NCBI GenBank assembly: GCA_950295325.1
Contig: OX485807.1
Span: 20,369,666-20,433,665, forward strand
Length of the DNA: 64,000 nt
Direction of reading: 5' to 3'
Origin: Polytrichum commune
Lineage: Eukaryota > Streptophyta > Polytrichopsida > Polytrichales > Polytrichaceae
Shown here: positions 1 through 64,000 of the stretch, piece by piece
Position numbering within the stretch: the first letter of the stretch is position 1
How the letters are laid out: the number at the start of each line of letters is the position of its first letter
Program-made: the position numbers and the translations under genes
Notes under the pieces: model-generated
Seen by the model: only the letters and a program-made list of their open reading frames with translations
The model's database searches: none
Told to the model about the DNA's origin: nothing

Positions 1-918
1 AGACTAAAGGGCTTCCAGAAGAGTCTCTCCATATTCATCACTGTCGGCCAAGAGTCCCCATTCCCATCAATGAGAGTTGCCTTGTATTTACATTTTGGAA
101 AGTGGTCTCTGTAAAACGGTTTGGGTAGTGACTGCAAACATCACATCAACAATTTCAACTTTTATTCACCACATGCTATCAATTCAGTATAAGTAGAGAC
201 GTACAGACCTTGCTTACACACCAGTATTCTCATCCTTCATCTGAATAAACATTGACATTTTGAAGCTCAAATCTTCCCTGAACCACAAGTCTAAAATCGA
301 CCTCATCAAACCTTTAGCATCTGCAAAGATAAATATCATTGACTTCTTATTTAAAGACAACATGTCAGTGAACCTATAAGCTTCGTTTCTATTGCATCCT
401 GTTTCTTCAAATCAAGCTTAATTTTAGGGCCACGTTACACTATGACCAAAGGGCCATGTCCATGAAGTTGTGAGGGCCCTTGAAACTCATCCGAAGGCCC
501 TACCATAAAATTTCATTGAAAATAGAGTTTTGTGTGGCCATGGGAGCTTCAAGTGTAGTGTAAAGACTGGGCTCTCCATCAAATGCTATTTCATTATCTA
601 CCTATTCATGTGGGCTCCTCTACACAATAGATTATAATAAATCAAGGGTTGGAAGATTTTGAAGGTGTCATAGTCTCCCAAAGTTCTATGACACGCACCT
701 CTTTAAGGTGGGCTGGAAGCAAAAACCCAGTAGACAAGTGATCAACAACTTACAAGTATAAGACTGCAGTAAGGAACATCTTTGCACAGTTTCTTTAAGA
801 AACTGGGATGTGGCGTCTGCAGTTCCTGTGCTGCCTTGTTTGCCTTTTCTTTCTCAGCTTCCGTCACAGGACAACGTCTGGACACATAGGTTCTCCCTCT
901 CTTAGTCACTTCTTTGTG

Positions 919-3900
919 CTACTTTCTTGCAGATTTGTTAGTCTCTTGCACTTCATACTGCGGACAACATGCCTTCAGTTCATTCTCATCATCGTCGTGC
1001 ACTTCTTGGCCATTCTCCACTGCACTCCCTTCACCTTTATTGGGGGCCTTTCCAAAATAGGAATTAGTTCCTTTCCGTTCGCACAATGGCTTCCTCCCTT
1101 CATCTTCCTCACTATTGCTCTCATCGCCACCATTGCTCCCACTGGATGCAAACCCTTCTGAGCTCTCAGAATTGCCCTCCAAGACGCTCAGTAAGTCAGT
1201 TTTTTTAGAGCTCATGCACTCTTCACCCTGCTGCAAGGAAACAAATTCAAATCATCAACATCAGTTCGAGCAATAAAATTCAAACTTTTGGAAGTGGACA
1301 GTACTAAAGTTCAATCAACATAGAAAGTTCTATGGTTGCGATTATATGGAAAAGGCAAAATTATTGCTAACCACAACCACATCCACCCATTACCCCATCA
1401 AACCCACTAATGCATGTGGTCAACCACCCTTAGGGTAGTTGTTCATGCTCACGTGGCACCACTTGAGAATTTCAAGGCCAACATCCAGGGAGAAAGTTCA
1501 GGAGGCAACTCCTTTAGCACTACAATCCAGGGCTAACAAGGAAAATAATCACTATGATTTCTTCTAGAGTCCAAAACCTAAAGCCAATGATAAATTGCAA
1601 CTTGGAAGACCGATCCCACCATTGATACCAACCACAAGATATCACACATCACAAGAATTCACACACCGCAGGACTTCACACATCACAAGTGTGAATGAAG
1701 AAATTCGCAATTGTGGTTGATTGTCAAGGTTAACCACAACCAAAACCACCTTTACAGTCTTAACAACCCTTCAATGGTAACTCAAATCCACTGCAAACAC
1801 ATCATTCAACATGCCTATTCTTCCAGTCCTGACTTTGACCAGACTTTTACACTACTTGTATTCTAATAAAATAATCATGTGCTAGAAAACATTGGTGGCA
1901 AGAAAGAAGGCATGGCGGGTACTCATTGGCAACCTAATGTCCAAGTGGGAGGATATGAGCAGAGCTTTTACCTCATCCCGTTGCTCACGGTCAATGATGT
2001 CAAGCACCCTGAAAGTGTGGACCTTTAAAGACCGATCTTCAGCATTGATGATTTCAAATTCGCAAACATCTCCCTCATCAAGGAGGCGGGCACAAGCACT
2101 CCATCCACCCCGAACTCAGCACACCTTTTCTATTGCATTTCACAACCCATTCTTTTGTATTTTTGTCTACAAGCTTGACCAAAGTCTCTCCTTTCACCAG
2201 AAGCGGACCCACAGATGTTTTGGAGAGATCCTGCAAAGAACAGGACACACAACATGAAGACTTATAATGTTATTCACAGAAGGAACTTTGGTGATGGAAA
2301 ACTGATTTATTAGGGTTTCAACTTTTAAGCAAAAATCCCATTGAGAATATGATATGCAATCAGCTAATCGAATGGAGCCATTTAGAGGAGAAACTCACTG
2401 CTGCAGAATATGGGAAGCATTTTGATGGAGTGAGGATGATAATGTCTTGTGGACATTTTATTGTCAAACCCATTCTACTATAGGCTGCATCAAGTACTTG
2501 ACACCTTTGGGCTCGAGTGATGGTGCTTCTTCTATGATTTGCTACTCCATTTGAGGAGCCGCGCCCATACTTTGTTTCCTGTCCAGTGCTTGCGTCCCCA
2601 CATTCTTCAGTCACAACCAACAATTTTTTATAGACATGGAAGCTTTTAAATACAGTTAGTAGCTTAATAAGAGATGATTGAAAGAGCTATATATGTGTAC
2701 TAGGAAAAACATAGATAGAAGCAGAGAAAAGACCATGACTGTTGCATATAATGTGCAGGAAACCAACCAAACCCATAAAAATACTTCGCTCATATGACAC
2801 TCCGCTCACTAAACAGCAGAAATACTGATATCACCACCTCCCAGTATTTTATCACACTTCATTGTTGACATGAACAGTTCAACATGTAAGAAGGCAAAGA
2901 TGTCTCTGGTTTTTTTTTAAAGGTGGGAGAAGATATGCAAAAAAAACTCAATCGCTAATATGAGTAGCTGTGATTCCCATACCAGAGTCCACATCCTCAA
3001 CATCACATTTTCCATGCTTATGAAGAAGAGAAGCCTTAGTGAATCCATCAGCAGAGTCCTCATCCAAAGTCGCTCCCAAGCATTTCTTCTTGGAGAACAT
3101 GATCTATGTGAAGCTGAGGATGAGGATGTTACAGATACATCACCGCCCCCTTTTGACTTACAGCAAGAGGAGAGTTATTGTATGCCCTTTCCTTCATTAA
3201 TAGTTCTAGCTTTGTCGGGGTTTCTTGCATCCTTTCCTGCCCTCAGGCGATATTCTGCTCAAACTGAGAGGATTCTTGACGCTTGGACAAATTCTCCGTG
3301 CCCTCGCCATCCTCTCAGCACCTTAATCTGTAATGTTGTTCAAAGAGATTCTTCCTCAGTCCCCCCTCCAACTCTTCGCAGTCATCAGGATCACTTTTAG
3401 AACTTCTTTGGCCATTGGCAATTGCACCTGGTGTTGCAGTCGCCTGGATTCCTTGCACATTTGAGCCTTCTACCCATTCTTTCTTTACCTTGGCATCTGG
3501 TATGGAATTAGCGTGTGGTGTCTTCAAAACAGATTGTGAAGATTTGGCCTTCTGCCAATCTTCAGCCTCATAATTCTCAATGTCATCATCACTGTCAAAG
3601 TCTATAACAGATGATAAGGGTTTGGGATGTTCTTTGGATAATTTCTCCTGTGTATGACCTTCGACCTCGTTACTTTCATTCTTCACAACAGCAGGTGGAT
3701 GTTAGCATGTTCCTTGGGAACCTCTGCTCTATGTTGTGTCTGCTCATGACTTTCAATCTTCACAGCAGTAGGTGGGAGGTTGACATGCTCCTTGGTATTC
3801 TTTGTGTTTTGTTGTGTATAGCATGTAGTCTCCTGCATGTCCCCAGTACTGGGCACAGAATTTGTTCCATGTGGAGGCAAATCCCCTGTGCCCATGACTG

Positions 3901-4500
3901 GAATGCCATTATTATAGACTTGAACAAGGATTCTCGACTTTGGAGTAAGAGTGAAGACAAAGACGTGTCCAATTACAATGCTATGTGAAAAAGCAAATTC
4001 CTTTCCACTTGAATCGGAAACCCACATAGACATTGCCCCCGATCCTCATACACTTTGTGCTTGAAGCATCCTCTTCAAAATTTACAAACGTGCCAAACCT
4101 TGAGCCATGCTCCTCCATGAAATCCATGGGAATCTCCTGACCAACTGAACATGTAAGTATCAGTGATAAGTCGTGTTAAAATCAAAAACACAATTATTTG
4201 GTTCTACTCCACATTCTCATCCTTACTGATATACAAATAAAATATGTCGACCAGAGAAGAAGAACAGTGGTCTTACCATGTAACATCTTGGGTGGGTTGG
4301 AAGATGGTGGTCTCCCAAGACCTTTTGGGAGAAGAAAGGTGCTCCACAGCGCCAAACATATATGTTTCATTGTAATTCTTGCGTGCAGCATTGAAATCCC
4401 CACAGCAAAGATCCACATAACACATTTTCTCCTACTGCCATTCATACGCCATATGAAACTCTTCCTTATGCTGAGATTTAGGTTTGTCTGAGCTTCATGC
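919..4500 (-). pseudogene. B3-domain (REM-like) transcription factor gene, frame-broken
   Basis: Plant B3 proteins bind DNA in the nucleus. At least five exons are readable on the minus strand: about 4500-4277 (donor GTAAGA), 4136-about 3315, about 2607-2399 (donor GTGAGT), 2230-1972 (acceptor TTCTTTGCAG, donor GTAAAA) and 1230-919 (acceptor TTCCTTGCAG, stop at 919). B3 domain 1 spans the first junction: a PFFSQKVL start, then EIPMDFMEEHG, then after a frame change near 4035 a WVSDSSGKEF...GHVFVFTL segment. B3 domain 2 spans the third junction: FPYSAA, then ETLVKLVDKNTKEWVV, SSGW and EGDVCEFEII. The C-terminal exon is acidic and Ser/Glu-rich. Between the domains lies a low-complexity Lys/Glu/Ser linker. 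Frame breaks near 4035 and 2075 and stops between 3315 and 2950 suggest a pseudogene, though unrecognised small introns or sequencing errors could explain some. The exon structure is inferred; the B3 identity rests on the characteristic GW...EGDVCxFE pattern. Confidence 0.6.
1972..2230 (-). other. Exon carrying most of B3 domain 2, with a +1 length anomaly
   Basis: The exon is bounded by a clean acceptor (TTCTTTGCAG ending at 2231) and donor (GTAAAA starting at 1971). Both boundaries appear to be phase 0, because the flanking exons join in frame at GCA and at CAGGGT. The exon is 259 bp, one base more than a multiple of three. It reads DLSKTSVG...LVKLVDKNTKEWVV...SSGWMECL in one frame and then ARLLDEGDVCEFEIINAED...HTFRVLDII in the next. 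The switch lies near 2075. The two halves together match a B3 fold: a W.V strand, GW, EGD and FRV. A single-base insertion is therefore the simplest reading. Confidence 0.6.
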
Positions 4501-5984
4501 TGCACCTATTCACAAACAATAGACACGAGTATACATCAGAAACTTCACGTTTGACCTATCCAATATTTCATTCAGATTCAGCAGTCGCATGTTGATGCGG
4601 CGTATCTAAGAGAGGTCTGATCTGCTAAAGCCCACCACCATAAAGTTTAGTAAGATGTTTAAATTTCTATTTCTTTTCCTTATTTCTGGTTTTTGGATTA
4701 TTGGTTAGTGAGGATGATCTACAAGCATGTGTGGTGCATCTAACTTGTTCAAAGGGACCTCCAGGTATAAAAATACTGAACCACTGAAGTAACAATGTTC
4801 GTATATATCAGGTAGAATACATGCACATGTATACACATGCAAATGGTACGTCCTTTCGAGTTTGGCACCATTTGCATATGAATGCAATGTATACATATTC
4901 TTTGCAAGTCACAACATGCTTATATAATATTCATACTTGCATAAACCCCGGCACAGTTGGCTTGTAAAATAATATGGACCTTACTTTGGTTGGAATCAAC
5001 CGCCCCAATGTAAGGCAGCGTGTTCTCCAATTTTGTTATAATGAAGAACAAGAGCACATTTCAAAATTGATACATTCATGCTTTTCCATAATTCTCACCC
5101 CTCCCAAACCATCCAACAACGAGACAGCTAGGGAGAAAGGACTCTTGCTGGCAAAAGCCCGAGGTGTTGTCGCTTCCATCTAAATAGGAAATGGAAAATT
5201 TCATACAACCTAGCACAGATTCTTCCGTATGTGTTCTTTAATTGTAAGGTCGGTAATTCACAAGTGCAAATTGGCGCCTATGTGATGCAATGCCAGTAGA
5301 TTGGAGAGAAACAAAAGCACATACCTCTCGACCACGATCTGATTGCACATATGAGACCCTTTATGACCGCACTTGACTGCAGAAATCGGATGGGTGCTCA
5401 CTCATCTGGTAGGTTCTAAGTTCCAAACCAGAAAACCCTGAATTGCATCCTCATTCACCCAATGCACATTCAATCACGGTAGAAACTTGCGGAGTCTCCT
5501 TCAATGAATCTTCCACAAGGTCCTAGAGTCTCAGAAATGGTAATTACCACAGATGCCAAGGCAAATTGGGGGCACATTTTTGCTCGAATTCGGTGGTGTG
5601 AGCAATGGGAAACGCAAACTCTGCAGAGCATTCAAAGGAGTGAACATTGTAGGGAAGATGCTTCTAACCTACTAGATGAAAACTAGGTATAGACGATTAT
5701 TGGATGATTAACAAAATGATTAACAAGATGATTTCAATGCGGCTGGCGCTTCGTATGTTAAGTGCATGGGAACGTATTTAATGGTGGGTGTTTACTACAT
5801 GATTAGCGGAGTCCAAGATCATAGAAACTTTTAAAATCAAGCAACCCTATTGGTTGATAGGACCCAAAGAGTTTACACAACACTAGTGTCCAAATCCAAT
5901 GGATGAAAAATTTGAATTGGTAAAAATGTGGCACCACATTTCTGTCATATCTTATCAATTCCAACTCAAGAAAGTAGTCCACTC
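4501..5984. other. Region upstream of the B3 gene, no gene recognised
   Basis: About 1.5 kb of AT-rich sequence 5' of the minus-strand B3 gene, expected to hold its promoter and 5' UTR. Short open frames (for example 5504-5686) have no recognisable domain. No RNA gene, LTR or clear terminal repeat was seen. Confidence 0.3.
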
Positions 5985-6424
5985 AAGGGTGGGATTTATA
6001 TTAGGATCCTGACCCAAGAAACATGGGGGTCTAAATCACCCCTCTATTAAGTGACTTTACTATTTGGACTAAGTATTGGTTTCACAAATTAGCATAAGTG
6101 TTTTCTTGAGTAAGAACCATTGGAATTTGGCCCCCATTTGGCAGGAAAGTGATGTCACATGATGCCACTTCGTTACTCATACCTTGGACCATGCTAACCT
6201 TATACCTAGTGTAAACTCTTTGACTCCTAAGTATTGATCTCGACCAGTAGGACTGCTCGATTTTAGAGTTTCTTTGGTCTTGGACCCTAATGTAAAGCCA
6301 CCCTAATTTGAGAAACCCAAACCTCATGCTTGGATCTAATCTTGAGTCTAGAAATAAGGTCCATGAAAAGGTATGTTGGATCTCAAGTTTCTTGGACCCA
6401 TAACCCAAATGTAAACCCACCCCT
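5985..6424. mobile_element. 440-bp element with about 50-bp imperfect terminal inverted repeats
   Basis: The left end reads AAGGGTGGGATTTATATT and continues to GACCCAAGAAACATG. The reverse complement of the right end reads AGGGGTGGGTTTACATTT and continues to GGTCCAAGAAACTTG. The match runs for about 50 bp at roughly 70% by eye. A second, internal copy of the inverted motif lies near 6283-6305. There is no coding capacity. Target-site duplications could not be resolved, so the superfamily is open; size and structure suggest a MITE. Confidence 0.45.
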
Positions 6425-8221
6425 AGATGGACTATCTTCTCAAAACGAGACTGACAAGATTTGGCATAGACCCCAATTCAAACCCATGTTGCATTGATTT
6501 GGCATATGCCATACATAGTTACTGCCCTTGGATATCAATCATGATTTGGCAAGATCCTTAAGCTAGCGTGGAATGCATAACATGGTATTCGTGAAAACAT
6601 CACGCAACACGTTAAAATGTCGTATATGTTGTTTTCTCGAATGCAAGAAAGGCTTCCTTGAATTGATTCTTGGAGAGAGCTTTTGCCAACTAAACAAATT
6701 TTTGCCAACTACAAGTTTTTCCAAAGCTCAAGTGTATTCCACAAGACTAAAAACTTTTTCAACCATGAAAAATATGTCACATGTGAATGTGACATTTTCG
6801 CAAATACTATGTTACTACGTGAATCTAAAATGGACATCAATCATAATGTAGCACTCATCCCAATCTCGTAAAACGCAACACACTTCTCATTTTTGTATTA
6901 ATAGGTTGATGAGAGAGTTATCATTTGCAGTGACCATAGGTGCTCACTAAATCTTCAAAAGTGGTGTTGGGTTGGTCTCTATGTATAGAAACCCTATGAT
7001 ATTCCTTCTTTTGTAGAATAGTCGATGTTTTTTGTTGTGGCATTTTTGATATACAAGTTGACAATAAGATAATATTACCCACAAAGCATTTAAAGAAACA
7101 AAACACAGTGCTCGTGTGAAGTTGTTGACCAATGTGCCAATGCACATTCCTAAAGGTGTTACATGCCAACATCGGCCTCTTATTTGGAGTGCGAGGAACA
7201 AATATTCAAGTACTTTGAAAGTTCATAACTTGTGGTCGCAACATCTCAATTATATCAAAATTCTATATGAATTGTTGTTCTTATCAAATTGAAATGCGCC
7301 CAAAAGCAAGCAAGCAAGCAAGCAAATGTGTATGCCAAACATGTCCATGAACTAAGTTGCCCTATAGTTGATTCATTGATAGTATCTTTGGCCACAACCA
7401 TGCACATAACATTATTTAGCCATATGGTAGAGTTCCGTTTCTATATTTAGCATATGATAAGGGCCGTTGTTGTCTTATCTTCATGGGAAGGAACTTAAAT
7501 AATAGGGAGAAATTGATGCTAGTTTGAACATAACGAACATTGTGAATAATGTCGGTAATTTTAGTGAATAGTATCGGGATGAACAATGCTTTTTGTGGAT
7601 AGTGTCAAGAATATAACTTCACCAATTTTCCAATTGTCCACATGAATGTATGAACAATAACCAAATATTATTATTTTGTTCGGGGGGACTAGATAATATA
7701 ATTTCTTTATTTTAGGGTCAATGAAGCTTATCCACATAGTTGAATAATGTTGTGCATTATTTGTAGGATTTTCATCTGATTTGAACTACAAGCCCAAAAA
7801 AAGAACGACAAGTTTGCCAAAAAAAAACAAATTCATAGCTATCCTTCCAAAAACAAAACATGAAATAGCGTACCTTTTGAAATCAACTTACTAAATCAAA
7901 GCACATGTTCTACTTGGTATTAAAAGCATTCGTGGAAATTGACATCAAGGGCCTTTGACCACCATTGTTGTCAACTTTGGTTTTGATTGGCAATTGGTAT
8001 GTAGAAGATAACTTCATAATGCAGATGTGAGAACAAAAATATTTTTCATTTCAATGCAATTCGAGAAGGTTCACTGGTCACAAAGTGGAAGTTTTCAAGT
8101 TGAGGCAATCGGTGTAAATTGTTTTTTTCTTAGTTTGGATGATAGGATGGATGTGCACCCATGATCAAAATAGACACTCATGTATAAACTTGGAAGACAT
8201 GTACATGTGAGGATTTGAATT
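6425..8221. other. Intergenic AT-rich sequence, no feature except a microsatellite
   Basis: No gene, LTR or transposase frame could be supported in this stretch. The only structured feature is a short AAGC repeat at 7304-7325. Confidence 0.3.
7304..7325. repeat. (AAGC)n microsatellite
   Basis: About five and a half perfect tandem AAGC units in an otherwise featureless AT-rich region. Confidence 0.9.
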
Positions 8222-8494
8222 TGTTGTGGAGAAAAGATAGGTAGTACAAAGATAGATAAGAGTGGATAGAATTCTCCATACCCCGAGAGAGGTGGGAGGT
8301 TCAATTTATATAAAGTATGGTATGGGCAGTCTTAACGAGCTGACACATGCTACTACCTATGAGTATCTACTATGGAGGAGCCACGTGGGAGGAGCAACCT
8401 TCCTTAACCATGGATCCTCTCATTAATGATATGTCCACCTACCTATTAATGGAGGGGATCTTGAGGTTGATGTGTTGGCATTCCAGTCACAACA
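8222..8494 (-). repeat. Copia 3' LTR (minus orientation)
   Basis: This 273-bp segment starts TGTTGTGACTGG and ends CCACAACA on the minus strand, giving the TG...CA ends of an LTR. It is clearly related to the segment at 55060-55317, with shared blocks such as the region around TTTATATAAAGTATGG. Just upstream in element sense (8495-8511) is a purine-rich stretch, AGGTTCAGGAGGAG, fitting a polypurine tract next to a 3' LTR. Coding sequence for a copia RNase H tail lies on the same side. Confidence 0.75.
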
Positions 8495-8611
8495 CTCCTC
8501 CTGAACCTGAGATAACCTCATTAAAAAATTTATCAAGTAAAACCCAATGGGATAAAACCTTGATAAAGAAAAGAGTATTATTTCAGGAAGAGATGAGTTC
8601 TTGTAATGATA

Positions 8612-8795
8612 TCATACTTGTGCACATACTAACTTTTTGTGCTTACAGGCGGTCAATGCCTTAGTCAACATATCTGCAACATTATTTTCATATTCTATCT
8701 TTCTAATTTCTGTTTGACCTTTTTCAACTAAATCTTGTGAGTAACTGAAAATATGAGGACTAATACGTTTTGTCCTATCTGCTTTGATAAATCCA
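8612..8795 (-). pseudogene. Copia polyprotein C-terminal end (RNase H tail), truncated
   Basis: The minus-strand frame reads GFIKADRTKRISPHIFSYS followed by QDLVEKGQTEI, then NNVADMLTKAL and a stop at 8614-8612. The K..I....F...DL...G.....I....N.AD..TKAL pattern is the end of Ty1/copia RNase H, where the domain carries the last catalytic Asp (the D of NVAD). The frame stops abruptly at 8795, exactly where the CACTA-like terminus begins, so the rest of this copy was displaced or lost. The 3' LTR at 8222-8494 belongs to the same element. Confidence 0.7.
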
Positions 8796-9548
8796 CACTA
8801 CAAGGAAAACACAAAAATGACTATGACCATATGACCGGATATGACTATTGCTTTTAAAATAGCATGTTGAACCAAAGTGATGACTAGAAGTGACTTTAGT
8901 CATCATATGACTAGGCTTTTAGTCATATCGGACAGGTCCTAGATGGGAACCATGTAGAGAACGTATTGGGAACATGTTCTCTCAATATTTTTAATTTTCA
9001 TGATAGTCATAACAGACCACATCACTAAGATTAGTATTTAGCTCATTACAATTTTCAGGTCCTAATAGTGAACGGTTTTTATATTGCATTTGGACTTCCT
9101 TCGTACTATTTATGTTGTGAGTCCCCAGTCTTTAATCATTTCAACAAATGTTTTATGGCAATGACATTTTTGTTGGTTGTATATTGAATTTTGACAATAC
9201 AACCATTTTTTTTTACTTATTTGCAATGTTTTTGAGTTCTATTACTATTACACGACATCATAGTTTATTTCTTGACTTTGCAATATGCAAATACATAATC
9301 TATACAGTCACAAAAAAAATGATCTACACTTATAGCTACTATCTTTGCCATGCAACCTCCCTTCCTAATGTCGGACAACATCATCTTCTATATCTGGATT
9401 TTCTTCCACAACGTCCAACGCTCGATTTAACGTCTTTCATAGTTAGAACCATGCATATCCTCAATACAAGGGTACCATGTGCTGTGTCAATGGAAGTGGA
9501 TATGGACCTTAGGTCATGATGTTCTTGTCCCTGCCTTAGATAGATAGA

Positions 9549-9870
9549 AACTCCGGTCCCTTTTTAACAAGGGGCCGGCGTGAATAAAGTGTCCGTTCGT
9601 AATGTCAATGACCCGATGCCCACCGGACAAGGGGACATTGGGGCAATACTACTCTCCCCTTTCGAGGATGGACACTATAGTGACACACTATACTAGTTAC
9701 TAGCTAGCCACTAGTGCCTTGAAGATACCGGACATGGTATCCCCCCAAAGGGCTTTGAGGTACCCATACAACAAGGTCCAAGGACCCCCCCCCCCCCCCA
9801 CCATAGTTGGGTGGACTAAGGTGGTGAGCACCACGCCGGCATAGGATCAAGGGATCAATCGATCAAATTT
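9549..9870 (-). mobile_element. 5'-truncated 3' end of the large LINE family (antisense copy)
   Basis: Read on the minus strand, this segment matches the 3' UTR of the LINE at 27.1-27.2 kb. Both have a TAGTGTC block, an AGTAGTATT block, GACACTTTATTCAC and then a hairpin containing GGACCGGAGT. The hairpin here (9550-9581) is less perfect and is followed by a CTAT-type tail rather than TTC. It ends where the unit ends in the long copy. It lies inside the CACTA-like element, so it inserted there, or was carried there, later. The upstream limit is approximate. Confidence 0.6.
9786..9799. repeat. Poly-C tract
   Basis: An uninterrupted run of C of about 14 bases. It is one of seven such G/C runs of roughly ten bases or more in the window. 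Confidence 0.9.
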
Positions 9871-12800
9871 GAAGAGTGTGAATCATCTGTACATGCATTT
9901 GATACTCCAATAATCGTAAAGCAATTTAAGAGAAGAAACACCGCAATCAAACGCATTGTTCGAGAACCCTCGTACAATGAATTTATTTATTTCTCTAGGA
10001 CCTTCGTGAGTTTTACCTCCTCAAACTTTTCTTCTTCCATAGCAATGGTATCTTCATCATCCTCGAGTCTATTGTTCATTGTGGTAGAATTGTTGTTGTA
10101 ACTGCCTAGACACTGTGTTATCATTCGTACAACTTCGAATTCTTCATGTTCGTTTTTAGTATTTGGAGAAACCAATTACTATGTTCAAATTTTGTAGTCA
10201 TATAATAAAAAATAAGGTCTACATTTAGTCATCCATGTGGTTTCAGAGTTTGTAGTCCTAGAGTCCAAAACAATGACTACATTTTGTCATCCGTATGGAA
10301 ATCGGCTATAACAATTCATTTTAGAAAAGATTTCTCATTTCTAAACTCTGGAATTGCTAAACTCTCGCTAAACCATGCCAAATGAAGTAGTGCATCCATT
10401 CCTCACTTGAGGCCACCATAGTGGTTCAATTTACTGGATAATACGTGAATAACTCATATCCCTCTTTAATATCTCGTGTTGCTACAGTATGGCATATCCC
10501 CAGGCTTTGGGGTTTCACGGTGTAGGCAACGACACATGGTTCCACTACACATTGGCAATCTCCTCCTTTCCAATAGAGTTATAAATGAAATATGCCATGT
10601 GTCCATTCAAAACATCCTCATCTCCGTAGACAGTATTCTTTAGTTGTAGCACATATTTTTTAAACCATGGGTTTGCTTTGTACATACTTTTGAATTCCGT
10701 TTTAAAAAACAATTGCCCTACAAATGACAATAATTCATATGTGGCCTTTGATACTTGCAATGCAAATACACCCATCCTATGTATGAATCCGTTGACATTC
10801 TAACCTCCCACTTCCTATTCTAATATGTAAAGGGAGTGAGTTTTGGAATTGCTCATGAGCCCCACTGCCTATGAAAAATATCCGTCCCAAAATTACACGC
10901 CAACTTTTGTTGGTCGCTAAATAAACTTGGCTCTCCATCCCTTTGAAGGAATAGAGTAGCTGAGATTATAAACTGTAAGCAGTAATGACTGCAGCCTACA
11001 TATAAGATCTTTGCATTTCCTACATGTTTAAATGTAATATAGCAAGCTACATACCATCCCACCTATACAGTGCTCAGAAGAAGAAAAACATCAACGATGT
11101 CTAGCAAACATATCATGATTGATTTCTTTCAGAATCTTGCTTGTAGTCTCGAAGATGTTTGTGAATGGTTTTCTTTGATAACATTTTGCACCCATGCATT
11201 TTTTATATGGGCATGCATATCTTGTGACTATCTACTTGTTGTCTATCTGCTTCCTTCTTCTCTATGTCCCACAATTACAACTGCAAAAGATCCTATTGTG
11301 ATTTCGGATTCATTTCCAAATGTTTTTATTCAATTGAAAAAGATCCAATCATTTTCTTGTACACAACAGTCCTGCGAAGGACATGTACAAGTACAGGGAT
11401 GACGGTTGGATTATTTAAAATTTCACTAAGAATGAAGTTGATCACGTCTATGCCTAGTCAACTTATGACTTGTTATAGTGCTCAAGAAAGCAAATAAATG
11501 ACTGCCAATAGTTATGAATACAATAAGCAATGGAAAATGACCTAAACCTAACCGAGGACATGTGACTAAGACTAGTCATACATGTAGGACAACCATGACT
11601 AAATGTAGTCATTCTCTTTGTAAACCAATGATTGCATGTAGTCATCAGGAATAAAAAAACCTAAAACCTACATGCAACATGGAGGACATGCAAAAGAAAC
11701 CCTAAACCTAATACATATGCCACTTATTAAACACCTAAATTGTAAATCCATAACCGCCATTTAAGCTGCAATTGTCATTCACTACAACATTGGCGTGTCC
11801 ACAATTTCCTGCCTTAATTGCTTATAGTTGGAGGGTTTGTGTCTAACCTAATCTTGTGAAAATTGGGTGCAAATAATATAATCAAAATGATTTGAGTTGG
11901 CAAAGAAAAATTCATGTTGAATGCTAATCACTAGTCTTATATTCTCCTATAACGTCCTCACAAGTTGTCCCTTTAATTGATGACATTGCTATTCATAATC
12001 TCCCTTGCACATTGGATATCTTTTTCATTAAAACCATTGCCTACCCTATCCCCGTGGGTTACCTACCCTATTATGGTGCGTTTTCCTTGTAATTCCGTGG
12101 TTGAATACCTATTTTTGTGGTTACTTCCCTTTTTATTCTAGTGTGTTGTTCTTCAACATTCTTCCTTATGGTCCAGCGTGCTTGGTCTTCTCCTTCGTCT
12201 CCTTAGTTGAAGTTTTGTTGCTTTATTGAGATGTGAGGCTTGCTTCTAGGTGTCTCTAACCTTTGAATCAATTGTTGGCTCAACATTGGTCTTTCATTGC
12301 AAGGAAAATGGCTCAAATACCTCCACTCTTGTCGTCTTCCTTTGTACATGTGATATCGAGGTCCGTAGCCAATTTATTGGAGAGGTATTCCAAGGAAATG
12401 CTAGAATACCACATATATTGAGTGTTGTTTTGAATCAAATATCAAGGATGTTGTTTGACATGTTTAAGGACTCCAGGAACGTCCCTATTTTGGGCAAGAG
12501 AGGGTCAACTCCTCATAGTGGCCGTTCCAAACCACGGTGTGGACCTTCTTCCACTTGATGTTCCATGTTTGATCCAGTGTTATACAAAGAAAGGAGGACC
12601 TTCACACCCGAGGCAGTGGGGATGAACACAACAACAAGATGACAAAGTGGGACAAAGAACACACCGTCGCCGAGTCAACAACCTATAGCAAAGGTGCGTA
12701 ACCCTAAACCCAAAATCCTTAGAGAATATGACTAAGACTGGTCATTAGTTTAAACAATATGACTAAGACTAATTGTTACTTTAGAAAATGACTAAGATTA

Positions 12801-12918
12801 GTCATTTCTATAGAAAATGTGACTAAGACTAATCATCTAAGTCATAGCTATGATTAATTATAGTCATTAATCTAGAAAACATTATTACGACTAGTTATGC
12901 AATTAGTCATTGCTAGTG

Positions 12919-13860
12919 GTTGTGTATTCATTTGTTGAATCACCCACGTGTATAGGAAAAACACCAAACATCAGAACCTCAAATCTGGGAGGTAAGAAGA
13001 TAATCCTAGACGATGCCAACAGTCCCTTTGAGATGTAGGGTCTCCAAGCCTCATTTCCGAACATTGAGTAAAAACAATCCCACAAGCAAATCAAAATGTC
13101 GAAGGAGTCATGACACGAGGACGGATCCAATCATGACTTCTTGGAAGAGGAATGTCAACATACATGACCTAGTGAATCCATCTTTGAATATTGACAACTT
13201 TGGAGGCGAAGTCCCTAGACGTGCAAATAACAAAGGTAGAGTTGGAACTCTTAACTGCAAAACGAACCCATTTGCATAGACAAAGTAGATGCCAGGCCAA
13301 CCATCTTTCAGTGTAATTGTGTAAAGGAGTGTGTTATTGCATAAACATGCATCTAAGCAACGAAATCAAAGATAGAAGGTGTCTAAGCAACACCCATCAT
13401 GGGTGGCAAAAAAAAAAAAAAATACGACAAGAAAAAGTATATTATTGTGGTGAGGAGGAGATCTCAACAAACTTGGTGAGTTCCAAACTCTTAAACTTTG
13501 TAGGCCATATTTTATTATTACCTAGCAAGTATTAATCCAATGATATGGAAGACTATACTAGTGCATATAATTGAGTTGGATAGGGTTGCAACACGTGAAG
13601 AGATTGAGATGGAGTTGCAAAGATGGAGGGGGGATGAAATACGAAAGGCTAGGACGAGCCACATATCCGTTGTTTCCCGTAGAGGAAGTAGATTTGACCG
13701 CAACTCTTTGTCCAGCTGTTTGACAAATATGTGGCCAAGACCGAGACCTACACATGCGTATAGAAGAGTAAGAAAATAGTATGAAGTTGACATTGGTTGC
13801 TTTCAACATTGTAGGGGTGGAAAACACAAGGACCGGAAAACAAAACAAAACATTGAAAGA
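12919..13860. other. Intergenic, no gene recognised
   Basis: Several short open frames exist on both strands, none with a recognisable domain. There is a poly-A run near 13410. The sequence to the right of the CACTA-like end does not continue the copia polyprotein, so the expected other half of that copia element is not here. Confidence 0.3.
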
Positions 13861-13864
13861 AATG

Positions 13865-14377
13865 CTACAAACATCTTGGCAGAGTATCCAAAAAAAAGAT
13901 AATTCTCCCCGAGTTTAGAAATGAGAGCATGAAAAATGAATTGAAGAAAAACCAAAATTCTGAATAAATTGTGAGAAATGTATGATTATTTGAATTATGT
14001 TTGCAATATAATGTGTAGTCAAGTTTGTGTAGTGTATGACTAGTAATAGTAATGTTTGTGGGAGGACTAGGAGGAGACTTAGCGGTGGCATGGGGTGGTG
14101 GAGCTATGTTGGGAATTAGTGGAGGAGGAGACTTAGTGGTGGCGTGGGGTGGTGGAGAGATGGCGACGTCGGGGGATGGTGGACACAGCTCGGGACACAG
14201 CTCGGGCAGTGGAATAATGGTGATGAGCAGCTTGCGAGGAGGAGCTGGAGCCCAAGTATAAGCAGCAACTGGTGTAACTAGAGCACACACATCTGCCGCA
14301 ACAAGAAAGAGCACCAGGAAGAAGACGGCAGCCGTGGAGGCTGAATCGTTCGCCATTCCGCGAAGAGGAGTACCCAT
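13865..14377 (-). CDS. Small secreted proline-rich protein
   Basis: The minus-strand frame starts at ATG 14377 and encodes about 170 residues. After a short polar start (MGTPLRGMANDS) comes a hydrophobic stretch, AVFFLVLFLVAADVCALV, ending in PVAAYTW, which looks like a signal peptide with cleavage after VAA. The mature part is proline-rich with repeated PPPHAT.KSPP units, resembling cell-wall proline-rich or arabinogalactan-type proteins. The last 70 residues are hydrophobic and aromatic, unlike cell-wall proteins, so the true 3' end may be a splice site rather than the stop at 13865. A TATA-like stretch lies about 150 bp upstream of the ATG. Family membership is an inference from composition only; no catalytic domain is visible. 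Confidence 0.5.
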   Translation of the reverse strand: MGTPLRGMANDSASTAAVFFLVLFLVAADVCALVTPVAAYTWAPAPPRKLLITIIPLPELCPELCPPSPDVAISPPPHATTKSPPPLIPNIAPPPHATAKSPPSPPTNITITSHTLHKLDYTLYCKHNSNNHTFLTIYSEFWFFFNSFFMLSFLNSGRIIFFLDTLPRCL

Positions 14378-14528
14378 TTCCAGCAATCTGCAGCAGATCG
14401 ATGTGTGTGATTGATGGTTCAAGCTGCTGATCAGAGCACACCGCGCGTCGATCCAAGCCCGCAGAGACGCTGCTGCAGCAATGAAGATGGTCGATGACTT
14501 CCCCACCTTCTCTCTCTTTCTCTCTCCA

Positions 14529-14540
14529 ATATATATATAG
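14529..14540 (-). promoter_or_regulatory. TATA-like box upstream of the proline-rich protein gene
   Basis: A CTATATATATATT stretch on the minus strand lies between CT-rich and GA-rich runs, about 150 bp before the ATG at 14377. Position and context fit a plant core promoter with a CT-rich leader. This is inferred; no transcript start is known. Confidence 0.4.
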
Positions 14541-14810
14541 AGAGAGAGACACTTGTGCGATTATGCAGCATGCGGTGACGGTGAGCGGCTTAATCGATCT
14601 CACCAGGCAGCAGCTGCAGCACTCTACCTGTTCAGGAATGCTGCTGACGTCTGGCGATCCGGATGGTCAGGCGCTCAGGCTCAGTGTTGTTACAGTGATA
14701 GAGAAGGTAAGCATTGAGGTGAACAATATTCAAGGTTGCTGGGATATAGTACTAGAGTTTGTGTAATTTAGAACGCCTCCATCCGGTTGAGGTTCGTAAA
14801 CATGTAAGGT

Positions 14811-17800
14811 ATGCAGGGGATGGCTCGGGCAGAGCACCACCGAACAGACAGGCACTCAGCACAGAAGAAGATAGCATCACCGCCGACGCCGAACTCAACC
14901 AACTGGCACACTCAATCTCCGAAAACAAAACAAGATTGCAACCCGACAACCCAGATCTCAAGCACAGCGAAAACACCAGGAGAGAAGACCACAGAAGCCA
15001 ACAGACAACGGCCGCAGCATAACAGCGCAGAGAAGAAGCACCGGATCAGCAAGAAAAGGAGGAGCCGCTTAGATCCAGACTCAAGCGAAGGAACAGGAAG
15101 TGGATCGCCGTCAACTTATTTCAAAAAAACTAGGGTTTCACCCTTCCTTACACAATGGGTGCTCCTAAGCACCGTTCTCATGTGTGTCTACACACATCCC
15201 TACACTACTCCACAAATGCACACCCCTACCAACTACCCTCCACACTACCATCTCACACTAGCAACGCTCACACTCAACCCTCTAAGCTTTCTGCCCCCGC
15301 ACCGAGATCCACCAAGAACACCAGCAAGAAGCCCTCCATCCAAACTCATAGAACACCAAGGGCGCCCTCCAAAAAGACCACCAGATCCGCGCTCTCCCCG
15401 CAAGCCACCACCAGTTCCACGCACATCGCCACGGCCGCCCATAACACACCCCCACAAGCACACAAGGGTAAGCAAATCTGGTTGCCCCTACCATCATCAA
15501 ACTATCTTCATAAAAAAGCACAAAAGCACCACAAAACTAATCAAAGGCTTACCTCCAAAATTTGATCCCCGCTGGCCAGCGCCCCCTCGTACATTCACAA
15601 ATCCTCACGCCAAGCCCAAAACCGCGCCGAACCAGAGTAGATCAGAAAGCCCCACTATGACAGCCCAACAAACCAAATCAAGAACACCACCAGGCACCCA
15701 AGTTTACCACGATGCCCACCCAAAAGCAGGTCCAAAACAAACAAACACTAAGGCCTCACACAAAAGACACACACCCTACCTTCAAGAACCCCAAATCTGG
15801 CCGAAACCCAGTACCCTACACCCCCTAAACCCAGCCAAGACTACTCCGACATCCACCCACAACACGAATACCCCCAAGCAGCGCCGCAGATCTACACACA
15901 GCACACCTCTGACCTCACCAAATCACACTCCAGCAAACACTCAGCCAAAACCAGTTATGCGACACTTCGCCACCCCGCAGCAGATCGGTGCCCACCCGCC
16001 AAGCCCACACTCAAACCAGAAAAAACCATCCAACCTCTCCCACCGATCCCTTCAAATACCCCAGCATTGCTCCCAATCTTTCATCCCACTCCACAGCTCA
16101 CACAGTAGCACCACCATGGCTACCCCCCATGATGACACCGCGATGCACACAGATGTAGAACCACGGAGCAGAGCCAGGCAGACTCGGAATTCCGGCACCA
16201 CGAGCAAGGGCAGCCTCCGACTAAAGGCAGGGAGCGAGATCAGCAAACAGAGAGCCAGCGCAGGCAAGGACTGCCTCAGCAACCGCCGCCGAGCAAAGGA
16301 AGGAGAGAGCGAGGAGGGCGCCCGCGGAGCGGAAGACCAAGGGAGGAGCATAGCGGCGCCACCACTCGGCAGCAACGGAGCGGCAGGCAACAAGGACCCA
16401 GCCCACAAAGGAACCGGGACCCGCACCAGTAATGGCAGCAGAAGGAGGGCACTAATCGAAGATTACAGCGATGAAGACGAAGTTGCGAAAGACGACCTCC
16501 ACACAATGCCACCATCGCTTATGAAGGGGAAGGCCCTCACCTTCCAAGACATCGACATCGACATGCAATTAGAAAACGTCTCCCCCGAGCATGGGGGGAG
16601 TTCACTTCAACTTTCCCTCTCAAATGATGAATTCATGGCCGCCCCGAACCAAGCCGCCATACTTCGACTTGACACCATCAACTTGGCCGAAAGGACACCC
16701 ACCACCACAACACACAAGAGCTCAATGAATGTAGCCACATAGGACAACCAAAGTGCGAAGAGAAGACGAAGCGAATCGGGAGGAATAGAGGCCAACCCCG
16801 ACTCACACAAATCACACAACACGAGGTCCAAGGAAGCAATTCCAAGCATTGACATAGTGTCCCAAATGTGGTTGGGCTTCCCCATCCATGAAGCCGTTGC
16901 GGTGCAAAAGGGTGTAGACGTCATACGAGAGCTCCGCACCAACGAAGATTTTGCTCGGATTGGGACACCCCCGAAAGAAATCATCCACTTCAAAACCCTT
17001 CGGAGAGCATTTCCAAGAGTCCCACAACTTTTTTATCCAAGCGAACGCCCGGACGCGGTCCCCGGCAACCACCTCCACTTTACACAAATCCCAAGACAAG
17101 AAAAGGTAGACCCCTCAACCGGCCTATCCGAAGGGTTCCATGTAACCATTCGTTTTGACTTTGGCTTTAAAAGTATTAGTAGGCAAGAAGCTAGAGGGGC
17201 TTGCCTTGAGAGACTTAAGCAAATGGACATTCCACTTGGCACGGCATATTCGAACCCTCTTGATGTAGGGATCAACGCCGTCACCAAAAATTGGGCGGGC
17301 TTCATCAAGGTCCATCTCCAAAAAACAACGCGACGGGCATGCGCTACTTCAAGGAAACCGCGCATTTGTCATGGAAATGGAGGACAAAGAGTTGGTCATT
17401 GGTAAGGTGGAGAAGGGGTACGAGCTTGCCACTAAAGCCCGCAATCTTAGATTGCACCTTAAGGGAAAAACACTTCGATATGAGCATGCATTCAACATTT
17501 TCGAAACCATTGTTCGGGAGAGCTACTACAACAGACAACAACACGAATTCATGGGCCTCACCAAGCCGGAACTCGACAAAAATTTTGCGTTTCTCACACT
17601 CACCACCGAAGAAGCACGCGACCACATATTTAAGGAGGGGCTCACATTCAACCATGAGAGGCTTCAAGTAAGCATCACCCGAGACCGAGGAACCGGCAAC
17701 CCTTCGGAGCTCCGAATTAGCACAACACTAGTGGCTAACAACTTACCACAACGGGAGACACAAACAACAATTACAAGGGCCATCAAGCATGCATTCGGGA

Positions 17801-18465
17801 CGGACAACATCGTTGGCATTAGCTTCGGCAACAACAACCTACCCCACACCGACAAACAAGCCGGATGGTGCCACATCCAATGTCTCAACACCGCGGTGTA
17901 CACGGAGTGGCTTCACAAATCCACATTCATCCTTGGACGCCGCATCGACTTCATCCCACACCGAGGAAGTATAGACGGTACAGACCCCAACAAGACGGCG
18001 ATAAGACTAGCCCAAGCTCCCGTGCGAGAAGCCATTGCGGAGAAAATCCAAGCCATGGGCAACGCCACCAACGCCAACCCACTCCTCACGGAAAACTACC
18101 TCACCAAAACCATGAAGGAATTCGAAGACAAATTGGATGAAAAATTTTGCACGCTCACCACCACAATCAATACGCATACGGATCGACGCCTCGAAACAAC
18201 CACGGCGACCATCACACACCACACCAACAACCTTCAAGCACTCTTTGGTACAATTGCTCACGAGTTCCAACAATCGAACCTCCGCATGCAAGGCCTAGTA
18301 AACGGACTCGCCGCCGCCGCACCGGAAATTCTACAACGAACCGCCCCACCCCCACTACCACAAAGCTACAACACGACCGCCTCCCCGCTACCTCTACAAG
18401 CACCACCGGGCTTCCATAACAACCCAACAATGTCTCACCAAGGACCTAGCGCGTTTAATGGATAG
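14811..18465 (+). pseudogene. LINE ORF1 protein (low-complexity N-terminus, RRM-like domain, helical tail)
   Basis: LINE ORF1 proteins bind the element RNA and chaperone target-primed reverse transcription. The frame runs from ATG 14811 to a TAG at 16740-16742, continues in the same frame to about 17330, then shifts by one base (probably in the A-run near 17320) into the frame ending at 18465. The first 550 or so residues are rich in Pro, Thr, Ser, His and Lys and may be partly leader sequence. The conserved part, about 16850-18465, contains an RRM-like region: TTLVANNLPQRETQTTITRA, then GISFGNNN, AGWCHIQCLN and GRRIDFIPH. It is followed by a probable helix (KEFEDKLDEKF..TTTINTHTDRR) and a Pro-rich end. 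No CCHC knuckle is visible. The RRM assignment is from pattern only. Confidence 0.6.
18458..18465 (+). promoter_or_regulatory. ORF1/ORF2 overlap (ATGGATAG)
   Basis: The ORF2 start codon (18458-18460) lies inside the last codons of ORF1, whose TAG stop is 18463-18465. Such tight stop-start overlaps allow translation of the second frame by reinitiation in some LINEs. Whether it works this way here is inferred. Confidence 0.55.
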
Positions 18466-19135
18466 TCGCCTCCAAGGACACCATAAATGGTCCCTCTCCT
18501 CTATATGTTGTATTGTTTTCTTTTCATATAATAAAATGCCCTCATTTTTTAAGGGTATATTTTCTCCATACATAACCTCCCACAGAGCTAGACTCACCTT
18601 CCAATATATATGTCTACTAATTGCTACCCTCTTCCTCCTAACAAAACACACACACACCAAAATCACACATAATCCAACGCACCATACCCACAAATTTCCC
18701 CTAAGACACGTCATGTACAACCCTCACAATCACACCCAAAAAACAACACCACCCATAATCCCACCTAGACTACAACACACATCACACACGAAGACCTCCA
18801 AACCTATCACTACCCACACACTACAAATACACACATTAACGCATCTCCCAAACAACCATAAGATACCTACCGCATACATCTATAATCCCCATTACTCCCA
18901 TAGACCACATAATATCACAACATACACACCACACATAGACAACACCCACCAATGTAACTATAGAAAGAGTACCTCACACACATACAAACGCCACTACCAC
19001 ATAAACAAAAACCCACACATAAACCACAACAACACAACCCACATAATCATCCCCATCACTATATCAATATATATAGGCAATATCTACTACATAACACACA
19101 TTCACCACAAAAAACCAAAACTGAAAACCATAGCA

Positions 19136-19294
19136 TATTACACGTGGAATAACTCTACACTTATAATCTCACACGGAGACATTGAACTAAACCCGGGGCC
19201 GCTCTCAACCACCCTCAAAAACCTCCCCAAAGAATACACACAACGACAAAAACAATACTTTATACCAAAAACCCTAACACTCAAACCTCAACAC
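19136..19294 (+). other. 2A-like unit 1 (canonical GDIELNPGP)
   Basis: This 53-codon unit starts YYTWNNS and contains GDIELNPGP at 19175-19201, matching the 2A consensus D(V/I)ExNPGP. In 2A peptides the ribosome fails to make the Gly-Pro bond, releasing the upstream product; the skip point would be between 19198 and 19199. The residues before it (LIISH) are hydrophobic, as in active 2A. Unit ending: LPKEYTQRQKQYF. The frame is continuous with the downstream endonuclease apart from the later TAA. Activity is inferred. Confidence 0.75.
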
Positions 19295-19453
19295 TACTAT
19301 ACATGGAACAACTCCATATTCATATTACTAGGAGGAGCCATACACACAAACCCGGGCCCACCTTCCCACACTCTAAACACTCTTCCACATGCACACACAC
19401 AAAGACAAAAACAATCCCTCATGACTAACACAATTATGTTTAAAATACTCTAT
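19295..19453 (+). other. 2A-like unit 2 (GAIHTNPGP, degenerate)
   Basis: A direct, diverged repeat of unit 1, beginning YYTWNNSIF exactly 159 bp after it and repeating the TQRQKQ block. The core is GAIHTNPGP at 19334-19360. NPGP is kept, but the Asp and Glu of the consensus are replaced by Ala and His, so activity is doubtful. Confidence 0.6.
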
Positions 19454-19591
19454 AAACTCCTAAAAGAAAAACTTAAACCTTACCCAAACCCCCACATTTC
19501 AAACTCATACACACCACCAAATTCCACCCCCCTTCACACGAACCAATATAAACCAATCACGAAAAAACCCAACCAAAAACCACAATTAAGC

Positions 19592-19750
19592 ATAACAATA
19601 CAACACCATACTCAACTACATTTACTCATTTTACAATGCGGAGACATTCACCCTAATCCAGGACCTATGCCTGACCTACTAAAAACACACCCCCCTGCCC
19701 ACAAGAAAAGACAAACAACATACTTCCTACCAAGTACGATCAAATTCCAC
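19592..19750 (+). other. 2A-like unit 3 (GDIHPNPGP)
   Basis: LLILQC precedes GDIHPNPGP at 19640-19666, and a KKRQTTYFLPSTI block follows that aligns with the RQKQYFIPKTL block of unit 1. It retains Asp and NPGP, with His in place of Glu. Sequences of the GDIxPNPGP type occur in front of the endonuclease in some animal LINEs. Skipping would occur between 19663 and 19664, releasing the endonuclease-RT-RNase H part with an N-terminal Pro. Unit borders are approximate. Confidence 0.65.
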
Positions 19751-22700
19751 CCAGAATACCAACATTTGGCCGAAACATTCAAACCCCTTTTCCAAAACAC
19801 ACATCCGCTACATACACAAATAATACGCTCCTTCCCATACTTGTATAATCACATACAACAATATAATCACCATCCTCCCCCAAGGGTCATCTATACAATA
19901 GTCGTAACCATTAGTCCCTCCACTCTTACATGTAACACACTCCTACACCACCAACCAATACAAGAATTGACATTTCAACTACTAGAAAGAATGTCAAGAT
20001 TGCAAAACCCACCAGAAAGACACATAGATACCCCACACCCATATACACAATTTTGTCATATATATAAAGACACTATCACCCCTCCTAATACAATACACAA
20101 ACAATTATATGATTATATACATCTAAACCATAACTCCGTTAATATAGAAAAATTACAAGAAAAATTCCCATACCTACCACGACAACTACTAATGGAGGCA
20201 CTAAGATATAACGAACCTATAAATGAATACACACGTCCCAATCCCCCCATTACTTATCATTCATCACCCTCGTCCAACCCGGTCCCGCTAACTAGTCAAG
20301 AATCATACGCCATAACCTGGAATGCCTCCTCACTAAACACTGCCATGCCATGTCTACAAGAACTAATCACGGACCCCCAACAACCCCCATCAATCATCAC
20401 CATTTAAGAAACCAAGCTTTCCGCCACTAAATCCACAAAATATATACAACACCTATTCCCTCAATACAAACTTTTCTTTAACAACACACACAACATCACA
20501 AGAATCACACGCCAACGAATGACATATAGAGGAGGACTACTACTACTAATACACAACAAACATGCATTCCCAGGAAATCTTTCCAAAATTCCCACCCCCG
20601 CAAACATATCCCCATTCCTCCAAGTAACGCGCATAGCAAACCAACCTTTACAACCATGGCTCTTAATTAATTTATATATGCCTTCACATGAGGAGGACCT
20701 ACCTCTCATCCCCATCATACAAACTAACATCACTCATCAAATAAATACACACCCTAATCACGCATACATCCTATGTGGAGATTTCAATAGAGACGTTGCT
20801 TTGATTGGAAGACAAAATGACCAACAAACCACACCGCCACAACCGGAAGATTACCTTTGGCGAACCTTTACAACCAACCTAGAACTAACATATATCACGA
20901 CAAACACAACATTTTCAAGGCAAGGAGGACATAATTACACACAAAATAGCCTAATAGATGGATTTTACATCAAAACCCCACATAACCACCTATTCACCTC
21001 AACTACAAATCAAACAACACACCTAAACTCCGATCATCTACCTATACAACTCCGAATACCCCCAAACACACTTATAGCAAGAGAACCAATCACAACCCCC
21101 GACCCACCACCTAGGATACTCAACCCTATACCTAAGGAAAACCTAGAAACCTTCCACACCAAATTCTTCGAGGACAACTCAAACCAAATCGACGAGCTCA
21201 TACAATTATTAGAAAATAACCACTTGACAAATGAACAATGGCAAATAGCATGTCAATCACTAAGTTCCCTCACCGACAACATTACCACCACCGTCCTAGA
21301 AACATGTAGTGTCCCACCCATCCTCACGCTTTCAAACAAAATTGCTAAGCAAGGAGGCTACCTTCCAAAGAAACTCCAAAAAGAATGAAAATACATCTAT
21401 CTACCTACCATCTTATTAGAAAAACAATATATATAATAAAAAACAACCCAAATTGGCGAATTCACCCCATCATCACACAAGAAATTAACAACCATACCTC
21501 TGTCACTATACCCCCACCTCCACATCCATCCCACCCATACGAAACATGGTTAGCCAACTTAGCCAACATCGCCAAAGAAGCTAAAAATAAAGCCCGCAAA
21601 ATAACAACAAACTACACAACCCAACAAATCAAAAAAGCCATATGCAAATACCAACAATTATATGACAAAAGTCTCAAGAAAATTAATAGAAAAGTCTTCA
21701 AGAATATTGACACCCCCCTCTAGATTGCCTAATAGATCGATTTAATAATATCCTTACAAGCCCCACAGACATCGCACAAGAAATACATGTGCAACAATTC
21801 ATAAGCAATAGACCAACCGTCCCAACATGCCATTATCAACCCGATCACCCACAACAATGCCTATGTGGAGTTAGACAATACCCGTGGCACGACCTTAACG
21901 GATTTACTATAGAAAAAAGAGGTGAAGCCTTAACTCCCTTACACACATACCTAGACCAAGAAACATATGATATATGTCTTAAAAACCTTACCAACGGGAA
22001 AATGCCGGGACCCGATCGAATTCCTAACACCATACTAAAAAATATGCCGCCAAGATTCCACAGGCTTCTACTATTATTTTTTACCCACTGTTATAAACAA
22101 AAACAAATACCTGAAGCTTGAAAAACGAGCCTTACGATACTCTTATACAAAAAAGACAACCCCCATCACCTCACCAACCATCGGCCTATTGCACTTGCCA
22201 ACACTATTTACAAACTATTTACTAGCACGCTCACTAGTATACTCTCCTCGTACGGGGAAAAATACCAAATTCTACATGATAGCCAAAAGGGCTTTAGAGC
22301 GGAAAGATGCACCGCCCGACAACTTCAAACCCTCATTGCCGCATTAGAAGATGCACGACTCACTAGCCAAGACATCTACATCCTATACATAGACTTCAAA
22401 AATGCCTTTGGGTCTATCGACCATGCTAGACTCCTCGCCATTATGAAAGACCTCGGTTATCCGCAAGATGCCGTAGCACTAGTAGGAAATATCTATTCAC
22501 AATCAACTACCACATTTATCGGGGAACACTTCGATAAAACACTACCCATACCCATACAAAGGGGAACCATACAAGGAGATACGCTAAGCCCTTACCTCTT
22601 CATCATCTTTCTCGAACCATTACTTAGATGGTTACAACGCGGACCCCACGGATACACCTTTAAAACCTCTAATACAAAATTAAGCTCCGCGGCCTATGCG

Positions 22701-25700
22701 GATGACCTAGCGGTAATATCCAACAACACGACATCCATCCAACAACAATTGAACAAGCTAGATAGATATTGCGAATGGGCCGGAATGGACCTAGGCATAC
22801 CGAAATGCGCAATCACGGGATGCCCAAATAAATCCAAACTAAATGCACAAGCCTTTAAAACACATTTAACGGCCATCAATATTAACTTCCGAAACCAACC
22901 AATACCGATACTAAGTCAACACAAACCATATGTCTACCTCGGAATCAACTTAGTTCCATCACTACAATGGAAAACACAAACGCACATCACAACAACCAAA
23001 CTAATCAAACAATGTAAACTCCTAACCACATGCCCAGCCACCATGAAGCAAAAAATACAAATGGTTGACACAGTCATAAGAGCCGGCATAGCCTATAGCT
23101 TTTATGCCGTCCCATACTCACTTCCCGCTATTAAAAAACTAGATAAAAGAATAATTGCCCTACACAAAAATATATGTGGCCTCCCGAAATGCCTATCAAA
23201 CGCCGTTACACAACTTCCACAAAATATGTTTGGCACCGAAGCTTTCTCACTAAAAAACGCCTATATAACATGTATCGGCGAACAACTCATAAATGCCCTC
23301 AACGACCAAGGAAGACTTGGAAGAATATATAATGGACTAACCAAACATATCCTTGCCAAACATGGCGGATCACTCCACTTACCCCGAATATCCCCACATG
23401 ATTGCATGAGATCACCAATTACTAGAACATTATACCTACTCAAAAAAACTAGTGACACTCACCTTAGAAGTACACTTGCAAAATTCCCCCTACACCCTAC
23501 ACCATTAGAGACACAATGGATGAGTCAAGCACACCATATACCCACACTAACTCCCACCACTTCCCTCAAATACTTACATAAATTAATTTTACATAACATA
23601 ACCGAACTAAAACACATAACGCACCCTAATGGCACACACCTCATGACAAATGATGAATTCAAGTACTATTATGCCCCACCTACTAAAATAGTTAAAACCG
23701 CCCTAGAACACGCGCGTAAGATATTTTGTAAACCCCCTTGTCACAACCAATGCCCAAATACTTGCCTAACACATACGACACCCAATACTCTCAAGGACGC
23801 CTACAAAATACAAAATCATCATATAAACACAAGCCTAAGTAGACATAACATACACCCCATGCCACCCCCACTACCGGAATATCCAAAACCCCCCTTACAC
23901 ATCCAACAAAACCACATACAATTCCCAATACAATCTATAATAAATGACCACCCGCACACATACAAAGACATATACAAAATCACAAAACACTACACATCCT
24001 ACCTTTGCCAATGGATACTTCCTAATGAAACCAAATACCATAAATGGCTCCCACAAAGAGACTTGTTCCCATGGAACAACCAAAACACTATAAATCATAA
24101 CATACTACTCTTAACACAATACTACACCCAAAAACAACACCAACACTTCACCAACATTCTCCAAATAAACTTTAGTGAAGCACAAATGAGAGATACAAGA
24201 TATGTCCACCCACCACAAAACATACCCCTATGCCACATTTATACCAATGAATGTAACCCAGATAATGACATTGAATGCACACAACACACCATTCAAAGCC
24301 AATATGGCGCATCACACATCTATGATAATGACGGACGCTACCTAATTACCATTCCCGAACTAAGACTACAATGGTTATGGGAACAATACCAAAATGCATT
24401 AAACAAACCACACAACTTAGAACCCCCCACACAATCCTTTGAAAAAGAAGTGGCATGGTTGTATCAAAGGTACAAATATAGAATGCCCAAAAACGACCCC
24501 CTCAAACTCTCACAATACACCCTCCCAAATGCCATCATAGAAAACATCATCGACTCCTTCCACATCACTCATTCCTACTTCTCATCACCAATCACATGTC
24601 CTACTACATTGAAACAATTCTCCTCCCCATTTTCTAGGGACAAGGTATTCGGGTCAATAGGCACAGCATTCCAACATAAATGGGCAGGGGTGGGATATGC
24701 CCACCCGCACACAGAAAAAGACACTCAGCAAGCCCTACATTGGGCTAGACTTGCCGCCAAACATAACCCAGACACAATCACAATACTCATAACAACTGAC
24801 CCAAACTGGTACTACAACCTCAACCCCCATGAAGGCCCTTTCCCAGATTCTCACGTTATCTCACATTTCAAAGCAGACACCCTTGCATATGATGAACCCA
24901 CAATACCCCCGGAATTACGAACTAACCCACGAACAGAAAATCATGACATCCACATATTATGTATACACCACAAACACACGTCCCCCGGATCATGTGAATA
25001 TGCGAATCGTATGGACACTATTAGCACTACCCTCCAAATACCCACATCATTTCACACACCGGCACCGCCTACACCTATAAACACCTTAGTAAATAGAAGC
25101 AAGAAATGGTCCCAACTTATATACCCGCCCCCCCATCCACTTACAAACCAAACTTCTAACACTCCCATATACACGAATCACGACATATGCCTACCCCTCA
25201 AATATCACCCACAATTTTGCTATTACACGGATGGATCATTCATGCCACCCAAAGAAATAACCCGCGGGCATTGGAGAAGAGAAAAAGCAGGGTATGGTAT
25301 ATACAACCCTTTCAAAAACCTCAAAATCACAGAAAGACTACCCGGACTCCAAAATATACTTAGGGCAGAACTTATGGCTATACACCACACCCTCCACCTC
25401 CTCACTACCACATACCGGAATGAACCGGCACATATCTTTACAGATTGTCTCAATGTCTTATACCTCCTGAACACGCAAACTAAACACCCAACACTACACA
25501 ATAGCCACCCGGATAAAAAGATACTAGAATCCATAGTTAAGATGCTGCAATCCCGCACACAAACCACCACACTACACAAAGTCAAAGCCCACACAAACAT
25601 TCAAGGTAACGAACAAGCCGATAAATTAGCAAAATTGGGTTGTGAATTAGAACATAGAGACGCTACAACAACACATGAGCATGCGCACCCCACGCCATAC

Positions 25701-26684
25701 TACCTCCAAAAAGATTGGTGGCATTCAATGCAAGAAACACCAGACAAAGGCCCCATCCGCCACCTTGGCAAATACATCATCAAACACGATAAAAAACACA
25801 ACCTAGCCATTCTAGCAACCCAAACACATCAATTACATAAATGGCTTGATAACAAAGATATCGACAAGACATTATCAAATGACTTTTGGACCAACCCGGC
25901 TATCTCAGACAAGCAAAAAACGTGCTTAGTAAAATTCCGAACTGGACAATACATGGGACAAGCTAGAAAACAACTCTTTTTTGGTAGAATTGCATACCCA
26001 TCCCATACATGTAACATTTGCAACTCATTAGAAGCGGATACATGGCTACATATCCTCCTTAAATGCAAACAACAACACATCCACGCACTAATTACAAAAA
26101 GACATAACAAAGCGGTATGGGAAATATGCAAACTTCTTGTCTCAAATAAAATAACAAGACACTACATACTCATGAACGCAGGTACATATAATGAACTACC
26201 CCAAGACAACACAGTACCAACATGGTTACTACCCTGCACATGTGGTACCCAAAGATGTCATTGTAATGCTAGACTCAAACCCGACATTCTATGCATTATA
26301 GGGCACCCTTACGATTCCCCACCACCAGAAGCACCCACACCAGAAATTACAGTTCAATTTATAGAATTCACATACTGTAATGACAGATTCTCCACTGAAA
26401 CCATAAATCAAAAAGTCACAAAATATCAACCACTCATAAATAATATCATCGCAAAGGGTTGGAACGTAGCCCCACTTATTGTATTAGCATCTGGTGCCCG
26501 AGCCACAACTCACGTCCCCTCAATGAACGAACTTGAAACAAAGCTTAAACTCCCCACATCACAAATTAGGAACACATTCAAACAACTTAACATAATTGCC
26601 ATACAATATGCACACTCAATATTAATCCACAAAAGACGAATAGAAAATAGACAACCCATCACAAACCTACAAAATCATAACTAA

Positions 26685-27186
26685 AATTAGAGAGGGGTAG
26701 TGGTCAGACCACTAGTTATTAAGTTACCACCTATAGCTCAGAAAGGCGGGGAGTAGCCGGCTGGTTGGTATAACTTTCCTGCCTATGATTAACTCACTTG
26801 CAGCACCAAGTCAAAGTGTATTGCACTAACACGCTCAGACGAATTCAACGCGAATCGAACCCGGACCGTATTAATACAACACGCACGTCCTTATCCAACC
26901 AACCTTGGAACCATGACTTGGTGACCAACAACACAATCAACCATCATTTATACTCAAACAAATACGCACGCTTCCCGTCTCCAATGAAGTAGAAAAACCC
27001 ACACAATTCTAAATTAAAACCCATGCACCCTACACACCACCCTCCCCCCCCCCCCCCCGGTTCAACCGGTCAAAACATCGGTTACTAACATAGTGTCTAC
27101 TCCCTGCAAAGGGTGAAGTAGTATTACACCCAACGCCGCTACCCTGGGGTACGGCCACGGTTGTCCTACGAACAGACACTTTATTC
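26685..27186 (+). other. LINE 3' UTR
   Basis: About 500 bp of non-coding sequence between the ORF2 stop and the terminal hairpin. It includes a C-run near 27043-27058 and a tRNA-like B-box sequence on the minus strand near 26850 (GGTTCGATTC). The last 100 bp are shared with the antisense fragment at 9.55-9.87 kb. Confidence 0.6.
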
Positions 27187-27226
27187 ACTCCGGTCCCTGG
27201 TAGGGACCGGAGTTCTTCTTCTTCTT
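27187..27226 (+). other. LINE terminal hairpin and TTC microsatellite tail
   Basis: ACTCCGGTCCCT, loop GGT, then the exact reverse complement of the 12-base arm (27187-27213), immediately followed by about four TTC units. A 3' stem-loop followed by a simple repeat is how LINEs with stringent 3' recognition end; it replaces a poly(A) tail. The related antisense copy at 9.55 kb keeps the hairpin but has a different tail. Confidence 0.8.
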
Positions 27227-27289
27227 AATGTTTGTGGAGTGTAGGACTAGCAGTAGGGTTTAGGGCAGATATGGTTCATCATTTTTGGG

Positions 27290-28702
27290 CCCATAAAGTT
27301 TCATAACCAATTAAAAGAAATCCATAATTATTGAGCTGATGTGGGAGGTCAAATTTATGAATTTTGTGGAATTGTTTTCAACAAACAATGAAACTTTTCA
27401 GGCAAGGGAGATCATTTATCCTTTTGAAAGGGGCATCTCGGATCCGAGATGCCACATTAAAAATAAAAAAACATCTACCTCCCATTAAATTTGATAAACA
27501 ATTCGATTTTTTTTCAAAAATATCCAAAAAAATTCCAAAAATATCTCACAATCCAAAAATATTGATATATTATATGAACACAAATTGTGGAAGTTTTTGG
27601 AAGCTTTTAGAAGTGTTTGGAATTTTTGAGCATTAGTTATGAAACTTTCTGGGAAGAGGGGATCAATATATTTTTTAAAGCGGCATCTCAAATCCGTGAT
27701 GCCACTTTCAAAATGATAATCGATCCCCCTTGCCCATAAGGTTTCATAAACAATTAAATGAAATCCATAATTATTGAGTTGATGTGGGAGGACAAATTTT
27801 TGAATTTTGTGGAATTGTTTCGAACAAACTACGAAACTTTCCAGGCAAGGGACATCATTTGTCCTTTTGCAAGGGGCATGTCAGATCCGAGATGCCACAT
27901 TAAAAAAAAAACATCTACCCCCCATCAAATTTCAAAAACATCCAAAAAAATTCCAAAAAATTCACACAATCTTAAAATATTGATATTTTGTATGAACACA
28001 ATTTTTGGAAATTTTTGGAATGTTTTAGAAGTTTTTGGAATTTTCGGGCATTAGTTATGAAACTTTCTGGAAAGGGGGGATCAACATATTTCTTAAAGTG
28101 GCATCTCGGATCTGAGATGCCATTTTTAGAATGATAATGAATCCCCCTTGCCCATAAAGTTTCATAACCAATTAAAAGAAATCTATAATTATTGAGCTGA
28201 TGTGGGAGGTCAAATTTATGAATTTTGAGGAATTGTTTTGAACAAACTACGAAACTTTCCGGGCAAGGGAGATCATTTGTCCTTTTGAAAGGGGCATCTC
28301 GGATCCGAGATGCCACATTAAAATAAATAAAAACATCTACCCCGCATAATTTTTTACAGATAATTCGAACAAATTTCAAAAAAATCCAAAAAAAATCCAA
28401 AAAAATCACACAATCCAAAAATGTTGATATATTATATGAACACAAAATGTGGATTTTTTTGGAATTTTTGGGCATTAGTTATGAAACTTTATAGGAAGAG
28501 GGGATCAATATATTTTTTAAAGTGGCATCTCGGTTCCGTGATGCCACTTTCAAAATGATAATCAATCCCCCTTGCCCATAAGGTTTCATAACCAATTAAA
28601 TGAAATCCATAATTATTGAGCTGATATGGGAGGACTAATTTATGAATTTTGTGGAATTTTTTTGAACAAACTATGAAACTTTCCGGGCAAGGGAGATCAT
28701 TT
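27290..28702. repeat. Tandem array, about 3.3 units of 418-443 bp with palindromes
   Basis: Units begin near 27290, 27733 and 28153, with a partial fourth near 28572. Each complete unit has a palindrome A built from GGCATCTCGGA and its reverse complement (27432-27453, 27875-27896 diverged, 28293-28314) and a second related palindrome B (27682-27703, 28100-28121, 28524-28545). The spacing of palindrome A is 443 then 418 bp. The remainder is AT-rich with recurring runs such as TTCCAAAAA. Short open frames inside are incidental. The fourth unit is cut by the insertion at 28708 and resumes at 32518. Confidence 0.8.
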
Positions 28703-28707
28703 ATGCT

Positions 28708-30389
28708 TGTCGTAGCACGGTGGTGATGTATTCATTAAATTAACCTGATAAACACGTAAAACGTCACAGCCGCGCCAAGTTCGTTCTCACGAAAAACCTG
28801 CGGTCGTTCACAACATAGAGGGAGGAAATCTTTCACCAACACACACACAAGAAACACCAGAAACTAAGATAACACAGATCGGATTAAGAAATCCAGGATA
28901 TTACGGAAATTATAGCACGGAAATTTCCGCCTTCTTGGTAGTGGACCGAGGTAGGGAACACAACACAAAGTATGGACAAGCTCCCACCCTAGAGTAGTAA
29001 CAATAATAGACTCAGTGTCCTGAATCCATAGTATAACAACTATATACACTCCATTCTAAGATTCTTTATTACGGGTCATGACTTCCGGGATAAGGTTTCT
29101 GTGATAGAGGTAGCGGATCTGACCTGTATTTCCACTATCCGCTAGATTTTTTACCGTATCCCAAGGACAATAATTCTAGTGTTTTAGGCTAGAATGCTCA
29201 GAGAGACTTGGTAGTTGCTCATCAAAATCTCGCCCTTTGGGTTGGTTTCTCCGGGTTGTCTCCCTATCTCCACTTCCTCCTCCTAACTACTACTCCCTTA
29301 GACTGGTGTTATGATGGGGGCAACCCTCCCTCGGGAAGGTGTCCCACTCATGTATCCAACACGTGCCACCCCCTTTGACGGGGGAAAGGTGGAGGAAGTT
29401 TTGGGTCTATAAAACCAGCCTGATCCGCTTTCCGTGATGACACAGTTTCCACTATACCACACGCGGAAACCGAATCCTCCCTCGAGAAAGGTGGAAACCC
29501 AACATCTGCGTTCCTATCCTCACAATGGGTAGCTTGTGATGTTCCACCGGTCACACATGATAGGAACCAGGGTATGCTGTTTTCCGTGACGGCGGGGCTA
29601 ACATAGGGATGGGGCTACCACGCCTACCATCCACGGTGGAAACCAAGCGCCAGTCGCGGCAGGTGCATGAGTGTTCTAGATCAGTTCGATACTGCTGATC
29701 GGTATGATCCACCTCCAGGTCACGGCAAACGAAAGGCGTAAACCAGAACTCTTCCCCTACTATTGGACAGGTCTATCCACTGCTGCTCATTGTCGGTCCC
29801 TAGTTGGACGAAGTAAGTGGAGAAGAATCTACCATGTGCGCGAAACTCCCCTTGCCCAACAACCCCACGGTGGGGTTCTTTCCCCTTGCTCGTCCAATTC
29901 TTTCCGCCTTTCCGTGCTTAAGATTCTTCCGCCCATCACATGCTCACATAGGGGCGTTTTAACCACACGCACCTCGGGGTATTACTGGCCCCGTGTCCTA
30001 TCACGGAATACTAACCTAACTAACCTACACAGTGCTAGGGAATGGCGGAAAACTTGGAAACCTCAAATACGGAAAGGAGGGACCACTTGCATTACACATG
30101 GACTTAAGACTCAATTCAAACCGAAGGTGGAGTAAAGCATAAGTCTGAATTGAACAAAAGAACACTTGCATTGCAAAATGATGAGGAAAACACCGAAGTG
30201 CTCCCTCTTAAACCAAACTAACACCCACATGTCATGGTTTCCATGCTGAAAATCGCGGGCCACGTGGCAGTCCTGACAATCCACCTCATTGAGAGGTCAG
30301 AACCTAAACAAAAAAAATGACAAAACACACAACTCGGGGCCAACTAACTACTTGCCCAAAACAACCCAAAATGAAATTCTAACTAAAAT
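28708..30389. other. Non-coding left arm of the 3.8-kb insertion
   Basis: About 1.7 kb with repeated GGTGGAAACC / GGAAAGGTGG-like motifs and no supported gene. It is downstream of the element-borne protein in that protein's sense. No PBS matching a common plant tRNA was seen. Confidence 0.3.
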
Positions 30390-32250
30390 CTACTTCCTAT
30401 TCTTCCGCTTCTTCAGCTTGGCTTCCTTCTTATTATGCTTCCGCTCCTCACGGCAGTCCACTCTGTCCATTGCCAAAGATGGAGCACGTGGTGGTGGCAC
30501 TGACACCTCCTGTCCATCGGGCCCGGGAATCACACCCACATGGTCCACCGTCTCCGTAACATCCGGCGCCAGTGGTGCGGACAGTTGGCTGTCCGGCGGA
30601 AATTCCGGAGCAAATAGTGCAAGCGGCGGCGGATCCCGGGCAACCATCTGGAAGGCCATAGTAGGGCTCGGTGGTGTTACCTCGGCCACGTGGCAACCAT
30701 CTAAGGTTTCCTTTCCAACGGTGGAGGAAACCGGGTTGGCATTGAGAACCACCACCTTAGTGGCGGAAACCGGCGGTGCCGTGAGCGCCGTGATGTCTTC
30801 CACTTGGTCCACCTCTTCCCCATATTGGTTTCCACCTCCTACCGCGGCACCCTGAATTTCTACCACATCATGAGGGGTCAAGTCGGAGTAGCTCAATGAG
30901 GTCTCCTCTTCTTCCGATGACTCTACCGTGGTGGGAAACAACTTCATGCAGCTAGCAATGAGGGCCTTCATTGCTTTCAAAGCTGCGTTCATCTTACTTC
31001 CTTGATCCATGATGAAGGTAACCATCTTCGACCCGGAAACATGACTTGCATTCTTCAATTCCGTGTCGAACATCTTGGCCTTCCACCACACATTCCCCGG
31101 GATATACACCATGTCACTCACATTTTGCACTGTGAGGGTGGTATCCTTCACCTGCTTCAGGAGCGTCTCTCGCTCCGTCTTCAATTTCCGCATTTGCTCC
31201 GTCGTCGTCCGATTTTCCACAGTAAGGTGGTTCACCTTACGCTCCATCTCCCACAACCGGCGCGGATCTTGGATGGCCTCTTGTATTGCGGCAACCAAAT
31301 TCTCCCGCGGAGGGTTGTCCACAAGTTCCCCCACCTGTTGCATTTGCAGCTCATACTCCGCAATCCGGGACCGAACTCCCTCTAGGTCGCGGATAATGGA
31401 ATCCACCGGATTGTCCTCTAAGGTGAAGGTGGAGGTTCCACCTCCTCCGGGTTTGGTGGCGGACCTGGTCCGCGTCGCAAGATTCCCCAACATCAGTTTC
31501 ATCTTCTTAGACACGGGCCGCTCTTCGTTGCTGAAGTCCGCCACATCTTCCTCCTTCGAATACTCTTGGCCCATTTCTGGCTCCGAGTCGGTGGTCTGGA
31601 GCTCCCGCATGATCTGATGCCCTGTCCATTGGGTTTCCTCTTTGTCCGTAAGCAAGTTTTCGTGCGTCTAAGGTGGAAGAGGAAATGACCAATGTAGGAT
31701 GATTGTCCGCGCTTAGTGTTGGTTGCCAACCAGTGCACCAACTCCCCAATGATACTTCCCCCAATTCACCACCTTCTTTTCGGAGTATGCAAGAAGCAAT
31801 GTGGTGGCTAAAGTGAGAATGATGTTGTAGGGCTTCTCCGGGCTCAAAATGGGTACCAAGAAAACTAACGTTCTCCTTTCTCTCTTGTCTTTGCAAATTT
31901 TTCACAAAGTAGCCATATTTGGGGTCCAATTTCTGAGAGAACTTATCCCTGGTGCAATCCTCTTTCTTACCTTCCCCTCCTTGCTTGAATCCGTAAACCC
32001 TACTCTACAATTCCGCATTCCACCTATCCGGTCGGCCCCGGATGGTGGAAGCGTAAATCTGGTCCACCTCCCCAGTGACCAATTCCCTCACCATCTCCTC
32101 ACATCGCACTCTCCAAGACTTTTCTAATAGCCCGAGGTAGCCCATGCGTCTTAGGTCTGTCTCCAGCTCATTACTCTCCTCTCTGCTCGTGGAGGTAAAG
32201 ACATGTACCTTACGGAGGGCTATCGGCTTGTCCGATATCCTCCTCCGGGA
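30390..32250 (-). pseudogene. Unrecognised element-borne protein with coiled coil
   Basis: Coding-like sequence runs on the minus strand from about 32250 to a stop at 30390. The upstream part reads LETDLRRMGYLGLLEKSWRV, REGRP-type and DPKYGYFVKN stretches and is broken by in-frame TAG and TAA codons (for example near 32005). A frame change near 31670 leads into an uninterrupted 400-residue segment. That segment has an acidic N-terminus, a probable coiled coil (EMERKVNHLTVENRTTTEQM, then KLKTERETLLKQV), a Pro/Val-rich acidic stretch and a strongly basic end (KKEAKLKKRKNRK). I do not recognise the family. A gag-like or other element-specific RNA/DNA-binding role is possible because it lies wholly inside the 3.8-kb insertion, but this is speculative. 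Confidence 0.4.
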
Positions 32251-32517
32251 TTAGGTCGCCATGGCGGTTGCGGCCCGCGGTCGCATGTGCGGTCCACTCT
32301 GTTCTAAGGTTTCCGCCGAAATGGAATTCCTACTACAATCTTAATTTGATAATTTTAACTACTTTAAGGATTGTTATTTTTCTTCTCGCTTTGAAAAAAA
32401 ACTCACCTAAGAATCTACCCTCAATTACTCTAGTTATCTTGTTTTCCGTTGTCCTATCTATTCTTTGAACCTAAAAACATGGTTAATTAAGAATTTGGGA
32501 AACTGTGGGCCACGACA

Positions 32518-32790
32518 ATGCTTTTGAAAGGGGCATCTCGGATTCGAGATGCCACATGAGAAAAATAAAACATCTACCTCCCATAAAATTTTACAAACAA
32601 GTCGAAGAAATTTCAAAAACATCCAAAAAAATTCCAAAAAAATCACACAATCCAAAACTATTGATATATTTTATGAACACAAAATTTTGGAAAATTTTGG
32701 AATTTTTTAGAATTTTTTGGAATCTTCGGGCATTAGTTAGGAAACTTTCTGGGAATGGGGGATCCGAGATGAAACTTAGAAATTAAACAT
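32518..32790. repeat. Remainder of the palindromic tandem array
   Basis: Sequence resumes at ATGCTTTTGAAAGGGGCATC and includes palindrome A with one mismatch (32532-32553), then the AT-rich TCCAAAAA segment seen in the other units. It is the right-hand part of the unit split by the 3.8-kb insertion. Confidence 0.75.
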
Positions 32791-33000
32791 CCATCCCCTT
32801 GATATAAATGTTTACAGAGAATTCAAGTGAATTTAGAGAAAATTTCAAATATTCAATAATCTATTACAATAACTTGACACAAAATCTCAAAAAATGGACA
32901 TCGACATTCATACACATCCACATTTGAAACTTCCAAAATATGCATACACATGCTCAAGGTTGTATGAATGTGAGTGTGTGTGTGTGAGAGATTTATTGTT

Positions 33001-33115
33001 GAATCTTATTTCTATGACACATGCGCACTCATGTACACACATACGCACATATACGCACTCATGTACACACATACGCACACATACGCATTCATGTACACAC
33101 ATACGCACATAATCT
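33001..33115. repeat. Minisatellite of CATGTACACACATACGCA units
   Basis: Three to four tandem units of about 30 bp with core CTCATGTACACACATACGCA. Open frames on both strands here are by-products of the repeat. Confidence 0.85.
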
Positions 33116-34434
33116 TTCCAACACACATAAACATAACTTGGTCACTAGATTTGGTAGATGCATTGGGTCGCTCACTCCAAGTTTTTTGTTTTTAGCTCCT
33201 CTTCCATCGCTCCTCTCCTCTTCGGATTGAGTCTGCGATTCGGGGTTTTGGGTCTGTGCTTCAAGCTCCTGGCTTGTTGCCTTTACTATTTGTTCCTTGG
33301 TTCTCCTTCTTCTCCTACCTCCCTTCCTTCGTCCTCTTCCTCGCACCATCGCGCCTAGCCTTTGTTATTCTCCTTCCGCCCAATGTCTAGGGCTCGCAAT
33401 TCATTGTTCGCATGGCTTGTGATTGCTGGCTCGTAGTTTGCATCTGGATGTTGCAACCTACGGAGGTTCCCTCTCCTCCCTCCAACATTTGTCCTTCGAA
33501 CTCACTCCTGGTTAGGGTTTAGATGGGCGTTAGAGTGTAGGGTCAATTAGATGGATTGGTTGTGCTAGCTAGGGTCAATTATAAGGTTTTTCTATGCAAG
33601 TGTGCGTAGATCATTCTTAATGATTTCTTAATGAAATTATCTACTTTCAACAAACTAATGCGCTTGTTCAACCATCTGGCTGACTATTGTTCTCATCGAA
33701 TTGCAACTCCAATAGCATTTGCGTTATGTCAAATATGTGTTATTTTCTATAAGATACTCAAAAGATAATAAATATAAGGGCAATACTTACACAACAAATT
33801 TCGTCTTCATCTTCATCTTCTTCGTTTTCATGCGGGGAGTTGTTATCATCTTCTTCATGCATTTTGATGTGCTCATTTTCTTCTTCTTCATCATCATCGT
33901 GGACTTTAATCTTATCCGCAGTATTGTTGAATACATTCACATCAACCTCTTCTCTTGCATCTTTATTTTCTTCATCCAAATCATTCAAATTTATATTTTT
34001 TTTGTGTTTCTGCTAAATCATCTATATATTTCTGCACTACAATGTTAGATTTTTTCCTCATACTGCTTGCTCATTCTCAAATTTTCTTTGATGTAAAGTA
34101 GATTTTTTTCGTCTTTTCTTTCTTCCACTCAATTGTGTACTAGTTTCATGTTGATCTACCTCTTGCATCTGTGATAGTAAATTCTAAACGCTATGCAACT
34201 CACTCCCTATAACACTCACATGAAGTTTGATGCATACTCCTATTTATATATATTAAATCTTATCAACGCGTAGTTCTATTACATTGATTAAAATATTTAT
34301 TTTGAAATATACTGACACCGTATATTTTCCTTGTCATTTATTATTTGAATGTGGTCACCTTTATAATTATTAGATATTAGGGTTTCTTCATTTTCTTATT
34401 GTTCTAATTTAGGATTTGTTGCGAAGGCCCAAAA
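33116..34434. other. Intergenic, one possible acidic exon on the minus strand
   Basis: A minus-strand frame from about 33988 to 33800 encodes a very acidic Asp/Glu/His/Asn stretch and ends at a GTAAGT donor-like site. It is compatible with an exon or with a low-complexity TTC/TCA-rich repeat. Nothing else was recognised. Confidence 0.25.
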
Positions 34435-36631
34435 TTGCCAATACAAATAGTCTTTTATTTGCACATTTCAAGAGCTCTCATTCTCCAATACCCTTACTTC
34501 AAAATGACTACCATTAAAGCATTTGGCTCATTTTTGCCCTTCCATTTGCCTCTTGAGGATGATTATCATGTGAAAGTCTCAAAAAATTTGCTTAGTTTTA
34601 GGTTCAATCTCCGGATAGGATCCATATATGTGGAGCAAGAGATGTATTTCACGAACGGCGATATCTTAGAGACAATTTTAATTTTGAAGAACATGTGTCA
34701 AGATGGTTATGTTTGGATTTTGGGTCCAGGATCATTTAGGGCTTACTGATTATCAGATGCAAACGTCCACTGTTTTGTTGACAAATGAGTTTGATGCATC
34801 TATTGTCAATGTGCCTAGTATAACTACTGTCAAGATAGAACCAAGTGACGATGATATTCTTGTGTTGTTGGATTCAGATGAAGAGGTTTGTCATGTTGTC
34901 GATCTTTTTGATACATCATATTTTTCTTATAAGACTAAGCCTTCCAATCCGGTTTTGGTCTATGTGAATGTTGATAAAACCCCTTACAATTTGTCGTACA
35001 TGAAATTGGCTCATCATAGTACTTCGTCTCAACGTCCACCTCTTCATCATTCTTCATCTTCTTCAGGTTTTAATATTGTCGATGCATTAAAAATGACAAA
35101 GTCTAGGAGAAGGTTTAAATCCGATCTTACTGCAATTGATTTTGACAGTATAGATGTACGTGATGTCAAGTACTTGCCACCATATTTCGATGGTGATGTT
35201 ATCTTTATCTTGCCTCCAATAGCTGTGGATGTTTCTAGTATGTATGGGCGATCTATGGATGACATGGATATGATGTGCGACGGACATCCTTGATGCATAA
35301 CAAAAATAAAAAATATTTAAAATGATTTTGGACTTTCTTTCAGACGTTCTTCATGTGCCAGTCATTTATAGTGCACAAATACATATTGTGATTATCTGTA
35401 TCGCAATGAAGGTGTTCACAACTGCACCGAATGGATTGGATTGACTCTTATCCCATATCTTGTGGAAGATTTTGCCCCAGAAAAATCAAGATTAGAATGT
35501 AAGGTATGTCGTTCAACACCAATGTGTATTGCATTGTGTCATGCTCGCATAATATATGTTCACTCTACATCCCCAGGGATGTCAAGATCTTGTATACATC
35601 TAGGTGTTTATAAACACCCTATATCAAATGGTACATGTCGTGAGTCACTTGACATGGTTTACCAATGCATTGCCAATGAGGTTATGAAAACACCCACTGC
35701 CAAAAACTTTGCAATAGTAATGGCAACGAACAAAAAAATCCTAACAGACTACCTCCTAAAATCTCCATCAAATGGTGAAGGACATCACCTAGTAGATTCG
35801 TCATTGCAGGTCGTCATGGATAAATTCAGTATTCTTGCCTCTCCAAATTGTTGTAACTTTGTATCAGACTCAAAACGCTTTGTTCGTAGTGGAATGGGTA
35901 CGATGGATAGTATCATGGCACTCAAAGATCATTCAGGCTTGAAGTACGTCAATGATAGTAGATTCCCAGGATAATCCAAAGACAAAGTATTTGTTTTCAA
36001 AATGTCAGTAGATCTTCCGGGAAGTGGTGTGGATCTTGTGAAACGTATGCAGGTGGGAGGAGATATGGAGAATCCATGGATAATGTTTGATCACATCAAA
36101 TATTTGAAGGGCTGGACCACCCTTGCATGTCATGTGCATGATAGCAAAAATTGTAAGGTGTTGACCATTGCGTGTTGTGACATGCAATCTAAAGATGGTG
36201 TAGCTCAAACGCTCTTTTGGAAAAACTGGAACTCCGTCATGTCGGAGAATGAAGTGTCAAAAGTAATTTTCAAGGGTTTCATGGCAGATAGCGCTCAGGC
36301 TAATTGGAATGATGTCAAAAAGATTTATGGTGTAAGTGACCCAAGTTTGCCAATGGTGGGTCGTAAGCGTACTTGTCTTTTTCATTGGTCACAAAGTTTG
36401 GATAAGGTGATGCAAACTTATATCAAGACATTTTTGCAGTTTCAGCACAAACAACTATGCAAGGATTATAAAGACGCGAAAACAATTGATGAAGTTGAAA
36501 TTAAATATCATGTCATTCGTTCATGGTGGTTGTCATCTAGAGCTGCCCCAGAAGAAGGCATTCTCGGCTTGTCCGAGTGGTTGGAGTTTTGGCTCTTTCG
36601 TTATATGCAATGGGGTGGTCATATGATTATT

Positions 36632-36736
36632 GTAAGTGCTTCATTACTATGTATTTCAGATGTAATTTTACTTTCAAAAATCCATGATATATATTTACAT
36701 ATATCATCTATTATAATTTGTGTAATATTTTTGCAG
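36632..36736 (+). other. Retained intron position in MULE/SWIM gene
   Basis: The donor GTAAGT at 36632 and acceptor TTTTTGCAG ending at 36736 remove 105 bp and join GGHMII to DMTTDERAE in frame. The inverted copy 2 has AT-rich sequence at the same place, so the intron predates the duplication. Confidence 0.65.
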
Positions 36737-37459
36737 GATATGACAACGGATGAACGTGCAGAAATGCCAACGTTTAATCTTGCAGAATCAGTGCACAACA
36801 AATGGCTCCAACAGTCTAGAAACAAGATGACTTGTTTGTATGAAGCAACAGTGGACGATTTAATCCGTGCATTCATGCAGATTGCATCAGATTGCAAATT
36901 ACATATCATGATTGAGAGGTGGTTCTATTGGTAAAGGGCTTGATTCTGCGTCCTTGAAATTAAAAGGTGATGCCAGGTGCGGAGATCCGAAACTACTGGT
37001 AGATGCCATGAAGTCCTATCCGGGGTTGGAAGATCTCAATACTAGGGATTGTACTTTGGAGGGGTCTGAGTTGTTCGGATCCACCAAACGAAAGCTTAAT
37101 ATGCCACCGGGTACAAATTGTGACTCACACCAACCCGATAAAATGAACTACTCCATACCTCGCCTTAACACTAGGGTTAGAAGGGCATGCATAGAAGAAT
37201 CTTTGGTTTTTGCAGAGCATGGTGTGGCACATACCACATCAGTGTTAGAGACTGATTGTTCTTCTTCCCATTGGCATATTGCATGATTGCCAGCCAACTC
37301 TGCCAAAAGATGTTGGGCAATGCAAGCCAATATAGGGACTTTGTGCAATGCCAAAGTCGGAACTGACAAACATGGCACACCAGCTCCCATGTACAAAGGA
37401 TTGAAGAAGGAATACCGCTGTCGTGGAGAGAGGGGTCCGCTTTAGGAAAACACGAGGCT

Positions 37460-38110
37460 TTTGGCTGCAAATGGTTTCGCTCGCCGGACCGTCGAATCTT
37501 CAATTGTCCTCAAAACTTCCTCAATCTTTCAAATCTTTACAAAACAAATCTATCAATAAGTCTTACTCTCTCAAAGGATTGTTGCCAACAAAGACTTGTC
37601 CGTCTTTTTGTGGACGGTCGAAGTCTCAGCTCTTTCTATGCAAGAGCTAGCAAACTTCCCTCCATTCAAACTAGCACAACTTTGTTTTCGCTCACTCTCC
37701 TTCAAGCATGTAAACACTCAAGATAAAACAATCACATGAAAACTCAATTGCATATTTTATTTCAAGTTTTCTTCTCCAAAAAAAAACACACAACAAAAAC
37801 GTCGAGCTTTCAACAACAAAAAATTGGCTCTCCCCACTCTCTTCTCCTCAACCACATATATGAGATAAGGCCTCAAATCCTCCTCTTATCCTCATCACGT
37901 GATTTCTAATTATCCATTGGTCTAAAGATAAACTAAGGATAAAACTAGAAATAAGGCTAAAAGGGTAATAAGAGTAACTAAGAGTAAAAAAGATAGATAA
38001 GAATTTTAAAAAAAACTAAAAGTTACTAAGAATAACTATGAGTAACAAAAAAAGTAATTTAATTCTACTCCCTTTTACTTTCCTCCTTCATCTCCAAGTG
38101 AAAGAATCAC
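37460..38110. other. Probable insertion inside MULE copy 1
   Basis: The transposase frame reads well up to about 37445 (GLKKEYRCRGERG) and resumes near 38140 (STNNVEYKFWFCHDDIKRC). The DNA between is C- and A-rich, non-coding and has runs of AAACTAA-type sequence. No clear terminal repeat or target duplication was found. Confidence 0.35.
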
Positions 38111-39096
38111 CATGAAACACAAAATACGTACACATGTAAATAATGTATGTATTTACACTACGACACCGCTCCACCAACAATGTGGAGTACAAGTTTTGGT
38201 TTTGCCATGATGACATCAAACGTTGTATAAGTGGAAACAAGAAAAAATATGTGCTAGATTGGCCTGTAGTTCCTAGCATATGGCCTGTGAAGATAGGTAC
38301 CAATCTCTCAAGGCAAGAAGTATTGGCACTCGAAGATGTTGGGTTCCAATTGCAGCAGAGGGAGGCTCTCTCTCCTCGCCGTAGGCTTTTGGTAATTGCG
38401 ATGCTCCCAATCCCTCGGATGGATTTTCATATGCCACTAAATCCGGATGCCCACCCAACTTCCAGGTTTGGCAAGTCAGTGCGCCGCAATCTAGCAGCAC
38501 CAACAGTAGATCATAAAAACAAATGGGAGAGCGCCGGGCTTATGGACGGTTATTATGTGGTTGGAATAACTGCCATTCCATATCCAGGATTTGGAATGTT
38601 AATCAACATCGTCTCCAAGGATGATATTACATATCGTGTCACAATTGGCGACATGCCACATGCCACATTGCACATGCCCTGACTTCACCAAAATGTCATC
38701 TCAGTCTTTGGGAAAGAAATGGAAATGGGTGTATTGTAAACATCTTTATTATGTGTTTTGATTTTTGTGCAAAGTGGATTATGATAGTGACAAGTTCATT
38801 CATGCTCCAACGTACTCCTACAACGAGGTCATGCGGCTACTTGAACTTGCAGGTGTTGTAGAATGTGAGTAATATTTCAAGTGTTGTATTCAACCGCATG
38901 TTCAAGAATTTGAGTAAGTGATATGTATTAGTGTGCATTTCTTTAATAAAAACCAACAATGGACTAAGTATCCATGGTAATAAGTTCCTTTCATTCTTCT
39001 TCAATCAAAATTTGAATACTTTATATTCCAAGAATATGAATGCCAATTTTAGAAAAGGTTATCTAAAACCGTGCCTAATTACCAAATTTGGTATCA

Positions 39097-39195
39097 TTGC
39101 TCATGTATTACTGTTCATTGCTCATGTGTTACCGCTCACTACTCATGTGTTATCGCTCACCACTCACTGCTCATGACTCATTGCTCATGTGTTAG
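39097..39195. repeat. Short minisatellite (CTCATGTGTTAxCGCTCA)
   Basis: Four to five degenerate units of about 20 bp containing CTCATGTGTTA and GCTCA. It sits at the outer edge of the inverted MULE copy 2. Confidence 0.7.
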
Positions 39196-39199
39196 CTTC

Positions 39200-42100
39200 C
39201 CTCGTTCGAGTAGTTCATTTCGTCATATTGATGTGAATTGCAATTTGCACCTAGTGGCAGATTAAGCTTTCATTTGGTAGATCCAAAAGACATGGACCCT
39301 TCCAAAGTACAATCCCTAGTGTTGAGATCTTCCACCATTGGGTAGGACTTCATGAGATCTACCAGTAGCTTTAGATCTCCATACTTGGCAACAACCTTCA
39401 ATTTCTAGGACGCATAGTCAAGGCCTTTACCAATAAAACCACCTCTCAACCACAACCTATACTTTGCATTTGGCATGAATGCACATATCAAACCATCCAC
39501 TATCACTTTGTATAGATAAGTCATATTGTTTCCAGATTGTTAAAGCCACTTGTTGTGCATCATCTCTACAAGGTTACACGTCGGCATTTTTGCACGTTTG
39601 TCCATAGTCATAGCTTGCAAATATTACACAAATGATAGTAGATTATATATATCATCGATACTTAAAAATATTGAATATTGTAAAACACACAGCGGTGATG
39701 TACATGCAAAAATCATATGACTACCCCATTGCCTACAACGGAAGTGCCAAAATTCCAACTACTTAGAGAGTTTGATTTAGCTTTCTTCTATGGCCGCTTC
39801 AGAAAAAAACCACCATGAATGAATGACATGATATTAGTTTCAACTTCATCTATTGTTTATGCATTCTTGTAGTCTTTGAATAGGTGCTTGTGCTGAGGTT
39901 GCAAAGATGCCTTAATATATTTTTGCGTAACCTTATACAACATTTGCGACCAATAGAAAAGATAAGTGCGCTTGCAACCTACTATTGGTAAACTTGGATT
40001 GTCTTTACCATGTATCTCCCTGACCGCAATCCAATTGGTTTGCGCATTGTTCATCATAAAACCCTTGAAATTCATGTTTGACACTCCATTCTCTGCTATG
40101 AAAATATTCAAACTTTCCCAAAAAATGTTTGAACTACGTTATTTTTAGATTGCATGTCACAACACACAATGGTCCATGGGGGGGTGACTATCGGAATTTT
40201 AGAAACCACGTGAGATAAAAAATAAGGTCAATTTAATTCGTTGAGGGTAAAATTTATAACTTTGTTAGATCTACCATAGCTTTGGAAATATGTCCCATAC
40301 ATGATTATATATAAAATAGGGCGGTGAATAATTCCTTCATTTTAGTAATCAGTAGAAAAAAAATAGGATTATAGATATTGGATCCCCCCAAATGTGTGTA
40401 GTAGAATCAATAGAATAATTATGGGTTTGACTACTTGGATGAAGAATTGTGTAAATTCTATCCAAATTTGAATGAAAAGTGTTAGTATGGAGGGAAAATG
40501 TTGTGGATTTTTTTTGGGGAAGGAACATTGTGACTTCTCAACGGCCCTTGGGTTGGCTTAGGGTTTGGACAAGCATAGTGGCGTGAAGGCGGTGAAGCGT
40601 TTGGGTAGGAGGTCTTGCGTTGGTGAAGCATGAAGCGTGAAGGGGTGAAGTAGTGAAGCGTGGCACAAAGGCGGTGGGTAAGACACATTTTTTGGAGCTT
40701 TTTTCATTGCTCCATAGCATTCACAACATTCACACAGGTGTTTCATTCAAAAAATCTAGTTTTCAAGCCATGAAATTATGAGAATTAAGATTGGAATGTA
40801 GTTCATTCTTCATAAATTTTTGTTATTAGTTTTACTTGTCTTGCTAGTAGTGTCTAATATGCCAACATTCTATTCATTGCCTTTTTGCTACAACAACCTT
40901 TTGTAGATGATCGATGATGCGCTACAACATTTGGCACCTCACCATGGTAGACTCGGAGGATTGCGCTTTGCCTTGGAGGATACGTGTTGGAGTGGTTGGA
41001 GACTTCGAAGGTTGCCCGCCTCATGCCAACAATTAGTTTTAGTTATTTGTCATCATTGGTGTTAAACCTCTCCAAAACATTTTGTCTTATCATGACATTA
41101 TAGAGGATATCGATATGTACCTTGACATGTATTGGAGGGTGCATAATTATATCCTAACCCTTCACATTGTAAATATTTGGTACAAGGTTGAATGTGTTTG
41201 TGAACACAATTAAAGTAAATGTTTTCAATTTTTGTATTTGGTTTTTTCAATTGAATGCAATCTTTTGTTTTGGAGTAGATAATTATGCAAAATTTCATGT
41301 CTTATGACAATTGATTATAATTCTTGTTTTGTTCTATCCGTGTTTACAACTTGTCTATGTTAGCTTGTACATTTTGTTATCTTCATATTCATTGGTAATC
41401 TTTTAACTAAACTCCAAGTGTTATTGGTTGTGTTTTGAATGGCATTTTGAATGCTTTAGCATTGGTATAACTAATTGAAACCGATTAAATGATAAGATGG
41501 ATGGTGTGGAACGTTTGTTGCCCACATAGTTGATTTTGCAATGCTATAGTATTCCGTTCACTATTTGTGTACTTGTACGATTTATAAAAAAAATATGATG
41601 CCAAAAATTGGTCTCTCTAAAAAATTACAAATAAACATAGGGTGCTTAAAAATATGTCAAAGCAACTTTATATCTACAAATAGGGAGGGAAAAAATACCG
41701 AGAGGTGCATAAATACCCCCCCCCCCATTAAATACCCCATTATCGCACGTGGTTACAAAATGTAAGGGCCCCCGTGCAATGGTCAGTACCATACAATATT
41801 CACCGTTGTACACATGACACTCTAGGGTGGTCCAGTGTTTAGGCGTTTGACGAGGTCAAACATTATTCATGAAATTTTCACATTTCCTCCAACATGTATA
41901 CGCTTATCAAGATCAATAACACTCCCTACAAGATCTACAGACAAATACTTTATTTTCATCCTACCCAAAATGTTTTTTGCCATGAACGTACTCGAAGCTC
42001 GAATAATCTTTGAATGCCTTGATACTATTAGTCATGTCCATTCCACTATGAATAAAATGCTTGGAGCCCGACACAAAGTTACAACAATTTGGAGAGGCAA

Positions 42101-43470
42101 GAGTATTGAATTTATCCATAACAACCTCCAATGATGAACGTGCCTAATGATGTCCTAGATTGTTTGTTGGAGATTTGAGGAGGTAGTCTGCAAGGAATTG
42201 TCTGCTCGTTGCCAATACTATAGCAAAGTTCTTGGTAGTGGATGTTTTTATGACCTCATTGGTAATATATTAGTAAGTCATGTCAAGTGACTCATAGTCT
42301 GTATCATTTGATATAGGGTATTCATGAACACCAAAATATATACAAAACCTCAACATTTCAAAAAAATTGGAGTGAAATTGTATAATGAGAGTATGACACA
42401 ATGCAATATACAATGGTAAGGAACGGCATATCTTATATTTCAATCTTGATTTTTTTGGGGCAACATCTCCCACAAAAAATGTGATAAGAGTTGATTTGAT
42501 CTATTTGGTATAGTTGGGGACACTTTATTGTGATACGTATAATCATAATATTTGTTTATGCATTGTAGGTGACCGGTATTAAAAGTTCATCTAAAAGAAA
42601 GTCCAAAACCATCTTGGATATTTGTTGTTTTTGTTGTATACCAAGGGTGGCCGTCATACATATTATCCTTGCCATCCATAGAACAACCATATGGACTAGG
42701 AGCACCCATAGACAATGGGACAACACAAATAAAAGTTCACTATTAAAAGAGGGTGGCAAATACTTGGCATCATGCACATCTATGTAGTCAAAATTAATTG
42801 TAGTAAGATTAGATTTTAACCTTCTCCTAGACTTTGTCAAGTTCAATATATTGACAATACTCATGCATAAAGAAGATGAAGAGCTGGATGGGGACAAGAA
42901 GGTCCATGGCGAGGCGGTTTCATGCATAGCGGACTACGAGGGATTTTACAAACGCATATAGAAATCAAAGGTGAAGTGGGAATTTAACTTCTAAAAGGAA
43001 ATGATGATGTATAAAAAAAAATCAACAACATGACAAATATCATCATCCCACTCCGAAAGTAGAAGAAAAATATCATGGTTCTATCTTGACATTAGCCACA
43101 ATAGGTAATTGGATAATGGATGTGCAAGAATCTTTTGTTAGTACAATAGTGGGTGCTTGAACTTGGGAATTAGAAAGACCTATAACTCCAAATGATCATA
43201 GGCCCAAAATCCAAGAATGACCATCTTTGCTCATGTTCTTATGTAGCAAGATTATTTCCCCGAATATCAAAGTTCATAGAGTACATCTCTTGCTTCATAT
43301 ACATAATTCCTATTTGGAGATTGAACCTCAACCTAAGTAAATCTTTTGTTACACTCACATGATTATGATCCTTTAGAAGCAAAGTGAAGGGCATAAAGGA
43401 TTCATAAGCTCTAATGGTAGCCATGAAGAAGACATTGGAGTATGTAATTGAACCACTATTTCTATTGACA
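39200..43470 (-). pseudogene. MULE/SWIM-type transposase-related gene, copy 2 (inverted, degraded)
   Basis: Minus-strand fragments match copy 1 in the same order: MATIRAYESFMPF (43424), LNLTKSRRRLKSNLTTINFD (about 42840), RLKYKICRSLPLYIALCH (about 42430), MFDLVKRLNTGPP-type DNA similarity (41870-41780), then, after the inserted element, FKGFMMNNAQTNW (40060) and KRTYLFYWSQ, the intron position (about 39710-39610), and DNA matching the GDPKLLVDAMKSYP region (about 39340). The SWIM zinc-finger end is missing. Many stops and frameshifts are present. It is interrupted by the hAT-like insertion at 40175-41776. Confidence 0.6.
40175..41776. mobile_element. 1.6-kb hAT-like non-autonomous element with 8-bp target duplication
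   Basis: CAATGGTC is present on both sides (40167-40174 and 41777-41784), and copy 1 of the host MULE gene shows the uninterrupted site. The ends are inverted: the left starts CATGGGGGGGTGAC and reaches AACCACGTGAGATAA, while the reverse complement of the right starts CACGGGGGCCCTTAC and reaches AACCACGTGCGATAA. Eight-bp duplications and CA-NGGGG ends are typical of hAT elements. No transposase frame longer than about 70 residues is inside, so it would depend on an enzyme elsewhere. It contains a C-run near 41717. Confidence 0.7.
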
Positions 43471-44618
43471 AGATGGGGTCAATTTACTTGAATAAAAATA
43501 AAATTATATTACATAAAATGTTGAATGTGGACATAACATGATTAACAACGAAAAAAAATTAACAATTATTTATTTATTTATATAATCCAAAATGAAATTG
43601 TAGAAATACAAGAGTGAATGAATGTCATTATTAGCACGATAAATATTATAAGGGCAAACATGACAACTAAAAAATGCCAATACAATATAAAAAGACAATA
43701 CATGGCAAAATCACTGAATGGAAGGAAATTAAAAAATGATTATAGTACATGCCTTAGTCATTAAAGGCACAACTTCATCCCAAGTGTGTGAGAACTTGTA
43801 TTTTTGTGAACCAATACGTGTTATGTGCAAAGCAAGTGAAGGAGAGACACAAATTTTTAGTCATCTTTAATTTTTTTAGTAATTGTTTTAGTTCAATTCT
43901 GTGTCATTCTAGTTAGAAATGGTATGTTTTATGAAAAAAACAAATCATCAAATTTAGTTACCACTTTTGACTATGTCATAGGTACTGTGTATATCTACTC
44001 ATGGAAAACATTTGATAAAATTTTGACCCATTTTGGCGGTGCAACTTACCAAAAGAAGATTTTTTTTGGTCGCACGTGGTTTTCAACTTGACAATGGAGT
44101 GATCTACCCGTGTCTCCACGATCCCTCATGGTGTGAGATGTGCCATTTTCCTATTGACATGACCTCATCTAGAGCATTGATTTTGCCATATGTGGTCCAT
44201 TTTTGCCAACTCTTGAATGTGTGGTAGTGTGGTCATGGTCATGTATGTTGCGGAAGACATGAAATTATTGTCCCACATAACTTCATAGGAGGGTTGGAGT
44301 ATATTGGCACTTGAGACATGATACATGGTAACCACATTTGCAAGCACAATACATTAAATTGTCTAGTGTTACCAAGAGGTTTATATATCATAATGATCTA
44401 TGAAATTTTTCACTTATATTGTCATCTGCGACTTAGAAAATGCTTGTATAGACCTGAATTGACCCAGCTACAAAGTAATGTAATGCATGCTCCTTGTTTT
44501 TCCCCAATTACCACTCACCACTAGCAATTGTGGTACACTTTGACATAATCTACGTATGGGCGCAATGACAACAACCAATTTATTTCTCAATTTCGATTGG
44601 CTATCTTGTAAGTAGTAT
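43471..44618. other. Intergenic, no gene recognised
   Basis: AT-rich sequence between the outer end of MULE copy 2 and the 3' end of the P450 gene. It should contain the P450 3' UTR and polyadenylation signals, which were not pinned down. Confidence 0.3.
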
Positions 44619-47600
44619 TCATATTTGTAGACGTGATTGACATCGAAGAACTAATGGATGTTTTGGACGGATGATTATTGTCATACCGGGTTCTTCAATA
44701 TCCGTGAGCATAGCTCCTTGCAACTCCGACCAATTGAAAGCATGCACAAGGGAGCCTAATGTAAAACAAAGGGCTCCCATGGCAAAGGCTTTTCCAGGGC
44801 AGATTCGCCTTCCAGCTCCGAAGCTAAGGAGGTGAAAATCATGGCCATATGCATTCTCCTTTGTGCTCAAATTTAGATATCTATCTGGATTAAATGCGGA
44901 AGCATCTTTACCCCACATGGCCGGATCCCTATTGATGGCCCATAAATTGGTCAACACAGTTGTGCCTGCAGGTATGTGATAGCCAGCAAGCATTGCGTCC
45001 TCTGTGTTGCAATGTGGGATGCCGAGTGTGCCTGGTGGGTGCAAGCGTAAAACCTCCTTCACCACAGCCTACAAAGCATAAGAAAATTAATATATTTCAA
45101 CACAATAAACATGGTACATACATGTTCCACATAACATTGTTTAGCCACTTGCTGAGGGGCATACATCCTGAGGCATTGCACTTGCAACCATAATAGGTTT
45201 GTCTATATCGAATCACAAAGAGAAACTTGATAAAGAAATCTCAAGCAGGAGACATATGATCTACAATAATGATTCAGTGCAATCCATTTCACATTGAATT
45301 TAGATCCAAGAGCCTTCTTCCTTGCCAATATCAACAATGTGGTCCCAACTTTGGTTGCCCAAATTACTACAATCGTGCCCTTAAACCCTAAGCTTCACCC
45401 TCGCTTATCCTTCTAACAAAAGGGTTGTCATAATATTGTCTTAACAATGTTAGATAGGTGTGACAAGTCACATTTGCATGATTGCTTTAAATAAAGGCAA
45501 TAAATGTAACTGATATTTAAGTAAAACGGGACTAAGTCCAACTTCAAAATTATAACATGTTGAATTCTATCTTAGGATCTTACGATAGAATTGCATCATA
45601 AGATCCTTCAATAAATATGCAGATTTAATTACAAAAATGTATAGTAGTTGTTTGATAATGCTTTCAAAATTCAATGTTTATTTCTATAAATTTAACTTCA
45701 AAAAATGAGATATTTAAATTTCTCCATCATAAAAAATAGTATCTTATTTAAGTTGGCACTAAGGATTCACATGTCTTCCATTAAAAAATTGGTACATCAA
45801 AAGGGTATCATCAAATCCACCCATCACCAAATGCCTATATTTTTAAAATATGTCCAAATTTACTTAAATACAAGATTTGTGAAATTTGGATCTAGAGAAG
45901 CAACACATAGAAAACCAATGTTCACAGTAGACAGAAAAGTTGAGCCTTCATATTCTAAGTTTGTGGAAGGTATGTGGCCCTATTGTGGGCAATACTAACT
46001 TCACAAACATTTTTGACCACAGTGATCTAGTCAGCTTGGGGATGTTCTCATTTCATTGGCGATTTAAATGAATCACTAAATTTATCAACAAAGTCCAAAG
46101 AGAACAAATAGATCCTCCCAATTCACGTGTTTGATATCGATCGAGATCAACTGAACATAATTCTTGCCATGATGGACAACATGTTGAATGTTTGACTTGG
46201 ATCCTTATTTGTAAATAATCAATAAAAATGTAAGATATCTATATGCAATAGATTGAATGCTATCTAATTAAGTTCTTAAGACACTACCAACATATGAGAC
46301 TTGTGCGATATATCCTGTGACAATGAAAGAATATGCAAATCTACCTTTGTGATGAATTTATATGGTTTCCAGCGACGTAGGTCAATTTGTTTTTTATTTT
46401 ATTTTTTTCGAAGCTTGAAAATAATGGCTTTTTGTTTTGAGTAAGGTTTGAACCCACGTGCCTTCCTCCCCGCCTTTTGTTGGGTTTTTATCGACGCATG
46501 ATGTGTTGCCCAAGTCTAACATGCCTAGACATGATCTCTTATAACTGTTTACCTGCAGATAGGGCAACTGGCTTGCCAAGTCCTGCTCAATGTGCTGACC
46601 CAACTCCAAATTCGAGTCTAATTCTGATTGCAGTCTTTGCATAGCGTTGGGGTGACGTATGAGCTCCAGCATGGCCCACTCCAAAGTTGCCCCAATGCTG
46701 TCCGAGCTGGCCAGCATCAACATCTTCAACACATGACAAATATACACTTCAACAAATATTCAAATGTGATCTTTTGGAACCTGTTGCATCCTATATTATA
46801 GACAATCAATTAAATGTTCTACTAGGTACCAGGTGTGGAGCTAAGGATGCATGTTACATGTTTTCAGTTTCCTCCAAAACTGTGGTGTCTTCTTCTTAAT
46901 CGCAACTGGAATATATTGGCCATAGCTTGTGAATGAGATATTCCTTCTGACAAAGAAATCCTCTATTTTGAAGGAGGACTTAGGGCATCCCCAGGAGAGA
47001 TAGTAAGCAACCCGCCAAAAATAATATATTATATGGTGTTTAGGGTGTTTGGGGAGCCCTCCATCTTGGGCGGGGCCGCTCATCTTGAGTCAGAGCCCAC
47101 CAAAGCCTAGGCATACCCCCGGTATAATTAGGAAGCAATCAATAAGACAACGACACCTATTATCTGACATGGGATAAAGTAGGATATCGGAGTATCTGAT
47201 ATTAAAGTAATCTCTTGGCGGGCCGGAGGAGGGCCGCCATATGAACCATTTATGGCGTTGGAAGGCCTTTACTATACCCGGGCCGCTTCTAAATTATGCC
47301 GGACCGGACATTGGTGGGGATCAATTTATGCCGGTACCGCCACCTAAGAACCCGGGATGCCCCATTTTTGGCGTTGGCATGCCCTATGGCGAGGCTGCTG
47401 GGGACGCCCTTACAGAGAGCGGTTTAAGATAAACTCTGAGCCCCTAGGAGTTGCTGAACTTGATTACATGTGGCACACAAGATCTATGCAAGTTTGTGAG
47501 TAAGGTTTGTGCCCATATTGTGCGCACTTTCAACACCACAAACAAATTTGGCAACTGCAAATCATGAAAATTCTCATTTGAAGTTTCATGATTGGAGTTG

Positions 47601-48923
47601 ACATATAAAAATTGTAAAAGGTCGTATCGATGTTCTTTCTCTCTTTGGACAATCACATAGACCCTCCCAATTGTGTTTACTATCGAACCCAAAATGGTCT
47701 CTATGTTTTGAGCACACACTAGTCCAATCTCATTGTAGCCCATCTTTTTAGTATCTCCTCTAAACTATGAGCCTTGACATATACCACTCAAATATAGGAT
47801 GTTTGTTTAAGACAATCGACCACCTAAGGCCCCTCTTATATTGAAAGGTTTTCAGATCATCCTGGGGACATGCATAAAATGGAAATTCAGGACATTTGTG
47901 AAATAGGCTAGAATTCTAAGGTTGAGGACTCACTGAAGTGAGACCCTTGACGGTCTCTTCGCTTAAGTTGCCTTCCTTCCTAATCTGCAACAGAGATTCC
48001 ACAAAGTCAAACTCGGGTAGCTCAAGTGATCCGAGTTGCACCGGGTCCTCAGTTGCCTGTTTTCGATACCAGTCAAACAAAAGGGCCATCCTCTTATCCT
48101 TGTCTAGGGTGAAATCCCTCCATCTCTTCTCGAGCCCCTGCAGATCCAAACACCGGAGCACAGATAGGCAGACGTCGCCAAATATGTTGGGAGCTGAAAG
48201 GAGGTAAACAAATTCTTCCACCATCTTTTTGAAATCCTGGGGTTGCAAATCTTCAGTTTTGGAACGCTCGCAATGGACGAAGAGCTTGTTGAAGAGAGTG
48301 CGGCAGGCTTGGCGGATGGCGAACTCGCTGACGACACTTCGGAAGTTCACGGGTTGCCCCGCGCTCACGAAACTTTCGATCATTTCCACCATCCTCGCCA
48401 CTTCCTCCTTCCGTGCAGTGGTGGTGGTGGTCAATTTCCGGGGGCCAAAAAGCTCGGTCTTCATAATCTGGCGCAGCTCACGCACCTTGGGCGTGTAATG
48501 GCTCACAACCACATCGCAGTCAGGCTCCGCTTGATTCAAGTACTTTGTGGTGGTGTACATGAGGCTATGAATTGGTCGAGATGCAAATTGGGCATCACTG
48601 ACATAGAGAAGTTCCTTGGCCGTTTTTGCATCTGACACGACGATTGTGGGGATGTTTCCCAAGTACACGCACATGATGTTGCCATAGCGGTTTGCGAGCT
48701 GTGCCAACAGTAAGTGTCCGCCTCTTCTCACAGAGAAGAGATTGCCAAAAATTGGCCAAGGAAATGGACCTGGTGGCATTCTACGGTTCCGAAGTTTTGA
48801 GGTGCAAGCATAAGATATCGTAACCAGAAAGACAACTAAGACGGCACACCATGCCTTGAGGGCTTGTGAGTCAAAGCATTCCAGAACATGCACTGCCATA
48901 TTGTCCATCATAGAAACACCCAT
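44619..48923 (-). CDS. Cytochrome P450, CYP71-clan type, three exons
   Basis: A haem-thiolate monooxygenase, normally anchored to the ER and supplied with electrons by P450 reductase. Exon 1 is 48923-47934 (ATG 48923; donor GTGAGT), exon 2 is 46723-46553 (acceptor TTGAAG, donor GTAAAC), exon 3 is 45068-44619 (acceptor TTTGTAG). All junctions are phase 0, giving 330+57+149 = 536 residues, the usual P450 length. Visible parts: N-terminal membrane segment (WCAVLVVFLVTISYA), hinge RRMPPGPFPWPIFGN, I-helix MLASSDSIGATLEWAM, K-helix KEVLRLHPP (ExxR), FNPDRY and haem site FGAGRRICPG (about 44794-44825). Oddities: the I-helix motif, usually AGxDTT/S, is ASSDSI, and the C-helix Trp of WxxxR is Val (KVRELR). 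Either the enzyme has unusual oxygen activation or the gene is degenerating, although the frame is intact. Substrate and family within the clan are not assignable. Confidence 0.85.
46385..46545 (-). mobile_element. Possible tRNA-derived SINE in P450 intron 2
   Basis: In gene sense, starting just after the exon 2 donor, there is a TTAGACTTGGGCAAC stretch resembling an A box, a GGGTTCAAACC B box near 46450, then an A-rich tail (AAAAAAAATAAAATAAAAAA type, about 46385-46410). Order and spacing suit a tRNA-related SINE of about 160 bp. No target duplication was seen and tRNA folding was not convincing, so this is tentative. Confidence 0.3.
46983..47409. mobile_element. Tourist-like MITE (PIF/Harbinger) in P450 intron 1
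   Basis: 427 bp flanked by TTA on both sides (46980-46982 and 47410-47412). Ends are inverted: GGGCATCCCCAG on the left and, reverse-complemented, GGGCGTCCCCAG on the right. A 3-bp TTA duplication with GGG-starting inverted ends is the signature of Tourist-like MITEs. There is no coding capacity. It lies between exons 1 and 2 of the P450 gene and is spliced out in the model given. Confidence 0.75.
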
Positions 48924-50100
48924 AAGTTGCTGCTCAACAATATGAGAATGCAGTCTTGAATCTGCCACCTACAGTTATACATTTGGAAATGGCCAATGAT
49001 CGACAATGGTGTGTTGAGCGGATGGTATGGGATATTATTTCATATTCACAGGTGCAATGGACTCGGCTGGTATGGGTTCAAATTAGTGTCTCTTCAGCTT
49101 AACATTGCTCAAACAAGGTTTGGAGGTTTCGTTGTCCACGTGAAGGTTCATGATTTCAATCGCTTTTCATCATGGACAAGCATTCCTGATGTGGGCTCTA
49201 GTTACGCGATCTTGCTTTGGATAATCTGTTTTGGAAAGTGAGTAAAAGAGGCATAACTCCTCATGCTACAACACGGTTCGCTGCGTTAAGCATTTGGATA
49301 ACGGGCTCACATTCATGCCGGTACAATGTACGGGCGTAATTTTTTCTTTTTTCTTTTTCTTTTCTTTTCTTTTGGAAAGTGAGAGTAGCTACACTTGAAA
49401 AGTACGTGTAATGTTAAAATTATTTTATTTTTTGGTCAAAAGTGGGTAGGAAATCTTGAGTGGACATTGAACACCCCACGAACTTTTCGGGGGAGGTAGA
49501 TTAGGGCAGGGTGAGCCCCCCAAAAAGAAATCTAGATTTTTTGGACTTGGCTGACAACTTTTGCATGCCCGCCCGACTTCGAAAAAATCATTGCCCCTTG
49601 CATTCTTGAAGGCCACTTATTCACAAATCCCATATTGAGTGCACTTCACCTTCAAGATCTAAAATACACTATATATGTTCACTTTCATTAAGTAAATAAG
49701 CAATTGACTGGGATACTTTTTGAAGTGAATCAATCAATAAAGCATGTAATTAACTTGGAAGTCCAAAATATAACAAAACCTTCATAATTGCACTAAGGTT
49801 ATAATTGTTGTGACTTACCATTGAAAGGATCGTTGTCATTCTAAACTGGAACTAAAATTATTTTTTCTTTTTAGTATCATGTTTTGTCAACAAAACAACG
49901 CCCTGATACAGCAGTGCCTGAGAGTGATTCCCGGGACTGCTAAGGTTCAAACAAGCATAATTGCGTCAATACTTGTCTGAATGAGGCAAGTGAGGAGTCC
50001 ATCGGCATCTACGTGAAGCGTAGATGAAGATGAAGTGGTTGCTTATTACCATGAGACATCATACAAGGAAGATATGATGGTCTGAAGCTGCTGGGGGCTT
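48924..50100. other. P450 5' flank and spacer
   Basis: Contains the expected P450 promoter on the minus strand; no TATA box was confidently placed. A T-rich pyrimidine run occurs near 49340-49375. The 5' edge of the gypsy LTR further right could not be located. Confidence 0.3.
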
Positions 50101-50578
50101 CTAGGCCCAGCGGCTAAGGGAAAATGTCTACTGGGCCCCAACTCTTGGTAGAGAGACAAGAGGTTTCTTGAGGGTGGGGTAGGGGCCCCGCGTAGAGTCC
50201 TAGAGGCTTATATGGGTGAGGTGGTGTGGCCTCACCCACCCGAGGTTGAACAACACGGCCTCCATGGGCATTGGCCCAATTTGAGGCCATAGTTGCCTAA
50301 TATGGTTCGGGTTGTTGTAGTGTTGCTCTGGCAATGCGATGATCAACATAAGATTGGACTTCCATGGATGGAAGTCCACATCTAAGGATTGGTTACCGAT
50401 TAAGGGGGTGAGTCCCGAAAGCAAAGTAGGAGGGTTGGTTCCCCTCTTATGAATTACAAGGTCCGGGGTAGGAGGAGCTAACCATTAGCATGGCGGAATG
50501 CGAAGGGTTAGCGCTCGTAACCTTTGCTAGAATTGAAAATTGGCAAGATTGTTAAGGGGGCTAGCAAGGGTTGCGACA
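50100..50578 (+). repeat. Gypsy-type LTR, 3' part (5' border unresolved)
   Basis: Sequence ending in TTGCGACA at 50578 is followed after CC by a primer-binding site, so it is the right end of a 5' LTR in plus orientation. The left border lies somewhere between about 49880 and 50100; a TG near 49884 is a candidate but unsupported. Confidence 0.5.
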
Positions 50579-50580
50579 CC

Positions 50581-50592
50581 TGGTATCAGAGC
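50581..50592 (+). other. Primer-binding site (initiator Met tRNA)
   Basis: TGGTATCAGAGC, two bases after the LTR end. This is the standard plant LTR-retrotransposon PBS complementary to the 3' end of initiator methionyl-tRNA. Confidence 0.85.
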
Positions 50593-52475
50593 AGGGTTCC
50601 AATATTTGAGCTAGTAGTTTGAGGGAGACATGGCTATCAAAAATGCGGGTTATGATGGTGAGGCCTTGGTTTCCAATAGGTTGTGAGGCTCAAATTTGAA
50701 CAAGGATCATGTGCAAATGGAGTTTGACTATACCATTGGTTTTAATGACAATGGTGGGCATGAGGGCTGATTCGATAAAGAAAATGAAGGAGTTCTTTGA
50801 AAGGGCTCCCGCAAACCTCGAAATGTATTCGGGGGCTAAAATACCAAATGCACCCGAAAGCTTGGAAGGTGGTAATGTTGGATTGAAATTCCAAATCAAA
50901 ATGCTTAGAATGTGGTGATGTTGGAATTGGTGCAAATGAGGCACCCGGGGCCTCTTAAGGCCCATGTGTACTATTCAAACGCACAAATGAAGGATACACC
51001 TAAAATGGACGAACTTTGTAAGAAATGCATCATTTTAGGTGGGGTTTCAAAAGCGGGTGGTGAATACCATGTTCGAATTTCCCAAAATTTATTAAGGTCA
51101 TGGCGGGGATCATTGCAAGAGAATTGAAGCTGATGGTCCCGAAGACAAAAAAAAGCTGGCTTCGCGGACCAAGCCAAATCTTGTTGTTGCCGTGGACCGA
51201 ATGTTAGACGATGGCTTTGTAACCGAGGCTAGTAGCCTTAAGCCAAGGCCAAGTCTTTTGTATATCATGGCCCGAATCAATGAAAAAAATATCTCATGTG
51301 CTGACAAAGAGGCAAGGCATTCCTTTATGAGCCCAAAGCTCACAAGGGAGTTGGGGCTTGCGGACCGGTAAAGCGGACAAGCCCACCAAAGTGCAATTTG
51401 CAAAGGGTGACTGCATGAGGCAAAGGAGACAGCGATGCATGTAACCTTTCAATGTAGGACATTGGATTTTTGACAAGATTTCATACTATGTGAAATAAAT
51501 GAGGTGCATGTCATTGTTAAGGTCACCTTCTTTGGAACTCACATGATAGATGTGAGGCGCAAGCCGGTGAGCTTGCGGTACATTTGTGATGTGTCATGAT
51601 GGCAAAGAATTGAACTACAAATTGACGAGGACTCCTATGGTAGGAGGAACCAAGTCGAATTTGGTCTTAATGGACCAAATGAATAAACGGAAAAATATAA
51701 TAATAATGGTCGTGGTTCAATTGGAACAACTCCAAAGATACAAGAATATATTCACCGATGTGTTGCTCAAAATGTTACCACCAAGGAGTGGAAAACAACT
51801 TTGCTCAACGAGATATTGAGTTCTTGAAGTATGTGGTGACAAATGAAGTTGGTGGACAAATATGAAGAATGTCAAGGCAATCCAATAGGAGAATTGGCCC
51901 TTGACTCAAAAAGGCTTAGATTATTGGATGGCTTAGCCAACTACTACCACCACATCATTCGAGATTTTTCTAAGGTTGCTAGGACCTTATTCAACTTGCT
52001 GAAAAATGGCTATCCCAAGAGTGGGATGAGCCTTGTCACCAAGCCTTTGGGGAGCTCAAAAGCTAGTTCTCTTCACAATATGTGGTCAAGTTCCCAGGTT
52101 TTCAAAAGCATTTTGAGGTGCATATGAAGGCGAGGGACTTCATCATTGGCGGATGTTGATGCAAGATGCATGACCATTGCATATAAGAGTATTAAGCTCG
52201 ATGGTTGTCGAACCTTGTCCGGCTTGTGAAAGAAATGGCTATCCCAAGAGTGGGATTAGCCTTGACACCAAGCCTTTGGGGAGCCTAAGAGCAAGTTGTC
52301 TTCGCCGCCCGTGCTCAAGTTTGCGGAGTTTGCCAAACCTTTTGAGATGCATACGGGGGTGAGTGACTTTGCCATTGACGGATGTTGATCCAAGATGGAT
52401 GACCATTGCATATGAAAGCATTAAGCTCAATGGTTGTTGAACCTTGTCCAGCTTGTGCAAGAAATGGCTATCCCA
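50593..52475 (+). pseudogene. Gypsy (Ty3) gag-pol relic
   Basis: A heavily broken plus-strand polyprotein. A gag-like start lies near 50700-50920. The clearest part is LDGLANYYHHIIRDFSKVAR followed by LFNLLKNG (about 51930-52007), the connection between reverse transcriptase and RNase H in gypsy elements. After a frame change come SQEWDEPCHQAFGELKS and KFPGFQKHFEVHM, the start of gypsy RNase H. Most of the protease, RT palm and integrase is missing or unrecognisable. The RNase H start is then repeated (see the repeat at 52007-52475). The element ends at the junction with the copia relic near 52480. Confidence 0.65.
52007..52475. repeat. Partial triplication inside the gypsy RNase H region
   Basis: TGGCTATCCCAAGA recurs near 52007, 52232 and 52465. 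The first two are each followed by a similar GTGGGATxAGCCTTG...CACCAAGCCTTTGGGGAGC block, and the GACCATTGCATAT...ATTAAGCTC block also occurs twice (about 52170 and 52405). The unit length is about 230 bp. The copies have diverged, so the duplication is not recent. The third unit is cut by the copia sequence. Confidence 0.65.
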
Positions 52476-52484
52476 AGAATCTCT

Positions 52485-55045
52485 GTTGCAGATTAGGAGG
52501 TGGCCATTGTCTCGAACCATAAATCAAGAAGATGGTGGATCTGAAGACCAAGACAGAACGTGGTCTTGTCAAGAAGTTTTATGTCAAAATGTTGGATTAA
52601 CAATTTCTGAGTATATTGGCAAATGTCAAAGTGCCAATAATATTAAGATCATCAATATAAACCGCTACAATAACAAATCCAACAGAGATAGAATAAGTAA
52701 AAATGCAGGGGAGGGTAGGGTTATGTGTGAAACCTTTAGCGCTCAAGAAATTACACATGTGGTGATTACAGGTATAACCAACATGTTTAAGGCCATATAA
52801 TGCCTTAAATATCTTAAGGCCAGTGTACATACTGGGAGTAGGAGATGGAGTATGGGAAAAAAAAACCAAGTGGGGGTGAAAGAATGAGGATGGTATCCAA
52901 AATACCATGTAGATAGGCGATGACAACATCAAGTAAGTATATATGAAGGGACAATTGGACTGTAAAGGCAAGAAAAAATCGGAAAGATACTATATCCGTA
53001 ACTGGAGGGTAAGTATGGTAAAAATCAACCCCTAATATTTGACAAAAACCTTGTACTATCAATCATACCTTATAACGAGTGACATTGCCTCGTGCATCAA
53101 TCTTACGGGTGAAAATAAGCTTATAACCAATCGATGGCTTCTGTAAATCTGTAAAAATAAATCCAAACACTCTGTGCTTACGTAAGGATGCATAATCTGC
53201 CTTGAAAGTAGTCTGCCACTTAGGCCAATCCAAACGGGATTGGGCTTTAGCCAAAGAGGTGGGATCATAATCAAGTGTATCAGAGGTAAACAATGCATAG
53301 GGTTTTGGATTCTTCCGACGAGTAGTAAATGCGGGTGCGCATCGTTTATGGGATAAAATATTTCCCATTTTAGAAAGAGAGTTTCTAACAATACGAGAGC
53401 CTAATGAGAAACCATCAGGAATATTTTCTACCATGGTTTTGAGGTGAAATAGCTTTGCTACTTCAATGTTTGGGAGGAATGTAAGGGGGTCTAGATTAAG
53501 GGTCAAGGTCTCTAGGGCGGTAAATATAAGGGGTAGAGGGGATGAACATGATGATATACGCGGGAAAATGGTCTCTATAAACTTACAATTTGCAAATCTA
53601 GCCTTAAGAAGGATTCTGGTTGAAAGAACAAACTAGCATACAATGGAAAGATTATAATCAAATCCAATGTATATGCTTTATTGGCAGTGAGGACGGATTG
53701 TATGTCTTTTAGGTTAGGGTATAGATACCCAGATCTGACATCCAAAAATACGACTATGGAATACATCTGGGGTTAGGCCAAAAAAAAGTTCATGTGGGAT
53801 TTGAACATTTAGCACGGTTGGACGTAACCTAAATAATGCGGTTGCATGTAAAATAACATGACCCAAAAGAGATGAAGGAAGATTAGTATGGAGAAGAAGA
53901 GGCCTAGTGACAAGCTGAATGTTTTTTATGAAAACCTTAGCTAGTCCGTTCTAAGAGTGCTAATAAAAAACATAATATGTCAAGGAAATTCATGTGGCGG
54001 TACAATAATCCTTAAAAAGATAAGATCTAAATTTTTGGACATTATTCATACGTAGGTATTTAATATGATAATCTGAAAAATGGCTACGGTATCGCAAAAC
54101 CATCACCTTGCATCCTGGGAACCGACCCCCTTGCATCCCGGGAAATGACCCTTTCGTGCTTTGTGGGCCTACCTCCTTGGTGTTGTGAATAGAATGACTA
54201 GAATAGGCATTGACAAGCCACCCTAATCCCACTTTGAAGCAACCCGAGATAGAATGGAGCATGTTACCTAGCCTGCATGAAGGTAGTGGAGGCCGCTATG
54301 AGGTGGCACCACTAATGGCACCTAAAACCGTCACTTCGTGGGCCTAGACACTTCTACACCGCCGGGTACGGTTCAAGGTTGTAGAGTGTTGGCAATTGGG
54401 AGGCGTTTATAGGTGTTGGTTTTGGATGGGGTGTTGGTTTTAGCACCCTCTACCTTATGTAGAAAGTCGGATCAGATGCAAGGTGCATTATAAAAGTAAA
54501 TATAACTATATCAGAAAATAGATTCGGCTGTAGCTAAACAACTGTGTGTTTACCATATACAGATACTATGTTACTACAGTGACTAAAATGTAGACAGATT
54601 TGTATAAAGGGACCTTTGACGTTGGATGACAAGGACTTCGGCATCGGACAACAATCTCTCTAAAGGTTTGTCGAATTATGTTAGGACTCAAACATTCTGA
54701 TGTAAGCTGCCATAGAGCTACCTGAAACTGTAAATTCAAACTATCTAAGATCTGTCCGAGAGTATAAGAACTCAAAATGGTAGGACTCAAACACACTCAA
54801 ACAGATTTAAACATATTCAAGTGGATTCAAACTATCTTCAAGCAGACTGAATCTATCTAAGAGCTGTCTCATCAAGACTCAAACAAGACAAATTCAATCA
54901 GACTTAAGCATAGTCGATTAGGCTTCAGTGGACTTAATCAGATTCAAGTTGTTTCAAGTAAAATCGAGCAGATTCAAGCTATCATACTATCAGATTATCA
55001 GAACTGCAGACTCAAATCGCAAGTTGAAGGAGCGCAAGAGAGCGA
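52485..55045 (-). pseudogene. Copia (Ty1) polyprotein relic
   Basis: Minus-strand order: integrase C-terminal part (PHELFFGLTPDVFHSRIFGC, about 53830-53740), RT start (WPKWQTTFKADYASLRKHRV, about 53240), RT middle (QGFCQILGVDFYHTYPPVTD and DVVIAYLHG, about 53050-52900), KALYGLKHVG and the catalytic YIDD (about 52830-52650), and LDKTTFCLGLQI near 52530. Stops and frameshifts break it at several points, and the part from 52485 downstream (RNase H, 3' LTR) is absent. The gag/protease region (55045-53970) is short and replaced by repetitive sequence with TTCAAGC-like units. The 5' LTR and PBS are at 55046-55317. Confidence 0.7.
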
Positions 55046-55059
55046 AAGTGCTGATAACG
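55046..55059 (-). other. Copia primer-binding region
   Basis: On the minus strand CGTTATCAGCACT directly follows the LTR end ACAACA. A GTTATCAGCAC stretch in this position is common in plant copia elements and is thought to pair with an internal part of initiator Met tRNA. Confidence 0.5.
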
Positions 55060-55317
55060 TGTTGTAAAGAAAAGATAGGTAGTACTAAGATAGACGAGAG
55101 TAGATAGAATTCTCCATACCCGTGAGAGGTGGGAGGTTCAATTTATATAAAGTATGGTATGGGCAGTCTTAATGAGTTGACACGTGCTACTACCTATGAG
55201 TATCTACTATGAAGGCGCAACCTTCCTTAACCCTGGATCCTCTCATTAATAATACATCCACCCACCTATTAATGAAGGGGATTTCGAGGTTGTTGTGTTG
55301 GCATTCCAATCACAACA
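55060..55317 (-). repeat. Copia 5' LTR (minus orientation)
   Basis: 258 bp with TG...CA ends (TGTTGTGATTGG to TTTACAACA on the minus strand). It is related along its whole length to the LTR at 8222-8494, with a 15-bp or so indel where the copy at 8.4 kb has GAGCCACGTGGGAG. The PBS-like stretch follows, then the copia relic, so this is the 5' LTR. Confidence 0.75.
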
Positions 55318-56692
55318 TAATCCACAATTTTGGAGTTCACATGCCTCTCAAGTAGAGGTGGTCAAAGTTCATTGATCGGGTGATGGATGTCTCTCATTTT
55401 GAACTTGAATGACATCTTTAGAGCATGTTTGCTTTGAGGTGTTGCCCAAATTGCTAACAATAGTTGATTTTTTATAATGGGCACCACCCACATGCAAGAA
55501 ATTTTGCATGTTTGCTCATATCTTAGTGACCTTTGCAAGGATCGAACTCGTTTTGGAGCATTGTTCTCCTTCATATCAAAGTAAAATCTAACATGACTTG
55601 CACCTATTTATTCCTTTAACATATAAGAATCATCGTGCCAAGTGGGAAGCACAAATGATGATGTTAGATAGCGATCTAGAATAGTCTCCTTGTAAGAGAT
55701 GACTCATTGGGTCACTAAGGGTGAGCCCTGGGCAATAAAGGGTTGAGGTATTCAACTTATCAAAAATTTGCACCTGATGAATGAGTAAATTTACAATGCA
55801 ATCACGGTTGACATAATCAACTATACATGGAAGTATGTAGCTCAAATACAAGTTTATGTGCAATCTAAATAGAACCTTAAAGACACTTAAGAGAGCTTGC
55901 CATGTAGGACAAATGATAAATTTTGAACAAATAAATAAAAACACTTTCATGCGGGTTATACAAATAAAAAACCTAGAATCTTCAAAATTATTAAGGTTCT
56001 ATGAAAGGGGGAACTAAAACATGAAACTAAAAGTAAAGAAGTTTAAATACATATGCAACCTACAAAAATTTGCAGAGTTGTTTCAAAAGATGGCTCTTTT
56101 AGTATCCATTAATGTTCAATTGCTAGGTGAGAATTGTCACAAAATTAGCCTCATTGTGGGCAAGAGTCATCTATTAGATGAAGATATTGTTCACTTGTTT
56201 TGGAACACTTTTTATACGGCCTCATTAAGCAGGTAGATCCTAGATTAGCCATTATAATTGGCCAAAGTTGGTGCTTCTTAAAGCTTCTTACATCTTTCTT
56301 ACATCACCACTATGATTGACCTATATGGTGCAATTTTGTACTTAATGCGACATATGATTATCTAGTCATTTTTAACATAGTCTTACTAACCATTGCACTC
56401 ACTTGCTAGTGGGTTGATGATGGAAAACAAAGTTCTCATAGTGACAAATTGAGTAGAAAGCAATGCATGCACCTTTGTCCATGTTTGTCACAAAAATGGA
56501 TGCCATCTTGTTGCTTACAAAGTAGATGACCACATTTTCAAGGAATTTTGCAATCGCTTCGGGAGTCCCTTCACAAGAGCTTGTAGTTGGTCCTACCTCA
56601 TAGCCTCCACCAATGGACAAGGATGAGGAACCGCCTCCGGAGGTTACAAGAAAATATCATTTGAGTAAGTGAGTTTAGCCTCAAATGATTCG

Positions 56693-56696
<4 letters not shown>

Positions 56697-56722
<26 letters not shown>
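56697..56722. repeat. (TA)n microsatellite
   Basis: About 13 perfect TA units. Confidence 0.9.
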
Positions 56723-56725
<3 letters not shown>

Positions 56726-57968
56726 TTCAATTGTGGTCATTTCTCAATGTAATACAAACGTTTGTGCACAATGTTGGTAGAATGATGAACTTGGTGGCAT
56801 TCCCTCCGTAGAAATGTAGAAATGCTATTCCAAACAAAGGCATCAAAGGACGCGGGGGGGGGGGGGGAGGGACAATTAGATATTTGACAATACCATCCAC
56901 CATAAGTTTGATTGGATTGAATTGCACTGGATATGACTAGATTGATTGCATATGGCCGGTATGGAACATGAAAGGCATTGGATTTGACACTGTAAATAAA
57001 ACAAAAAGTTTGAGCATGTCACTTAGCTTTGTGTGACTTAATTTCTTTCTCTCTAGTCATTTCTCAAGCTTAAGTGATTTCTAGAATTTAGTGTGCTACA
57101 TGCTCCATACTTGGAATGTGATAGCAATTGTGTAGTTCATGTTGAAGTTAGCAACAACCTTGAAATTCATGATGACCCCTAAATCTCATGCCACTTTTGT
57201 AGTTTGTGATCATAGAGAAAATCATTCATTACATTAATTGCATTTGTTACACCCTGATGTACTTATATCACACATAAAATATATTACCTATTATGCCAAA
57301 CTACCACGAGTATAGAATACTAGTGGGTGTATTAACAAGTTATTCTTCCTCTCCCTCACTGCTCACACGATAGCATTGCTCCAAGCTTGGGTGATGGGGA
57401 TTCAAGGGAATAACATGGTTCTCACTACTTCAATGGCTTGACTTATAAGTGTTGCCAAAAGGCTAGTGTTACTTTTTAGGAACACTTACCTTCATTTTTC
57501 AATTTTAGTTGAGGCATTTAGACGTTAAACTTTCGACCTGAAAAGTACCAAACATAATAACCGAGATTTGATATTACTCAACATTCAACATATGTTCATA
57601 ATATATTTACTACTAAACATGATCTACTGTTCAAATCACATAAGGTTAGCTTGTCTAATTCGCTAACTTATCTTTATCCAATGCCCACATTTGCGTTTTG
57701 TGTGGTTGAGTGTGCATTTAACCTTTTATTGCTTGTGAGAGCTCCAAAGGCTCTTTCTTAAAAAGAGAGGGCACCATGGAGCCACGTCATGTCTTCATCC
57801 TTGGCGGCCACCCCATTTGCCATGCATAATCTTTAGTGTAATAAGAATAGATAGGTGCAAGTCACATTGGATTTTGGTTTGATTCGCAAAAGGACGATGT
57901 TCAAAAGTGATTTTGAAGCTTGTCAAAGGTCATTAAGACTACAATGAGGAAGAAAATTTCTCGTTCAT

Positions 57969-58018
57969 GGTGTTGCCCACTACAAGGTTTAGCCATCTTT
58001 AGTAGAGTGGGCAACACC
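57969..58018. repeat. Perfect 13-bp inverted repeat with 24-nt loop
   Basis: GGTGTTGCCCACT at 57969-57981 pairs exactly with AGTGGGCAACACC at 58006-58018. It could form a stable stem-loop on either strand. It may be a remnant of a small transposon end pair or a short hairpin; no function is shown. Confidence 0.6.
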
Positions 58019-59273
58019 CCAAACAAAACATGCTTCAAAAATGGCATCCAATTGGTGAACTTCGACCACTATAGAATAGGCTTATGAACTCCAAGTTAAA
58101 AAAAATTGAACTTTCAAATAATTTTGTATTCCAAATGTATATAAGTATTTCTCCTTCTATCTAGGTTCCTCATCTATCCCATCATCCACGTTTCATAATA
58201 AGTAATTTTCACTACAGTAGTTGCCCCAACTTGAGAGTTTCAACATTATGATTGCTGGATCTACTCAAATTTTGTTCAAACAAAGAGATTTTTCTTCCTG
58301 TGTCTTCATAATGGAGTTGGTATCCACATAATAGTAGTTGATGATAGTGAATTTGATTGTCATCGACATCAAGAGTGGTATGGAAGTTCCAAGTTCATTG
58401 GAGTGCACCCGTGGGCAATAAAGGGTTAAGAACGGACACTCAAGAAACATGCATTTGAATAAGATTGGACTACGTGCTCATGATGTTTCATTTATTATAT
58501 ACTCAATATTCAAGATAATTGGGGGGGGGGGGGGTTGAGGACATTCTGCATGAAGAAAAAAATCTTCACTTTGATGCTTAATGAAAGATTCACATGAGCT
58601 CCATAAATTATGAGGAAACATAATAGTCTGTAGTAAGGGATATATGCTCATTTTATAAATTAAATGACAAAGTACAACGAAACTCAAATTCACAATGAGA
58701 CCATGAGAATAAAAGTCCCTTGATTCAAGCATTCAACACCATTGTCCTCAAGGCCCACTAAACATGCATGGGCTGTTGAAAATGTAATCAAATGGCTATG
58801 TCCTTGATTTTTGGGTTTCTTCATTATCTCATGCTACCTAATAATGTGTTCAATATCCTAAAAGAAGTGGATGCAGAGGTGAAAGTGTTTGGTGTAAGGT
58901 AGAGTTGTACCTTTCTTCACTAGCCCACTTCTCCTACAATTTTTAACACACTATAAAATACAAGATAGTTAGCAAATCCAAATCGCAATTGTGGCTACTT
59001 TCCTCACAATTTTTAGAGCTCATATGAATATCTTATTCAATATCAAAGTGAAGATTCTTATGCTTGTTAAGTGGTTATAAATGCTCTATTCCCCCCCCCC
59101 CCCAAGTTATTTTATAAAATAATGACTATTGAACTTAAAATAGTTATCAAATTTTGAACAAGTAGTCGATTCTCTTCTACACAATTTTATTTATTTTTAT
59201 ATATTTGTTCTAGGAGACCCACCTAACCACATACCATTCAAATAAGATAAGTAACCGAGTGAGGCACATCTAA

Positions 59274-59877
59274 GGAGTTGTTTACACCATGGACGATGAA
59301 GTTGTCCCAAGGCCCTGTAAAATCTGTGATTGGTTGTTGAACTTATCCCAAGACCACTTCGTTTTACACCAAGGAAAAAATGTCAGAGTGACCATGGAGT
59401 TAAAGGTCCCCGAAAGACGTATTCTACGGCCTACATCATCCACTAACATGGTCCAACGGTTTTTTGGGTGGGAGAGGCAAAAAAGGTGCTTTGATAGAAA
59501 AAGGCAAGAGCCCATGACAAAGAAATATTGTTATAATAATATTTTAACGAAGTTTCTATGGGGGAAGAGAAGATGGAGACAAGAGAAGACAAGAGAATGG
59601 TCAAAATTGATTTTTGTTTCAAAAATGCCCTTTTTGGACACTTATATATATATATATATATAATATCATATTATATTAAAAAACCAACACATTCACTTTT
59701 TGGTGCATGGTCATTCCACTTGAGGTACAGTCGGTTAACACCTAGCGAGAGGCCCAAAGACTTTGTAAATTGATTGTTTTAAGAAAACTGACCATGGAAA
59801 TTGGACCATCAAGTCGGACCATGAAAAAAGGCCATCATCCATGGTCCGACTTCATGGTCCATGGTGTAAACCGGCCC
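59274..59877. mobile_element. 604-bp Tourist-like MITE
   Basis: Flanked by TAA on both sides (59271-59273 and 59878-59880). The left end reads GGAGTTGTTTACACCATGG; the reverse complement of the right end reads GGGCCGGTTTACACCATGG, and both continue with AC.ATGAAGT. A 3-bp TAA duplication with GG-starting inverted ends fits the PIF/Harbinger (Tourist) type. An open frame inside (59289-59663) begins within the inverted repeat and is probably incidental. A TA run lies near 59645-59662. Confidence 0.75.
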
Positions 59878-59880
59878 TAA

Positions 59881-61672
59881 GATATCTTAGCCACTTGCCA
59901 TGATCATGACCTAGAAAAAGAGAGCTAGAGTTCGATTAGTCTCAATGTGACCTATTGTTGCACTTTGTCGGTAATTAATAATGAAGTGGGCCCTCGTACC
60001 ACGTCCATGAATCAATAGGAGGGCCATAGAGTTAAATTGTTAGATCCGACATCATGGTAAGTCAAGTCGAAAGTTATGGGTTTTTAGTAATGGGCCTTGC
60101 AAGGACGGGGCCACATTAACACCTTCACATGTGGCCATTGAGTAACTTATTACCCGCTCGGCCTTTGTGTTGACACTTGTACTCCCCCATTTGTGCCAAA
60201 TTCAAGTGGGAGTGAACGTGGGACTTGGTACCGTAGTTGTGAGGCCTCCTAAGTTACTTATAATATTATCAAGACAATTAGCACTTGTCCTTTTTGGGCT
60301 TTGGAATCAATGTACCCGTCATTCACATCCCTGAGGGTACGTGGGCCTTATGTGGTCACTAAAGGTAGAGGGTGCTTCTAACACCGTCACTTTTTGGAAG
60401 CATGATGAAAGTAGACCAAGTAAGTGGGGTTGACACACTTAAGGCCGTTTTATACTAGACCTTGAGGGTCCTTGACCCGTGATATACAAATTATATGATT
60501 GTTCAAGAAGTAGAAGACGGTCTAAGTTCACGTAACACTAGATTTTGGAGACACGAGGGACCAAAGAAATTTAAGTGGATGAAAATATGCATGGTTTCCT
60601 ACATGGTAACGAGTGGATAAATATTGGATATTGCATTAGGCTCATCGAAAGGAGGGAGTCTAATACAATATAAGTGGCCATGACAATCAATTAAATTGTC
60701 ATTGGTTCTTAAAATTATTATTTGCGATGGTGGGTCTATTGAATCTATACCAAGCAGAACTATGTGATCATATTTGCACACAACAACCAAGGCTCGTCCT
60801 TCACAGTCCATTACAAGAACAACAAAAACAAATCATAATATGTATTACTTAATATGTGAAAGCTTCTAAACAATACTTCAACCCCCATCGTCACCCCCCC
60901 CCCCTTCAACACACACACACCAACACATTACAAAGGGTGGATGGCAACTGATTTAGAGTCACAAGCAAAATTTATAATTGGAAAGCAAATGAGATGCAAC
61001 GTAATACTTAACACGATTTAAAGTCGCAATTAACATTAGATACACCATCTAGATTCTAGCACAAGATGCACATGGCTATATATATGTGCTAGAAAAAAAC
61101 TCATGCTAAAAGTTGCTTAATCTTTTATGAATCATGAAATGTTATTGGGGCAACAATTGAGTAATTTTCTTGCTAAGTATTGAATTCTCTTGTTTTGTAG
61201 CATGTTGTTGAGGGGTGATGAGTATTTCCTAACATGTCTAGAAGGTGAACTTGCATTCCTAAAACATCGAACCAAATACTTTTGGATGTGAAATGGTTTG
61301 AATTCTTTTAAGTCAAATAATTATAATATTGTTTTAAGGACCCATACGAGTGGGAATTCCAAGAGTGGGTGGGAACACTCCTCTTTCAAGGTATTGCCTT
61401 CTTATCTTTTTTACTCACATGCAAAAAATATTTATTAGAAATTCCAAATATTTTCACCCAAAATCCTTATTTACAATCCTCTAAGTAAAGACAAAGTGTT
61501 TTTACCATCCTAGAAACTCTATAGTCTTTGTTATCCAAAACTTAATGTAAATCAAGAGTGCCACTAGGTATACAAGCTCTCTCATGAGTCAATTAACATT
61601 ATTAATTAAAACCAAGGTGCTTCAGTTGACGTGCATGTGCAGATACATCTAGTCAACCACTAGTTCTCCAAC
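59881..61672. other. Intergenic, no gene recognised
   Basis: Contains a C-run near 60891-60903 and a GGTAGAGGGTGCT motif (about 60366) that is also present inverted near 54446, perhaps parts of one dispersed repeat. No coding or RNA gene could be supported. Confidence 0.3.
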
Positions 61673-61674
61673 TA

Positions 61675-61701
61675 CAGTAAGCTCTTGCTTAGGTCCGCAT
61701 T
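61675..61701 (+). repeat. Tigger left terminal inverted repeat
   Basis: CAGTAAGCTCTTGCTTAGG..., 27 bp, preceded by TA. It matches the reverse complement of the right end except at two positions. Confidence 0.9.
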
Positions 61702-61737
61702 CATTTAAGTCCGCATCCCACTTAAGTCCGCATTTTT

Positions 61738-63509
61738 TTATGAAAATTTTCCAGATCGATTTGATTTTCGCATAAAATCGAACACAGTCATTTGGCGGTT
61801 GTTTTCAATGCGCTCCCGTGCGATTGCCGACCGACCACTTTGCAAGATACGACGAAGCGTTAAGAGGGCTGATTTAGCCTGGTAGATGTGCTCAGACGAC
61901 ACGAATGGTGACTCCTTGAGCTCACCGACAGTAATTTTGAGGTTGACGACCTCTTGTAAAGCATTGTGGATATTTTCACGCTGATCTACCTCACCAGAAG
62001 GTTTAACAAGATCGTTCTCATAATCGATTTCTTCACAAGCGACTTCAGACTCGCCAATGACCAAGGCATAATTCATGGCATCCTCGATTTCTTCAATAAG
62101 TGTGTTTTTGCCGAATTCGGTATTGTTGTTGTCATCATTGAAACACATCTCAATATCACGGCGTATATCAGAATCCTCATACTCGCCAAGGATTGACGTG
62201 TTTCGGAGCATGTTCACGATCTCGTCTACAGTTTCATCGGTTTCGTTCACAACATTGCTTTCATTGCATGCTCGAAAGGATGAAATGATATCTGCTTTTT
62301 GAAAGCAATTCTTCAAAGATTGCGATGAGATTTCGTTCCAAGCAAGATTGACAAGATTTGCAGCATCCAACAAATGCGGTGGCCTACCATACACCATTCT
62401 CGCAGCTCCTCGATTCATTCTCGTAACGGCTAAAGACAACTGATCTTTGAGATGTTGCGGGGTATCATGATACGCGATAATTTCTTTGATCAACAAGAAT
62501 TTGTACTGTTTCTTGATAGCCGCGATGATACCCATATCCATCAGTTGTTTCCATGACATGACATTTGGAGGAAAGAAGACCACCCGGATTCCATTCCTTT
62601 CAAATGCAGTGGAATGACCTGGAGCATTATCAAGGATCAACAAAACCTTATGCCCTGTGTGTTTCCGCACATGAGGCTCAAATACCTCATCAAACCATTT
62701 GTTAATGTTGGTACATCAATCCAAGCATTCTTCTGCTGAAAGCACGGAATTGGCCAAGAATTTCCTAAAATGCATGCAGGTTCCTTCGCCTTACCTATCA
62801 TTACAATCAGCAATCGTTCCGTCCTGGTAGCATTGCAGCAAACGACCAGGGTCACCCTATCTTTCGCCTTCTTTTTGCCCCGAACAGTTGAAACATCTTC
62901 TGTTGGCAAGAGAACTGCATACTGAGGAAGAAGCCGAAAGAATAAACCAGTTGCATCCATGTTGTAAACACAAGAAGGATCCTCCTGATCGATAATCAAA
63001 CCTAAATTGTCTAATGCTTGCAGAAACTCTGGATCATTCTTGTCAACATCACCTCCTTCCCCACAGAGGTTCATGAAGTTCAAACCGTAGTGGTGTCAAA
63101 ATCTGACCAACTAACCCCACGAATCCTTGAATTTGTTGTCAGGAATGTCAATTGCTTGGGCGAGCAATCTTGCTTTATGGCAGATCAGGCTCGGTGGCAA
63201 TACAAGTGACATTCGACGCCCAACATCTATCCAGTCGAACATCCTCTTCTCCAACTCTAGAAACATAGCTTGAGAAACTCTCTTCGTAGTTTCTTGAGTA
63301 GCTTGGTCGACATTTTGTGCTCTTTCACGGACAATATCCTTGTTTAACCTCAAGTTTCGGATGGTTTTCTCATCGACTCCATATTCTCGAGCAATACTTC
63401 ACATCGAGGGTGGCTTGGGTTTGTCAAACAATGCTATGATTTCCATACGTTGACGATCATTTAGACGTGGACCTTCGCCCTTTCACTTTCCAGAACGTTG
63501 CAACCTCAT
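61738..63509 (-). pseudogene. Tigger/pogo transposase (CENP-B-type HTH plus DDE_1), inactivated
   Basis: It cuts and pastes the surrounding element. The frame starts at ATG 63509 and ends at 61738, about 590 residues, usual for Tigger. N-terminal helix-turn-helix: NDRQRMEIIALFDKP, SIAREYGVDEKTIRNL. A second CENP-B/Tc5-like HTH: KRMFDWIDVGRR, KARLLAQAIDIP. Catalytic core: YNMDATGLFFRLLP (first Asp), LLILDNAPGHS (second Asp), MSWKQLMDMGII (third Asp). An acidic tail follows. Lesions: in-frame TGA near 63483 and 63402, TAG and TGA near 63105 and 63090, and a single-base frame change near 62700 (TNGLMR versus KWFDEVFEPHV). Three of the four stops are TGA where the family would tolerate Arg, as expected from C-to-T change of CGA codons. 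Confidence 0.85.
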
Positions 63510-63650
63510 TTTCGGAATGAAATAGCAGCTTCGAAGCTCCAAAATGATACAACCCTAAAAACCCTAAAGAAACCCTAAAGAAATCCTAATAAACCCTAAT
63601 ATCCTTAAGTCCGCATCCCAGTTAAGTCCGCATTGGAGACACTAGATCAA

Positions 63651-63677
63651 AATGCGGACTTAAGCGAGAGCTTACTG
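63651..63677 (-). repeat. Tigger right terminal inverted repeat
   Basis: On the minus strand CAGTAAGCTCTCGCTTAAG..., 27 bp, followed on the plus strand by TA. Confidence 0.9.
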
Positions 63678-63679
63678 TA

Positions 63680-64000
63680 CTTCACAAAACTCAAAACTAA
63701 AGCATCTCAACATAAACTCCTCCAAAACTGCAAAAAACCTTATGACTACATCCTTCAAGGAATTGCCACACTTGTATACATACAACCAACAATAATAAAA
63801 TTTAGGTCAATTGTGTACATGAGGTGTCCACAATACTATTCCACTTGTCATTGAGGTCAGAATTATGCACACATGATATTTTACCTAAGAAAGGGAAAAA
63901 CAAGTGTATGGTGGTAAGTTTATGTAGTAATTAATATTTTACTCTAGGAGCAAGGAGTGCTTTGCACCTTGGTAGTCGTGATACGTGCGTTTTTTTTACC
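63680..64000. other. Right edge of window, nothing recognised
   Basis: About 320 bp of AT-rich sequence after the Tigger element; no feature seen. Confidence 0.4.

Follow-up and report, generated by a model that had tools for sequence, protein, structure and literature searches.

The window, meaning the whole stretch of 64,000 nucleotides that was analysed, lies within contig C5 of a 407.8 Mb genome (C1-C7 together amount to about 406.1 Mb), which 58 matches to light-harvesting proteins mark as that of a green plant and 34 WRKY exon matches as probably that of a land plant; a cluster of 14 light-harvesting-protein matches with equal scores was observed at C5:1751760-1846160. On its + strand, to which all features given below belong, the window carries a LINE copy at 14817..26684. 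Homology to pieces of a copy on C7 (~98% identity) begins at 14817 and stops at 26440, while the ORF2 frame ends at 26684, and the 3′ border given here is provisional. An ORF1 region, assigned by its position (16743..18465), has no Pfam match, contains a frame break near 17.3 kb and ends with a TAG at 18463-18465. ORF2 opens with a leader of 247 codons (18458..19198) that runs up to the Gly of the first of three 2A-like units, and after the third unit comes a conserved domain of about 215 residues (19664..20311), beginning at the Pro that follows the skip site. Compared with Pfam, this post-2A domain gave no family over the cut-off and two matches below it. The enzymatic part consists of an APE-type endonuclease (20312..21388, starting with ITWNASSLN), a reverse transcriptase (RVT_1, 22152..22949, Pfam E 3.2e-28), a PCIF1-like domain (PF12237, 24402..24731, E 3.9e-9) and an RNase H (25215..25643, E 5.1e-15). 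Rfam gave zero matches anywhere in the window.

The LINE copy of the window is dead. ORF2 has an in-frame stop at 20405, some 31 codons after the endonuclease begins, further stops at 21386 and 22119 and frame breaks near 21.4 and 21.7 kb, in addition to the break in ORF1. Despite this damage, the 2A units and the start of the endonuclease keep a common frame, and a 98%-identical copy on C7 (L002) is open from unit 1 to 300 nt beyond the start of its endonuclease match. The domain order of the window recurs in a single open frame in two other copies, L062, whose ORF2 is open for at least 2906 codons and reaches the end of the sequence examined, and L063, with 2409 codons; in both, the APE endonuclease and the reverse transcriptase lie within one protein, the endonuclease and PCIF1-like matches of L063 being below the Pfam cut-off. 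In the window, L062 and L063 alike, the PCIF1-like domain (PCIF1 is a cap m6Am methyltransferase) is placed between reverse transcriptase and RNase H. It has 150 scored matches in the genome, LINE membership having been checked for part of them only; in L062 it aligns to PCIF1 (6irv, E 3e-4), and the catalytic ANPPF of PCIF1 corresponds to AHPPN in L062 and, by eye, to AHPHT in the window.

The first-pass annotation had claimed three NPGP cores sharing one frame, and this is what we find: unit 1 with the canonical core GDIELNPGP (19175-19201), unit 2 with GAIHTNPGP (19334-19360), in which the Asp is lost, and the endonuclease-proximal unit 3 with GDIHPNPGP (19640-19666), which is conserved in the family, are all inside the open frame 18302-20407. 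Three NPGP in this frame compare with 0.009 expected from composition, and the six frames of the window hold a single other NPGP, at 31362, without 2A context. The leader of 247 residues (ATG 18458 to the Gly of unit 1) and the exact spacing of 159 nt between units 1 and 2 are likewise correct, and the RQ..YF-type block said to follow all three units is present except after unit 2, where it reads RQKQ without YF. With the nine core residues masked, units 1 and 2 align with a score of 99 against a maximum of 52 in 2000 shuffles, and units 1 and 3 with 66 against a shuffle maximum of 48, whereas the homology of units 2 and 3 is marginal (46, reached by 2 of 2000 shuffles); the units are thus diverged copies of one unit, marginally so for the last pair. 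The peptides between them would be 53 and 102 residues long. Genome-wide, the core pattern GGNGAYATHVANNNNAAYCCNGGNCC (p14 being E, D, H, Q, K or N) gave 415 matches, counted irrespective of whether they lie in LINEs, against 0 for the reversed pattern. These two comparisons reject chance, and the presence of three near-identical copies on C5, C1 and C7 rejects an assembly artefact, so that we assign practically no probability to either origin.

The three units are unequal. Unit 1 conforms to the motif (D/G/C/N)(V/I)ExNPGP and is probably active. Unit 2 departs from it with Ala at p12 and His at p14, and it is probably dead because the change of Asp12 to Ala is reported, in the relevant part of PMC12846837, to abolish F2A activity. 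Unit 3 and its relatives, with His at p14, lie outside the motif, yet this is a published active variant: passages of PMC12846837 give above 95% activity in reticulocyte lysate for His at p14 in its natural context, above 95% in natural context for His at p16, and 26-56% in earlier assays for Gln at p14. Judged from the comparison of sequences, unit 3 is the maintained site.

Conservation of the enzyme-proximal site was examined in 50 of the 123 endonuclease matches of the genome, chosen with long open frames favoured and spread over identity classes, by reading 2800 nt upstream of each match; the window brings the sample to 51 loci. Among the endonuclease matches, two score equally (C3:870392-871363 and C24:7605-8576) and two others lie on opposite strands about 20 kb apart (C1:70163554 and C1:70184258), which suggests assembly or segmental duplicates. 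Sites were searched by their context with the core masked, and eight core residues were scored, with E, H, Q or K accepted at p14. Of the 51 endonuclease-anchored loci, 50 have an enzyme-proximal site, about 765 nt before the endonuclease match; all eight scored residues are found in 39 and seven in 11, three of the latter having His at p16. In the exception, L030, unrelated sequence occupies the expected place. The last unit is in the same frame as the endonuclease in 38 of 50 loci, with no stop between in 31, and an NPGP unconserved or out of frame with the endonuclease, the outcome named beforehand as damaging to the 2A reading, was not the picture given by the 51 loci. Among the 50 loci that have a site, the stretch from the first unit into the endonuclease is not open in 23, the window among them; the last core is damaged in 4 of the 27 open loci (NLGP three times, NQGP once).

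Within the 43 enzyme-proximal sites, p15 varies while NPGP is nearly fixed, with its codons varying synonymously; 18 have the (D/G/C/N)(V/I)ExNPGP motif (GDIES 8, GDIET 8, GDIEL 2, all with NPGP). Positions -6 to -3 are mostly L or I, followed by C, S or G ahead of Gly-Asp, and C or S precedes the Gly in 39 of 43, in agreement with the L-rich context ending in (A/S/C)G by which, according to part of PMC12846837, a class of StopGo sequences is defined. Among L031-L050 (20 copies with 60-74% endonuclease identity), 14 have GDIETNPGP or GDIESNPGP at the enzyme-proximal place and none has a second intact site. The clade of the window carries there GDIHPNPGP, intact or damaged, with L018, L020 and L025 (GDIES type) as exceptions, and 0 to 3 further sites upstream, hence 1-4 in total. 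A polarity from single to multiple sites is not firm, since the node of the His clade has a support of 0.37 and the tree is midpoint-rooted. In the otherwise single-site lineage, position 1134 of L036 holds the remains of an upstream unit (EDIETNQDP) whose frame differs from that of the last unit, and stacking may for that reason be older than the derived clade.

Selection was estimated by compartment in 12 pairs of related copies, compartments below 50% identity being dropped except for the leader (2 pairs for the 2A, 1 and 2 for the first and second halves of the following domain, 3 for the endonuclease). Omega is 0.70 (0.60-0.82) in the leader (codons -150 to -30), 0.30 (0.19-0.46) in the 2A stretch, 0.26 in the post-2A domain and 0.14 in the endonuclease. 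The enzyme-proximal core itself is under strong purifying selection, with an omega of 0.06 (CI 0.03-0.09) in 25 pairs drawn from 59 copies, 0.07-0.11 in other pairings and 0.07 within the derived clade. The codons from -60 to -12 before this 2A are not neutral either (0.35-0.71), and the first residue of the conserved domain behind it is the Pro itself. An island of constraint that ends a weakly constrained leader is as expected if the leader is cut away. That NPGP is instead an ordinary structural motif of a repeated peptide, with no skipping, is in our opinion quite improbable, as the pattern of substitution is that of a 2A (free p15, limited p14, nearly fixed NPGP, L-rich context) and, in upstream units, constraint drops at the Pro. 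ORF2 would then be translated with a 2A/StopGo site about 215 codons before the endonuclease, where, from sequence and selection, the ribosome is predicted to release the leader and continue into an enzyme with an N-terminal Pro.

The beginning of this leader has features of its own. At ATGGATAG (18458..18465) the start codon of ORF2 overlaps the stop codon of ORF1. Overlaps of the form ATG[A/G][A/T]TAG were found 42 times; 30 distinct ones, spread over 27 copies, close an upstream frame that had been open for over 60 codons, and in 28 of these 30 the start shares its frame with the first unit. No overlap of this kind, ending a frame of more than 60 codons, was found among L030-L050, a set that takes in the single-site copies L031-L050. 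The SART1 LINE is described, in part of PMC5972666, as likewise having its ORF2 start overlapping the ORF1 stop, in the form UAAUG, whereas here the overlap is ATG[A/G][A/T]TAG followed by a conserved AATAAA. The AATAAA, at 18530..18535 in the window and thus shortly past the ORF1 stop, occurs 69-81 nt after the ATG in 29 of the 30 starts (27 copies), with 0.058 expected from local frequency; a T-rich, TGTAT-like stretch usually precedes it. As a lead only, this suggests a possible internal poly(A) signal after ORF1, which would give an ORF1-only mRNA.

The 30 ORF2 starts also share a similar N-terminal stretch, mostly moderately hydrophobic and with Cys at position 18 in 26 of them, so that the leader could be a targeting signal to which the 2A gives dual targeting, as described in part of PMC4981915 for sea urchin NLR proteins. 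We consider this unlikely: the N-terminal stretch has an omega of only about 0.5, in 6 of 30 starts, the window included, no 17-residue stretch within the first 30 residues reaches a hydropathy of 1.0, and in most copies examined about 165-520 codons separate the start from the first 2A. Moreover, the Asn-Lys codons of the leader coincide with the conserved AATAAA, so selection may act on the RNA.

How the units came to be stacked is recorded in the mosaic structure of the window (position i of the locus being window position 17607+i). L057, in which the enzyme-proximal 2A is the only unit, shares 90.8% identity with locus positions 200-1687, while positions 1684-3092 are 96.0% identical to L011 and positions 1659-3092 are 94.9% identical to L009, two copies that already have units corresponding to 2 and 3. 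The junction lies at 19266..19294, 22-31 codons after unit 1, with L057-like sequence upstream and L009/L011-like sequence downstream. We reject a local tandem duplication of 159 bp as the source of units 1 and 2, since unit 1 together with its leader matches L057 and unit 2 matches L009/L011. By these matches of sequence, unit 1 of the window represents one capture, added ahead of an older front with two units, 2 and 3. The reverse join is seen in L051, where an L016-like front (92.9%) carrying GDIQLNPGP and GDIHPNPGP stands ahead of the unit, domain and endonuclease of another lineage, nearest to L054 (71.6%). L007, L003 and L012 seem to have lost units through recombination of one unit with another. 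L021, L028 and L059 each have two ORF2-type starts, one behind the other in the same frame, which seem to be left over from earlier 5′ ends. We infer that a 5′ end comprising the end of ORF1, the start of ORF2, the leader and a 2A followed by a short remnant of the post-2A domain could be replaced in frame by that of another lineage, perhaps joined by template switching, that this would be tolerated because the leader is discarded, the 2A thereby being what makes the exchange tolerable, and that with each capture the earlier 2A would stay where it was, downstream of the new one.

A census of the units gave 124 places; 18 of them, with core scores of 1-2, were set aside as out of register or as matches to the post-2A domain, leaving 106 units (score of at least 5) in 61 loci, equal to 102 units in 59 copies, as L052 and L053 repeat parts of L064 and L063. 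One unit is present in 27 copies, two in 23, three in 7 and four in 2; these 59 copies include L051-L059, picked from 191 matches for hitting the 2A region, and the share of multi-unit copies should therefore not be carried over to the genome as a whole. Of 43 pairs of neighbouring units, 39 keep a common frame, 38 of them without a stop. In all six distinct multi-unit copies tested from the other lineage, what comes after the upstream unit is a shortened copy of the post-2A domain. Before the Gly, the upstream class has His in 16 and Gly in 12 of 48, and p14 is Gln or Lys in 24 of the 48 units classed as upstream or other, the last units of L051-L059 being counted there too.

It could be argued that selection maintains the array as a whole, with two or three active sites raising the total release or yielding short accessory peptides. 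All eight scored core residues are found in 34 of 43 upstream units, and in 19 nearest pairs their omega is 0.11 in the core and 0.21 in the context, compared with 0.64 behind the unit, and constraint stops at NPGP; viruses with several 2As exist as well, according to part of PMC11512398, and such roles are discussed for picornaviruses of this kind. Since the regular expression used or shared ancestry could inflate such selection, the comparison was repeated with the core masked and within sets sharing one arrangement, where omega of the displaced core is 0.65, of its context 0.35 and of the stub 0.74 (overlapping pairs with few changes), as opposed to 0.07 for the enzyme-proximal core of the same sets. 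The contrast in the core thus nearly vanishes, which weakens the proposal of strongly selected upstream units; several displaced units lack key residues (GAIH, EDIQ, RDIE, GDIY, NLGP, NPDP), and the segments between units have omega of 0.64-0.74. The 0.11 of the upstream cores may be inherited from an earlier enzyme-proximal position, and we read these few data on displaced sites as selection acting mainly before capture, with decay afterwards. Selection on the whole array accordingly appears to us doubtful, though it is the most serious of the alternatives. Of the interpretation first given to the array, the 2A identity, the frame with the endonuclease, the conservation in the family and the inequality of the copies are confirmed, the last by a clearly selected enzyme-proximal unit next to a unit 2 with Asp changed to Ala; three working sites are not, constraint on displaced units within one arrangement being weak or absent. 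The array is probably best read as stacked 5′-end captures tolerated by means of the 2A rather than as a purpose-built triple cutter, and a skip at the enzyme-proximal 2A combined with serial 5′ capture is, in our judgement, the likely explanation of the whole.

2A-bearing LINEs are known from the Ingi, CR1, L2 and Rex1 clades. In trypanosomes (L1Tc, Ingi) and animals the 2A is likewise in frame with an APE endonuclease-reverse transcriptase protein, with, as far as is known, one site per element and, in animals, a tie to the loss of ORF1; here, by contrast, ORF2 comes after an ORF1 and has as many as four sites in a row. Such elements are mentioned in parts of PMC11512398 and PMC5972666. The 2A/StopGo sequences of RNA viruses (F2A and the L-rich motif 2/6 class) resemble those of the LINE in the core, the (S/C)G context and the D at p12, and also in their in-frame place ahead of replication enzymes, as far as PMC12846837 describes them in part; the LINE sites differ in that they reside in chromosomal plant elements. 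Picornaviruses with several 2A(NPGP), such as aalivirus and DERSV, have their 2As in a row with about 50-150 residues between, according to part of PMC11512398, whereas the pieces between the 2As of the LINE include truncated copies of the post-2A domain, presumably left behind by 5′ captures, and are mostly without clear constraint. Passages of PMC12846837 state that there is no evidence of natural StopGo in plant viruses and that it is rare in cellular genes. In the titles and abstract openings searched, we found neither a natural 2A in a plant LINE nor a LINE 2A array; an earlier report is possible.

In this plant LINE family, StopGo thus appears, from its sequences, to be conserved and abundant, as the number of core-pattern matches indicates, and the family supplies natural variants for testing, with His, Gln or Lys at p14. 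The swapping of retrotransposon front ends would have left a datable record in the stacked copies. It is perhaps an even chance that the 2A serves as a modular firewall for the exchange of a 5′ module (ORF1 end, start and leader), with the tandem arrays as the fossil record of that exchange, a case of natural StopGo in a land plant that, in part of the lineages, would be linked with an overlap of stop and start codons and with an internal poly(A) signal, the two together setting the ratio of ORF1 to ORF2. More broadly, the stacked 2As hint at why modular evolution should in general be favoured by the presence of 2A sites.
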